DNA from: Candidatus Endomicrobiellum basalitermitum
GTDB taxonomy: Bacteria > Elusimicrobiota > Endomicrobiia > Endomicrobiales > Endomicrobiaceae
Length of the DNA stretch: 56,654 nucleotides
Direction of reading: 5' to 3'
NCBI GenBank assembly: GCA_031282525.1
Contig: JAITDN010000001.1
Span: forward strand, 101,977-158,630
Within the stretch, counting starts at the first letter, position 1; each line of letters opens with the position of its first letter. Positions 1-56,654 of this stretch are shown here, in pieces. The notes below the pieces were generated by a model. The model did no database searches. It was not told where the DNA came from and worked only from the letters and a program-made list of their open reading frames with translations. Both the position numbers and the translations under genes were made by a program.

Positions 1-394
1 CAAAATTTAATTATATAGATAACAGGGATGTATATCTTCGTTTGTATCTTGTGTATATAAAAGTTGACTCCTTTTTAAAAAAATATCTTTAGGAGACTGA
101 TATAACTATTTCGACATTATTGACAAACATATCGTTATTCTTATTAATGTATTGTTTTACTGATGTTAAATGGGCGTTTGTTATTATTGAGAAAATTATT
201 ATTTTTGGCTTCAGCAAAGTTTTGTATTGGCTTTTATTTAATAATTTAATAAAAAGGTATGGGGTGGAGTGGGAGTAGTAGTGTGTTTTAAGGATAATGC
301 GATTGATGCTAGTACAGCTTATTCGTCGACTTATTGTAGTTGTAATTAAATTGTAAAAAATTTAAATTTATAAATGAGATTAGGGGTAAACGCA
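1..394. other. Left-edge region without a supported gene
   Basis: No gene is supported here. The longest open stretch on the plus strand runs from about 93 to the TAG at 276-278. It is hydrophobic (rich in Ile, Leu, Phe) but has no recognisable motif and no ribosome binding site, so it may be the tail of a decayed membrane protein or chance. I see no convincing promoter for gpmA. Its ribosome binding site is the AGGGG at 382-386. Confidence 0.4.
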
Positions 395-1144
395 ATGTAT
401 AAAGTCGTTTTAGTAAGACATGGTGAAAGTGTTTGGAATAAAGAGAACAGATTTACTGGTTGGGAGGATGTAGATTTATCTGAAAAAGGCAATAAAGAAA
501 CTTTAATAGCTGGCGAACAGTTAAAAAAAAATGGATTCACTTTTGATTTAGCTTATACTTCAGTTCTTAAGAGAGCGATAAAAACTCTTTGGAATATAAT
601 TGATAAAATGGATTTGGTTTGGATTCCAGTTGTTAAGAGTTGGAGATTAAATGAGAGGCATTATGGAGCTTTACAGGGTTTTAATAAGGCTGAAATAGCT
701 GCTAAATATGGTGAGGATCAAGTAAAAAATTGGAGGAGAAGTTACGATACTTCCCCGATGCCATTAAATGAAAATGATGAAAGATACCCTGGAAAAGATG
801 TGAGGTATTTAAATATTTTAAAAAGTGAAATACCCTTGACAGAATGTTTAAAAGACACCGTGTTCAGAGTTGTGCCGTATTGGGAAAAAGAGATTTCTAC
901 GCAGATAGAGTCAGGTAAAAAAGTTATTATAGTAGCGCACGGCAACAGTTTAAGAGCTTTAGTAAAGTATTTAGATAATATAAGCGATAGCAATATAGTA
1001 AATTTAAATATACCTACCGCAATTCCTCTGGTCTATGAGCTTGATAAAAACTTAAAACCTATTAAAAATTATTACCTTAGTGATACTGATGTTGTCAGAA
1101 AAGCGATGGAAGCAGTAGTAAATCAAGGTAGATCTAAAAAATGA
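395..1144 (+). CDS. gpmA: 2,3-bisphosphoglycerate-dependent phosphoglycerate mutase
   Basis: This cytosolic glycolytic enzyme interconverts 3- and 2-phosphoglycerate through a phosphohistidine. The N-terminal signature RHGES with catalytic His9, the [10 protein letters not shown] segment (Glu87) and the second histidine in AHGNS (His182) are all present. The length of 249 residues matches the family. I place the start at the ATG at 395, because AGGGG lies eight bases upstream and the protein then begins [11 protein letters not shown] as relatives do. An in-frame ATG at 374 would add seven non-conserved residues. It is monocistronic, with about 100 bp to pta, and is unrelated to the cofactor-independent GpmI. 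Confidence 0.96.
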
Positions 1145-1245
1145 TTTGGAGCTAGGTATATTGTGTGATATTTACAGTTTAGTTTTGGATGTTTTTAAAA
1201 ATCGGTTTATAAAGAATACTAACTTATTTTTAGGGAGATATATTT

Positions 1246-2247
1246 GTGAATATAGGACAACATATTTTAGAATTAGCGAGAAAGAAAAAAGGGAAGATAG
1301 TTATGCCTGAGGGATTTGATGTGAGAGTTTTGAAAGCTGCCCAGAAACTTACTAAAGATGGTATAGCATCGGTTGTTTTGCCAACTGACAATGTAAAGGA
1401 AATTGAAAAAATCGCCTACGAAGCCGATATCGATTTAAGGAGTATTGAAGTAATTAAGATTGACAGAGATATTCTTGATAAAGAGAAAGTCAAAGACTTT
1501 GTTAATGCTAGAATTAAAAAAGGTACAGTTACTAAAGAAGAGGTGTTAAGTCTCTTAAAAAGTCCTTTATATTTTTCAATGATGTATTTAAAAAGTGGGA
1601 ATTGTAATGCTTGCGTTGGTGGTGCTGTTTATGAGACTGCAGATGTTTTAAGAGCTGCTATTCACGTGGTTGGAACTGCCGAAAATATAAAAATGATTTC
1701 TTCATATTTTCTCATGATACCTCCAGAAGGACATAGTTTTGTGAAAGACCCTATAATATTTGCTGACTGTGCTGTAAATCCTGATCCGCAGGCTACAGGT
1801 TTAAAGGATATTGCTATTGCAACAGTTGAGAGTTTTAAAAGACTTTTTCCTGAGAAACAAGCGAACGTTGCAATGCTTTCTTTCTCAACAAAAGGAAGTG
1901 CAAATAATAAAATTTTATTAAAGATTCAGGAGGCAACAGAACTTGTTAAATCTCATTTTGTAGGACGGAGTGATGTAAATGTTGACGGCGAACTTCAGTT
2001 TGATGCTGCAGTTGTGCCTAGTATTGGAAAGAGAAAAGCATCAGATTCTTTAGTTGCTGGTAATGCTAATATTTTGATTTTTCCAGAATTAAATGCGAGT
2101 AATATAGGCTATAAAATCGCAGAGAGGTATGGTGGATTTCGAGCTATTGGTCCGATAATTCAAGGTCTTGCACTTTCGGTAAGTGATCTGAGCAGAGGTT
2201 CTAGTTCTGATGATATTTATCTTATTAGTGCGGTTATGCTTTTATGA
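1246..2247 (+). CDS. pta: Phosphate acetyltransferase
   Basis: It converts acetyl-CoA and phosphate to acetyl phosphate and CoA, the first step of the acetate and ATP-yielding branch of fermentation. At 333 residues it is the short single-domain type without the N-terminal P-loop domain of enterobacterial Pta. Family segments visible are IVMPEGFDVRVLKAA near the start, the SFSTKGSA block near residue 208 and the C-terminal SDLSRGSS. The start is GTG at 1246 with AGGGAG just upstream. No acetate kinase gene adjoins it, so the partner must lie elsewhere if the route is used. EutD-type activity is a minor alternative. Confidence 0.93.
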   Translation: MNIGQHILELARKKKGKIVMPEGFDVRVLKAAQKLTKDGIASVVLPTDNVKEIEKIAYEADIDLRSIEVIKIDRDILDKEKVKDFVNARIKKGTVTKEEVLSLLKSPLYFSMMYLKSGNCNACVGGAVYETADVLRAAIHVVGTAENIKMISSYFLMIPPEGHSFVKDPIIFADCAVNPDPQATGLKDIAIATVESFKRLFPEKQANVAMLSFSTKGSANNKILLKIQEATELVKSHFVGRSDVNVDGELQFDAAVVPSIGKRKASDSLVAGNANILIFPELNASNIGYKIAERYGGFRAIGPIIQGLALSVSDLSRGSSSDDIYLISAVMLL

Positions 2248-2544
2248 CAGTTGGGGGTAGTAGAAAACTATATTATATCAATCAAAATATAAACTATAAA
2301 TATATCTTACTTACGAGTATTTTTTTGTCTTTTTAAAGCAATTCCGGTTTTGTTGTGATAATTATTTATATGTGTGCTAGAGAGAAACATGTTTTGGATT
2401 ATCTTTGATTGTTGAAGGGATTTTGTGATCCCAGCAATAGAATTTTTATTATATCTTCTTAACTGTAGTCAATCAAAAATAGCTGATTTTTCAGTCAAGG
2501 CAATTAAATAATTGCCACTTAATATAGAATACAAAAATTTAGAT
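2248..2544. other. Convergent intergenic region
   Basis: This AT-rich spacer lies between the converging pta and M42 peptidase genes. Apart from a short inverted repeat at 2499-2516, I see no gene, RNA or repeat. Both strands contain many stops. Confidence 0.4.
2499..2516. terminator. Short hairpin between convergent genes
   Basis: The arms GGCAATT (2499-2505) and AATTGCC (2510-2516) form a perfect seven-pair stem with a four-base loop, just beyond the stop of the minus-strand peptidase. Neither side has a long U run, so intrinsic termination is only a guess. A second weaker hairpin, CTGA-TTTT-TCAG, lies just before it. Confidence 0.3.
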
Positions 2545-3594
2545 TCACAGTTCTTTAGCTACTTTGTATATCGTTTTTGTTGCTAAATCAACAGCAGAGT
2601 TTACGTCTTTAATATTGAATACAGATGTTGGAGCGTGAATATATCTTGTTGGAATGCTTAGAATTCCTGTAAGTATTCCTTTTCTGTTTATATGTATCGT
2701 TGCACCATCTGTCATGCCACCGTCAATTACGTCTATTTGATGTGGAATCATATTTTCACGTGCGACGTTAAGCATAAGTTTGCGTACTTTTTGAGAGACT
2801 ATTGTTCCTCTTCCAGAAGCCTCTATCGTTGTTATAGCGACACCTTTGCCAAGTTTTAGTATGGAAACTTTTTCTTCAATTCCAGGTATGTCTCCTGTTA
2901 TGGTTGTATCTATGACAAGCGCGAAATCAGGATTTATATTAAAAGATGCAGTTTTGCCTCCTTTTAATCCAACTTCTTCCTGTGCTGTGGCACATGCATA
3001 AATCTCAGCATCTAGATCTTTTGATTTTGCGAGATTTTCCATAACTTTTATCATAGCATAACAACCTATCCTGTTATCTGCGGCTTTCCCGTAATAAACG
3101 TTGTCGTTTAAGATACCTGCGTTAGGCTCAAAAATTATTTGGTCTCCGATGTCTATAGTTTTTAACACTTCGTCTTTTGAATATAAACCTATATCTATAA
3201 ACATATTGTCGTATCTAGTTAGTTTTTTTGATTCTTCCATACTCATCAAATGTGGTGGTTTTGTTCCTATTATGCCGGTAATACGTTCTCCATTTTTGTT
3301 TATGATTTTTACTATTTTCCCTGAGAGAATAGAATCGCTTATGCCACCGACCTTAATAAAATATATAAATCCTTTTTCATTGACGTGTTTTACAATCATA
3401 CCGACTTCATCCATATGTGCTGCGAGCATTAGTTTTTTTTTGCCTTTGCCTAGTTTTCCCAGGACATTGCCAAAATTGTCAATTTCAGTGTTATAGCACA
3501 TTTTACGAAGAGCTTCGGCCATAATTTTTGCGACATTTTCTTCATAACCTGAAATTCCCTCACACATTAATAAATCATTAAGTAGTTTTTCCAT
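2545..3594 (-). CDS. M42 family metallo-aminopeptidase
   Basis: This is a tetrahedral-type zinc or cobalt aminopeptidase, formerly annotated as cellulase M, which trims cytosolic peptides from the N-terminus. The metal ligands and catalytic residues of the M42 family are all visible: His60 and Asp62 in AAHMDEVG, bridging Asp173 in KAADNRIG, the Glu206-Glu207 pair in AQEEVG, Asp229 in VIDTT, and His320 near the C-terminus. The 349-residue length is typical. Peptide scavenging fits a host-associated life. Substrate choice (glutamyl, leucyl or deblocking) cannot be read from the sequence. Confidence 0.93.
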   Translation of the reverse strand: MEKLLNDLLMCEGISGYEENVAKIMAEALRKMCYNTEIDNFGNVLGKLGKGKKKLMLAAHMDEVGMIVKHVNEKGFIYFIKVGGISDSILSGKIVKIINKNGERITGIIGTKPPHLMSMEESKKLTRYDNMFIDIGLYSKDEVLKTIDIGDQIIFEPNAGILNDNVYYGKAADNRIGCYAMIKVMENLAKSKDLDAEIYACATAQEEVGLKGGKTASFNINPDFALVIDTTITGDIPGIEEKVSILKLGKGVAITTIEASGRGTIVSQKVRKLMLNVARENMIPHQIDVIDGGMTDGATIHINRKGILTGILSIPTRYIHAPTSVFNIKDVNSAVDLATKTIYKVAKEL

Positions 3595-3767
3595 TTTAAT
3601 TCTCCATTAGCATACCAATTATAAAGAGGTTTAAATACAGAAAAAAAATCATTGATTAAAGAATAATGTTTACAACTCAATCATAACGATATACCTATTA
3701 ATATTATTATATTTAAACTTCCACTAAAATTATTTAAATATGAACTTGTATCTTTATAGAGCTAAAG

Positions 3768-5012
3768 TTATTTTGAAGTAGAAGTTTTATTTATTGCTTT
3801 AATTCTCTCTAAGACAGGTGGATGTGAATATTCTAAAAACACTTTAAATTTATGAGGATACAAATTTGACAAGTTATCAACTGAAAGTTTTTTTAGAGCG
3901 TTTATCATAGATTCTGGTTTTCCGTAAGTTTTTACTGCATAAGCGTCTGCTTCATACTCATGTTTTCTTGAGAAGTAGCTTGAGATTATTGATATTATTA
4001 GAGATATGGGTTCGTAAAGAAATGAGAAAAATATTATTCCGGCGTGTACTGGTTGTGTATTCACTAAGAAGGCGTCGTAAAGCCATACTTCGTTTATGAA
4101 AAATGGAAGGGTAAACAACATAATTAGGACTGAAACAAATGAAGAAATCATATGTTTTAATATATGTCCAAGTTTAAAGTGACCCATTTCGTGTGCTAAA
4201 ATACTTGTCAATTCGTCAACGCTGTGTTTTTGGATTAGGGTATCAAATAAAACTATCCTACGGAATTTTCCTATTCCCGTAAAAAACGCATTTGATTTCA
4301 TAGAGCGTTTTGAGCCATCCATTTTAAATAATCCCTTCATTTTGAAATTTTCTTTTTTTGCGTATCTTTCAATAGAATCTTTAAGTTCACCTTTTTCTAA
4401 GGGTGTATATTTATTAAACAGAGGCATTATAACTGTTGGGGCGATAAAAGTTATAAAAAGTTCAAAAATAACAATAGTTATAAAAGCGTATAGCCAAGTA
4501 TATTTGTAAGCATTCGTGAAAAGCCATAATATTGCAGAGAAAATAGCAGACCCTATTATAGTGGCTACAATCCAGGATTTCAGTAAGTCTACGAGGAAAG
4601 TTTTTATATTCATTCTATTAAATCCAAATTTTTCTTCTATTATAAATATAGAATAGATTGAAAAAGGTATTTTTAATATTTCAAAAGCAAAAAAAAGCGT
4701 TCCTGCAAAAATAAGCCCAGTTAATATTGGTCCAAGGCCAAAAGAGATTGCCACTGTGTTTACATAATTAAAACCCCCTGAAATTATAAAAATAATTTGA
4801 ACTATTAAAAAGAATGTGGATGAAAATATAGAAAATTTTGTGTTTGCTTTTAAGTATTTTTGCGATTTTGCGTATTTTTCTTTATCGTAATATCCTTCAA
4901 ATTCTGATGGAATGTTGATTGAAAGATTTTTAATATTAAGTAGATCCGCTATTGTCTGTACAAAATATACGGCGACAATAAAGGAAAATATTATAAAAGT
5001 GTAAATATTCAT
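3768..5012 (-). CDS. Ste24-like M48 family metalloprotease (integral membrane)
   Basis: This is a membrane zinc endopeptidase of the CAAX-prenyl-protease-1 (Ste24) type. Several hydrophobic segments cover about residues 1-25, 60-80, 88-115, 145-168, 172-195, 285-308 and 325-347. The zinc motif HEMGH is at 274-278, and the third ligand lies in HEYEADA (Glu352). The conserved family block NAFFTGIGKFRRIVLFDTL precedes the zinc site. Bacteria lack prenylated CAAX proteins, so the likely role is membrane-protein quality control. It is the only minus-strand gene after the peptidase, is divergent from tmk, and has 414 residues as expected. Confidence 0.92.
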   Translation of the reverse strand: MNIYTFIIFSFIVAVYFVQTIADLLNIKNLSINIPSEFEGYYDKEKYAKSQKYLKANTKFSIFSSTFFLIVQIIFIISGGFNYVNTVAISFGLGPILTGLIFAGTLFFAFEILKIPFSIYSIFIIEEKFGFNRMNIKTFLVDLLKSWIVATIIGSAIFSAILWLFTNAYKYTWLYAFITIVIFELFITFIAPTVIMPLFNKYTPLEKGELKDSIERYAKKENFKMKGLFKMDGSKRSMKSNAFFTGIGKFRRIVLFDTLIQKHSVDELTSILAHEMGHFKLGHILKHMISSFVSVLIMLFTLPFFINEVWLYDAFLVNTQPVHAGIIFFSFLYEPISLIISIISSYFSRKHEYEADAYAVKTYGKPESMINALKKLSVDNLSNLYPHKFKVFLEYSHPPVLERIKAINKTSTSK

Positions 5013-5062
5013 TTATTAAGCTTCCTCCTTCTATCCTTTTAATTTTGTGTATTATAATAAAA

Positions 5063-5071
5063 TGTTATAAT
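5063..5071 (+). promoter_or_regulatory. Probable extended -10 promoter for the tmk operon
   Basis: TG-T-TATAAT (5063-5071) is a perfect extended -10 element. It would start transcription about 13 bp before the tmk ATG. No good -35 is seen, which extended -10 promoters tolerate. Confidence 0.45.
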
Positions 5072-5090
5072 CTAAAACAAGGTTATATAG

Positions 5091-5735
5091 ATGATTGGTG
5101 GAAAAAAAAATATTTTTATTACTATTGAAGGTGGTGAAGGTTCTGGCAAAACTACACAATCTCAACTTTTAAGTGAGTACCTTAAAAAAAAGGGTTTTAA
5201 GGTGCTTCTAACTAGAGAGCCCGGTGGTTCTGTTTTGGCAGAAAATATAAGAAATATTATTCTAGACCCAAGATCAGATATTGTTCCATTAAGTGAACTT
5301 TTTCTCTTTGAGGCTGCAAGAGCTCAACATATTAAGAAACTTATTTATCCTGCTTTAAAAATGGGGAAAGTTGTAGTTTGTGATAGGTTCATAGATGCTA
5401 CTGTTGCATATCAAGGTTATGGAAGAAAGTTGAATTTAGAACTTATAAATAAATTAAACTTAATTGCTTCAGTTGGGTTAAAGCCAGTTTTAACGTTATA
5501 TCTTGATGTACTACCTTTTAATGGTTTGAGTAGGGCAAAGAAGTTAAATGGGGAAGTTTATGGATATGATGGTGATAGGATTGAGAGAAAATCTATGCGA
5601 TTTCATGAGGATGTAAGAACAGGCTATCTAAAGCAGGCGAAAAAATATTCTAAAAGAATAAAAATTGTTAAAACGCAAAAAACAGCTGAGAAAACGCATA
5701 CACTGATAAAAAATATTGTAGATAGGGTTTTGTAA
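5091..5735 (+). CDS. tmk: Thymidylate kinase
   Basis: It phosphorylates dTMP to dTDP using ATP and is essential for dTTP supply. The P-loop EGGEGSGKTT is at 13-22, the LTREPGG segment of the dTMP site follows, and the DRF motif in VVCDRFIDATVAYQG is near residue 100. The length of 214 residues is normal. It opens the conserved run tmk-holB-ricT-metG-tatD, and its stop codon abuts the GTG of holB with no spacer, implying translational coupling. Confidence 0.96.
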   Translation: MIGGKKNIFITIEGGEGSGKTTQSQLLSEYLKKKGFKVLLTREPGGSVLAENIRNIILDPRSDIVPLSELFLFEAARAQHIKKLIYPALKMGKVVVCDRFIDATVAYQGYGRKLNLELINKLNLIASVGLKPVLTLYLDVLPFNGLSRAKKLNGEVYGYDGDRIERKSMRFHEDVRTGYLKQAKKYSKRIKIVKTQKTAEKTHTLIKNIVDRVL

Positions 5736-6710
5736 GTGTTTAAAAAAATATTAGGTCAGAAAAAAGTAAAAAGGATAATTTCAACTCAAATAAAAAGTGG
5801 TAAAATTGCACAGGTTTATATGTTTATTGGGATTGATGGTATAGGAAAGCGTCTTACTGCCATTGAATTTGCTAAAGTTATGAATTGTAGTGTAAATGAT
5901 TTTACTAAAACTGACGTGGGTGTTTGTGAAAAGTGTATCTCTTGTGAGAAGATAACAAAAAATATCCATCCAGATATACATTTCATAGATTTTACAAAAC
6001 AAGCCGAACTTGAAAAAAGCGATTTAGAAAAACAAAAGATACTGAAAATAGAAACTATTAGATACATGCAAAAAAAGATTTTAACAAGAATGTATGAAGG
6101 AAAGTGGAAATTTTTCATTATTGAACCCGCTGAAAAAATGAATATTGCAGCATCAAACTCGTTACTTAAAACGCTTGAAGAGCCACCTGAGAATACAATT
6201 ATAATTTTAATTGCAAGGCATAAAGAGACAATTCCTCAGACAATAAGTTCACGGTCGCAAATTATGTTTTTTCAACCCTTAGGGGTAAGTGAAATTTCAA
6301 ATTGGCTTATATCAAATTATTCAATACATAGCACAGAAGTTCAAAGAATAGTTTCTTTGAGTGATGGATCCATAGGAAATGCAAAAAAACTTGCCGATGA
6401 AAATAAAAATAAAAAAGATGAACTTTCTTTATGGTTTAGATTTAAAGCTCAGAGTTTTTATATTTCTGATATCTTAGAATTGTCTAAAAATATTGTTATG
6501 AAGAGTACTACTTTAGAATGTGTCAATGCCATGATATGTGAAGCGAAAAAAGATTTTAAAGTTTATCCCAAAACAATTGCTCCCGCAGTCGAGTTATTAA
6601 TTGCTTCAAAGAGGTTACTTCTTAGAAATGTAAATGCTCAGACAGTTCTAGATAATTTGTTTTTTAATTTACTGGATTTAGTGAGTTATTTTAAATATAA
6701 GAATACATAG
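5736..6710 (+). CDS. holB: DNA polymerase III subunit delta prime
   Basis: This is a clamp-loader subunit. It shows the AAA+ fold with a P-loop-like GIDGIGKR near residue 33, a four-cysteine zinc module within about residues 51-70 (CSVNDF...CEKCISCEK), and the sensor-region sequence NSLLKTLEEPPENT typical of delta prime and DnaX. The SRC sequence found in active clamp loaders reads SSRSQ here, as in many delta prime subunits. The start is GTG directly after the tmk stop. Position between tmk and ricT matches the arrangement known from Firmicutes and related groups. Confidence 0.92.
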   Translation: MFKKILGQKKVKRIISTQIKSGKIAQVYMFIGIDGIGKRLTAIEFAKVMNCSVNDFTKTDVGVCEKCISCEKITKNIHPDIHFIDFTKQAELEKSDLEKQKILKIETIRYMQKKILTRMYEGKWKFFIIEPAEKMNIAASNSLLKTLEEPPENTIIILIARHKETIPQTISSRSQIMFFQPLGVSEISNWLISNYSIHSTEVQRIVSLSDGSIGNAKKLADENKNKKDELSLWFRFKAQSFYISDILELSKNIVMKSTTLECVNAMICEAKKDFKVYPKTIAPAVELLIASKRLLLRNVNAQTVLDNLFFNLLDLVSYFKYKNT

Positions 6711-6817
6711 CGTCGTGTATTTAATAGATATATTATAAAAATATTATTTGGTAAGTTGTCCGTTTTAATTTTGGAATAGGATATGCTATTTTGATAGTAT
6801 AGGAGTGTTATCTTCTT

Positions 6818-7615
6818 ATGATTGTAGTAGTGATGCTAAGGAGTATTAAAGATAGGGTATATGCTGATACTGGGTATGTTAGTTTAAGACTTAATGATAA
6901 AGTTATAGTTGAAACTGAACATGGAGTTGAGGTTGGAACAGTTTATAATAAGGTTGAAGGTGTGTTGAAAGATGAGATTATTGTGAATAAAATTTTGAGA
7001 AAGATGACGGATGATGACAAAAAGAAGTTTATTGAAAATAATATAAAAAGTTTAAAAGTTCGAAGTATAGTATTGAGAAAAGTTAAAGATTATAATCTCG
7101 ATATGAAATTGACATGTGTTCAATATGTTTTTGATCGTTCAAAACTGTTCGTGTACTATACTTCTGAGACAAGAGTTGATTTTAGGAAACTCATTAAGGA
7201 TCTTGGACATGCTTTGAAAACTAGAATACAAATGGTTCAGATAGGTGTGAGGGATGAATCAAAAATATTTGGTGGGATTGGAATGTGTGGGCAAATTTTG
7301 TGCTGTCGGAGTTTTTTAAAGGATTTTAATTCTGTAACTATGGATATGGCTAAAGAACAAGATTTATATTTAAATACGACAAAACTTTCAGGACTTTGCG
7401 GTAGACTTATGTGTTGCATAGCTTATGAAAATGAAACTTATAAAGATATGAAGAAAAGTTTACCTGAAATAGGGAAGACTGTTTTTACCTCAGATGGTAA
7501 AGCAAAGCTTGTAGCGATAGATTGTATAAAGGAAAAAGTAGTTGTTGATTTTGGCAATAAAACGCTTAAAATGTTTAAGATAAACCAAATTAAAAGTATT
7601 AAGAGTAAAATGTAG
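6818..7615 (+). CDS. ricT: PSP1-domain protein, RicT/YaaT family
   Basis: Homologue of Bacillus YaaT (RicT), part of the Ric complex that binds iron-sulfur clusters and affects RNase Y-dependent RNA processing. The conserved PSP1 core carries six cysteines: Cys157, Cys162-163, Cys194 and Cys199-200, in GMCGQILCC and GLCGRLMCC. Placement between holB and metG is the classic context. Partners RicA and RicF are not in the window, so the function here is inferred only from the family. An AGGAG about ten bases upstream supports the ATG at 6818. Confidence 0.88.
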   Translation: MIVVVMLRSIKDRVYADTGYVSLRLNDKVIVETEHGVEVGTVYNKVEGVLKDEIIVNKILRKMTDDDKKKFIENNIKSLKVRSIVLRKVKDYNLDMKLTCVQYVFDRSKLFVYYTSETRVDFRKLIKDLGHALKTRIQMVQIGVRDESKIFGGIGMCGQILCCRSFLKDFNSVTMDMAKEQDLYLNTTKLSGLCGRLMCCIAYENETYKDMKKSLPEIGKTVFTSDGKAKLVAIDCIKEKVVVDFGNKTLKMFKINQIKSIKSKM

Positions 7616-7681
7616 TTGATAGGGCTTTATGGAAATTTTTTAATGGTTTTATCTATGTGATTGTAGACTGGTGGAGAATAA

Positions 7682-9223
7682 ATGAAATTTTATATTACAA
7701 CTCCTGTTTATTACGCGAATGATGTTCCTCATATAGGGCACTCTTATACGACTTTAGTTTCCGATGTTATTGCTAGATGGAAAAGATTGAATGGTTTTGA
7801 TGTTTTTTTTCTTACAGGAACTGATGAACATGGTGCAAAAATTGCTACTGTTGCGAGTGGGAAAAATAAAACTCCACAGGATCTATGTGACGAGATGAGT
7901 GCTAGATTTAAAGAAATGTGGAAACTTTTAAATATTTCTTATACAAAATTTATACGCACTACAGAACAAAAACATTTTATTTCTGTTGAGAGAATAGTAA
8001 AGATTTTATTCGAAAAAGATTTTATATTTAAGAAAAAATACGAAGGATTATATTGTTTAGAGTGCGAAAAATTTTACTCTCAAAAGGATTTAGATGAAAG
8101 TGGAAATTGTCCGTTTCATAAAACGAGTCCAGTAATTCAGTCCGAAGAAAATTATTTTTTTAGGCTGTCGTCTTTCCAAACTGAACTTTTAGAAAGGATA
8201 TCTGATCCAAATCACAAAGAGTATATAGAAATACAACCAGAGGAGAGAAGAAACGAGATTATAGGGAAGTTAAAATTGGGTCTTGAAGATATAAGTTTTT
8301 CAAGAACAACTGTAGAATGGGGGATCCCGCTTCCTTTTGATAGTAAACAAACAGTTTATGTTTGGGTTGATGCATTGATAAACTATATAACCGGAGTAGG
8401 TTATATAACAGATGAGGCAAAGTTTCAAAAATACTGGCCGGCTGATATGCATTTAATGGCAAAAGACATTTTATGGTTTCATTCAATAATTTGGCCTGCT
8501 ATTTTAATGGCCGTTAAACTCCCGCTTCCTAAGAAAATATATTCGCATGGATTTTTTACTATAAATGGAGATAAAATGTCAAAGTCTTTAGGTAATGTCA
8601 TATCTCCTAGTGAGCTTGTTGATAAATATGGTGTTGACGCTACGAGATATCTTACGGTGACTCTCATACCATTTGGTCCTGACGGCGATATTTCGTGGCG
8701 AGAGTTAACGTCAAAATATAATACCGATTTAGCGAATAATCTTGGAAATTTAGTTTCGAGAACTATAAAAATGATTGAAAAATATTTTAATTCCCAATTG
8801 CCGCAAAGCACGATTAATTTACAATTGGCAAAAGAAGTTGCGGTGATTCTCAAAGAAGATTTTGCTGACAGTATAGATAATATGCAATTTCATAGAGCCG
8901 CCGAAGTTTTACAAAATGTGATTACAATTGTAAATAAACAAATTGAAATTGACTCTCCATGGAAGCTTGTTAAAGTAGATATAGAAAAACTTTCCTCTTG
9001 TACTAGTTCTTATTTGCAGGCGATAGGTATTGTTGTAATGTACTTGCTACCGTTTATGCCGACATTATCTGAAAAAATATGGGATATGATAGGTGGGGTT
9101 GGTAATATAAACGAGATTGCAAAAAAATATTTTGCAGACATGATAATTCCAGAAAATGGATTTTTAGTTCCGCAGATAAAATTAAATGCAATGGAAATTT
9201 TATTCCCGAGAATTGAAAAATAG
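7682..9223 (+). CDS. metG: Methionyl-tRNA synthetase
   Basis: This class I synthetase charges tRNA-Met. The HIGH signature appears as HIGH in VPHIGHSY (17-20), KMSKS near residues 298-302, and a zinc-binding knuckle of the Cys-x2-Cys...Cys-x2-His form near residues 125-146. At 513 residues it is a short form without the C-terminal EMAP-like tRNA-binding/dimerisation domain. The start follows GGTGGAG. It is the fourth gene of the tmk operon. Confidence 0.97.
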   Translation: MKFYITTPVYYANDVPHIGHSYTTLVSDVIARWKRLNGFDVFFLTGTDEHGAKIATVASGKNKTPQDLCDEMSARFKEMWKLLNISYTKFIRTTEQKHFISVERIVKILFEKDFIFKKKYEGLYCLECEKFYSQKDLDESGNCPFHKTSPVIQSEENYFFRLSSFQTELLERISDPNHKEYIEIQPEERRNEIIGKLKLGLEDISFSRTTVEWGIPLPFDSKQTVYVWVDALINYITGVGYITDEAKFQKYWPADMHLMAKDILWFHSIIWPAILMAVKLPLPKKIYSHGFFTINGDKMSKSLGNVISPSELVDKYGVDATRYLTVTLIPFGPDGDISWRELTSKYNTDLANNLGNLVSRTIKMIEKYFNSQLPQSTINLQLAKEVAVILKEDFADSIDNMQFHRAAEVLQNVITIVNKQIEIDSPWKLVKVDIEKLSSCTSSYLQAIGIVVMYLLPFMPTLSEKIWDMIGGVGNINEIAKKYFADMIIPENGFLVPQIKLNAMEILFPRIEK

Positions 9224-9339
9224 ATTGTGTCTTGTAGTTATTAACTATAAAGAAAACTTCTTGTAATTAAAATTCTTATATTTAAGTAAACGTTTAAATG
9301 CTTTTTAATATTTGTTTTGATGATTAAAGGTAGATTAAA

Positions 9340-10107
9340 ATGATAATTGATACACATGCTCATATAACGGATGTGAAGTTCGATGTCGATAGGGAAGTTG
9401 TTATACAAAATGCTTTTAATTTGGGTGTAGAAATAATTTTTGAGGTAGCTTGTGAAAGTAGTTATTGGGATAAGGCTTTAGAGTTTTTAAAAAGAGATAA
9501 CATTTTTGCATCATTTGGGATTCATCCTAATGATGTGTTGAAAACAACTCATGAAGATTTTGATAAATTAAAAATTTTAGTTCAAAATAAAAAATGTATA
9601 GCTCTTGGTGAAATAGGTTTGGATTATCATTATGATTCTTCAATAGAAAATATTAATTTTCAAAAAGAGTTATTTATAAAACAAATTGATATTGCTAATA
9701 AATATAATAAACCTATTATTATTCACTGTCGTGATGCATATGAGGATACAATTGGTGTTCTAGAAGAATATAAATTTGCTCCAAAAGGTGTAGTACACTG
9801 CTTTTCTGGGAATCTAGAACAAGCTAAAATATTTGTTAAATCTGGATTCTTGCTTGGAATTGGCGGGATTTTGACGTACAATAAATCTGATAAATTGAAA
9901 CAGGTTGTTTTTGAAACTGATATAAGTAATTTGTTATGTGAGACTGATTGCCCTTATCTTGCTCCTCAAAAATATAGAGGACAAAGAAATGAGCCATCTT
10001 ATATAATTGAAACTTTAAGAGAAATTGCGAAGATAAAAAAGATGTTATTTAGTGAAGTGGCGCAAGTAATGACGCAAAATGCGTTGAAATTATTTAATGT
10101 ATATTAA
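9340..10107 (+). CDS. tatD: TatD family metal-dependent deoxyribonuclease
   Basis: A TIM-barrel metallohydrolase with 3'-5' exonuclease and DNA-repair-associated activity in characterised members. Family metal ligands are visible: His6 and His8 in DTHAHI, Glu91 in LGEIGLDYHYD, His129 in IIHCRDA, His153 in VVHCFSG, and Asp203 in ETDCPYLAP. The 255-residue length is usual. It follows metG as in many bacteria and is paired with a TatD-linked radical SAM protein 78 bp downstream. Confidence 0.94.
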   Translation: MIIDTHAHITDVKFDVDREVVIQNAFNLGVEIIFEVACESSYWDKALEFLKRDNIFASFGIHPNDVLKTTHEDFDKLKILVQNKKCIALGEIGLDYHYDSSIENINFQKELFIKQIDIANKYNKPIIIHCRDAYEDTIGVLEEYKFAPKGVVHCFSGNLEQAKIFVKSGFLLGIGGILTYNKSDKLKQVVFETDISNLLCETDCPYLAPQKYRGQRNEPSYIIETLREIAKIKKMLFSEVAQVMTQNALKLFNVY

Positions 10108-10185
10108 ATTGAATGATTAAGTATGCAAGAGTATGTTTTAAAGTAGATTGTCAAAAATAATGTATTTAATAAAGGATTTTTATAT

Positions 10186-10788
10186 ATGAATACAATTTCT
10201 TATGTTTATGGAAATAATCTATATTTAAATATAACTAATAGGTGTATGATGTCATGTCCGTATTGCATAAAGCGTAAGTGGGGTAACAAGTTTGAAGGAA
10301 ATGATTTAAAACTTGATGTAGAACCGTCTTACAAGGAAGTTATAGATGTTATAAAAGATCCTAAAAAGTACGACGAAGTGATTTTTTGTGGATATGGAGA
10401 CTGCTTAATTAATATTGAGACAGTTAAAAAAATTTCAAGGTGGATAAAAGATAATAGTGGAAGAGTTAGAGTTAATACCGCTGGTCTTGCAAATCGTTAT
10501 TATGGTAGAGATATCTTGCCTGAGCTGAAGGGACTTATTGATATTATATCAATAAGCTTAAATGGGTCAGATCCTAAAGAGTACAATGATATTAATAAGC
10601 CGATGTTTGAAGAAGAATCTTTTGGTGAAGTGGTAAAATTTGCTAAGAGAGCAAAAAATTATATACCTAAAGTTATTATAACTGCTATAGAATTTCCTGG
10701 GTTTGACATATTAAAAGTTGAAAGAATTGCAAAAGAAATTGGCGTACAGTTTAGAATCCGTCCTTATCTAGGTGATGAGGATAATTAA
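10186..10788 (+). CDS. TatD-associated radical SAM protein
   Basis: Small radical SAM protein. Cys20, Cys24 and Cys27 in NRCMMSCPYC form the CxxxCxxC motif that holds the 4Fe-4S cluster, and FCGYGD near residue 67 corresponds to the SAM-binding GGE-type motif. At 200 residues it lacks any extra C-terminal cluster domain. The family is known (TIGRFAM TatD-linked radical SAM) for adjacency or fusion to TatD, which is exactly the context here, but its reaction and substrate are unknown. AAAGGA upstream supports the start. Confidence 0.85.
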   Translation: MNTISYVYGNNLYLNITNRCMMSCPYCIKRKWGNKFEGNDLKLDVEPSYKEVIDVIKDPKKYDEVIFCGYGDCLINIETVKKISRWIKDNSGRVRVNTAGLANRYYGRDILPELKGLIDIISISLNGSDPKEYNDINKPMFEEESFGEVVKFAKRAKNYIPKVIITAIEFPGFDILKVERIAKEIGVQFRIRPYLGDEDN

Positions 10789-10958
10789 GTCTACTATAAT
10801 AAACCTGTTAAAATTATTTTTTTGTAGCATTTAGTATCTTACTGTTATCCAAAATGCCTGGCGTCAATAAATTCTATGCGTACGTGGTCGTATATTGTCA
10901 TAGGAAAAATCACTCACACTGTAGCCTTTAAAAAATATATCCTTAAAAATAATTTTAG

Positions 10959-11609
10959 ATGAGTATAATATTTTGCTTAATAGTGGTGATATGGATATCA
11001 CATGATATAAATAAGTCTCTAGGTTCTTTAGAAGAAGTGAGGATTACACGTGTTACAAAAAAGCGAAGAAAGTATGTTGTAAATGTTCCATCTAAAATAG
11101 TTTGGAGTATAAAATATAATTTGAACTTGAGGAAAGTTGAACTTCAAAAATGTGTAAAAAAAATATTATGAAAACTGTTGAAGAGGTTTTTCATGATGGT
11201 GATTTGTATAATAGCAATGTTTTAAGTGAGAATATAAGAACTAAAAAATATTATCGTCTTGTGCTTTTTGATTCAAATAATGTAACAGAAAGGATTTATG
11301 ATTTATCAAAAGTAAAAAAAATGAAGATGATTGCTACTGCTTATTATCTTGGAGATCCACTTGCATGGAAAGATGGAAAAATAACTTTTCTTGGATATAA
11401 GATGCAAAGGGGTATAGAGCAGCCTGTTGATCCGAGAATTATACCTTTGAAAACACGGCTTTTTATCCCAGATTATGGCCATGCAGGTGATACGGGAGGT
11501 CTTATATAAAGGGAATCGAGTTGATTTGGGTGTAAATAACGTCAAAGAGTAAAAAGCTTGGATGCTTAAAGATGTAATAGTTTACATTTTAGAAAAATCT
11601 GAAAAATAC
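10959..11609 (+). pseudogene. Broken G5/3D-domain (YabE-like) secreted protein
   Basis: The first frame (10959-11171) gives an N-terminal hydrophobic anchor and a G5-like strand region (ITRVTKKRRKYVVNVPSK). The second (11150-11509) continues it and enters a 3D domain (MIATAYYLGDPLAW, KMQRG, DPRIIPL, GDTGG). One missing A in the A8 run at 11156-11163 separates them: nine A's would give a continuous frame. A second lesion near 11508 shifts the final RVDLGV block, with the third Asp, into another frame, and that frame has a TAA soon after. Such proteins bind or cleave peptidoglycan in relatives. Three lesions make it a pseudogene. Confidence 0.85.
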
Positions 11610-11689
11610 TAAATTCTTTGTACCATATATATGCATATATATAGTTATAAAATAGTTGTGTACTAGAATTAATAGATATTCTACATTAT

Positions 11690-11774
11690 GCCGAGAGCGG
11701 GACTTGAACCCGCACATTGCATAAGCAATTTGAGATTTTGAGTCTCACGTGTCTGCCAATTCCACCATCTCGGC
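11690..11774 (-). tRNA. tRNA-Leu (anticodon CAA)
   Basis: The reverse complement folds as a class II tRNA of 85 nt. It has a GCCGAGA...TCTCGGC acceptor stem, anticodon stem TGAGA/TCTCA with loop CTCAAAA, a long variable arm (TTGC-TTAT-GCAA) and a TTCAAGT T-loop. It reads UUG codons. CCA is not encoded. Confidence 0.96.
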
Positions 11775-11872
11775 TAGGAAAAGATTATTCTATAACAAGA
11801 AACAATTTTTTGTCAATTATTCTTTTATTAATATAATAATTACGTTTTAGAATTAAGACCTTTCTATTGTTA

Positions 11873-12328
11873 TTATAATGTAATGGATAATGCTATTTCT
11901 CCACAATTTGGGAAGAAATGACAATCAACACATTCCCGCCATATTTTGTGTGGTAGATCTTCTTTTTGGATTTTTTTATATCCAAGTTTAACGAAGAATT
12001 CTGGATTAAAACTCAGTACAAAAACTTTGTTTATTCCTAAGTCCTTTGCATTTTCTTGAAGATTATTGACTATTTTTCTGCCAAGTCCTTGTTTTTGATA
12101 TTCAGCTAGTACCGCTAAGCTTTTTATTTCTGCTAGATCTTCCCATGAGACATGTAATGCTCCACAAGCAATTACTTTTTTTTTATCTTCAAAAACAATA
12201 AATTCTTGAATATCTTCATATAGTGTATTTAGAGATCTATGTAGCATTTTTTTATTATTTGCGTAATGTTCAATAATTTCGTGTATTTTTTCTATATCTG
12301 TAACTTTAGCTGGTCTTATTACTATCAC
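11873..12328 (-). CDS. argA: Short GNAT-type N-acetylglutamate synthase
   Basis: A GNAT acetyltransferase of 151 residues. The acetyl-CoA loop is QKQGLGRK near residue 90, preceded by the conserved block GALHVSWEDLAEIKSLAV. The C-terminal half has the LPHKIWRECVDCHFFPNC segment with three cysteines seen in short ArgA proteins. These acetylate glutamate to start arginine synthesis (EC 2.3.1.1) without the amino-acid kinase domain of long ArgA. No other arg gene is adjacent, so a different amine substrate remains possible. Confidence 0.78.
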   Translation of the reverse strand: MIVIRPAKVTDIEKIHEIIEHYANNKKMLHRSLNTLYEDIQEFIVFEDKKKVIACGALHVSWEDLAEIKSLAVLAEYQKQGLGRKIVNNLQENAKDLGINKVFVLSFNPEFFVKLGYKKIQKEDLPHKIWRECVDCHFFPNCGEIALSITL

Positions 12329-12394
12329 AAAAGAACCTCTTAAATATGCATTATGTTACGCTTCAAATAAAATAAATTAATATTTAGAAATTTC

Positions 12395-12976
12395 TTACTT
12401 TATAAAATTGTACCCTGTTTGAATTGCCTTTTTGTTAATATCAACAAGTTGTTGTTTTGACTCAAATACTTTTTCACATGCGCGTAAAGCGCTTTCTAAG
12501 TGGAGAGGTTTTTTATCTTTTTCTTTCATATTTTTAGAGTTACAAGTATGTTTTTCCAGCAGTTTTATTAGCAATCCTACTGCAACCATATTTACAGTTT
12601 TTAAGTTTTTAATTGTTTTGTCTGCAATATCGGTTATAGGTATAGAATAAAATTTTGGATTGCGCTTATTATTTTGCGACGTAATTGAAGAGTTGGCGAT
12701 TGTTAATAAGGCTTCATTAGTTATTTTCGGCATAAACTTACTTAATGATATTTCATTTAGTGCTATTAAAATATTTGGGATTGGAACAACTGGAGAACCT
12801 ATTTCGTCACTTGACACTATAACTGTGGAATTTGCCGTACCCCCACGCATTTCGGCTCCATAGGATGGGAACCAAGTTGTATGTAATCCTTCTTCTATCG
12901 CTGTTTGCGCGATTAAAATTCCTGCTATAAGAACACCTTGCCCTCCAAAACCAGCTATTATTATTTTATTTTGCAT
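12395..12976 (-). CDS. 2-oxoacid:ferredoxin oxidoreductase, gamma subunit (orphan)
   Basis: Matches the gamma subunit (KorC/PorG/VorC-like) of 2-oxoacid:ferredoxin oxidoreductases: N-terminal GFGGQGVL, the WFPSYGAEMRGGTAN block near residue 36, and NILIALNE. 193 residues is the normal subunit length. These subunits work with alpha and beta (TPP-binding) partners, usually directly upstream. Here the upstream side is the divergent hrcA promoter, so no partner is adjacent. Either the partners lie elsewhere or this is a leftover. The reading frame itself is undamaged. Confidence 0.85.
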   Translation of the reverse strand: MQNKIIIAGFGGQGVLIAGILIAQTAIEEGLHTTWFPSYGAEMRGGTANSTVIVSSDEIGSPVVPIPNILIALNEISLSKFMPKITNEALLTIANSSITSQNNKRNPKFYSIPITDIADKTIKNLKTVNMVAVGLLIKLLEKHTCNSKNMKEKDKKPLHLESALRACEKVFESKQQLVDINKKAIQTGYNFIK

Positions 12977-13110
12977 ATTATTTGTCTCTGGCTTAACTTA
13001 TTATTCATATAGTATCGATAGATTACTATACCTTCGTATGTTAATAGCTAATTATGAATACTATGATATATTATGTATTTTGTCAATTATTATGTTTATT
13101 TATGGAGGTC

Positions 13111-13140
13111 TTGACATGGATCTAATATTACTGCTACAAT
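13111..13140 (+). promoter_or_regulatory. Sigma-70-type promoter of the hrcA heat-shock operon
   Basis: TTGACA (13111-13116) and TACAAT (13135-13140) are separated by 18 bp. Transcription would begin about seven bases later, inside the CIRCE element. Confidence 0.8.
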
Positions 13141-13141
13141 G

Positions 13142-13168
13142 ATAGCACTGTAATGTAATGAGTGCTAT
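13142..13168 (+). promoter_or_regulatory. CIRCE operator (HrcA binding site)
   Basis: ATAGCACTG, nine spacer bases, GAGTGCTAT: the nine-nine-nine architecture of CIRCE (consensus TTAGCACTC-N9-GAGTGCTAA) with changes only at the outer positions and the innermost base of the left arm. It starts one base after the -10 hexamer, so bound HrcA would block initiation. It is the only copy I found in the window, and dnaK and dnaJ have none of their own. Confidence 0.92.
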
Positions 13169-13201
13169 GAATAAAAATTGGTTGTTTAAAATAATTTTTG
13201 A

Positions 13202-14257
13202 GTGATTGAAATGCGACATGTATCCTTGGAAGTTATAGAGAAGAGGAAAAACCATATATTAAGTACTATTATACATCATTATATTAAAACTGGGAAACCA
13301 GTAGGGTCTAATGTTTTAATAGAGGAATATGATATTTCTCTTTCTCCAGCGGCTGTCAGAAAATTAATGGCGTATCTTGAAAAAGATGGGTACTTAACTC
13401 ATCCGCATACTTCTGCAGGTAGGATTCCTACTGATAAAGGCTATAGATCTTATGTTAATAGTCTTGTCAAACTTCAAAATTTTGCAATTGAAGAGGATGA
13501 GAGAATAAGAAGAGAATATGAGCAAAAACATAATGAAATAGAAACATTTCTTTCTGAGACTTCACGTATTTTATCAGGACTTTCAAAATATACAGGTTTT
13601 GTTATGACGCCTAAAGCCCACTGTGATCAAGTAAAAAGTATTGAATTTGTGCAGATTTCAAAAAGAGAGTTGTTGGTTGTTTTGCTCACTAAAAATGGGA
13701 TGATAAAGCATAAAAGGATAGAAGCTTGTCTTACGTACGAGCAAGTGAGCAGACTTAGGGATTTCTTAAATGAGAAATTAAGGAAAGTATCAGTTGCTGA
13801 AGCAAACAAGAAAATTGCTTTAGAGATTAGAAATTTTAGACAGAATGAAGCTAAAATTTTAGAAATTGCTGAAAAAATAAGTGATGTTTTTTACAGTATA
13901 CAAGATGATATTTATATAGATGGTGCATCAAACGGAATTACAATTTCAGGTTTCAATGACTTTGACTTGATAAAATCATTTGTTAATTTTAAAGAATATA
14001 AAGAAAAGTTTATTGAAATAATAAATAGAGATTTTGACAGTAGTAGGATAAATGTGAAGATAGGCTCTGAAAATATGCTTTCTGAACTCAAAGATTTAAG
14101 CGTAGTAACAGCAGTTTACAATAATGGAGAGCATGCAATTGGTATCTTGGGGATTATTGGTCCTAAACGAATGGAATATGAGAAAATGATGTCGATTGTA
14201 AATCATGTCTCTGAGGTGTTAAACAAGTTTTTTAAAGAGATGTCAAGACAATCTTAG
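13202..14257 (+). CDS. hrcA: Heat-inducible transcription repressor HrcA
   Basis: It represses class I heat-shock genes by binding CIRCE and depends on GroEL in characterised species. The N-terminal winged helix includes TGKPVGSNVL and LSPAAVRKLMAYLEKDGYL, followed by the hallmark HPHTSAGRIPTDKGYR-type segment (HTSAGRIPTDKGYR here). The rest forms the GAF-like and dimerisation regions. It has 351 residues. The start is GTG at 13202 or ATG at 13211; neither has a strong ribosome binding site. It heads hrcA-grpE-dnaK-dnaJ and sits behind its own operator, hence autoregulated. Confidence 0.95.
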   Translation: MIEMRHVSLEVIEKRKNHILSTIIHHYIKTGKPVGSNVLIEEYDISLSPAAVRKLMAYLEKDGYLTHPHTSAGRIPTDKGYRSYVNSLVKLQNFAIEEDERIRREYEQKHNEIETFLSETSRILSGLSKYTGFVMTPKAHCDQVKSIEFVQISKRELLVVLLTKNGMIKHKRIEACLTYEQVSRLRDFLNEKLRKVSVAEANKKIALEIRNFRQNEAKILEIAEKISDVFYSIQDDIYIDGASNGITISGFNDFDLIKSFVNFKEYKEKFIEIINRDFDSSRINVKIGSENMLSELKDLSVVTAVYNNGEHAIGILGIIGPKRMEYEKMMSIVNHVSEVLNKFFKEMSRQS

Positions 14258-14303
14258 CAAAAAACAAGCTAGATAATAATTACTTTTAGGGAGGGGGAGT
14301 AAT

Positions 14304-14870
14304 TTGGAAAACGAAAAGCAGGGAGTCAAAAAAATTGCAAATGAAGATGAACCACAAAGTTGTTATTATAATGAAGCAAGAGATGAAAAGATTTTCGAAC
14401 TTGAGATTTTAAAACAATCAGTTGAAGAGAAAAAAAAGCAAGCGCAGGATTTTTATGACCAGCTTTTAAGACTCAAAGCTGATTTTGAAAATTATAGAAA
14501 ACGTTCTGAAAAAGAAAAAAAAGATTATTTAGAATGGGGGAAGGAAAAAATTCTTCTTAAACAGATCAATATTTATGATGTTTTTCAACAAGCTTTGCGG
14601 AGTGTAAAAGCGGGGAATGATATGGAGAGTATAATACTTGGGCTTGAAATGATAAACAAAGAATTTTCAAAAATGTTAAAGGAAGAAGGTGTTGAAGAAA
14701 TACGATGTAAAAAATTTGATCCGGCTGTGTGCGAAGCTTTAGATTATGTTGAAAGCGAAGAAGAAGATGGAAAAATATTAGAAATTTACCAGAGAGGGTA
14801 TAAACTAAACGAAAGATTGATGAGAACAGCAAAAGTTAAGGTTGCAAAGAATATAAAAAGTATGGATTAA
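14304..14870 (+). CDS. grpE: Nucleotide exchange factor GrpE
   Basis: It releases ADP from DnaK. An acidic/charged N-terminus is followed by a long coiled coil (about residues 25-85, with DFENYRKRSEKEK) and the C-terminal beta domain (FDPAVCEALDYVE, YQRGYKLNERLMRTAKVKV). 188 residues is normal. The start is TTG at 14304, chosen because the strong GGGAGGGGGAG lies just upstream and no ATG fits. It sits in the HrcA operon between hrcA and dnaK. Confidence 0.95.
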   Translation: MENEKQGVKKIANEDEPQSCYYNEARDEKIFELEILKQSVEEKKKQAQDFYDQLLRLKADFENYRKRSEKEKKDYLEWGKEKILLKQINIYDVFQQALRSVKAGNDMESIILGLEMINKEFSKMLKEEGVEEIRCKKFDPAVCEALDYVESEEEDGKILEIYQRGYKLNERLMRTAKVKVAKNIKSMD

Positions 14871-14996
14871 ACTGTTATTTTTTCTAAGTTTAACTTAAAT
14901 AGATTATGAGTTTGTGGTAAGTTTTACTTTTGCCATGTGAAGTTAAAATTAGAAAAATTCATTATAAATAAAAATAAAAAAATTGGAGGGTAGCAA

Positions 14997-16853
14997 ATGG
15001 CAAAAATTATAGGAATAGATTTAGGAACATCAAATTCCGCAGCAGCCGTTATGGAAGGTGGGAAGACTACTCTTATCCCTTCAGCTGAGGGGACAACATT
15101 GGGAGGCAAAGCATTTCCATCTTATGTTGCATTTACGAAAGACGGACAACTTTTGGTTGGTGAACCTGCTAGAAGGCAGGCAGTTACAAATCCTGAAGGT
15201 ACTTTGAGTGCTTTTAAGAGAAAAATGGGTACAGACTATAAATACAATGTAAACGGCAAAGAATTTACTCCTCAGCAACTTTCAGCTTTTATACTTCAGA
15301 AGATAAAAAAAGATGCAGAAGCTTATTTAGGTGAAACAATATCTAAAGCTGTTATTACAGTACCGGCTTATTTCAATGATAATCAAAGGCAGGCTACAAA
15401 AGATGCTGGAGCAATAGCAGGTCTTGAAGTTGTAAGACTTGTAAACGAGCCTACAGCGGCATCTCTTGCTTATGGTATAGATAAAGTCGGCAAAGAACAG
15501 AAAATATTGGTTTTTGATCTTGGAGGAGGGACTCTTGATGTGACTATTATGGAGATGGGTACGGAAGGAACTTTTGAGGTTCTTTCAACTTCAGGAGATA
15601 CTCAACTTGGCGGAACTGATATGGATAATGCTTTAATTGACTATATTGCTGAGGATTTTAAAAAGATAAACGGCATAGATTTGAGAAAAGATAAAATGGC
15701 TGTACAGCGTTTAAAAGAAGCCTCTGAAAAGGCGAAAATTGAACTTTCAAATGTTTTGGAAACTGATATCAATCTTCCTTTTATTACGGCCGATGCTACA
15801 GGTCCAAAACATTTAATGATGAAATTTACAAGAGCAAAACTTGAGAATTTAGTAAGGCCTATAGTTGAGAGGTGCAGGATTTCTATTGAACAGGCGATAA
15901 AAGATGCAAAGCTTACAGCCGAAACGGTTACAAAAATAATTTTAGTGGGTGGTCCTACTAGAATGCCTATTGTGCAGAAGTTTGTTGAAGATTATGTCGG
16001 TAAAAAAGTAGAACGAGGAATAGATCCTATGGAGTGTGTGTGTTTTGGAGCGGCGGTCCAAGCTGCAGTGTTAACTGGTGACGTTAAAGATATTCTTCTT
16101 TTAGATGTTACTCCACTTACACTTGGACTTGAAACTATGGGTGGTGTGAGAACTGCACTTATAGATAGAAACACTACAGTTCCCGCAAAGCGTTCTCAAA
16201 TATTTTCAACGGCAGCTGATAATCAGCCAAGTGTTGAAATCAATGTTCTTCAAGGCGAAAGACCTATGGCTAAGGATAACTTATCTCTTGGTAGATTTAT
16301 GCTTGATGGGATACCACCTGCACCTAGAGGTGTTCCTCAAATAGAGGTTACTTTTGACATAGATGCAAACGGTATTTTACATGTTTCTGCAAAGGACAAA
16401 GGTACGGGTAAAGAACAGTCTATTAAAATATCTTCATCAACTAAGCTTTCAAAGGAAGATATAAACAAATATGTTAAAGAAGCGGAACAGTATGCTTCTG
16501 AGGATGCAAAACACAAAGAAGAAATTGAAGTGAGAAACGAGGCTGACAATCTTGTTTACTCAGTTGAAAAGAACTTAAATGAGCATGGTGATAAGATTTC
16601 TGCTGATAATAAACTTTCAGTTGAGCAAGCTTTAACTACTGTAAAAGAGGCTTTAAAAGGTAACAATGTAGCGTTGATTAGATCAACCAGAGATGAATTA
16701 ACAAAAGCGTCTCATAAACTTGCTGAGGCAATATATAAAGCTTCACAGAATCAAAATGCAAATACGGATAATGATTCGCAACAAGGATCTCATACTAATA
16801 CTGAAGAAAAAGTAGTTGATGCAGAAGTAGTTGATGATAAAGACAAAAAATAA
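14997..16853 (+). CDS. dnaK: Chaperone DnaK (Hsp70)
   Basis: ATP-dependent chaperone of 618 residues. ATPase motifs are [13 protein letters not shown] (5-17), the [16 protein letters not shown] segment, [11 protein letters not shown] and the adenosine-binding LVGGPTRMP. The substrate-binding domain has [13 protein letters not shown] and [17 protein letters not shown]. The tail ends in a Lys/Asp-rich stretch. GGAGGG supports the ATG. Transcription presumably comes from the CIRCE-controlled hrcA promoter, since the 126-bp gap after grpE shows no operator. Confidence 0.98.
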
Positions 16854-17090
16854 GCAATGTTTTTCCTTTAAACTGAGAGAATGTAATAAATGCAAAAATG
16901 TATGTTAGATTTTTGCTTTGTTTATGCCAGGTAATTCCTTACTTTAATAATGAAGATGTTTAAGATCATAAAGAAATTATTGGGTTTAGAAGGTTATTAA
17001 GAATAATAATGTTTAAAGGTGATAAGAATTTTTTAGTTGGATGGGGACAGTTAGTAAACAAAAGAGCAAGTATTCAAGGAACAAAATAGA

Positions 17091-18215
17091 ATGAAACGTG
17101 ATTATTATGAAGTGCTTGGAATTAGTAAAAGTAATTCTTCGGATGAAATTAAATCGGCTTATAGGAAGTTGGCTCTAAAATACCATCCCGATAAAAATCC
17201 GGGGAATAAAGAAGCTGAAGAAAAATTTAAAGAAATAAACGAAGCTTATGAAGTGTTATCTGATGATCAAAAAAGACATCAATATGATACTTTTGGACAC
17301 GACTCTGTCAACAATGGTGGAAGTGGGCCATTTCAGGGAGGATATACTAAATATAGTGGTGATTTTTCAAACGTGGGTGATATTTTCGGAGATTTTTTTG
17401 GTGATATTTTCGGAGGTAAACATAGCAACGAAAGTTCTCATAAACGTGGAGAGGATTTACGCTATGACTTAGAAATTTCTTATCTTGATGCGATGAATGG
17501 TGCAGAGGTTTCAATTAATATAACAAGAAAGGATGTTTGTTCGATTTGTCATGGGACCGGCAGTAAAGACAGTTCTGCTCCGAAACAATGTACTAAGTGC
17601 AAAGGTAAGGGGCAAGTAAGGTATTCGCAAGGTTTTTTCTCACTTAATCAAGAATGTCCGCAATGTAAGGGTAGAGGGAGTGTCATAGATAAACCTTGTT
17701 ATGAGTGTAGAGGTGAGGGAACTATAAGGAATAGAAAAACTGTTACGGTAAGAATTCCTGCTGGTGTCGATGAAGGCACGTCTTTAAAGATATCAGGTTC
17801 TGGTAATGCAGGTTCCAATGGGTATCCGGCAGGAGATTTATATGTTGTGATACATATGAAGCAGATTGCTGGATTTAAAAGAAATGGTGATGATTTATAT
17901 ACGGAAGTTTCTATCTCTTTTCCTCAGGCTACAATGGGGGTTGAATATGATGTACCAATTTTGAGAGAACATGTAAAAGTAAGAGTTCCTCCGTCAACTC
18001 AACCTGGAACTGTTTTGAGAGTGCGTGAGCAAGGATTTCCAAAACTGGGAAGAAAAAGTAGGGGGGATCTTTATGTTAAGGTAAATATTTCTGTTCCTAA
18101 ATCTATGAATGATGTCCAAAAACGAGCGCTTTTTGAATATGCGAAATCTATGGGTGAAGTTCCAAAAAGTGCTCAATTTCAAAATGATAGTTTTTTCAAA
18201 AAGATTTTCAAATGA
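17091..18215 (+). CDS. dnaJ: Co-chaperone DnaJ (Hsp40)
   Basis: Type I DnaJ of 374 residues. The J domain carries HPD at 32-34, followed by a Gly/Phe-rich linker (about 76-110, repeated [14 protein letters not shown]). Four CxxCxGxG zinc repeats ([32 protein letters not shown]) span about 150-205, and then the C-terminal peptide-binding domains. It stimulates DnaK ATPase and delivers substrates. A 237-bp AT-rich gap separates it from dnaK. Membership in the same operon is likely but not certain. Confidence 0.97.
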
Positions 18216-18320
18216 TTTTCTATTGAAAAAGTTGTCTATTTTATATAACATAAGTCTCTCTTGTTGTAGAGTGAATATGAGTTATAATTTTTTGCTTTAT
18301 GTATGTACACGTTTAAGGTG

Positions 18321-18326
18321 TATAAT
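18321..18326 (+). promoter_or_regulatory. Possible -10 element before rpsF
   Basis: A perfect TATAAT lies 54 bp before the rpsF start. The upstream region offers no close match to TTGACA at the right distance, so the assignment is tentative. Confidence 0.35.
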
Positions 18327-18379
18327 AAGGCTAAATCTCTTAGAATTTTTGAGAGAATTCCATAAAAAAGGTGTGAAAC

Positions 18380-18790
18380 ATGAACTATGAGAGTACATTT
18401 ATTATTTCTCCTAAGTTGTCAACTGAAGAAGTTGAAGAAGTTACTACGAAAGTATTAGAAGTTATTGAAACTTCAAAGGGATTTGTTAAAACAGTTCAAC
18501 AACTTGGGAAAAAAAAACTTGCTTATCCAATTGATAAATTTTATGAAGGGAGTTATGTTTATATTGAGTTTGATGGAAATGGAAGTGGCTTGATAATCAA
18601 GTCGCTTGATCTTTTTTTTAAATTTAATGATTCAATCATGAGATTTCTTACAGTTAAATCTGAAAATAAAAAAGTTGTAGTGAAGAAGTCCATTATAAAA
18701 CAGAATGACAAGACTTTAGAGACCAATACTGTAACAACAGAGATAATCGAGGTAAAGCAAAATGAGTCAACTAAACAATCAACAGAATAA
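18380..18790 (+). CDS. rpsF: 30S ribosomal protein S6
   Basis: Primary 16S rRNA and S18 binding protein of the small subunit. It begins NYESTFIISPKLS and contains KKKLAYPIDKFYEGSYVYIEF, both typical of S6. At 136 residues it has a C-terminal extension of about 35 residues rich in Lys, Asn and Thr after the conserved fold. The 3' end overlaps ssb by 29 bp. Gene order rpsF-ssb-rpsR-rplI-dnaB is widely conserved. Confidence 0.95.
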   Translation: MNYESTFIISPKLSTEEVEEVTTKVLEVIETSKGFVKTVQQLGKKKLAYPIDKFYEGSYVYIEFDGNGSGLIIKSLDLFFKFNDSIMRFLTVKSENKKVVVKKSIIKQNDKTLETNTVTTEIIEVKQNESTKQSTE

Positions 18791-19241
18791 TTTCCGATTA
18801 CCCGAACAAAACATCGTTATTATAGTTGGCAGACTTACTAGAGATCCTGAATTGAGACGTACAAGTACTGGAAAAGCAGTATGTTCTTTTGATATAGCTA
18901 TCAGTAGAAGAATAAAAGATGTTGTTACAAATGAGTGGAAAGATGCTGATCCTACGTTTGTCCCTACCGTTGTTTGGGGTGACCAAGCTGAGAGATGTGG
19001 AACTCGCTTAAAAAAAGGGATGCCTGTGTATGTTGAAGGAAAACTTCAAACTAATAAATGGGAAGGTAATGATGGTGTTAAGAAGAGTCGTTTAGAAGTT
19101 GTGGCTTTAAGAGTACAGTTTCTTGTTATAATTAGACAAGAGTCAGTAGAAGATGTAAAAGTGGTCAACGTCAGTGGCAATATAAATGAATTTTCGGGAC
19201 AGCTTAATAATGTTTCTGACGATGATGATATACCGTTTTAA
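18762..19241 (+). CDS. ssb: Single-stranded DNA-binding protein
   Basis: An OB-fold (about residues 18-115, GRLTRDPELRRTSTGKAVCSF near the start) that coats single-stranded DNA, followed by a flexible linker and the acidic tip DDDDIPF that recruits repair and replication partners. 159 residues. The ATG at 18762 lies inside rpsF. No later in-frame ATG precedes the OB-fold, and GAGGT sits just upstream, so the overlap appears real and implies coupled translation with S6. Confidence 0.95.
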   Translation: MSQLNNQQNNFRLPEQNIVIIVGRLTRDPELRRTSTGKAVCSFDIAISRRIKDVVTNEWKDADPTFVPTVVWGDQAERCGTRLKKGMPVYVEGKLQTNKWEGNDGVKKSRLEVVALRVQFLVIIRQESVEDVKVVNVSGNINEFSGQLNNVSDDDDIPF

Positions 19242-19258
19242 CGGATTAGGAGAAAAAA

Positions 19259-19564
19259 ATGGCGTTTATAAGGAAACCTGGATCACAAATGAGGTCTAAA
19301 AATCCTTCAATTAATAATCAAGGACGTCTGATAAATGGAAAATTTAGGAAGTTTGGTCCAATAAGGAGAAAAGTTTGTCGTTTCTGTGCAGATAAACTTG
19401 AAATAGATTATAAAAATGTGAGTTTACTTCGTGTATTTACAACTGAGAAAGGTAAAATACTTTCAGGGCGTATAACTGGCACGTGTGCGAAGCATCAAAG
19501 GAAGTTGGATAGGTCAATTAAAAGGGCAAGAATGCTTGCTCTTTTACCTTTTACAATAAACTAA
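19259..19564 (+). CDS. rpsR: 30S ribosomal protein S18
   Basis: Small-subunit protein partnering S6. The conserved core includes [35 protein letters not shown] and the basic [11 protein letters not shown] ending. Three cysteines (CxxC plus TGTC) suggest the zinc-binding version of S18. 101 residues, with an N-terminal basic extension of about 35. The ribosome binding site is AGGAG right before the ATG. Confidence 0.96.
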
Positions 19565-19628
19565 AATTTTTATGTTTGAAAATAAAGAAGTTAATTGAAC
19601 ACGATATGGAATGCATATCGGAGGGAAA

Positions 19629-20078
19629 ATGAAAGTCATATTAAGGTCTGATATTACTAATGTTGGGCGACAAGGTGAAATTAAAAATGTTGCAGCTGGT
19701 TTTGCTAGGAATTATCTTGTCCCTAAGAGTCTTGCTATGGAAGCAAATACTCGGAATCTTAAAATTTGGGAAAGAGAAAGAGTAAAACTTGAAAAGCAAA
19801 GAGAAGAATTGATAGATAAAGCGAGAAAATTTGCTTCTAAAATGGAGACTTCAAAATTCGTTGCAAAAGTTAAAATTGGTGGGAATGGTAAAATTTTTGG
19901 TTCAATAACTACTTTAAATCTTGTTAAGATTTTTAAAAATAATGGTTTTGAAATAAAAAAGCATGACATTTTCCTTTCTAATAGTATAAAGGAAATAGGT
20001 GATTATGAAATAAGTGTAAGACTTCATCCGGAAGTTATTGCAAAAACAAAGCTTTCTGTTATAAGTGAAAAAGAATAA
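19629..20078 (+). CDS. rplI: 50S ribosomal protein L9
   Basis: A two-domain large-subunit protein joined by a long helix: the N-domain starts MKVILRSDITNVGRQGEI with the KNVAAGFARNYLVPK signature, then the connecting helix and the C-domain (KIGGNGKIFGSIT). I choose the ATG at 19629 over 19611 because GGAGGG is correctly spaced and the protein then begins like its homologues, giving 149 residues. Its last 14 bp overlap the dnaB start. Confidence 0.95.
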   Translation: MKVILRSDITNVGRQGEIKNVAAGFARNYLVPKSLAMEANTRNLKIWERERVKLEKQREELIDKARKFASKMETSKFVAKVKIGGNGKIFGSITTLNLVKIFKNNGFEIKKHDIFLSNSIKEIGDYEISVRLHPEVIAKTKLSVISEKE

Positions 20079-21453
20079 TTCTAATAAAATACCAGATATG
20101 TTTAAAGTTCCGCCTCAGTCTATAAACATGGAAAAGGCTGTACTGGGTGCAATGCTTATAGAGAAAGAGGCTATTTTAAAAGTTATAGATATAATAAACG
20201 AAGGCGATTTTTATAAAGACAAGCATAGACAAATTTTTTTAACGATTTATGAGCTCTATTCATTAAATCAGGTGGTGGATATATTAACTGTTTCCGAAGC
20301 TCTAAAAAAAAAGAAGATATCTGATAAAGTAGGAGGAGTATCTTATCTTACAGACTTAATTAATTCAGTGCAAACTGCCGCAAATGTGGAGTCTTATGCT
20401 TCTAGTATACGCGATAAATCAATATTAAGGCAGCTTATTAATGCTGGAACTACAATAGTTGAAGATTCATTTAATGAACAAAATACTCCTGAAGAAATAT
20501 TAGATAAATCGCAAACAGTTTTGTTCAATATTTCACAACGTAAAGGTGTCAGGAAGGGTTTTTCAGTTGTCTCTGAGCTTATAAGACCAATGTTGGATAA
20601 TCTTGAGAAATTGCATTCTGATCCGAGAAAAGTTTCAGGACTCCCTACTGGTTTTGCGGATTTTGATTCTAAAACTACTGGATTTTATCCATCTGAACTT
20701 ATAATTTTGGCATCGCGTCCATCTATGGGGAAAACTGCATTTGCTCTAAATGTTGCAGAACACGTGGCTGTAATAAAAAAAAAACCTGTTGCCATTTTTT
20801 CATTAGAAATGAAACAGGAAGCGTTAATGTTTAGGTTTCTTGCTTCTTTGGCCAGAGTTAATACTATCAAGTTAAGAAATGGACAATATAATAGTGCAGA
20901 TTGGCCAAGACTTACGACTGCTGCAGAAAAAATTGCTGAAGCTCCTATTTTTATTGATGATGATTCTAATATAAGTGTTATAGATCTTAGAATTAGAGCA
21001 AGAAAACTTGCAATGGAACTTAAAGCAAATAATACAAAGCTTGCCTTAATAATAATAGACTACATTCAATTTATAAATGCTTCCTTAAGCAGAAAGTTTG
21101 AGTCTCGTCAACAAGAAGTTGCTGATATTTCCAGATCTCTTAAAGCTTTAGCAAAGGATTTAGATGTTCCAGTTCTTGTTTTATCTCAGCTTTCGAGAAG
21201 GACGGAAGATAGAGGGAGAAAAGACAGCAAGCCACAACTTTCAGATTTACGAGATTCTGGTGCGATAGAACAAGATGCTGATATAGTTGCGATGCTTTAT
21301 AGAGAAGGATATTATAACAGAGAAGATTCCGAAGTGCAAAAAAAAGCAACACTTATATTGGGGAAACAGAGAAATGGTCCGACAGGAGAAATAAATTTGG
21401 TTTTTGAAGGTGAGTATATGAGATTTTCTGATGAGTCTCCAAGAGAAGGATAA
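20065..21453 (+). CDS. dnaB: Replicative DNA helicase DnaB
   Basis: Hexameric 5'-3' helicase at the fork. The N-terminal helical domain (NMEKAVLGAML) is followed by a RecA-type domain with Walker A SRPSMGKTAF near 217, IFSLEM, Walker B LIIIDYIQF and LSQLSRRTEDR near 373, and DSGAIEQDAD. 462 residues with no intein. The start is GTG at 20065, overlapping rplI, the only reasonable option. alr follows after three bases. Confidence 0.97.
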   Translation: MKKNNSNKIPDMFKVPPQSINMEKAVLGAMLIEKEAILKVIDIINEGDFYKDKHRQIFLTIYELYSLNQVVDILTVSEALKKKKISDKVGGVSYLTDLINSVQTAANVESYASSIRDKSILRQLINAGTTIVEDSFNEQNTPEEILDKSQTVLFNISQRKGVRKGFSVVSELIRPMLDNLEKLHSDPRKVSGLPTGFADFDSKTTGFYPSELIILASRPSMGKTAFALNVAEHVAVIKKKPVAIFSLEMKQEALMFRFLASLARVNTIKLRNGQYNSADWPRLTTAAEKIAEAPIFIDDDSNISVIDLRIRARKLAMELKANNTKLALIIIDYIQFINASLSRKFESRQQEVADISRSLKALAKDLDVPVLVLSQLSRRTEDRGRKDSKPQLSDLRDSGAIEQDADIVAMLYREGYYNREDSEVQKKATLILGKQRNGPTGEINLVFEGEYMRFSDESPREG

Positions 21454-21456
21454 AAA

Positions 21457-22641
21457 TTGTTAATGAATAAACAGCTATCTGTTAAAATGCTTTTAAATAG
21501 TAAATTGAATGGTACGAAACAAACAGTTTTTTTTAGACAAAACTGGGTAGAAATTGATAAAAGTGATTTCTATTTCAATTTAAAAAAGATAAAAGAATAT
21601 ATTTCAAAAGATACTAAAATTATGGCCGTTATAAAATCTGATGCTTATGGTCATGGCGCTGTTGCGCTTGCGAGAGAAGCTCAAGAAGCTGGTGTGACTT
21701 GGATTGCTGTTTCTTCACTTGAAGAGGGTATAATTCTCAGAGAAACTGGTATAAAAAGTGATATTTTGATTCTAGGGAATATTTTTCCTTATGAGAATTT
21801 TCAAGTTGCGATAGCGCATTCCTTAACCTCTACAATTTCTAAGATGTCGGAGTTTGCAAGTTTGGAGAATTTAGCGATAAGATTAAACAAAAGAATTAAT
21901 TTCCATTTTAAGGTAGATACTGGTATGGGAAGAATCGGATCGCTGTCTGAAATTGCATGTTCGGTATTGCAAAAAATTGCACAGAGTAACAAAGTGAGTA
22001 TGATTGGCATGTATACTCATTTTGCGGTTGCGGACACAGATCCTCTTTTTACACAATTACAACTTAGTACTTTTACAAAGATTGTTAAATTTGCACGCGT
22101 AAATCTTAGATTAAAATTCATTGCTCATGTTGCAAATTCAGCGGCATTGTTTAAAAATAAGCGCACTCATCTTGACATGGTACGTCCAGGATTAGGTCTT
22201 TACGGACTTACACCTTTTAAATTTTCAGAAAGATTTTTAAAAGTCAAGCCGGTTTTGTCATGGAAAACAAGAATAACATTTTTAAAAAAAGTTCCATCTG
22301 GGTTTTGTGTGAGTTATGGGAGAGCTTTTGTTACGAATAAGCTGTCTATTATTGCTACGATACCTGTTGGTTATCACGATGGTTATAATAGATTGTTATC
22401 TAATAAAGCAGATGTCTTGGTGCGTGGAAAACGTTGTCCGATTGTCGGAAGAATAACAATGAATATGACGATGATAGATGTGACTGGAATAAAGGATGTT
22501 ACAGTTGGCGATGAAGTGGTTTTGATAGGAACGCAAGGTAAAGAACATATAAAAGTTGATGAAATTGCAAAAATACAGAATACTATAAATTATGAAATCA
22601 CATGCAATATATCCGCACATATTCCTAGGATTATAGTATAA
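21457..22641 (+). CDS. alr: Alanine racemase
   Basis: PLP-dependent racemase making D-alanine for peptidoglycan. PLP-binding Lys60 lies in AVIKSDAYGHG, the catalytic Tyr is in CVSYGRAF near residue 286, and GRITMNMTMIDVT is the conserved C-terminal block. 394 residues with an N-terminal extension of about 25. The start may be TTG at 21457 (six bases after AAGGA) or ATG at 21463. The enzyme needs PLP, although the pdxJ gene in this window is dead. Confidence 0.93.
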   Translation: MLMNKQLSVKMLLNSKLNGTKQTVFFRQNWVEIDKSDFYFNLKKIKEYISKDTKIMAVIKSDAYGHGAVALAREAQEAGVTWIAVSSLEEGIILRETGIKSDILILGNIFPYENFQVAIAHSLTSTISKMSEFASLENLAIRLNKRINFHFKVDTGMGRIGSLSEIACSVLQKIAQSNKVSMIGMYTHFAVADTDPLFTQLQLSTFTKIVKFARVNLRLKFIAHVANSAALFKNKRTHLDMVRPGLGLYGLTPFKFSERFLKVKPVLSWKTRITFLKKVPSGFCVSYGRAFVTNKLSIIATIPVGYHDGYNRLLSNKADVLVRGKRCPIVGRITMNMTMIDVTGIKDVTVGDEVVLIGTQGKEHIKVDEIAKIQNTINYEITCNISAHIPRIIV

Positions 22642-23339
22642 TTAAGTTGTTACCTAAAAATATAGTTGTATTAATATGAATTTGTTTTAAATAAGAGCTT
22701 AAAAAACTTTGAAAGCTTTTGAAAAACTATAAATATAAGTATAAGTGAGATAATATATTATTAAGAAGTATTGTTTCTCAAATAGTTAATGTTGAATGGC
22801 GATCTGTTCCTATAATAAATAGTACTTACATCTTTTTTATAGAAATGGTTTTAGCTTTTTTACAGGTAGGGTCAGAGACTGCAAATATTTTTAAAAATCT
22901 GTTTGTAAATAACAGATTCTTCTTTAGTTATAGAGTTAGATTATGTTCTTACAGCTTGCTCAGAAGTTTTGGATTTTATGACATCATTAATTTTTGATGT
23001 AATTTTAGTGAATCGAAAATTGATGCAGATTTAAGATTTTAATTAACAAAAATAGTTTCATACTGGATTTATTGTTGGGAATATTTTGTGTAAAGCTACA
23101 ATCACATATCATATATAAAAATTTGAAATTAATGACAAGAATTTGTTGTCTTTACTGTTTGCTGGAATTGTGAATTTTATCTCTTTTCTATTATCAGAAA
23201 ATAATATTATCTGTTTTTGAGAATGACTCAATTAGATTTCTATTATGATCAGTAAGTAAATTTTTGTGAGTTTATTTAATTTAGAAGTTTATATAGTAGT
23301 CTTATGACATATAATTGAAATGTGTTAAAATTTATGCGA
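22642..23339. other. Long AT-rich gap between alr and radA
   Basis: About 700 bp without an intact gene. The first half holds the probable permease relic listed separately. The rest (about 23000-23339) is stop-rich in all frames, with no RNA-like structure I can defend. A gene or several genes have probably eroded here. Confidence 0.5.
22749..22997 (+). pseudogene. Probable relic of an MlaE-type ABC permease
   Basis: An 82-codon open stretch without a start codon reads VEWRSVPIINSTYIFF then IEMVLAFLQVGSE and, further on, SLLRSFG. This resembles the MlaE/YrbE permease order: a basic residue and Ser-Leu-Pro-Ile opening a helix, an MVLALQ segment, then LSLLRELGP. After the stop, ESKIDADL in the same region recalls GSAIAAELG. 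The identification rests on motif order alone. If correct, the phospholipid-transport Mla operon was lost from between alr and radA. Confidence 0.35.
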
Positions 23340-24710
23340 ATGAAAAAGCAAAAAAATAAGTTTTTATGCCAACAATGTGGATACAATTCTGTTCAATGGC
23401 TTGGCAAATGTCCGTCTTGCGAGGCATGGAATAGTTTTACGAGAGAGAAGTTTTCAGAGTCTAGTCAAAAGTCGTATTTCATATCTAAACAGATTACGTG
23501 TTTTTCATCTGAAGTTTTAAAGTTAAATGATATTTCGGTTAAAGATTTTTTAAGATATCAGACCGCAATAAAGGAATTTGATAATGTAATGGGTGGGGGA
23601 ATTGTTCCTAGTTCTTTAATACTTTTAGGTGGTGCGCCTGGTATTGGTAAGTCTACGTTGATGTTACATATATCAAGTGCTTTGAGTGATAAAAATAAAG
23701 TTCTTTACGTATCTGGTGAAGAGTCTCTTTCGCAAATTAAATCGCGCGCTGAACGCCTTAAAATAAAAAAGGATAATATCTTTTTAGTTTCTGAAACAAA
23801 TCTTCTAAGTATTATAGTTGCTATGGATAAAATAAATCCTAAATTTTTAGTTGTAGATTCAATTCAGACAACCTATCATCCTGAGCTTCTAAGTGCTCCT
23901 GGTACAGTTGGCCAAGTACGTGAGACAACTGCGGAGTTGTTAAGAATCGCAAAATCAAAGAATATCACTGTGTTCCTTTTAGGTCATGTCACAAAAGAAG
24001 GTGATTTAGCAGGTCCTAGAGTTTTAGAGCATATTGTTGATACTGTGTTATACTTTGAGAGTGAACGTCAACGTACATATAGAATTTTAAGGGTTTATAA
24101 AAATAGGTTTGGACCTACAAATGAAATTGGGATTTTTGAAATGAATTCACGTGGTCTTTCTGAAATTTCTAATCCTTCACTTATTTTTTTAGGGGAACGT
24201 ACTTTAAATGCTGCTGGGAATGTTGTAACTGTTTCAATTGAAGGAACAAGACCTTTTCTTTTAGAAGTTCAAGCTCTTACCTCAAGAACTGTGTTTGGAT
24301 TACCACGTAGAATGGTCTCCGGTTATGACGCGAATCGTCTTACCATCCTTATAGCGGTTTTAGAGAAGAGATTAGGTCTATCTTTTGGAATGCAAGATGT
24401 TTTTGTAAATATTGCAGGTGGTGTGAAAATCAAAGAAACTTCTGCAGATTTATCGGTCGCTTGCTCTATAATATCTGCGAGTTTAGGTTTTATTTGCCCC
24501 AAGGATTTGATAGTTTTTGGAGAAGTTAGTCTTTCTGGTGAAATTCGTTCTGTAGTGTTTGCAGCGGAACGAATTTTTGAAGCAGAAAAACTCGGTTTTA
24601 AAAAAGCAATAATACCGAGGGGTAATTTAAAAAACTTGTTGTACAAAGGCAAGATAGATTTGATTGGAGTGGAAACTATTGAGTCCGCGATTAAAACTTT
24701 AAAACTTTAA
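23340..24710 (+). CDS. radA: DNA repair protein RadA/Sms
   Basis: Branch-migration ATPase acting with RecA. The N-terminal zinc finger has Cys10, Cys13, Cys24 and Cys27 (CQQCGY, CPSC), followed by Walker A GGAPGIGKST near 97-106, the RadA-specific KNRFG motif near 254-258, and a Lon-like C-terminal domain (VFVNIAGGVKI). I choose the ATG at 23340, which gives 456 residues starting as homologues do; GTG 23322 and ATG 23334 are alternatives. In Firmicutes disA often follows, but here the next gene is convergent gmhA. Confidence 0.95.
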   Translation: MKKQKNKFLCQQCGYNSVQWLGKCPSCEAWNSFTREKFSESSQKSYFISKQITCFSSEVLKLNDISVKDFLRYQTAIKEFDNVMGGGIVPSSLILLGGAPGIGKSTLMLHISSALSDKNKVLYVSGEESLSQIKSRAERLKIKKDNIFLVSETNLLSIIVAMDKINPKFLVVDSIQTTYHPELLSAPGTVGQVRETTAELLRIAKSKNITVFLLGHVTKEGDLAGPRVLEHIVDTVLYFESERQRTYRILRVYKNRFGPTNEIGIFEMNSRGLSEISNPSLIFLGERTLNAAGNVVTVSIEGTRPFLLEVQALTSRTVFGLPRRMVSGYDANRLTILIAVLEKRLGLSFGMQDVFVNIAGGVKIKETSADLSVACSIISASLGFICPKDLIVFGEVSLSGEIRSVVFAAERIFEAEKLGFKKAIIPRGNLKNLLYKGKIDLIGVETIESAIKTLKL

Positions 24711-24716
24711 CTTTGA

Positions 24717-24731
24717 CTTCATAAGATGAAG
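24717..24731. terminator. Hairpin between convergent radA and gmhA
   Basis: CTTCAT-AAG-ATGAAG is a perfect six-pair stem lying exactly in the 22-bp gap between the two stops. There is no uninterrupted U run on either strand, so terminator function is uncertain. Confidence 0.35.
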
Positions 24732-24732
24732 A

Positions 24733-25311
24733 TTAATTGAAATTTTTTTCTTCAATGATTCTTGCAATAATATGTATTAAGAGTATATGACACTCCTGAA
24801 CCCTAGCTGTAGTTTTTGATGGAGCACAGTAACATAAATCACACATATCTTTCATTTTTCCACCTTCAGAGTTCGTCATACCTATTTTAAATACATTTAG
24901 CTTTTTTGCTACTTCCAGAGCTTTTATAATATTCAACGAATTTCCGCTTGTTGATATAGCTATGAATACGTCGTTTTTTTTTGCAAAAGCTTCAAGTTGG
25001 CGACTAAAAGTGAATTCATAGCCTAAATCGTTGCCGATAGCAGTTATTGTTGACACGTTTTCAGATAAAGCAATAGAAGCAACGGCTTTTCTGTTTTTTT
25101 CGAATCTTACAACTATTTCAGTGGCAAAATGTAAAGCATCTGCGGCAGACCCCCCATTGCCACAAATAATTGTTTTTTTATTATTCTTGTAAGTTTTAAC
25201 AATTTTGTTTGCAATATTGTAAACATATTCAATATGCTTAGGTTTAAGCATTTCTTTTTTTGCCTCAATATTATCGTTGATAATATTTTTAATGAGTTCT
25301 TTTGTAGTCAC
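24733..25311 (-). CDS. gmhA: Phosphoheptose isomerase
   Basis: Converts sedoheptulose 7-phosphate to D-glycero-D-manno-heptose 7-phosphate, the first step to heptose for LPS core. It has the SIS fold: GNGGSAADA (51-59), STSGNS (120-125). The zinc ligands known from E. coli GmhA (His61, Glu65, Gln172, His180) occur at the same numbers here. 192 residues. It is a single gene with 47 bp to accC and no other heptose genes nearby. DiaA-like SIS proteins are the alternative, but the complete zinc site favours GmhA. Confidence 0.88.
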   Translation of the reverse strand: MTTKELIKNIINDNIEAKKEMLKPKHIEYVYNIANKIVKTYKNNKKTIICGNGGSAADALHFATEIVVRFEKNRKAVASIALSENVSTITAIGNDLGYEFTFSRQLEAFAKKNDVFIAISTSGNSLNIIKALEVAKKLNVFKIGMTNSEGGKMKDMCDLCYCAPSKTTARVQECHILLIHIIARIIEEKNFN

Positions 25312-25358
25312 TGTTTAGCTCTTTATGTTTAAAAATTAAGGAATTATTATGATATTAT

Positions 25359-26711
25359 TTATTGTTTTTCAAAAATATGTTTTGAAAGGAAAGCTGTACT
25401 TATACTGCCACTTCGAAACTTTTCATTTGCCATAATTTTACTATGAAGAGAGGAAGTGTTTTTAATGCCTTCAATTTCAACTTCTCCCAATGCTCTTTGC
25501 ATTTTTACAATGGTTTCTTCTCTATTTTTACCAAAAGCTATAACTTTTGCGATTAGGCTGTCGTAAAAAGGCGGTATTGTGTATCCGGAATAAACATGTG
25601 TGTCTAATCTTATTCCAGGTCCTCCTGGCAAAAATAATTTCCCGATTTTTCCTGGCGATGGAATAAAATCTCTATCAGGATCTTCAGCGTTTATTCTACA
25701 TTCTATGGCATGTCCCATAATTTTAATTTTCTCAGAATCAATTGAAAGTTTTTCACCTGCAGCAAGCTTTATTTGTTCTTTTACGAGATCTATACCTGTA
25801 AGCATTTCACTAACTGGATGCTCTACTTGGATTCTAGTGTTCATTTCCATAAAATAAAAGTTTCCTTTTTTGTCTAATAAAAACTCCACTGTGCCTACAG
25901 TAGTGTATTTTATAGATGAGGCGACATTTCTTGCTATTTTACCCATTTTCTTTCTCAAGGCATCGCCCATTAGTGGTGAAGGACTTTCTTCAAGAAGTTT
26001 CTGATGTCGTCTTTGTATGGAACAATCTCTTTCTGGGAGATAAGCAGTTTTTCCGTATTTGTCTGCAAGTATTTGAAATTCTATATGATGTGGTTCTTCT
26101 ATGTATTTTTCCATATATACATCAGAATTTCCAAAAGCAGCTTTTGCCTCTGTTTGTGCTGTAACTATAGAATTTTGCAATGTTTCCTCAGATACAACTA
26201 TTCTCATACCTTTTCCGCCTCCACCTGTACTCGCTTTAATAATGATAGGATAGCCTATTTTTTTTGCCATAGGGAAAATTCTTGAATCGTTGATGTTAAC
26301 GGGTCCGTCAGAACCAGGAATTACTGGAACACCTGATTTTTTCATAAGTTTTATAGCCATGATTTTATCGCCCATTTGTTCTATTGCTTTTTTTGAAGGA
26401 CCTATGAATTTGAGTCCACAAGTTTCACAAACTTCTGCAAAATAAGCATTTTCAGCTAAGAACCCATATCCGGGATGTATTGCATTTGCTCCTGAGATTT
26501 CTGCAGCTGCTATAATACTTGGAATATTTAGATAACTTTCGGAGGCACTCGCATTACCGATACAGATAGCTTTATCAGCAAGTTTTACATGCATGCTCTC
26601 TCTGTCAACCTCTGAATGTATAGCAACAGTTTTAATACCCAATTCTCTACAAGCTCTTATAACTCTACAGGCTATTTCTCCTCTATTGGCAACCAGGATT
26701 TTTTCAAACAT
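25359..26711 (-). CDS. accC: Acetyl-CoA carboxylase biotin carboxylase subunit
   Basis: ATP-grasp enzyme that carboxylates the biotin on AccB. It starts FEKILVANRGEIACRVIRACRELG. The glycine-rich ATP lid is STGGGGKGMRIV near 165, the conserved ERDCSIQRRHQK block follows, then EMNTRIQVEHPVSE near 290-303. 450 residues, full length. It lies immediately downstream of accB, in the order M24 peptidase-efp-accB-accC known from Bacillus. The carboxyltransferase subunits are not in this window. Confidence 0.97.
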   Translation of the reverse strand: MFEKILVANRGEIACRVIRACRELGIKTVAIHSEVDRESMHVKLADKAICIGNASASESYLNIPSIIAAAEISGANAIHPGYGFLAENAYFAEVCETCGLKFIGPSKKAIEQMGDKIMAIKLMKKSGVPVIPGSDGPVNINDSRIFPMAKKIGYPIIIKASTGGGGKGMRIVVSEETLQNSIVTAQTEAKAAFGNSDVYMEKYIEEPHHIEFQILADKYGKTAYLPERDCSIQRRHQKLLEESPSPLMGDALRKKMGKIARNVASSIKYTTVGTVEFLLDKKGNFYFMEMNTRIQVEHPVSEMLTGIDLVKEQIKLAAGEKLSIDSEKIKIMGHAIECRINAEDPDRDFIPSPGKIGKLFLPGGPGIRLDTHVYSGYTIPPFYDSLIAKVIAFGKNREETIVKMQRALGEVEIEGIKNTSSLHSKIMANEKFRSGSISTAFLSKHIFEKQ

Positions 26712-26779
26712 CTTATCTCCTATTTACAACTGCAGTTTGAAATTTTTACTAAAAAAAATACTAATTAGTATTTTTTACC

Positions 26780-27217
26780 TTATTTATTGTCATCTGTGTT
26801 ATCTACTAAAAACAATTCTTGTCCATATTCAACTACTTGGCCATTTGAGACTAAAACTTTTAATATTTTGCCTTTGGTATTAGAATACACATCTTTAATA
26901 ATTTTCATTGCTTCAACTTGTCCTATTTTTTGTCCGGTAATTACATTATCTCCTTCTTTAATGAATGGGAGTTTGTTGTTGTTTTGTACGTTAATAAACG
27001 TACCTACCATTGTTGATTTGATGGAAGTTAGTGTAAGCTTTTTTTTCTCTTTTTTTTCTTCTTTTATAATAATCTTGTTTTCTATGGGTGGTGCTATGGT
27101 TGTTGTCACATCGCTTTTTTTAAAATAAAAGAAGTTTTCATCGCTTTGATATCGCATTTCCTTGATATCTGTATCCTTAATTGATTTTAGAAATTCTTTG
27201 ATTTTTTGCGGATTCAT
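26780..27217 (-). CDS. accB: Biotin carboxyl carrier protein of acetyl-CoA carboxylase
   Basis: Carries biotin between AccC and the carboxyltransferase. The C-terminal biotinyl domain contains EAMK with target Lys105, followed by DVYSNTKGKI. The N-terminal helix (KIKEFLKSIKDTDIKEM) is the AccC-binding region, and a Lys/Glu-rich linker joins them in place of the usual Pro/Ala linker. 145 residues. The start follows CAGAGGT. Co-transcribed with accC. Confidence 0.95.
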   Translation of the reverse strand: MNPQKIKEFLKSIKDTDIKEMRYQSDENFFYFKKSDVTTTIAPPIENKIIIKEEKKEKKKLTLTSIKSTMVGTFINVQNNNKLPFIKEGDNVITGQKIGQVEAMKIIKDVYSNTKGKILKVLVSNGQVVEYGQELFLVDNTDDNK

Positions 27218-27312
27218 TTTTACCTCTGGGTATACTTAAAAATGTAATAATATTTTAAGTCAAGTTTTTGTATTTTGTTACTTACTTTTTAATTGAGCTT
27301 TAAACTTATAAC

Positions 27313-27870
27313 TTATGCTTTTTCAACATATTCTCCGGTTCTTGTATCAACTTTTATTTTGTTACCTTCTTTAATAAAAAGAGGTACTCGAATACTAACC
27401 CCAGTTTCAAGTTTAGCTATTTTTGTCATATTGGAAATTGAATCGCCTTTAATTCCAGGTTCTGCTTCTGCTATTCTCATTACCATAATTACAGGTAGTT
27501 CTATACCTATAAGTTCATTTTCAAGGTATATTGTGTCAACCTCAAGGTTTTCTTTGAGAAAGTTTATTGCCTCTCCTAAGACTTCGTGAGGAACTGTTAT
27601 TTGTTCATAAGTGTTCATATCCATAAAATTATAGTTTCCACTTTCTTTATATAAAAATTGTTTTTTCTGTCTTGTAATGTTTAACATTTCAAATCTTTCC
27701 CCCGACTTAAAAGTGCGTTCAATAACGCCTCCTTTTTTAAGATGTTTAAGTTTTACGCGCATAATGGCACCACCTTTGCCGGGCTTGTGATTTTGAAACC
27801 AGATAATTTGATAAGGTTCTCCATCAACTAAAATATTAAGACCATTTTTAAAGTTTGATGTTGATATCAT
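27313..27870 (-). CDS. efp: Elongation factor P
   Basis: Rescues ribosomes stalled on polyproline. KOW-like domain I has the HKPGKGGA loop whose Lys32 aligns with the modified lysine of EF-P, followed by the OB domains with NFMDMNTYEQ and the C-terminal RIAEAEPGIKGD and TGASIRVP-like block (TGVSIRVP). 185 residues. No EpmA/EpmB or EarP genes are nearby, so the modification status is unknown. It is 95 bp upstream of accB and 15 bp downstream of the M24 peptidase. Confidence 0.96.
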   Translation of the reverse strand: MISTSNFKNGLNILVDGEPYQIIWFQNHKPGKGGAIMRVKLKHLKKGGVIERTFKSGERFEMLNITRQKKQFLYKESGNYNFMDMNTYEQITVPHEVLGEAINFLKENLEVDTIYLENELIGIELPVIMVMRIAEAEPGIKGDSISNMTKIAKLETGVSIRVPLFIKEGNKIKVDTRTGEYVEKA

Positions 27871-27885
27871 TATTTATCTCCTAAT

Positions 27886-28944
27886 CTAATACTCTGCAGA
27901 AGTTAAAACTTCGCAACCATTTTCTTTTATTAATATAGTATCTTCGATTCTTATACCAAATTCGTGTTCAATGTATATACCAGGTTCTACTGTGACTACC
28001 ATATTCGTTAAAAAAACACCTTTGGTATTTAATGCTAATGAAGGTATTTCATGGATTTCTATACCTATTCCATGACCGGTACTATGAATGAAGTTTTCTT
28101 TATATCCAGCTGTTTCTATAATGTTTCTTGCCATTTTATCTGCCCATGATATTGCCAACCCTGATTTTATTTCTTTTAAAACCACATTTTGAGAATTTTT
28201 TACTATATTCCAAACCTTTTTATAATTACTATTATTAGGTGGTTCCCCTAAAAAATAAGTGCGGGTTAAATCTGAACAATAATTATTGTACATACAGCCC
28301 ATATCTATGACTATTATGTCATTTTCAGCTATTTTGCGATTTGAACTTTTGTGGTGTGGGTTGGCAGAGTTCATCCCAGAGGCAACTATAGGGCTAAAAC
28401 TCTCCAATACTCGATTTTTAGCAAATAATTCAAGTATTCTGTAATGGATGTCAAGTTCACTTAATCCTGATTTTAATTCATATTTAATTGTGTTACATAT
28501 TTCAGATGCGATTTGACAAGCTTTTTTTAAATTTTTAATTTCGTTTGTGCTTTTTACTAGTCTAATATCATCTAGAATACCAATTTTTCTTATAATGTCG
28601 ATTTTTTCATGATTTAAACTTTCATTTATTAGTATAAAATTTGCTGCATTCATATATTTAGGGTCGATTAATAAAGCTTTTATTTTATTTTGTTTTAAAA
28701 TTTCTGCAACAGTTTTATAAAAAGATAAATCCGTACATTCAATATATAGGTTTTGTTTATTGAAATATTCTTTTGCCTGATTTTCAATTATTTTTTGGCA
28801 TATCAAATATGTTTTATTTTTTAAAAATAAAAGCCAAAATCCGTCGAATTCTGCGCCAGTAATGTAAAAAATTTCTTTATTATTTGTAAAAAGTATACTA
28901 TCTGCTTGATACCTATCTAATATCTTTAATATTTTATCTTTCAT
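27886..28944 (-). CDS. M24 family Xaa-Pro aminopeptidase
   Basis: Removes N-terminal residues before proline. The pita-bread fold metal ligands are visible: Asp in VIDMG and CSDLTRTY, His in HSTGHGIG, Glu in VEPGIY, and Glu in RIEDT. The N-terminal creatinase-like domain occupies about residues 1-125. 352 residues. It is first of the efp-accB-accC group. Its start is close to the divergent cold-shock promoter, so the two may share a control region. Confidence 0.92.
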
Positions 28945-28971
28945 ATTTCCCTATTGACAGCCTAAATGTTA

Positions 28972-29000
28972 TTGACATTATACAATTATTCTACTACAAT
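28972..29000 (+). promoter_or_regulatory. Promoter of the cold-shock gene
   Basis: TTGACA (28972-28977), a 17-bp spacer, TACAAT (28995-29000): near-consensus spacing and hexamers. A second TTGACA at 28954-28959 lies 18 bp further upstream. Transcription would start near 29007, giving a leader of about 75 nt. Confidence 0.8.
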
Positions 29001-29038
29001 GCTCTAGCAATCACAATAGCTAATTGTAGTTTAATTGT

Positions 29039-29055
29039 TGTCCGTAAAACGGACA
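29039..29055 (+). promoter_or_regulatory. 5' leader hairpin of the cold-shock mRNA
   Basis: TGTCCGT-AAA-ACGGACA forms a perfect seven-pair stem with a three-base loop in the leader, ending 26 bases before the ATG and followed by an A-rich stretch and AAGGAG. cspA-type leaders in other bacteria act as temperature-responsive RNA switches; that role here is inference. Confidence 0.5.
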
Positions 29056-29081
29056 GAAAAAAAATAAGGAGTTGTAGAGCA

Positions 29082-29285
29082 ATGGCACAAGGTAAAGTAA
29101 AATGGTTTAACGACCAGAAGGGTTATGGGTTTATTTCTAATGATGATGGATCGGGAGATGTGTTTGCGCATTATTCAGCTATTCAGTCTGAGGGTTTTAA
29201 ATCCCTAGCGGAGGGTGATAGTGTTGAGTTTGAAGTTGTAAGCTCAGATAAGGGTCCTAAAGCAGCGAACATAAAAAAGATTTAG
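29082..29285 (+). CDS. Cold shock domain protein (CspA family)
   Basis: A 67-residue OB-fold nucleic-acid chaperone. RNP1 is KGYGFI (19-24) and RNP2 is VFAHY (33-37). The start GKVKWFN and the end GPKAANIK are typical. AAGGAG lies twelve bases before the ATG. Transcribed alone from its own promoter and closed by an intrinsic terminator, so it is an independent unit and probably strongly expressed. Confidence 0.95.
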
Positions 29286-29305
29286 TTTATAAAATCAGGA
29301 ACTCG

Positions 29306-29345
29306 AAAAAGACCTTGGAGATTTTTTTTTCTAAGGTCTTTTTTT
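29306..29345 (+). terminator. Rho-independent terminator of the cold-shock gene
   Basis: Arms at 29306-29319 and 29330-29343 pair over fourteen positions with one G-U pair around a ten-base loop, and the 3' arm runs into a seven-T tract. It is the clearest terminator in the window. Confidence 0.88.
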
Positions 29346-29580
29346 ATTTATTGTTAAAATTGAATTGTTGTTAACTATTGATAAACATTTTCAAAAAGTA
29401 TATATGCATGGCGCTATAAGAGTTTAAAATTTATTGCCGGATAAAAGCTAAAAAAGTTTTATTGGTAATTACGACTTCAGGTGTATTTACTTATATTGAC
29501 AGCTCCTAATTTTTTTATTTTTAGGTTTATATTTATTAACTGTTTCATAATTCTGGAAGCAAATAATTTTGTTATGTAAA

Positions 29581-29652
<72 letters not shown>

Positions 29653-29877
29653 ATAAATGATGCCAACAAAAAAAATAACGGGGCCATTCTATACATTTTT
29701 GCTAAAAAAGTCAATTTTTATGTTCCGTTTTTTCGGTTTCACATAAAAAAACAACGGATTTATAGGTGGTGAATTGATTTTTTTTATATTGTATCATCAC
29801 TAATAAAAAATCAAGATAAGAAATGAATATTTTTTATATTCTATTATTTTAGTGGTGTAAAAAATATAGTTAATAGT

Positions 29878-30405
29878 GTGGGGAATTTTAAGATTAAAAA
29901 TATATACTTAAGCTTAGGGTCAAATATAGGCGATAGAACAGAAAATATAAATTTTGCTTTATCTCTTTTACAAAGTAGTGGACTTGTAGATATTAAGGAA
30001 ATATCTTCCTTTCACGAGACTTCTCCTATTGGACCTAAACAAAGAAATTTTTATAATATTGCAGTTAAGGCGAAGACCAATTTAAGTTCGACCGAATTGC
30101 TTATACTCATAAAACACGTAGAAAATATTTCAGGTCGCGAGAAAACGATAAAATGGGGACCTCGTGTTGTTGATATTGATATACTTTTTTTTGGTAGAGG
30201 AATTGTTAATATTGAAGTTATCCCAGGTACTAAACTCAATTTATTTATTCCGCACAGAGAGTTACAAAATAGGCTATTTGTTTTAATTCCATTATGCGAA
30301 ATTGCTGTTGATTTCGTGCATCCGGTTTTAAAGCGGAAAATAGGTGATATTCTACATGATAAATCATTGACACTTAGATACCAAAAGGTTAAAATTGTAT
30401 GCTAA
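29878..30405 (+). CDS. folK: 6-hydroxymethyl-7,8-dihydropterin pyrophosphokinase
   Basis: Transfers pyrophosphate from ATP to hydroxymethyldihydropterin before DHPS acts. It has the family motifs LGSNIGDR near residue 14, SSFHETSPIG, and WGPRVVDIDILFFG near 100 (the HPPK signature with paired Asp). 175 residues. The start is GTG at 29878 without a strong ribosome binding site. It precedes panB by about 70 bp, and the folE and folP partners are 17 kb away. Confidence 0.94.
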   Translation: MGNFKIKNIYLSLGSNIGDRTENINFALSLLQSSGLVDIKEISSFHETSPIGPKQRNFYNIAVKAKTNLSSTELLILIKHVENISGREKTIKWGPRVVDIDILFFGRGIVNIEVIPGTKLNLFIPHRELQNRLFVLIPLCEIAVDFVHPVLKRKIGDILHDKSLTLRYQKVKIVC

Positions 30406-30474
30406 CAAATGAATTACAGTGATTAAGTTAATCGTTGGGAAGAGAAAATGGAGTGAACTTTTATAGGGGAAAAA

Positions 30475-31275
30475 ATGAATAAAAAAACAGTCTTAACGAT
30501 TTTAGAGAAGAAACGACTTAAGAATAAAATAACGATGCTTACTTGTTATGATTATGTTACTGCAAAACTTGTTTCTTCTCAAGATATAGATGTTATATTA
30601 GTTGGAGATTCTCTTGGAAATGTAAAACTAGGATATGAAAATACTCTTCCCGTCACCGTTGAAGATATGATATATCATACAGAATCAGTGAAAAGAGGTA
30701 ATAACGGTGCTTTGCTTATTACTGATATGCCGTTTATGTCTTATGAAATAACTGTTGAAGATGCTGTCAAAAATGCAGCTAAGATTATTAAAGAGGGTGG
30801 CGCAGAAGCAGTCAAAGTTGAAGGAGGGATTGAAATTGTAGACAAAATTAGGGCAATTTCAAATGCAAAAATTCCTGTTGTTGGTCATTTGGGACTTACT
30901 CCGCAGGCAATAAATAAAATTGGCGGTTTTAAAGTTCAAGGCAGGACGGAAGACAAATGTAGTAAGTTAATTAGTGATGCTAAAGCGATAGAAGAAGCAG
31001 GCGTGTTTGCAGTTGTTTTGGAAGCTATTCCTGAACAGCTTGCTAAAGAAGTTACTCATTGCTTGAAGGTTCCAACGATAGGTATTGGCGCGGGACGCTA
31101 TTGCGATGGACAAGTATTAGTTATTGATGATATGCTTGGTATGTTTGATGATTTTACACCTAAATTTGTTAAGAGGTATGCGGATCTTAGCAATATAATA
31201 AAAACTGCAGTGAAAAATTATATAGATGAAGTGAGAGCAGGGAAATTTCCACAAGAAGGTAATGTTTATAAATGA
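30475..31275 (+). CDS. panB: 3-methyl-2-oxobutanoate hydroxymethyltransferase
   Basis: Makes ketopantoate from ketoisovalerate and methylene-tetrahydrofolate. TIM-barrel motifs: TCYDY near 22, [12 protein letters not shown] near 42, [16 protein letters not shown], and [20 protein letters not shown] near 202-221. 266 residues. AGGGG precedes the ATG. The stop overlaps panC by four bases. Confidence 0.96.
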
Positions 31276-32126
31276 GAATTATAAAAAATGCTTTGCAGAT
31301 GCAAAAAATTGCTTTAGGTCACGTTAAGAATGGTGATGAGATTGGACTTGTTCCTACGATGGGTGCTTTACATGAAGGACATATTTCTTTAATTGCGAAA
31401 TCTGAAAGAAACGATGATATTACTATAGTGTCAATTTTTGTGAATCCTACGCAATTTGGATCTAATGAAGATTATTTAAAGTATCCAAAAACTGCCAAGA
31501 AAGATGTGGAGATTTGTAAGAGAAATCATGTGGATTATGTTTTTATGCCAACAGTAAATGATATGTTTCCGGCGGATCATAAAACTTTTATAGAAGTGGA
31601 GATTTTACAAGATGTTTTATGTGGTAAATTCAGACCAAATCATTTCAGAGGTGTTGTTACGGCAGTAGTTAAGCTTTTTAACATATCTTGTGCTGATAGG
31701 AGCTACTTTGGAATGAAGGATTTTCAGCAATTTAAAATTATAGAAAAGATGACTAAGGATTTAAACTTTAAAACTAAAATTATTCCGTGTCCTATAGTAA
31801 GAGAAAAAAGTGGTCTTGCTATTTCAAGTAGAAATTCTTATTTAAGTGTTGAGGAGAGAAAGGCAAGTGAAAATATTTCTAAGATTCTAAAAGAAGCCTC
31901 AGAAGATTTTAAGATAAAAGATTTAAATTTTATAAAAGAAAGTGTTTTAGATAAGTTCAAAAAAATACCTGAGAGTAAGCTTGATTATGCTGAAATTGTA
32001 GATTTTAACGATCTATCGCTTGCAGATGGAAATACTAGAAAAGTTGTTTTTGCAGTAGCTATATGGATAGGGCGCACAAGACTTATAGATAATACTGTTA
32101 TGATTAAACAGGCTAAATGTCGATAA
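31272..32126 (+). CDS. panC: Pantothenate synthetase
   Basis: Condenses pantoate and beta-alanine using ATP. It shows [14 protein letters not shown] near 28-41, the [15 protein letters not shown] block, FGMKDFQQF, and the nucleotide-binding SGLAISSRN. 284 residues. Four-base overlap with panB and ten-base overlap with nadB. panD, which supplies beta-alanine from aspartate and usually completes this cluster, is absent here. Confidence 0.96.
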
Positions 32127-33697
32127 CTATAAAGTCAGATTATTTAATTATAGGAAGTGGTATAGCAGGGCTTAGTTTGGCGTTAAAGGCATCAAAAAGT
32201 GGTAGTGTCTGCTTAGTAACTAAAAGAAAGATATTTGATTCTGCTACTTGGAGGGCTCAGGGTGGTATTGCATGTGTTATCAATGAAACTGACTCTTTTG
32301 AAGAACATATACACGATACAATAGTCTCTGGGGGAGGTCTTTGTAATGAGAAAATGGTTGAAAGGATGGTTCGTGAGGGGCCTGAAAGGGTAAAAGAACT
32401 TATAGCGCTAGGTGTTGAATTTAGTAAAAAAAACCATTCTAACTCAGAGTTTGAACTTGCTCTTGAAGGTGGACATGGTAAGAGGAGAGTTCTTCATGCT
32501 GGTGATATTACAGGAAATGAGATAGAGCGAGTTTTGGTAAGAAATATAAAGAAACATGAGAATGTATCTATATACGAAAACCATACGGCAATAGATTTAA
32601 TTTTAAATGATGATAAAGTTTGTTGTGGCGTATATACGCTTAATAATGGAAATGGTGTTGCAGAAATTTTTGAGGCTAAGTTAACGATTTTAGCTTGTGG
32701 TGGAGCTGGTAGGGTGTATTTATATACTTCAAATCCTGATATTTCTACGGGTGATGCGATAGCGATGGCTTACAGGGCTGGAGCAGACATTGCAAATATG
32801 GAGTTTGTGCAATTTCATCCTACATGTTTGTATAATAGCGGTGCAATATCTTTTTTAATATCTGAGGCAATTCGTGGTGAAGGGGCTATTTTAAAACTAA
32901 AAAATGGTAAAACATTTATGGATAAGTACAGTCCTTTAAAAGAGCTTGCTCCACGTGATATTGTAGCAAGGGCGATAGATAACGAATTGAGAATTAGGAA
33001 AGAAAATTTTGTTTATTTAGACGTTACTATAAGAAGTAAAAATTTTCTCGTGGAAAGATTTCCAAATATATATTCAAAGTGTCTCGAATATGGCATAGAT
33101 ATTTCAAGAGATATGATTCCGGTAACTCCAGTTGCACATTTTTTCTGCGGAGGAATTGCAATAGATGAAAACGGAAGAACAAGTATTAAGAGTCTTTATG
33201 CGTTAGGAGAAGCTGCCTGTTCTGGAGTACATGGAGCGAATAGGCTTGCTTCAAACTCTATGCTTGAGGGTATTGTGTATGCTGAAAGAGTTTATAAAGA
33301 TTCGTTACAATTTTTAGATAAAGAATATTCAAAGATTAATGTCAAGTCATTTAAAAATGTTGATTTTTCAGTAATTGATGATGCCGGTTTTATTATGCAT
33401 GAATGGGAAGAAATTAGACGAATATCATGGAATTATTTAGGTATTTCTCGTTCGAATGAAAAGCTTTTTAAAGCACAAAAAAGAATAAGTATTTTAAAAG
33501 ACGAAATTGAGCAGTATTTTAAGAGAGTATATTTTTCTGTAGATGGAATTGAGTTAAGAAATGTAGTATTTATATCTGAAATGATTATGACTTCTGCAAT
33601 TTATAGGAAGGAAAGTAGGGGTGTACATTTTAATATCGATTATCCTTTCATTTTATCTGATCCTAAAGACACAATAATAAATATAAATAAAGTATAA
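32117..33697 (+). CDS. nadB: L-aspartate oxidase
   Basis: FAD enzyme that oxidises aspartate to iminoaspartate, the first step of de novo NAD synthesis. The N-terminal dinucleotide fold is IIGSGIAGLSLALKA. Succinate dehydrogenase/NadB family blocks are WRAQGGIACV, EGGHGKRRVLHAGD, MEFVQFHPT and GEAACSGVHGANRLASNS. 526 residues. nadA and nadC are not adjacent. Its start overlaps panC, so expression is coupled to pantothenate synthesis. Confidence 0.96.
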   Translation: MSITIKSDYLIIGSGIAGLSLALKASKSGSVCLVTKRKIFDSATWRAQGGIACVINETDSFEEHIHDTIVSGGGLCNEKMVERMVREGPERVKELIALGVEFSKKNHSNSEFELALEGGHGKRRVLHAGDITGNEIERVLVRNIKKHENVSIYENHTAIDLILNDDKVCCGVYTLNNGNGVAEIFEAKLTILACGGAGRVYLYTSNPDISTGDAIAMAYRAGADIANMEFVQFHPTCLYNSGAISFLISEAIRGEGAILKLKNGKTFMDKYSPLKELAPRDIVARAIDNELRIRKENFVYLDVTIRSKNFLVERFPNIYSKCLEYGIDISRDMIPVTPVAHFFCGGIAIDENGRTSIKSLYALGEAACSGVHGANRLASNSMLEGIVYAERVYKDSLQFLDKEYSKINVKSFKNVDFSVIDDAGFIMHEWEEIRRISWNYLGISRSNEKLFKAQKRISILKDEIEQYFKRVYFSVDGIELRNVVFISEMIMTSAIYRKESRGVHFNIDYPFILSDPKDTIININKV

Positions 33698-33908
33698 AAG
33701 TAAGGCATTTTCTTTGATTAGTAGCCTATATTAAAGATAGAATTAACTGTAAATGTATATCTGGAATGTAAGTGTATAGGAGTTTTAGTTATATATGTAG
33801 TTATTTTTATCGTTTTGCTATGCTTAATCTATTGTTGTGATGTATTTTTGGAGTAATTAAGGTATTTATTTGAGTATTTTAAACGAATTTATTTAATGTG
33901 GAGAAAGT

Positions 33909-36737
33909 ATGGGTATAATAAAAATTCGTGGTGTGCGTCAACATAATTTAAAAAATATAAACCTTGACATACCTAGGGATAGACTTGTTGTCATTACGGG
34001 ACTATCAGGTTCTGGGAAATCTTCTCTTGCTTTTGACACTATTTATGCCGAAAGTCAAAGGCGATATGTGGAATCTCTATCTGCTTATGCTAGACAGTTT
34101 TTAGAACTTATAGAAAAACCTGATGTGGATATTATTGAGGGCTTATCCCCTTCAATTTCAATAGAACAAAGAAAACCGTCACATAACCCGCGTTCTACAG
34201 TGGGAACAGTAACTGAGATATATGACTATCTGAGACTTTTATTTGCGAGAATAGGTGTTACTCATTGCCCAGAGTGCGGGGAAATGGTTCAATCTCAATC
34301 TGCCCAACAAATAATAGATGAGGTTATGAATATGCCCTATGGAATTATGATTAATATTTTCTCACCAATTGTAAGAGGAAGAATTGGTACTTATGAAGAA
34401 CTTTTTTTACGTCTTGCAAAGAGTGGATATTCTAGAGTGAGAGTTGATAAAAATATATATTTGCTTGATGAGAATATAAAATTAGACAGATATAAAAAAC
34501 ATTCAATAGATATACTGATAGATAGAATAAAACTTGATAAAAATATACGTTCAAGAGTTGCTAATTCAGTTGAAACGGCTTTAAGGGAGTCAAAAGGAAC
34601 ACTTTCCGTTGCGGTGATAAAAGACGGAAATTTTATTGTAGAGACTACCTATAGTGAACATTATTCTTGTACTAATTGTAAAATAAATCTTCCTGAAATT
34701 GAGCCAAGATTATTTTCTTTTAATTTACCTTTTGGAGCATGCCCAGAATGTGGGGGTTTAGGAAATAAGGTGGAAATTGATGAGAATTTGATAATACCAG
34801 ATAAAAATCGTTCTATAAACCAAGGAGCTATTATTGCATGGGCTGAACCAATAACAACGAGAACTAATAGGTGGAAGAGCAGTTGGGGTGGATATTATTG
34901 GAAACTTTTAACTGAAACAGCAAAAAAGAATAATATATCTTTAAATATTCCTTGGAAAGAACTTACAATAAGACAGCAAAAAATTTTTCTTTACGGAAGT
35001 GATAATTTTGAAGGTGTTATAACAAATATGCAACGCAGATACAGGGAGACAGAATCTGATTTTGTAAAAGAAGAGATTTATAATAAATATATGTGTAAGA
35101 AAATTTGTCCGCTTTGTAAAGGGCAGAGACTTAAAAAAGAGGCTCTATCGGTTTTAATTGATGGGAAATCAATTTTTGATATTACAAAAATGCCTATTGA
35201 AAAGGCATTCAATTTTTTTAATAAAATTGTACTAAACGATAAAGATAAGATTATTAGTAAGGCTATTTTAAAAGAGATACGTGAAAGACTGCAGTTTTTG
35301 AATAATGTAGGCTTAGAATATTTAAATTTGGCTAGAGAAAGTGGAACACTTTCGGGTGGAGAAGCTCAGAGAATACATTTAGCGACGCAAATAGGTTCTG
35401 GACTTACTGGAGTTTTATATGTGCTTGACGAGCCATCCATGGGTCTTCATCAAAGAGATAATAGTAAACTTTTAAAAACTCTAATAAAACTTAGAAATTT
35501 AGGTAATTCTTTAATTGTTGTTGAACATGATGAAGACACAATTAGGCTAGCAGATCATATAGTAGATTTGGGTCCGGGTGCTGGTGTGCATGGTGGTTAT
35601 GTAGTGGCGGAAGGAAAATTGGAAGAAATATTGAGATCTGAAAACTCTTTGACTGGAAAGTATTTAAGAGGTGAGTTACGGATACAGATTCCTAAAAAGA
35701 GGAAACAACCTTCGGATAAGTGGCTTATAGTTGAAGGTGCAAAGCAATTCAATTTAAAAGATATAAGTGTGCGTGTTCCACTTGGAATTTTTGTTTGTGT
35801 TACTGGAGTTTCTGGTAGTGGTAAATCTACTTTGATACATGAAATAATATATAAAAATCTTGCATATAGGCTTTATAGATCAAAAGAAAAACCAGGAAAA
35901 TTTAAAAGTATGTTCGGAATTGAAAATATAGATAAAGTTATAATTGTTGATCAGTCACCTATAGGGAGAACTCCGAGATCAAATCCTGTAACTTATACTG
36001 GTGCTTTTTCAATAATAAGAGGTTTGTTTGCACAAGTTCCAGAAGCGAAAGCTAGAGGTTATTGTCCTGGAAGGTTTTCTTTTAACTTAAAGGGTGGGAG
36101 ATGTGAAAATTGTCAAGGCGATGGAACTTTGAAAATTGAAATGCAGTTTTTGCCAGACGTTTACGTAAAATGTGATGTTTGTGGAAAAAAGAGGTTTAAC
36201 GAAGAAACTTTACAAATAAAATATAAAGGTAAAAATATTGACGAAGTTTTAAATATGACGGTTGAAGAAAGTGTAAAATTTTTTGAAAATATACCTGTAC
36301 TTAAAAGAATATTATCAACGCTTAATGATGTTGGATTAGGGTATATAGTAATAGGACAACAAGCGACTACGCTTTCAGGTGGGGAAGCGCAAAGAGTTAA
36401 GCTTGCAACTGAACTTTCAAAGAGGGCTACTGGAAGAACAATGTATATTCTTGATGAACCAACCACTGGCTTACATTTTGCTGATACGGAAAAGCTTATT
36501 AATATACTACATAGACTTTCGTATCTAGGTAACACAGTGCTTGTTATAGAGCATAATCTTGATGTTATTAAAACTGCTGATTGGCTTATTGATTTAGGTC
36601 CTGATGGTGGTGAAAGAGGTGGTAAAGTTGTTGCGGAAGGATCTCCTGAGGACGTAATGAAAATTCAAAAATCTTTTACGGGTTGCTATTTGAAGGAATA
36701 TATGAATCGTATTATGTATAGAGATATTGGAAGGTAA
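33909..36737 (+). CDS. uvrA: UvrABC excision nuclease subunit A
   Basis: Damage-sensing ATPase of nucleotide excision repair. Two ABC modules: Walker [10 protein letters not shown] at 31-39 and GVSGSGKST near 640, with signatures [12 protein letters not shown] and [12 protein letters not shown]. Two zinc modules: CTNC...CPEC near 255-280 and CENC...CDVC near 738-762. 942 residues, class I length. GTGGAG precedes the ATG. Excision repair is kept here although the neighbouring alkD is broken. Confidence 0.98.
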
Positions 36738-36842
36738 AATATTTTTGAATTTGGTGAAGTTATATTCAACGATTTTAATAGTTTAGAGAGAATCTTTTTA
36801 TGAGCATATATTAATTTATAATTTTAGGATTGTTTTATATTT

Positions 36843-37555
36843 ATGAGAATAGATTTTAAACAGGAACTTTTAAAGGATTTAAGTATACATAAAGAGGAAG
36901 TTTTTGCAAAGTATCAGGCAAAGGTTTTTCAAACCCAGAGAGAAGAGTATGGTGAAGGAGACTTTTTTTGGGGAATTCGAGTTCTAAATCAAAGATCCAT
37001 AGCAGTAAAGTATTATAAATACATGTCTTTAAAAGACACCGAAGAACTGTTGCAGCATAATATTCATGAGGTGAGATTTATCACATTAATAATTTTAATT
37101 GAAATGTATAAAAAAGCCAATAATAGTTTAAGACTTAATATAATGCAAATGTATTTAAGAAATTTCAAATATATTAATAATTGGGACTTAGTTGATTTAT
37201 CTGCTCCACGTATTCCGGGACACTACTGGTATGAAAGTTCTTTGAAAGATTTATGGAGGTATGCGCGGGATCAGGGAATCTTTGGAAAGAGAGAACAGCT
37301 ATAGTTTCAACACTTTATTTTATAAAACATAGGAGATTTACGGAAACTTTAAACTTGTCAAAATTATTTCTGTCGCATGGACATGAGTTAATTCATAAAG
37401 CATTAGGTTGGATGCTTAGAGAAATAGGTAAAATAAGTCCAAAGTCGCTTATTTTATTTTTAGACTCATATTCTAGGCTTATGCCAAGAACAATGCTGAG
37501 ATATTCAATTGAAGGATTATCTGATGAAGAAAGAAAGTATTATTTAAAAAAATAA
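36843..37555 (+). pseudogene. alkD: DNA alkylation repair glycosylase, single frameshift
   Basis: HEAT-like-repeat glycosylase of the AlkD type, which excises positively charged alkylated bases. The first frame (36843-37304) covers about 150 residues with NNWDLVDLSAPRIPGHY. The second, read from about 37276 to 37555, continues NLWKERTAIVSTLYFI, HELIHKALGWMLREIGK and MPRTMLRYSIE. Restoring one G in the run at 37273-37275 rejoins them as RDQG-NLWKERT. No other lesion is seen, so the damage is recent, read-through is possible, or there is a sequencing error. Confidence 0.85.
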
Positions 37556-38730
37556 TGATAACAAAAGATTTAATTTTAAGAATTTTTTCAGCTGCAAATA
37601 TTTTAAGGTGGAATGATCATATACGTCCACTTAATTTTTATGAACTTGATAAACAAGCTCATAAAATGATAATTGCTTATATCATTGCAAAATTTGAAGA
37701 AGAGGACGGCAGATTAATTGATTGGATGAAACTCATTGAGGGTGGAATTTTCGAATTTTTCCAGAGAATAATGCTTACGGATTTAAAACCTGAAATTTTT
37801 CATGAAATAATGTCAAAGAAAGAGAAGGAGTTAAACAAATGGGTCATAAAAAATTTAAGTGCTGATTTATCAGCTTTAAAAGAAAATTTCGATGAAAGGT
37901 GTACTAAATATCTTTTAGAGTCAGATTATGCGACGTATGAAAAGAGAATCCTGAAAGCGGCTCATTGTTTATCAACAAAATGGGAATTTGACATAATTTA
38001 TCCTTGGAACTCAATGATTTATGATATAGAAAAAACAAAGCAAAAAATAGAACATAATGTTAGTGCTTTTTATGATTTTGTTGGCGTGAGAAAATTAATA
38101 GTAAATAAAAAGTATTATGGATTTTTAGATTTGTGTGGTCAGTTACGGTTTCAGCAAAGATGGTCACATGCTTTTAGAGTTCCAAAGACAAATGTATTAG
38201 GGCATATGCTTACCGTTGCAATATTTGCATACATATTGTCATTGGAGGTAGGGATTTCAGATAGAAGAAGATTTAATAATTTTTATTCTTCGTTATTCCA
38301 TGATCTTCCCGAGATTTTAACTAAAGACATTATTAAACCTGTAAAAACTTCAATTTCTGGTCTTGAAGATATAATAAAACATTATGAAAAGAAACATATT
38401 AATGATAAAATACTTTCTTTGATTCCGTTAAACTGGCATTTAGAAATGCGGTATTTTATAGAAGATGAATTTTCAGATAAAATTATTGAAGGTAATAATA
38501 TCAAAAAAGTTTACAATGTAGCGAATTTTAATAATAAATACAATGTTGTTGATGGAAGCTTAATTGAAGTATGTGACAAACTATGTGCTTATATTGAAGT
38601 TTCAATAGCATTGGATTATGGAATAAGGTCACCAATTCTAACCAAATCAAAAGAGACTCTTTATAATGAATATTCTAATATTAAAAAAGTTAATTTAGAT
38701 TTTAAACAGTTGTTCAATTATTTTCACTAG
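37555..38730 (+). CDS. HD-domain phosphohydrolase, YfbR-like
   Basis: A 391-residue protein whose C-terminal half is an HD domain: His217 in VLGHML, His249-Asp250 in FHDLPEIL, and Asp341 in EVCDKLCAYIE. This spacing resembles HD_3/YfbR 5'-nucleotidases, though the substrate is unknown. The N-terminal 200 residues include another probable HD-like helical region but show no motif I recognise. Its ATG overlaps the stop of the alkD second frame by one base, implying former translational coupling. Confidence 0.75.
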   Translation: MITKDLILRIFSAANILRWNDHIRPLNFYELDKQAHKMIIAYIIAKFEEEDGRLIDWMKLIEGGIFEFFQRIMLTDLKPEIFHEIMSKKEKELNKWVIKNLSADLSALKENFDERCTKYLLESDYATYEKRILKAAHCLSTKWEFDIIYPWNSMIYDIEKTKQKIEHNVSAFYDFVGVRKLIVNKKYYGFLDLCGQLRFQQRWSHAFRVPKTNVLGHMLTVAIFAYILSLEVGISDRRRFNNFYSSLFHDLPEILTKDIIKPVKTSISGLEDIIKHYEKKHINDKILSLIPLNWHLEMRYFIEDEFSDKIIEGNNIKKVYNVANFNNKYNVVDGSLIEVCDKLCAYIEVSIALDYGIRSPILTKSKETLYNEYSNIKKVNLDFKQLFNYFH

Positions 38731-38782
38731 ATTTTTTTAAATAGTTATTAAAATGCTCTTCGGTTTTATTTCTCTTAAATAA
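38731..38782. other. Short spacer after the HD gene
   Basis: AT-rich spacer with a run of seven T's just after the stop codon. No stable stem precedes it, so I do not call a terminator. Confidence 0.3.
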
Positions 38783-39395
38783 CTAGTCGAGCGTACTTGT
38801 GATTTCATTTCTTATTTTATCATTCAGTTCAGCTTCCAAATTATCAGAATTGTGTTTATTAACATTACAGAATTTTCTTGTAATAGTGTGTTGCCTAAGA
38901 AAGTTTCTCATCTGAATATGAGTGGAAATTGCCATGATCTTTGATAAAACTTGCCGTTAGTCTTCCACTAGCGAGTATTTAGATAAAAGTGGCAATTAGT
39001 AGAATAAAGTAATCTTCTCTATGATATTTTTTGTTACAATTATTTTGGCTTATTATTATCATCAATTTTCCAAAGAGCAAAAACAAAATAAAGAAAAGCA
39101 ATAATGTTTTTCTCGCCTTTTTGATTTTTATCATCATCTTTTACTAATGTAAAGAAAAAGAAGTACTCCCCATATTTTTTAATGATATGTTAATCTTATT
39201 TTGGCAAATCTTTTATCCACAAGATCAATTTTCTTCTTTTCTTGTCTATTAACTTTTTTCATATCTTCCAATTTATTAACTTCATCATTAAAATAACTAT
39301 TAAGCGATTTCAGTAATTCCCAGCCTTGATAATTACCTGTGAATTATATAATGAGTAGTGTAAAAAGTTTTCCTTATCGGTTTTATGTTAGAGTA
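38783..39395 (-). pseudogene. Unrecognised decayed gene on the minus strand
   Basis: Successive minus-strand blocks look like protein but sit in different frames. From the 5' side: near 39345-39387 (KTDKENFLHYSLYNSQ), 39179-39343 (NYQGWELLKSLNSYF and a Lys-rich helix), 39040-39175 (YGEYFFFFTLVKDDD) and 38783-38992 (RQVLSKIMAISTHIQ, ending ITSTLD). The second and third are separated by a shift at an A6 run. The composition is Lys- and Asn-rich and largely helical. I cannot name the family. It fills the gap between the HD gene and tRNA-Leu. Confidence 0.5.
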
Positions 39396-39496
39396 ACAGA
39401 AATAATGACCTCATCAAAATAAAAATATTCCTGGTTTTATTCAGAATTTAAAAATCTGTTAAACTAACAAAAATTTGATTTAATTTCTGGATTGAT

Positions 39497-39579
39497 GCTG
39501 AGGAGGGGATTCGAACCCCCACCATCCTTTCGGAGACAGGCTTCTGAGACCTGTGTGTCTACCATTCCACCACCCCAGC
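39497..39579 (-). tRNA. tRNA-Leu (anticodon CAG)
   Basis: Class II cloverleaf of 83 nt on the reverse strand. It has acceptor GCTGGGG with CCTCAGC, anticodon stem CAGGT/GCCTG with loop CTCAGAA, variable arm CTCC-GAAA-GGA, and T-loop TTCGAAT. Reads CUG. CCA is not encoded. Confidence 0.95.
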
Positions 39580-39682
39580 TTTAAGTAATTTTATAAATTA
39601 TTAAGATGCTTTATTTTTCTGACTATATGTTATAAAATTCGTACTTGTAAGTGAATACTTTATAATTGAAAAAGGTATGAGT

Positions 39683-40477
39683 ATGAATAGTTTTATTGAA
39701 TTTAAAAAAGTTTCTGTTATACGTAGTGCTAGAAAAATTTTGGATGATATTAATCTTGAAATAGATTCTGATGAAAATGTTGCGATAATAGGTCCAAACG
39801 GTTCTGGGAAATCTGTTTTTATAAAGCTTTTAACTGGCAAATTTTACCCATCTTACACTGGAGATAATACAGTTTGTAGATTGTTTGGATTTGAAAGATG
39901 GAACATACACAATTTACGTAGCATGCTTGGAATAGTAACAAACGAATTACAATATGATTTTCATAATAGTAGGAGTAGGATAACAGGCTTTGATACTGTT
40001 TTATCTGGTTTCTTTTCTAGTATCGGTATATTTAGTAATCATGTTGTTACGAAGGAGATGACTAAAAAAGCTAAAGATATTATTGGATTTTTGGGAGTAG
40101 ATGCTTTAGAAGATAAAAAACTTGAAATTATGTCATCTGGTGAGGCACGAATATTTTTGATTGCAAGAGCTCTTGTAAATAATCCGAAAGTTTTAATTTT
40201 AGATGAACCATCAAATAGTTTAGATGTTGCGTCATTTATAAAACTTTATAATATAATGAGAAAGATTTTGTCTTATGGAACCAAAATAATACTTGTGACT
40301 CATTTGGTGTCTGATATTATTCCAGAAATGAATAGATTTATATTTTTTAAAGATGGAAAAGTGTTTGCTGATGGAAAACGTGCTGAAATCTTTAATAGTG
40401 ACAAACTCTCTTCTCTTTTTGAACTAAAAGTGAAACTACATGAAAGTAACGATTTATGTAGTATTACAATATTGTAA
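39683..40477 (+). CDS. Orphan ABC transporter ATP-binding protein
   Basis: A single soluble ABC ATPase: Walker A GPNGSGKS near residue 37, signature MSSGEARIFLIARAL near 150 (an unusual SSGEA in place of SGGQ), Walker B VLILDEPSNSLD, and the switch His in LVTHL. It resembles YlmA/ModF-type ATPases that lack a membrane partner. The ATG at 39683 has AAAGG seven bases upstream; ATG 39677 is too close to it. No permease is adjacent, so the substrate is unknown. mprF follows after 185 bp. Confidence 0.8.
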   Translation: MNSFIEFKKVSVIRSARKILDDINLEIDSDENVAIIGPNGSGKSVFIKLLTGKFYPSYTGDNTVCRLFGFERWNIHNLRSMLGIVTNELQYDFHNSRSRITGFDTVLSGFFSSIGIFSNHVVTKEMTKKAKDIIGFLGVDALEDKKLEIMSSGEARIFLIARALVNNPKVLILDEPSNSLDVASFIKLYNIMRKILSYGTKIILVTHLVSDIIPEMNRFIFFKDGKVFADGKRAEIFNSDKLSSLFELKVKLHESNDLCSITIL

Positions 40478-40662
40478 GATTAATTTTTTTTGCTTTGAAT
40501 TGCTGTGAAGATAGAAAGAGCAAAATAAAACTATGTTTTAAAAGGCGTAAGTTCAATAGTGTCAATGAAAACAAATTCCTATGTCAAATATTTGTATGTG
40601 AAGTGGTTGTTTTTATTAATCTTTAGTATTTTAAATGTTGATTAAGTTAGAGGTTTATCTAT

Positions 40663-43227
40663 GTGAAAAGATTTATAAAATATATCCTTGTAAGTTTAAG
40701 TTTTTTATTTTTTATTGTGGCATTATTATTCCTTCACAATCAATTAAAAAACATGAGCTATAGCGAGATTATAAACGCCTTAAAAACTCTTCCTTGTAAT
40801 AGAATAATAGTGGTTTTGTTTTTATCATTACTGTATTATCTAATTTTAGGTGGATACGATATCATAGCGTTTAAATACATAAATCCAAAAATTTCGCTAA
40901 AAACTAAGGATATAATATTCACATGTTTTATAAGCAATATTTTGGGAAATAATACTGGATATTCAATGCTTTTTGGTGGATCAATACGTTATAGACTTTA
41001 CTCATTGTACAATGTTTCAATAACTGATGTTACAAAAGTTCTTCTTTTTTCTTCAGCAACGATTTGGACTGGACTTTTGTTAGTTGGAGGATTTGTTTTT
41101 GCTTTTGCGCCTATTTCACTAAAAGGAATTGTTGATTTTAGTTTTTCTGTTAGAACAATAGGGTTGTTTTTTATTGCAATTTTAGTTTCGTATATTTTGT
41201 TGAGTATATTGTGTTTAAAGCCTATAAAATTATTTAAATGGACTCTGACTTTCCCAAATATTAAAATTGTTTCTTTGCAAATTTTAGTTGCTACATGTGA
41301 TTGGTTTATTGCTTCTTTTGTTCTTTACGCTCTTATGCCAATTGGAGAGATATCATATTTTACTTTACTTAAGATTTTTCTCATATCTCAGTTACTGGGG
41401 ATTATAAGTCAAACACCTGGTGGAGTAGTAATTTTTGAGGCCTCTATTACTTCACTACTTCCAAATTCTTTGAATAGTCCGGAGGTCATAGGTGGATTGT
41501 TAGCTTATAGAGCAATATTCTATTTTTTCCCACTCTTGATAGCACTTGGTTTATTAGCTTCTTTTGAGATAATTATTTTCACAAAAAAATTTAAAAAAAC
41601 AACAAAAATTTTTGGCAGAACTGTTTCTTCATTTATAGTTCAAGTTATTGCGTTTTCGTCATTTTTTACCAGTATGATTGCTATATTTTTAACATCGACA
41701 CCTTTTAATGTGAATCGGTTAAAGTTTATACTAGGCTTACTTCCGAGGTGGATAGCGGATCTATCACATTTTCTATTAAGTATTGTGACGTTGGGATTGC
41801 TTTTTATTTCAAGAGCTTTGCAACTTAGAATTAAAAGTGCATGGAAATTCGCTTGTATTTTAATAAATTTTGCTATTGTTCTTGTAGTTATTACTGGTGA
41901 ATCGTATTTTGTTCTTTTATGTCTTGTATTGTTATTAATTGCGCTTTTAACTTCAAAAAAGTATTTTTACAGAAATATTTCAATTTTAAATACAGCATTC
42001 AGTGTATGGTGGTTTAATGCTGTTATTGTAGTTTTTATTTTATCAATATGGATAGGATTTTTCGTAAACAAACAGACTGTTTCCCATTGGACGCGTTTAA
42101 ACGTATTGCTTGAAAATATATTAAGTAATACTACGGATCCTGCGAGATTTTTAAGGTCAAGTATTGGTATGGGTATTATAATTTTTATAGTTATTTTAGA
42201 ACAAATATCAAGGAGTTTCTTAAAAAAAACTGTTTTATTCACGAGTGACGAGATAAAAAATATAATTGATTTTTCAGATTATACGTATTCATTTAATGCA
42301 CTGTCTTGTGATAAAAATTATTTTGTGAATGACAAAAAAAATGCATTTATTATGTATGCAAAATCAAAAAATAGTTGGATTGCTTTAGGTGATCCTGTTG
42401 GCGGATATGATGATAAGAACAAAAACGAGCTATTATGGAGGTTTAAGGAAATCGCAGATAGCGCTTCAGCAAGACTTGCTTTTATAGGTGTGGATCATAG
42501 ATATGTGCAAATCTATAATGACATAGGACTCGATACCTTTAAAATAGGACAGGAGGCAAAAATTTCTTTAAAAGCTTTTGATAAAGAATCAGAACGTTTT
42601 AGGTATTTTTGTTATATAGAAAAAAATATTGAAAATGCTGGATTTAAGTATAGAGTGTTGAAAGCTGAAAATTTTGAAATGTATAAAAATATATTTTCTC
42701 ATATAAACAATGAGTGGAGAAAAAATATGAACTATGTTGATAGAAAATTTGTACCAGGTAAGTATGATGAATCTTATATGAGGGATATGGATTTTGCAAT
42801 AGTTGAAAAACATAATGAAATTTATGCCTTTTCTGTGATTACAAAAACTAAAAACAAAAATGAATTATCTTCTGGGATTATAAGGTATACGAAATGTAAT
42901 AAAAATATTTTTACCTATATGATATTTAAAAATATTTTGTGGGCTAAAGAAAATGGATATAAAATGTTTGATTTAGGGCTTGCTTATTTCCCATCAATAG
43001 AAAGTGGAGATGTGGTAATAAAATATTTTGCAAAAATGTTCATGTTTGCTGAACATTTCAATTATAATCTTTCATCTTTGAGAGAATTTAAAGATAGGTT
43101 TTGCCCAATGTGGTATAACAAATATATCGCTATTTATCCAACAAAACAAATTAATGTGTTTATTAGAAATTTTATAATACTAATCTCTCCTTCTGTAAAA
43201 TTTTCAGCGAGAGATATTTCTTTGTAA
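40663..43227 (+). CDS. mprF: Bifunctional lysylphosphatidylglycerol synthase/flippase MprF
   Basis: A large membrane protein of 854 residues. The N-terminal part has about 13-14 hydrophobic helices (UPF0104-like flippase, with NNTGYSMLFGGSIRYRLYSL and SQTPGGVVIFE). The C-terminal part of about 310 residues is a GNAT-fold aminoacyl-tRNA-dependent transferase (DUF2156; WIALGDPVGG, FDLGLAYFP). Family members add lysine or alanine to phosphatidylglycerol and flip it, which lowers sensitivity to cationic peptides. Amino-acid specificity cannot be read here. Start GTG with GAGG upstream. tilS follows after 11 bp. Confidence 0.88.
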   Translation: MKRFIKYILVSLSFLFFIVALLFLHNQLKNMSYSEIINALKTLPCNRIIVVLFLSLLYYLILGGYDIIAFKYINPKISLKTKDIIFTCFISNILGNNTGYSMLFGGSIRYRLYSLYNVSITDVTKVLLFSSATIWTGLLLVGGFVFAFAPISLKGIVDFSFSVRTIGLFFIAILVSYILLSILCLKPIKLFKWTLTFPNIKIVSLQILVATCDWFIASFVLYALMPIGEISYFTLLKIFLISQLLGIISQTPGGVVIFEASITSLLPNSLNSPEVIGGLLAYRAIFYFFPLLIALGLLASFEIIIFTKKFKKTTKIFGRTVSSFIVQVIAFSSFFTSMIAIFLTSTPFNVNRLKFILGLLPRWIADLSHFLLSIVTLGLLFISRALQLRIKSAWKFACILINFAIVLVVITGESYFVLLCLVLLLIALLTSKKYFYRNISILNTAFSVWWFNAVIVVFILSIWIGFFVNKQTVSHWTRLNVLLENILSNTTDPARFLRSSIGMGIIIFIVILEQISRSFLKKTVLFTSDEIKNIIDFSDYTYSFNALSCDKNYFVNDKKNAFIMYAKSKNSWIALGDPVGGYDDKNKNELLWRFKEIADSASARLAFIGVDHRYVQIYNDIGLDTFKIGQEAKISLKAFDKESERFRYFCYIEKNIENAGFKYRVLKAENFEMYKNIFSHINNEWRKNMNYVDRKFVPGKYDESYMRDMDFAIVEKHNEIYAFSVITKTKNKNELSSGIIRYTKCNKNIFTYMIFKNILWAKENGYKMFDLGLAYFPSIESGDVVIKYFAKMFMFAEHFNYNLSSLREFKDRFCPMWYNKYIAIYPTKQINVFIRNFIILISPSVKFSARDISL

Positions 43228-43238
43228 GGCTTTAAAGT

Positions 43239-44213
43239 ATGAAAGCTTGGGATATTTTTTATAAAAACATTTTTCAAAATGATTTTGTTGTAGCGAAAGA
43301 TAAAATTGTTTTAGCAATTTCAGGAGGAATGGATTCTGTTTGTATGTTGCATATGTTTTGGCGTCTTGCAAAGAAAATAAATATCGATTTTTTAGTAGTA
43401 AATTTTAACCATAATTTAAGGAAAGAATCTTCAAATGAAGCAAACGTTGTAAAAAATTTGTCATTAAAGCTTGGAATTATGTGTTTTGTTGAGAAAATAG
43501 ATGTGAAAAAGCATTCAAAAATTCATTCTGTTTCAATTGAAACAGCTGGGAGGGAATTAAGATATTTAAGTCTTGAAAAAATTGCAAGTGAGTATAAATA
43601 TAATAAGATTGCTACTGCGCATAATGCAAACGATAATGCTGAAACTGTACTTATGTGGCTTTTGAGAGGGACTGGGAATTTTATAGGCATACCTCAGAAA
43701 AGAGAATTGAAAAGGAGCATTGTCATAATACGACCATTGCTTCCGATCAAAAGAAAATTTATAGAAGAATATGTTAAGAGTCATGATCTTCAATTCTGTG
43801 TTGATAGGTCTAATTTTTCAGATGTGTATACAAGAAATAAAATAAGGTTATCACTTATACCTGCTTTTGAAATGATAAATCCTATGTTTGTGGAACATAT
43901 TTTTGACTTAAGTTGCATACAAAATAGAGAAAATGCATATTTAAATGAAATTTCAATTGGTTTCTTGAGTAAATGTGTAAAATTGGGTAAAAGTCGAATT
44001 TTGCTTGATTTGGCAATGTTTTTACAGTATAATAAGGCCATACAATTTAGAATTCTAAAAAACGTATTGCCTCAATGTAAATATAATTCATATATTAACT
44101 TTATAATGTATAAGATTTTGTCATCAGATAAAACTACTTTTAAGTTATCTTCTGATTGGATTTTTAAAATGACTTCTAAGAAAGTTTATTTTATTAAGAG
44201 TAGGAATTTATAA
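43239..44213 (+). CDS. tilS: tRNA(Ile)-lysidine synthase
   Basis: Attaches lysine to C34 of tRNA-Ile(CAU), changing its decoding to AUA. The N-type ATP pyrophosphatase loop SGGMDS is at 28-33, followed by NFNHNLRKESSNEA, the TAHNANDNAETVLMWLLRGTG block and RPLLPIKR. At 324 residues it is a short form lacking the C-terminal domains of E. coli TilS. Order tilS-hpt-ftsH is widely conserved. Confidence 0.94.
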   Translation: MKAWDIFYKNIFQNDFVVAKDKIVLAISGGMDSVCMLHMFWRLAKKINIDFLVVNFNHNLRKESSNEANVVKNLSLKLGIMCFVEKIDVKKHSKIHSVSIETAGRELRYLSLEKIASEYKYNKIATAHNANDNAETVLMWLLRGTGNFIGIPQKRELKRSIVIIRPLLPIKRKFIEEYVKSHDLQFCVDRSNFSDVYTRNKIRLSLIPAFEMINPMFVEHIFDLSCIQNRENAYLNEISIGFLSKCVKLGKSRILLDLAMFLQYNKAIQFRILKNVLPQCKYNSYINFIMYKILSSDKTTFKLSSDWIFKMTSKKVYFIKSRNL

Positions 44214-44229
44214 AGAAAGGAGTAAATAT

Positions 44230-44760
44230 ATGAATGTTCTTTTTTCTGAAAAGTTAATACGGAAAAGAGTTACTGAAATTGCAGATCAAATATCATCTGA
44301 CTATAAAGATAGGGAAGTATTGATTATTGGAGTTTTAAATGGTAGTTTTATTTTTTGTGCCGATATAGTGCGTAATTTGGTGAATATGAAATTTAAGATG
44401 GATTTTATTTCGTTAAGTTCATATTCGGGTATGCGTTCAACAAAAAAAATAGAAGTGGTTTCAAAATTTAAAGAAAATGTTAGTGGTAGAGACGTACTTA
44501 TATTAGATGATATTATTGAGACTGGTATGACCTTAGATTTTATAACTAAAGAAGTTATTTCAAAAAAACCTAAAAGTGTTAGGACGTGTGTTTTGATTGA
44601 TAAGAGATGTATGCGTAAAAAAGATGTATCTATTGAATATGTTTGTTTGGAAATGGCTGCAAATATGGGTGACGATTTTGTTGTGGGCTACGGGTTAGAT
44701 TATAATGGATGTTTCAGAGGATTGCCTTATATATGTAAATTAAAGGAGTTTGTTAGATGA
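44230..44760 (+). CDS. hpt: Hypoxanthine phosphoribosyltransferase
   Basis: Purine salvage enzyme making IMP or GMP from the base and PRPP. The PRPP-binding loop is VLILDDIIETGMTL near 93-106, the flexible loop has SLSSYSG, and DFVVGYGLDYNGCFRGLPYI is near the C-terminus. 176 residues. AAAGGAG precedes the ATG. It overlaps ftsH by four bases. Confidence 0.95.
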   Translation: MNVLFSEKLIRKRVTEIADQISSDYKDREVLIIGVLNGSFIFCADIVRNLVNMKFKMDFISLSSYSGMRSTKKIEVVSKFKENVSGRDVLILDDIIETGMTLDFITKEVISKKPKSVRTCVLIDKRCMRKKDVSIEYVCLEMAANMGDDFVVGYGLDYNGCFRGLPYICKLKEFVR

Positions 44761-46664
44761 CAAAGAAAAATCCATGGTTTTTATTTTTCTGGATAATGTT
44801 ATTTATTGTTATATTTATGATTTTTAATACTATTAAACAAAGACCACAAGATCTTGAACTTGAATACTCTCAGTTTAAACAGTGTATAAGATCAGGAAGT
44901 ATATCAAAGGTTTTAGTCGGTCCAGAATTTATTAGAGGATATTTTAAAGATGGTAATGGAATTTTGAAAAAGTTTAGAACTATTCCTATGTCCGATCCTA
45001 ATCTTGTAAGGGATATGGAGGATAATAAAGTACTTGAATTCTCGGCTACGACTAAAAATGATTGGATTGGTCCTTTGTTGTTAAACTGGGGACCTATAAT
45101 TCTTATACTTCTGTTTTGGTTTTGGATGTTGCGAGGCATGAGTGGTGGCAATAAGCGGGCTATTTCTTTTGGGAAAGCAAAGGCAAAACTTGCTGGAAAG
45201 AATAGTGTTGTAAGAAAAATTACTTTTAAAGATGTTGCGGGTTGCGGTGAAGCTAAAGAAGAACTTAAAGAAATAATAGAGTTTTTGAAAAATCCATCAA
45301 AATTTAAAAAACTTGGAGGTAAGATTCCTAAAGGTGTTTTACTTTTTGGATCACCTGGGACAGGGAAGACGCTACTTGCAAAAGCCGTTGCGGGTGAAGC
45401 TGCTGTACCATTTTTTTCTTCAAGTGGTTCAGAATTTGTTGAAATGTTTGTAGGTGTTGGTGCTTCAAGAGTTAGAGATCTGTTTGAACAAGGTAGAAAG
45501 TCCGCACCATGTTTGTTGTTTATAGATGAAATTGATGCTGTAGGTAGGCACAGGTTTGCAGGTATAGGTGGTGGACATGATGAAAGAGAGCAAACACTGA
45601 ATCAACTTCTTGTTGAGATGGATGGTTTTGAAACTAAAGAAGGTGTGATTTTAATTGCTGCAACAAATAGACCAGATGTTTTAGATCCTGCACTTTTAAG
45701 ACCTGGAAGATTTGATAGACAAGTGGTAGTTACAAGTCCTGATCTTAAAGATAGGGAAGAAATACTTAATGTGCATTCACGAAAAGTAAAACTCGGACGT
45801 GATATAAACTTAAATGTTATTGCAAGGAGGACTCCAGGTTTTGTTGGTGCAGATCTTGCAAATCTTGTAAATGAAGCTGCTCTTCTTGCTGCCAGGAATA
45901 ATCAAGAAGCTGTGAACATGAAAAATATGGAAGAAGCAATAGACAGGGTTATTGCTGGTCCTCAGAGAAAGTCTCGTTTAATGTCTGACAAGGAAAGACA
46001 AATTATTGCTTATCATGAAGCAGGGCACGCTCTTGTTGCGAAGTTTATGCCGACAGCAGATCCTGTTCATAAAGTTTCAATAATCCCTCGAGGAATTGCT
46101 TTAGGATATACGCTTCAACTGCCAGAAGAAGATAAATACTTATCTTCTAAAGCTGAATTGTCGGATAATCTTGCAATATATATTGGTGGCCGCGTTGCTG
46201 AGGAGCTTGTGTTTTCAGAGATTACTACAGGTGCTCGAGATGATATATCTAAAGCTACTAATATAGCTATGAAAATGGTTACAGAATTTGGTATGAGTGA
46301 TAAAATAGGTCCTATATCTCTGAAAGGCCCAGAGGAAGAGGTATTTTTGGGGAGAGATATTTCAAGAGATGTAAGGCATTCTGGAAAAATTTCTGAGCTT
46401 GTAGATGAAGAAGTTAAAAATATTATAGATATTGCAAAAAGTAGAGCTTCAAAGATTCTAAAAGAAAATATGAACATTTTGAATAGGGTTGTGGGTTATC
46501 TTTTGGAAAGAGAAAACTTGAGTGGTGAGGATATAGATAAAATAATAAAGAGAGAAGAATTAGTTTCTTTGTCTGAAAATACTTTGAACAATAATAATAA
46601 TAAGAATAATATAGTTGAGAAAAAAGTTATAGACGACCAGGTTTTAGAAGGTGAAAACGTTTAA
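44757..46664 (+). CDS. ftsH: ATP-dependent zinc metalloprotease FtsH
   Basis: Membrane-anchored AAA+ protease degrading misfolded membrane proteins and short-lived regulators. Two N-terminal membrane helices (about 7-25 and 105-124) flank a periplasmic domain. AAA domain: Walker A GSPGTGKT near 198-205, Walker [12 protein letters not shown], second region of homology [20 protein letters not shown]. Zinc site HEAGH near 420-424. 635 residues with an Asn-rich tail. The four-base overlap with hpt and overlap with folE indicate a tightly packed operon. Confidence 0.98.
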
Positions 46665-47226
46665 CTTTGATAGAGAAAAAGCTCAGAAAGCTATAAAACT
46701 TTTACTTGAATCTTTTGGTGAAGATTTGAAGAGGGAGGGTCTTAAACATACTCCTGAGAGAGTTGCAGATTTTTATAAAGAAGTTCTATCAGGTAGTGAG
46801 ATCGACCCTTCAAAGTTTATTCCAGTGCATTACTCAACTGAAAATCATGAGGAAATAATTTTGGTCAAAGATATTTCCTTTTATTCTATATGTGAGCATC
46901 ATTTACTTCCTTTTTTTGGTCGGATGAATGTAGCGTATATACCTAAAAAAGACAGAATAATTGGTGTGTCAAAAATTATAAAACTTGTTGAAGTTTTTAC
47001 AAGTAGATTACAGCTTCAGGAGAGACTTATAAAAGATATTGCAGATACCTTAATGCAGTGCGTAAAGCCACATGGAGTTATGGTTGTTATTGAAGCAGAA
47101 CATTTATGTATGACCATGAGAGGTGTTAAGAAACCTGGTTCAAAGGTTGTTACTTCTGCTATACGTGGTATATTTTTAAAAGATGTAAGGACTCGTTCTG
47201 AGGCGATGTCACTATTAAAGGTGTGA
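46651..47226 (+). CDS. folE: GTP cyclohydrolase I
   Basis: Converts GTP to dihydroneopterin triphosphate, opening folate synthesis. The zinc ligands are Cys81 and His84 in CEHHLLPFFG and Cys153 in HLCMTMRG. GVSKIIKLVEVFTSRLQLQERL is the family signature. 191 residues. The start is GTG at 46651, overlapping ftsH by 14 bases. The dihydroneopterin aldolase gene (folB) that often follows is not present. Confidence 0.96.
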   Translation: MKTFNFDREKAQKAIKLLLESFGEDLKREGLKHTPERVADFYKEVLSGSEIDPSKFIPVHYSTENHEEIILVKDISFYSICEHHLLPFFGRMNVAYIPKKDRIIGVSKIIKLVEVFTSRLQLQERLIKDIADTLMQCVKPHGVMVVIEAEHLCMTMRGVKKPGSKVVTSAIRGIFLKDVRTRSEAMSLLKV

Positions 47227-47306
47227 AAAAAATAATGTTCGATTTTTTAGAGAATATATATTCATTACAGCGTAGAGTTAATCTTATAAAGCTACTATAA
47301 ATTTGA

Positions 47307-48476
47307 ATGATTATAAGAAAAGCAACTATTAATAACATTAGTGATGCTTTAAGGCTTGTGAAAAGTGTTGGCTGTAGCTTTAGTGTACATAAATCACTTG
47401 CAGAAAAGGGGTATATTAAACCGATAATTATTGAAAAAATAGATAATAGAGCAGCAAATGTTTTGAAACAAGAAGCTATTTCTGTCGGAGCAGATTCTAT
47501 AGTAAGTGAGGACGTTAGTAAGTTTAGGTACGGTACATCAAATACAATTTTGTTTGCTACTATAAATCAGACTAAAAAATTAATAAATAAGCTTAAATTG
47601 CAATTGTTTGGGTTAAAAGAAGTTGCTTTTGAGCTTGACAAGATATTAAGTGAAAAAAAAGTTTTTAAATACGGTAATAAATATCTTGACTTATCCAGTC
47701 CTGTTGTTATGGGCATTATAAATATGGATCCTAATTCTTTTTCAGGTGATGGGCTTACGGATTCTAATAAAGCACTTAGACAAGCTATTAACTTTGAAAA
47801 ATTCGGTGCTAAGATAATAGATATAGGTGCAGAGTCTTCTAGACCAGGGGTTGAACCCATTGATGCAAAAACAGAAATAAAGAGATTACTCCCTTCTCTT
47901 AGGAAAATAAGGAAAGATATTCGTATTCCTATTTCTGTGGATACTTATAAGTACGAGACGGCAAAGGCAGCTCTTGATGAAGGTGCGGATATAATAAATG
48001 ATATTTTTGCTTTGAGAAAAGGTGGAGGAAAGCTAGCAAAACTTGTTGCGGATACTAAGGTTGGTTTAATACTTATGCATATGAAAGGTGTGCCTAGAAA
48101 TATGCAGATATCTCCATGTTATAAAAATTGTACGTCTGAGGTGTATAAATTTCTTATGGAGCGTAAAAAGTATGCAATTAGTTTTGGTATAGCTGAAGAG
48201 TGCGTTGCAATTGATCCGGGTCCTGGTTTTGGAAAGAATTTAGAACACAATTTTGAATTGATAAAAAATATGAATGTTTTTTCAAATCTTGGAGTAGTTG
48301 TAGGTGCAGTATCGAGGAAAAAATTTATAAAAACCCTTACTGAAGATACAGATAAAACGGCTTTTATTGTTACAAATTTTCTTACAGCACTTTCAGGTGC
48401 TGATATTCTGAGGGTTCATGATGTAAAAGAAACAGTGAATGTTTTAAAAATAGTTGAAATTTTCCAGAGATTATAA
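47307..48476 (+). CDS. folP: Dihydropteroate synthase with N-terminal extension
   Basis: Joins pterin pyrophosphate and p-aminobenzoate. The TIM barrel starts near residue 130: loop 1 reads GIINMDPNSFSGDG (136-149), loop 2 DIGAESSRPGVEP, then SVDTYKYETAKAALDEGADIINDI and AVSRKKF. An additional N-terminal region of about 130 residues is also seen in a subset of family members. The pterin/pABA loop deviates from the usual NVTPDSFSDGG at the TPD positions. 389 residues. It is the last intact gene before the dead cda-pdxJ block. Confidence 0.88.
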   Translation: MIIRKATINNISDALRLVKSVGCSFSVHKSLAEKGYIKPIIIEKIDNRAANVLKQEAISVGADSIVSEDVSKFRYGTSNTILFATINQTKKLINKLKLQLFGLKEVAFELDKILSEKKVFKYGNKYLDLSSPVVMGIINMDPNSFSGDGLTDSNKALRQAINFEKFGAKIIDIGAESSRPGVEPIDAKTEIKRLLPSLRKIRKDIRIPISVDTYKYETAKAALDEGADIINDIFALRKGGGKLAKLVADTKVGLILMHMKGVPRNMQISPCYKNCTSEVYKFLMERKKYAISFGIAEECVAIDPGPGFGKNLEHNFELIKNMNVFSNLGVVVGAVSRKKFIKTLTEDTDKTAFIVTNFLTALSGADILRVHDVKETVNVLKIVEIFQRL

Positions 48477-48551
48477 TGGAAACTATATTTAAATATGTAA
48501 GTCTAGATAATATTTGTAAATTAATTACACCATATTTAAAGTTTTTATTAA

Positions 48552-49304
48552 ATGTTTACAATAAGTAGTATATAGCCAGTTTTCTTGATGTTATTGTACT
48601 TGCAATAGTATTTTACAGGATCATTCTTGTTATTAAAAAAACTAGGGTGATATAGTATAGATAATCTTTGGTATATTTATAATTTTGTTTTTTACGATAA
48701 TTGCAAAATTTTTACGCTTAAAAGCACTATTGTGGATTTTGGAAAGTTTTTGGCTTGCTGCAGTCATCATCTTTTCCGTTGTATTTCAAGTTGAAATTAG
48801 AAATGTATTAGCTCAAATTGGTGGACAAATTTATGGATTTAGGTTAAAAGTTAAGGATTCTTATATAACTGAGATTATAGAAGCTGTAAAAGATTTAAGT
48901 ATGTCTTCTATCAGGTGGGATTATATCAATAGAGAATGAAATAGGTTTGAAAAACTTTACGGAGACTGAGATATCTTTAAACGCAAATATTTCAAAAGAA
49001 TTGTTGCTTTCAATTTTTAAGAATAAATCTCTGCTCCTTTGCATGATGGAGCTGTAATAATATTTAATGATAAAATTTCTGCTGATGGATGTTTGCTTCC
49101 CTTGAGTCATACCAATATAAAAATGTTTGGGACAAGACATAGAGCGGCACTTGGTTTGAGTGAATTAACGGATGCAATTACAATCGTTATTTCTGAAGAA
49201 ACCGGGCAAATAGCTGTTGCTTATAAAAGGGGAAGTTAAAAACAAATATATCACTTTTAGAACTTAAAGGAATAATTAGAAGCAATGGTGAATCTTTAAA
49301 ATAA
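48552..49304 (+). pseudogene. cdaA: Decayed diadenylate cyclase CdaA
   Basis: c-di-AMP synthase relic. Pieces in order: a likely start MFTISS at 48552, FLDVIVLAIVFYR and VIKKTRVI in another frame, an in-frame TAG near 48657, TM segment and FQVEIRNVLAQIGG (48661 on), IIEAVKDLSMSSI, a one-base insertion near 48913, IENEIGL, another shift near 49035, then the catalytic block HDGAVIIF and GTRHRAALGLSE, ending VISEETGQIAVA (49239) with a final shift and a C-terminal remnant to 49304. The DGA and RHR active-site motifs survive, but at least five lesions prevent a product. Confidence 0.9.
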
Positions 49305-49306
49305 AA

Positions 49307-49405
49307 ATGAAAAAATTATGTGCAAAAATAAGAAAAGATTGGATTTTTAAACTGTTTGCTTTAGGAGTTGCTTTTTTAGTTTGATTGATAAACAATATGA
49401 AATAA
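49307..49405 (+). pseudogene. cdaR: Remnant of the CdaA regulator CdaR (YbbR-domain protein)
   Basis: Begins MKKLCAKIRKDW and continues as a membrane anchor (IFKLFALGVAFLV). It then hits TGA at 49382 where Trp is expected (VWLINN). Only the N-terminal anchor is left; the YbbR repeats (normally about 250-350 residues) are deleted before pdxJ. Location directly after cdaA is the conserved cdaA-cdaR order. Identity rests on position and the short anchor. Confidence 0.7.
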
Positions 49406-49492
49406 TTTATTAAATACGTTACCTCTTTTAATAGGAAATCTAATATAAAAAAAAGTAAAAGAGAAGGAGAGGGGTCGATTTAATATAATAAG

Positions 49493-50228
49493 ATGACAAA
49501 GCTTGGAGTAAGTATAGATTATGTAGCTACAATAAGGCGGGCGAGAAGAGAAGGCTTCCCTTCATTTATTGAAGCGGCAGAAGTTTGTGGAAAGAACGGA
49601 GCGGATAGTATAACTGTACATTTGAGGGAAGATAGACGACATATTCAAGATAAAGATGTTTATGATTTGAAAAATTCTATTAACACGAAATTGAATCTTG
49701 AAATGGCTTCGAATGAAGAAATGGTCAGAATAGCATTAGATGTAAAGCCAGATTTTGTATGCCTATTGCCTGAAAAAAGGCAAGAACTTACTACAGAAGA
49801 CGGTCTTTGATGTCAAAAAGCATAAGGCTGAGCTTTTGAATATTGTTGGTAGACTTAAAAAACTGGAATTGTTGTAAGTGTATTTATTAATGCAGATATA
49901 GGACAAGTTTTAGCATGTAGTGATATAAAAGCTGATACGGTAGAGCTACACACAGGACAATACGCAAAATTTTTTAGAGAAACCGGCATTAAACAGGGTT
50001 GAATTTAAAGAAGAGATCAAAAAGATTTCTGAAGCTTCACAAGTGGCAGTAAAAGAAGGGCTTTTGGTAAATGCTGGACATGGGCTAGATTATGATAATA
50101 TAAAACAATTCTGTAGGATTTCTGGTGTAAATGAATTTAATATAGGCTTTTCAATCATTGCAAAATCCATATTTATAGGTCTTGAAATGGCTGTAAAAAA
50201 TATGAAAGAACTTATTAGTGAGAGTTAA
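49493..50228 (+). pseudogene. pdxJ: Decayed pyridoxine 5'-phosphate synthase PdxJ
   Basis: Last enzyme of DXP-dependent vitamin B6 synthesis. Open from 49493 to a TGA at 49808 ([46 protein letters not shown]), where one extra T shifts the frame. The next shift is an A6 run at 49857-49862 that would need seven A's before GIVVSVFINAD. A third shift is near 49982, before RVEFKEEIKKISEAS. The end (VNAGHGLDYDN, NIGFSIIAKSIFIGL) is intact. All domains are recognisable, so decay is moderate, but three frameshifts abolish it. Confidence 0.93.
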
Positions 50229-50231
50229 AAT

Positions 50232-52061
50232 ATGTGTGGGATTGTTGGATACATAGGAAAGAGAAATAGTGTAGATGTAATATTAAATGGTTTAAGAAAA
50301 CTTGAATATAGGGGATATGACTCTTCTGGTATCGCTGTCATTGTCGATAAAAAGTTACATGTAAGAAAAAAAGTGGGTAGACTTTATAATCTAAGATCGG
50401 ATATTTTGAAAGATCCTATAACTGCGAATATAGGACTTGGGCATACTCGTTGGGCAACACATGGTAAACCATCTAAAAAAAATGCTCATCCACATATGGA
50501 TTCTACAAAAAGTATAGTTATTGTTCACAATGGTATAATAGAAAATTATATTAAATTACGAAATGAACTTTTAAAATGCGGTCAGGAATTTGAATCTGAG
50601 ACTGACAGTGAAGTGATAGTACATCTTATAAAGAGAAATTATAAAAATAGTTTATTTCATGCTGTTCAAGAAACTTTGAGTGAAATTAAAGGTTCTTATG
50701 CGTTTGGGCTATTGTGTAAATATGAGCCTAATAAGATGGTGTTTGCAAGGCAGGATGCTCCTTTGGTTATAGGTATTGGTAAAGGTGAAAATTTTGTAGC
50801 TTCTGATGTTACAGCTTTACTTCCTTACACTCGTAATATGGTTTTTCTTGAGGATGGGGATATCGCTGAAATTACAGCAGAGAAAGTAATTATAAAGGAT
50901 ATTGGAAACAATATAAAAAATAGAGAAATAAAGAGCATACAGTGGAATGCTGCTCAAGCTGAGAAAGATGGCTATAGGCATTTTATGTTGAAGGAGATAT
51001 TCGAGCAACCTCGTACGATAGAAGAAACTTTCAGAAGTAGAATTTACCCGAACGAGGGTAGAATTTATATTGAGGAAATTGGATTCAAAGATGAAGATAT
51101 TAAAAATATATCAAGCATTCATGTTGTAGCTTGTGGAACATCATATCATGCGGGATTAGTATCTAAATTTTTATTTGAGAATTTTACAGGAATACCGACT
51201 GAGGTTGGTATTGCTTCAGAGTTTAGGTATGGAAATTCTATCCTAAATGAAAAAAAAATGGTTATAATTATTTCGCAATCTGGCGAAACTGCAGATACTT
51301 TAGCAGCTTTAAAGCTCGCAAAAAGTAAAAATTGTCGAACACTTGCATTGTGTAATGTTGTAGGTTCGAGTGTTAGTCGTGAAGCTGAACGCATAATTTA
51401 TACCCATTGTGGGCCTGAAATAGGTGTGGCATCAACAAAAGCTTTTACAAGTCAGCTTACTATCCTTTATATGCTTGCATTTGATTGGGCTAATAAAAGA
51501 GGAAACCTTCCAAAGGAAAAATTAAAAGAATATTTAAATGAATTGTGGGAAATTCCATTAAAGATCGGCGAGTTTTTGAAGAATATCGAGTTGCTTCAAG
51601 ATATTGCAAAAGTATTTGTAAATAAAAGAGATTTTTTATATTTGGGTAGACATGTGAATTATCCTATTGCGCTAGAAGGGGCATTGAAACTGAAAGAGAT
51701 TTCATATATTCATGCTGAAGGTTATGCTGCTGGTGAAATGAAACACGGTCCAATAGCTTTAATTGATAAGTCTATGCCTATAGTTGCAATAGCTGTTAAA
51801 GGTAGAGTTTATGAAAAGATGATTTCAAATATAGAAGAGGCTAAGTCTAGAGGTGGAATTATTATAGCTTTGGCAAGTGAATATGATGAAGAAATTGTAA
51901 CTAAAAGCGACTATATAATTTATGTGCCTAAAGTCAATGAGTTTATGTCTCCACTCGTAACAGTAGTTCCATTACAACTTTTAGCTTATTATATTGCAGT
52001 TCTTCTTGGCTGTAATGTGGATCAGCCAAGAAATCTTGCTAAGTCTGTTACAGTCGAATAA
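50232..52061 (+). CDS. glmS: Glutamine-fructose-6-phosphate aminotransferase
   Basis: Makes glucosamine 6-phosphate for peptidoglycan and LPS. The N-terminal glutaminase starts MCGIVGYIG with nucleophile Cys2, and LGHTRWATHG and HNGIIENY follow. Two SIS domains carry ACGTSYHAG and SQSGETADTLAALK, then SGEMKHGPIALID-like AAGEMKHGPIALI. The terminus is PRNLAKSVTVE. 609 residues. No glmS ribozyme is seen in the short gap after pdxJ. Confidence 0.98.
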   Translation: MCGIVGYIGKRNSVDVILNGLRKLEYRGYDSSGIAVIVDKKLHVRKKVGRLYNLRSDILKDPITANIGLGHTRWATHGKPSKKNAHPHMDSTKSIVIVHNGIIENYIKLRNELLKCGQEFESETDSEVIVHLIKRNYKNSLFHAVQETLSEIKGSYAFGLLCKYEPNKMVFARQDAPLVIGIGKGENFVASDVTALLPYTRNMVFLEDGDIAEITAEKVIIKDIGNNIKNREIKSIQWNAAQAEKDGYRHFMLKEIFEQPRTIEETFRSRIYPNEGRIYIEEIGFKDEDIKNISSIHVVACGTSYHAGLVSKFLFENFTGIPTEVGIASEFRYGNSILNEKKMVIIISQSGETADTLAALKLAKSKNCRTLALCNVVGSSVSREAERIIYTHCGPEIGVASTKAFTSQLTILYMLAFDWANKRGNLPKEKLKEYLNELWEIPLKIGEFLKNIELLQDIAKVFVNKRDFLYLGRHVNYPIALEGALKLKEISYIHAEGYAAGEMKHGPIALIDKSMPIVAIAVKGRVYEKMISNIEEAKSRGGIIIALASEYDEEIVTKSDYIIYVPKVNEFMSPLVTVVPLQLLAYYIAVLLGCNVDQPRNLAKSVTVE

Positions 52062-52112
52062 TTTTATTGTGTTTTGTCTTTTTTTTGTTTTGATAAAGTT
52101 TAAGGAATGGAA

Positions 52113-52448
52113 ATGAATATAGGTGTTGATATTGAGGAAATTGAGAAATTTGCGGAATGTATGAAAGACAAAAAATATTTGGAGAGAATTTTTTCAGATG
52201 AAGAAATATCTTATTCAATTTCTAGAAAGAATTCTTTACAGCATTTAGCTGCTCGTTTTGCAGCCAAAGAAGCTGTTTGGAAAGCATTAAGCTCTAAAAA
52301 TAAGAAGTTTATGATTACTGATATCTCAATTAAAAATAATAAAGTTGGTAAGCCTAATGTCTATATTAAAAATAAGAGATATAAAAAAATAGATATTTCA
52401 TTGTCTCATACTAGTAAATATGTTGTTGCATTTGCGATTGTTTTTTAA
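52113..52448 (+). CDS. acpS: Holo-[acyl-carrier-protein] synthase
   Basis: Transfers 4'-phosphopantetheine from CoA to acyl carrier protein. The Mg-binding Asp in GVDIEEIEKF and Glu in ARFAAKEAVWKAL are present, as is the C-terminal ISLSHTSKYVVAFAIV. 111 residues from the ATG at 52113, preferred to 52107 because AAGG lies eight bases upstream of it. It links pantothenate synthesis (panBC) to fatty-acid synthesis (accBC) in this window. Confidence 0.93.
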   Translation: MNIGVDIEEIEKFAECMKDKKYLERIFSDEEISYSISRKNSLQHLAARFAAKEAVWKALSSKNKKFMITDISIKNNKVGKPNVYIKNKRYKKIDISLSHTSKYVVAFAIVF

Positions 52449-52456
52449 AGCATTTT

Positions 52457-53308
52457 ATGAGAAAAAAAGAAATTAGAAGTTTTGTTTTAAAGTTAAAAAG
52501 AGATTCTGATAGTTATAAGTACAACTATGGTCATGTTTTAGTAATTGCAGGATCTAAAACTATGCCAGGTGCAGGCGCTTTGTGTTGTTTAGGGGCGTTA
52601 CGTTCCGGGGCAGGATTGGTAACTTACGCTGTCAAAGATGATTTTTTAAATCAAGCTTGTTCAGTCTCAAAACCTGAAATAATGTTTTTTTTATATAAAA
52701 CAGTAACAGAAATTTTTGATTTTATTAGTTGTAGAAAAATTTCGTCCATTGTTATAGGTCCTGGTTTAAAAACAGATTTTAATGTAATGTACGATTTTAT
52801 TAAAGAAATTATTTGTTCGGTTGATGTTCCGGTTGTTTTAGATGCTTCGGGTCTTGCTTGTTTTAATAATATTTCAAGCGAATTTAAAAATATAAAAGCT
52901 AAACTTATAATAACGCCACATTTGGGTGAGTTTGCTAAACTTTTAGATATGGATAGTGCTGAGATAAAAAGTAATGGAGAGAAAATAGTTACAGATTTTG
53001 CCAAAGAAAATTCTCTTATTTGTGTCCTTAAAGGTAATAATACTATTGTGTCTTCCGGTGAAAAAACATACATAAATAATACTGGTACTCCTGCAATGGC
53101 TACTGCTGGTAGTGGTGACATTTTAAGCGGAATAATATCCTCTTTTGTAAATGTTATAGATGATACATTTGAAGCTGTAAAATTTGCAGTTTTTGTACAT
53201 GGGCTTGCTGGTGAATTTGTCGAAAAATATAAAGGTGCTACGGGTGTTATTGCAAGTGATATTGCTGAAAGTGTCTGTTATACTATTAAACATTTAGAGT
53301 GGGAGTGA
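52457..53308 (+). CDS. nnrD: ADP-dependent NAD(P)H-hydrate dehydratase
   Basis: Ribokinase-like repair enzyme that restores damaged NADHX/NADPHX. It has YGHVLVIAGSKTMPGAGALC near residue 23 and LRSGAGLVTYA, with the catalytic/anion-hole block GTPAMATAGSGDILSGII near 210-227. 283 residues covers only the dehydratase. The epimerase NnrE domain, usually fused N-terminally as YjeF, is missing and must be separate or lost. Confidence 0.9.
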   Translation: MRKKEIRSFVLKLKRDSDSYKYNYGHVLVIAGSKTMPGAGALCCLGALRSGAGLVTYAVKDDFLNQACSVSKPEIMFFLYKTVTEIFDFISCRKISSIVIGPGLKTDFNVMYDFIKEIICSVDVPVVLDASGLACFNNISSEFKNIKAKLIITPHLGEFAKLLDMDSAEIKSNGEKIVTDFAKENSLICVLKGNNTIVSSGEKTYINNTGTPAMATAGSGDILSGIISSFVNVIDDTFEAVKFAVFVHGLAGEFVEKYKGATGVIASDIAESVCYTIKHLEWE

Positions 53309-53677
53309 ATATTATACTGCAGATTTTATTGAGCCTGAGCTTGGGGAATTAAAAATATCACATGAATGTGTAGGAGAAACTGGAGGTATGGACACATTAA
53401 AGAGTGGTGTTTCTTGAAAAAATAGTTTTGTGAGAAATATAGATGCTTTAACCTCGTTTGTGTGAGGTCAATAGAAGAATTCTACTGAGAAAACAATCTT
53501 GGAATATTGGGAAGCCTTCTATGGGACGATGAAGATTTTTTAGAGTATTTAAATTAGTATCTGGCAACTTCTCTTTATGCATATAGGTTTTTAAAGGATG
53601 AACATACCTCATATCCGTGGCATCATAGTAATTTTAATATTGAGAAGACGCTTTACCGAAAGTTGCATATACCTTAG
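53307..53677 (+). pseudogene. Unrecognised decayed gene after nnrD
   Basis: Two protein-like blocks in different frames: 53307-53417 (YYTADFIEPELGELK, ISHECVGETGGMDTLKSG) and 53462-53677 (NLGILGSLLWDDEDFLEYL, a TAG, YLATSLYAYRFLKDEHTS, YPWHHSNFNIEKTLYRK). At least two internal stops and one frame change separate them. The order and the low-stop runs suggest one eroded gene of about 120 codons or more. I do not recognise the family. Confidence 0.5.
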
Positions 53678-53732
53678 AACAATTTTTAAAATAAGATTTA
53701 TTGATTTTTATATTATTTAAGTGTGAATTCTA

Positions 53733-55013
53733 TTAAATTTTAGCAGTTTTTGTTATCTCTATTTCAAAGATACCTTTTTTAAAAGACTGTGATGAATATT
53801 GGTTGTGGTTAGTGTGTATAGTTGTATTTAGGCATTTAGGTGTAGAATAAGTTGCTGAGTTATTATTTCTAGATTGCTGGATTTCAACTTTGATGTAATT
53901 GTCAGTAAGAGCTTTATGTTCCCCAATTTTTACGGCATTTCTTTTTGTACCTATATTTTTTCTTAAAAATATTTTTCTTTTTTCAGAGTCTATTTCAAAT
54001 AATTCTTTTGATCTGTTTTTGATTTCATTTATAGGAACTTTGTTTTTAATTGCTGAAGCTTTTGTGCCTTCCCTATCAGAATATCTGAATATATGTAGTC
54101 CTGCAAATAAAATTCGTTTTATGATATCACATGTTGCTTTATGATGTTCTTTAGTTTCATTTGGAAATCCGGTGATGATATCTGTAGTAAGTGCAAGATC
54201 TGGCAAAATTTGCATTATTTTATTTATTTTTTTTTCAAACTTTTTTGATGAATATTTTCTGTTCATTTGTTTTAATATCTCGTCACTACCTGATTGCAAT
54301 GGAATATGTAAATGACGACATATCTTTCCCGGATTTACTCTGATAAGTTCGATTAATTTATTACCAATTTCATTTAATTCAATAGATGAAATTCGTATTC
54401 TAAAATTTAAAGGGATTTTTATTATTTTTTCAATAAGTTCTGACAGTTCTGTTTTTGACAATTCACTTCTGTATTTTCCTATGTTTATCCCAGTAATAAC
54501 TATTTCAGAGTAGCCATGTTTTACAAAATTTTCAATTTCCGATATGACTTCTTTTTCGGGTTTACTCCATAAGATATTTCTTACATATGGGACTATACAA
54601 TAACTGCAAAAATTATTGCAACCATCTTGGATTTTCAGAAATGCTCTTGAATGTCTATCAAAACCTGAAACTGTTTGGTTTTTAGGATTGATAAAAAGTT
54701 TTTTTTTGTCTGTTATTATTTCTATATTATGATGATCAGATGAGAGTTCTTTAATATAATTATTTCTGTTTTTTACAATACATCCGGTTAATATTATTTT
54801 TGGTTTTTGAGGTAATTTTATTGTTTTTCTTAAAAAATACTCACATTCTTTGTCGGTTTTTGCAGTTATGGTACAGAAATTAAAAATAATAATATTGGCT
54901 TCTTCAGGATTTTTTGTATATATGAGATTGTCGTTTTTAAATTTTTCAGAAATAAGTTGCGATTCATATTGATTTACTTTACAACCAAAAGTATATATAT
55001 GATATTTTTTCAT
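53733..55013 (-). CDS. mtaB: tRNA t6A37 methylthiotransferase MtaB
   Basis: Radical SAM enzyme adding a methylthio group to t6A37 in ANN-reading tRNAs. The UPF0004 domain holds Cys11, Cys47 and Cys78 (auxiliary cluster), and the radical SAM CxxxCxxC is Cys132, Cys136, Cys139 in CNNFCSYC. HIPLQSGSDEILKQMNRKY and the TDIITGFPNET block follow. FGCKVNQYE favours MtaB over MiaB/RimO. 426 residues ending in a short TRAM-like region. Its start overlaps the rsmE stop by four bases. Confidence 0.92.
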   Translation of the reverse strand: MKKYHIYTFGCKVNQYESQLISEKFKNDNLIYTKNPEEANIIIFNFCTITAKTDKECEYFLRKTIKLPQKPKIILTGCIVKNRNNYIKELSSDHHNIEIITDKKKLFINPKNQTVSGFDRHSRAFLKIQDGCNNFCSYCIVPYVRNILWSKPEKEVISEIENFVKHGYSEIVITGINIGKYRSELSKTELSELIEKIIKIPLNFRIRISSIELNEIGNKLIELIRVNPGKICRHLHIPLQSGSDEILKQMNRKYSSKKFEKKINKIMQILPDLALTTDIITGFPNETKEHHKATCDIIKRILFAGLHIFRYSDREGTKASAIKNKVPINEIKNRSKELFEIDSEKRKIFLRKNIGTKRNAVKIGEHKALTDNYIKVEIQQSRNNNSATYSTPKCLNTTIHTNHNQYSSQSFKKGIFEIEITKTAKI

Positions 55014-55759
55014 TTAAAAATTCTGGAATAGTTTAAGGTTAGAGCAGTCGCAACAATTGCAGCAGTTTCTACTCTCAATATGTTCTCTCCAAGTGTGACA
55101 GTTTGTATACCTAGAGATTTAGCAAATTCTATTTCTTCATTTTCAAAGCCACCTTCTGGCCCTATAAATATGTTTATTCCATTATATTTTAATTTTTCTT
55201 TAAAAATGTTATTGACAAAAGTTTTATTTTCACTGTTGTTTTCATTTTCCCATAGTAAAATGCTTATAAGATTTTTTTCTATTATGGCATTTTCGCAGGC
55301 GCTTTTAAAATCTGTAGATTCATTTATTTTTACAATATCATTTCTTCTACATTGTGAGCTTGCAGTGATAGCTATTTTTTTATATCGTTTTAACTTGTTT
55401 TTTGAAAAAATAATATTTGTGCTTCTTTTAGCACTAATGAGTATAATTTCTGAAACTCCTATTTCAACACATTTTTCTATTAGCCATTCGAATCTATTAG
55501 TTTTAGATATTGAAACATAAAGTTTTACTATAAACCAGGGTATTTTATATGAGGAAGATAAGATGTTTCCCATAATCAGATTTTTATTTATATAGTTAAT
55601 TTTTGCTTTGTAAGAATTTCCAATTCCATCAAAAATCATTATTTCATCGTTAAGTTTAAATCGGCGTACATTATATATATAATGTAATTGTTCGTCCATG
55701 TCCGTAATAGTAAAAGTAGTTTTTTCTATATTTTCAGGTTTTACATAAAAATGTGTCAT
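55010..55759 (-). CDS. rsmE: 16S rRNA m3U1498 methyltransferase RsmE
   Basis: SPOUT-class methyltransferase of the small subunit. The N-terminal PUA-like domain (about 1-70) includes HYIYNVRRFKLNDE. The C-terminal trefoil knot has SQCRRNDIVKI, FIGPEGGFENEEIEFAKS near 200-217 and LGENILRVETAAIVA. 249 residues. It is first of a two-gene minus-strand unit with mtaB. Confidence 0.94.
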   Translation of the reverse strand: MTHFYVKPENIEKTTFTITDMDEQLHYIYNVRRFKLNDEIMIFDGIGNSYKAKINYINKNLIMGNILSSSYKIPWFIVKLYVSISKTNRFEWLIEKCVEIGVSEIILISAKRSTNIIFSKNKLKRYKKIAITASSQCRRNDIVKINESTDFKSACENAIIEKNLISILLWENENNSENKTFVNNIFKEKLKYNGINIFIGPEGGFENEEIEFAKSLGIQTVTLGENILRVETAAIVATALTLNYSRIFK

Positions 55760-56197
55760 AAAAATTTCCTATATATTCTTATTATATATGATCAAGGTGA
55801 GTGAAATTAATCTAGAAGTTACGATACAAAACTTTAAAAGAGAGATCATTGTTTTTAATGTCAGCTTTTTTGATGGTAATAATGTCTTCTTTTTTTAATA
55901 TTAAACTATATTATAATTAAATTTAGTAAAGTATCTATTTGGAATATGTATAAAGTACTATAATTTTATTATATAATATAATGTGAGTGTATAGTGTTTA
56001 GTTGGCCATATTTATAATACACGGTAATAAATATGGGGGGTTATGAGTTATATATACTAAAAATTAATTGTAATATAGCATTATTTTATCTGTGAAAATA
56101 AAGAAAGCTGATATTCTTATGTGAGGCTGAGTGTTATTTGTTATAATTAATAGAGTGTTAAAGTTTGTGTGGATGTATGGTATGTTTTAGATGGTGG
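55760..56197. other. AT-rich region upstream of the tRNA-tuf operon
   Basis: No gene is supported. A 36-codon open frame begins at the ATG at 55788 (MIKVSEINLEVTI) and ends at 55898; it has no clear ribosome binding site and may be a relic. A perfect TATAAT at 56142-56147 could be the -10 of the tRNA operon, about 50 bp before tRNA-Tyr, but no good -35 is found. Confidence 0.35.
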
Positions 56198-56280
56198 GGG
56201 GGTGTGGCAGAGCGGTTTAATGCACCAGACTGTAAATCTGGCGGGCTTGCCCTTCGGTGGTTCGAATCCATCCGCCCCCA
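56198..56280 (+). tRNA. tRNA-Tyr (anticodon GTA)
   Basis: Class II tRNA of 83 nt. It has acceptor GGGGGTG/CGCCCCC, anticodon stem CCAGA/TCTGG with loop CTGTAAA, a long variable arm (GGGC-TTGCCCTT region), and T-loop TTCGAAT. First of a cluster of three before tuf. Confidence 0.95.
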
Positions 56281-56322
56281 ATTGGTGTAAATATATGACT
56301 GTTTTTATATATTATATAGTGT

Positions 56323-56393
56323 GCGGGAGTAGCACAATGGTAGTGCCTCAGCCTTCCAAGTTGGTCATGCGGGTTCGATTCCCGTCTCCCGCT
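56323..56393 (+). tRNA. tRNA-Gly (anticodon TCC)
   Basis: 71-nt cloverleaf with acceptor GCGGGAG/CTCCCGC, anticodon stem TCAGC/GTTGG (with G-U pairs), loop CTTCCAA, and T-arm GCGGG-TTCGATT-CCCGT. Reads GGA and GGG. Confidence 0.95.
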
Positions 56394-56430
56394 TTAGAAA
56401 GTTTATTGGAAGTATATTTTCCGAGAATCC

Positions 56431-56502
56431 GCCGAGGTGGCTCAGTGGTAGAGCACCTTCTTGGTAAGGAGGTGGTCGCGGGTTCGATTCCCGTCCTCGG
56501 CT
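56431..56502 (+). tRNA. tRNA-Thr (anticodon GGT)
   Basis: 72-nt cloverleaf with acceptor GCCGAGG/CCTCGGC, anticodon stem with loop TTGGTAA, and T-arm GCGGG-TTCGATT-CCCGT. Reads ACC and ACU. Followed by tuf, the standard tRNA-Tyr-Gly-Thr-tuf arrangement. Confidence 0.95.
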
Positions 56503-56623
56503 ATATATAATTTTGGAATTATTATAAATTGATTAATATATAAAGATATAAATTAGTAAGGAATGAGTTAGATAGTGATATAAAGGAAAGGAATAAGTAG
56601 AAAAAAAGGTGAGGTGATAGGGA

Positions 56624-56654
56624 ATGGGAAAGGAGAGGTTTGACAGGAGTAAAC
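56624..56654 (+). CDS. tuf: Elongation factor Tu, first ten codons (cut by window edge)
   Basis: The last 31 bases read MGKERFDRSK from an ATG preceded by GAGGTG and AGGGA. EF-Tu proteins begin M(A/G)KEKFERSKPHVN, and the gene follows tRNA-Thr as in many bacteria. Only ten residues are available, so the call depends on that start plus the tRNA context. Confidence 0.8.
   Translation, partial: MGKERFDRSK

Follow-up and report, generated by a model that had tools for sequence, protein, structure and literature searches.

A radical SAM protein encoded behind tatD in an Endomicrobium symbiont: a probable but loose link to the nuclease

What does a small radical SAM protein (rSAM) do when its gene lies directly behind the nuclease gene tatD, and is it tied to that nuclease? 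The question arises from a 56,654-nucleotide stretch of DNA (the window) from Endomicrobium, a termite-gut symbiont with an assembly of 719,205 bp (4 contigs, 84% completeness). An earlier note on this DNA had placed a small CxxxCxxC radical SAM gene right after tatD, with both intact, and profiles and coordinates agree (Table 1). The two genes lie on the same strand with 78 bp between them. Each is the sole copy of its family in the assembly, in which seven radical SAM domains are left. The description of a genome shedding genes also holds up, as the first gene 3' of the intact rSAM gene is a frameshifted pseudogene. Its intact relatives encode ~276–281 aa, and a 3D domain was found in one of them. 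A weak terminator-like site lies at 10070-10086, within the 3' end of tatD. A promoter scan performed no better than on shuffled sequences, and no Rfam elements other than tRNAs were found. As developed below, we favor, at a probability of roughly 0.4, a role for rSAM as an accessory enzyme that TatD can do without and that works on nucleic-acid substrates which TatD handles.

Table 1. Coordinates of the tatD–rSAM pair and neighboring features within the window
Feature	Coordinates	Strand	Basis
ricT/yaaT, upstream in conserved gene string	6818..7615	+	family profile, neighborhood in relatives
metG, methionyl-tRNA synthetase, upstream in conserved gene string	7682..9223	+	family profile, neighborhood in relatives
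tatD, YcfH-type group II metal-dependent nuclease, 255 aa, intact	9340..10107	+	family profiles, N-terminal HxH motif
TIGR04038 radical SAM protein (rSAM), 200 aa, intact	10186..10788	+	family profiles, motifs
Pseudogene of YabE-like 3D-domain protein	10995..11609	+	three pieces in two frames: 10995-11156, 11144-11506, 11502-11609

The nuclease matches the TatD profiles over its full length (TIGR00010, E = 1.6e-78; PF01026, E = 2e-76). Its HxH motif is D4-T-H-A-H8, and the metal ligands H6/H8, E91, H129, H153 and D203 are all present. TatD enzymes can be sorted into groups by the N-terminal HxH motif (PMC10085689), and by this motif rule the window nuclease classifies as group II, which comprises the YcfH, YjjV and TATDN3 types; it is like YcfH and unlike E. 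coli TatD itself, a group I enzyme. It shares the HxH motif, all metal ligands and a full-length match with the YcfH-type structures from S. aureus (6l25), T. maritima (1j6o) and E. coli (YcfH, 1yix). It differs from them in that its gene precedes an rSAM gene, and relatives have both fused. Enzymes of the TatD family act as 3'-5' exonucleases and AP endonucleases and are tied to DNA repair (PMC4176340, PMC10085689).

The rSAM is an ordinary member, as judged by its sequence, of TIGR04038 (tatD_link_rSAM, TatD family nuclease-associated radical SAM protein), a named but uncharacterized family. It matches positions 1-191 of the 192-position model (E = 7.5e-77) at 257.5 bits, compared with a curated cut-off of 129.7, and shares with the family its small size and the tatD neighbor. 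It also matches PF04055 (E = 1.9e-15). The second-best family, TIGR04100 (rSAM_pair_X), is a likewise uncharacterized sister of TIGR04038, matched over its full length at 182 bits, below the cut-off of 262. The cluster motif is C20-C24-C27 (CMMSCPYC), followed by C68-G-Y-G-D and, near the C terminus, R190-x-R192. Unlike most of the family, Endomicrobiaceae have GYGD in place of GYGE (22 of the 139 members examined, all 22 from Endomicrobiaceae). In QueE-type enzymes the first two cluster cysteines are spaced further apart (CX14CX2C in one branch), a pattern that the canonical CxxxCxxC of the window rSAM does not match. Auxiliary-cluster cysteines were sought in the C-terminal part of the 200-aa protein and none was found beyond C74, so this mark of SPASM/twitch or MoaA-type enzymes is absent. 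The proposal of an undescribed biochemical system stands in part. The family and its association with TatD are already named by NCBIfam, and the window pair adds little beyond that named family; in the literature searched for TIGR04038, no paper naming the family or describing its reaction was found.

An AF2 model of the window rSAM (pLDDT 94.5, pTM 0.90) returned 45 Foldseek matches at E up to 0.001, and these are radical SAM enzymes. The closest solved folds are pyruvate formate-lyase (PFL) activating enzyme (3c8f, TM 0.72, 18% identity), with which it has a small single-cluster fold in common, followed by BlsE, NifB, viperin, QueE and MoaA. Across these structures the partial-barrel radical SAM core is shared at TM 0.58-0.72 and 13-20% identity, whereas the window rSAM is without the extra domains, extra clusters or altered cysteine motif of the latter five. 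As modeled, the fold is the common small radical SAM core and carries no pointer to a substrate. Among the profiles, MoaA (whose substrate is a nucleotide) and RlmN (an enzyme acting on RNA) were matched weakly. The CxxxCxxC motif together with the fold places the protein in the radical SAM superfamily and predicts [4Fe-4S] binding and SAM cleavage. A fourth cysteine, C68, immediately before GYG(E/D), is invariant in 55 aligned TIGR04038 members and is kept in 51 of 51 proteins that fuse TatD to rSAM; serine replaces it in one divergent member. In spore photoproduct lyase a cysteine donates a hydrogen atom, and by analogy C68 could be a hydrogen-atom donor.

How closely the two genes keep company depends on the lineage. 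Among 149 Elusimicrobiota genomes, rSAM is present in 125 and tatD in 146; because tatD is almost universal in this phylum, phylogenetic co-occurrence carries no information there. A hand count from coordinates finds tatD and rSAM no more than 500 bp apart in ~35 of the 125 carriers, comprising 32 of 40 in the order of the window and 3 of 85 elsewhere in the phylum, all of which are lower bounds owing to contig ends. The gaps in 12 Endomicrobium genomes are -1 to 4 bp, an operonic spacing. In Bacillota, rSAM occurs in 38 of 149 genomes; by hand count, tatD adjoins it in 8 of these, lies ~1-3 kb off in 3 and is elsewhere in 25, and it was not found in the remaining 2. The statement that adjacency is usual for the family is therefore right for the symbiont's own order, and fusion is common in other phyla, but it fails for the rest of Elusimicrobiota and for Bacillota. 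In one genome of the same genus, rSAM has been relocated away from metG-tatD (G033, C4:18525-19100 and C29:6784-7539).

These arrangements revolve around a common string, metG-tatD-rSAM-yabE-ksgA, from which tatD or rSAM can drop out. This allows for a different explanation, in which rSAM has long belonged to the string and catalyzes a housekeeping reaction of its own, with tRNA, rRNA or some small metabolite as possible substrates, and the fusions arose since string neighbors can fuse. Ten class- or phylum-level relatives have rSAM directly after metG with tatD not adjoining. In families f7, f8 and f14, metG-rSAM are adjacent with tatD elsewhere, and in a member of f11 with metG-rSAM (G051) tatD was sought and not found. 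Bacillota have rSAM-yabE-ksgA without tatD, their two carriers lacking a detected TatD point the same way, and the genes are separate in most carriers. MetG and TatD also occupy one open frame of ~696 aa in one genome (L060, G036:C58), so string neighbors can indeed join. We regard independent membership of the string as nearly as likely as the accessory role. It is countered by the persistence of the TatD-rSAM fusion over at least six phyla, often away from metG, where a fusion of mere neighbors would be expected to split more often.

The neighborhood holds no general conserved partner besides tatD and metG; dihydrolipoamide dehydrogenase, TsaE/TsaB/RimI and a CBM48-like protein are each lineage-limited. 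The metG neighbor, and ksgA or tsaE-tsaB-rimI in some relatives, would fit an action of the tatD-rSAM pair on D-aminoacyl or other tRNA-linked products. That argument is drawn from neighborhood, each such neighbor is confined to some lineages, and looking in the literature for TatD together with D-aminoacyl-tRNA deacylase yielded nothing of use, making this the least probable of the explanations considered, and a very unlikely one.

The clearest case for a connection comes from other phyla. A single chain of ~460 aa containing TatD and rSAM is found in 51 of the best 80 relatives (two of the 51 run into contig ends), spread over at least six phyla. Carriers include Desulfuromonadales, Geobacter (e.g. 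Geobacter sp. AOG1, L132:5197-6585), Nitrospirota, Planctomycetota, Edwardsbacteria, Omnitrophota and Ignavibacteriales, and the fusions are often away from metG. In each of five fusions tested, both halves score above their NCBIfam cut-offs, and nearly all fusions keep the TatD metal ligands and the rSAM cluster cysteines. On a midpoint-rooted tree of 136 rSAM domains, the fused state needs 3 changes, a number that is not a count of origins. So few changes indicate a retained arrangement. The AF2 model of one fusion (pLDDT 91.2) has good domains, and its pTM of 0.69 leaves the domain packing not confident; among solved structures, the model is matched best by YcfH-type TatD enzymes and, in its second half, by PFL activating enzyme. 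From these one-chain proteins, a functional link to TatD is probable.

Selection keeps rSAM in this genome, as had been claimed. Relative to the nearest relative (G014), simple Nei-Gojobori counts, which in AT-rich DNA give approximate values, place dN/dS at ~0.13 for rSAM (dN 0.095, dS 0.711), ~0.21 for TatD (dN 0.106, dS 0.497) and ~0.25 for part of MetG (dN 0.119, dS 0.479). Both genes of the pair are under purifying selection. The earlier note had named two observations that would count against it, relaxed selection on the radical SAM gene and independent gain and loss of the two genes. The dN/dS values clearly contradict the first. Of the second, independent loss is borne out, which counts against the claim of strict pairing; that selection ties the genes together in this lineage is not supported.

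In seven Endomicrobium genomes tatD is present and an intact rSAM is missing, both from the position behind tatD and from the rest of the assembly; these assemblies are incomplete, and where no remnant is seen the gene could sit elsewhere, as in G033. On a MetG+TatD tree they form two separate groups, G007 and G028 beside the rSAM-bearing G018, and G029, G021, G031, G017 and G034. In the reduced genome of G029, a decayed rSAM with stops, spread over three frames, lies right behind an intact tatD (L032:1993-2404). Independent loss has occurred at least once on this direct evidence, and probably twice. Acceleration of tatD after rSAM loss was not seen, the TatD/MetG distance ratio being 0.93 without and 1.15 with rSAM among genomes that are not independent, which makes the P value for this comparison unreliable. 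Similarly, Endomicrobiaceae that carry rSAM share 66 conserved TatD positions, and not one of these has been lost in at least 5 of the seven genomes without rSAM. Together these results indicate that TatD does not need rSAM. With the genes apart in most Elusimicrobiota and Bacillota, the tie between them is loose.

The same comparison bears on a further idea, that the target of rSAM is a protein, in the simplest case TatD, which it would modify much as PFL activating enzyme installs a glycyl radical. That enzyme is the nearest solved fold, and a fusion would join enzyme and target. However, no TatD residues were lost along with rSAM and TatD is not relaxed afterwards, leaving the suggested modification of TatD without support. 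No glycyl-radical domain, and hence no recognized glycyl-radical partner for rSAM, was present among the family matches of the window TatD, the one protein looked at in this respect. Characterized TatD enzymes also show activity when each is purified by itself (PMC4176340, PMC10085689). We consider protein modification unlikely.

Returning to the favored accessory role, rSAM would be a minimal one-cluster enzyme with a partial barrel, whose [4Fe-4S] cluster would cleave SAM to yield a 5'-deoxyadenosyl radical. This radical may take a hydrogen from a nucleotide that is damaged or modified, or from a nucleotide end, in either case one that TatD binds or releases, with Cys68 as putative hydrogen donor or relay. 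The product would be a substrate that TatD can hydrolyze, or the reaction would finish the repair. Since TatD survives the loss of rSAM, this step would improve TatD function without being required. A bolder version is doubtful: that TatD and rSAM make up a bifunctional enzyme of an undescribed kind for the repair or quality control of nucleic acids, combining radical chemistry on lesions or modified nucleotides with hydrolysis at 3' ends or AP sites, as one chain in several bacterial phyla and split into two proteins in Endomicrobium. Should the link prove functional, one purified fusion makes it testable what chemistry the radical enzyme adds to an ancient nuclease family. Sister symbionts that differ in having or lacking rSAM provide a clean comparison.

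Several unusual open frames were met during the survey. An apparent TatD-rSAM fusion of 501 aa in G066 (L063) is spurious, created by a run of N that separates the two genes, and further long open frames at rSAM (e.g. L064, L065) look like N-terminal over-extension and not fusions. The rSAM of Endomicrobium sp. Hs463_bin78 (L110:4887-5483) contains one in-frame stop, reflecting either a young pseudogene or a sequencing error. In an uncultured Eubacteriales bacterium (L147), a TIGR04038 domain shares a 454-aa open frame with an apparent Rex-type repressor.
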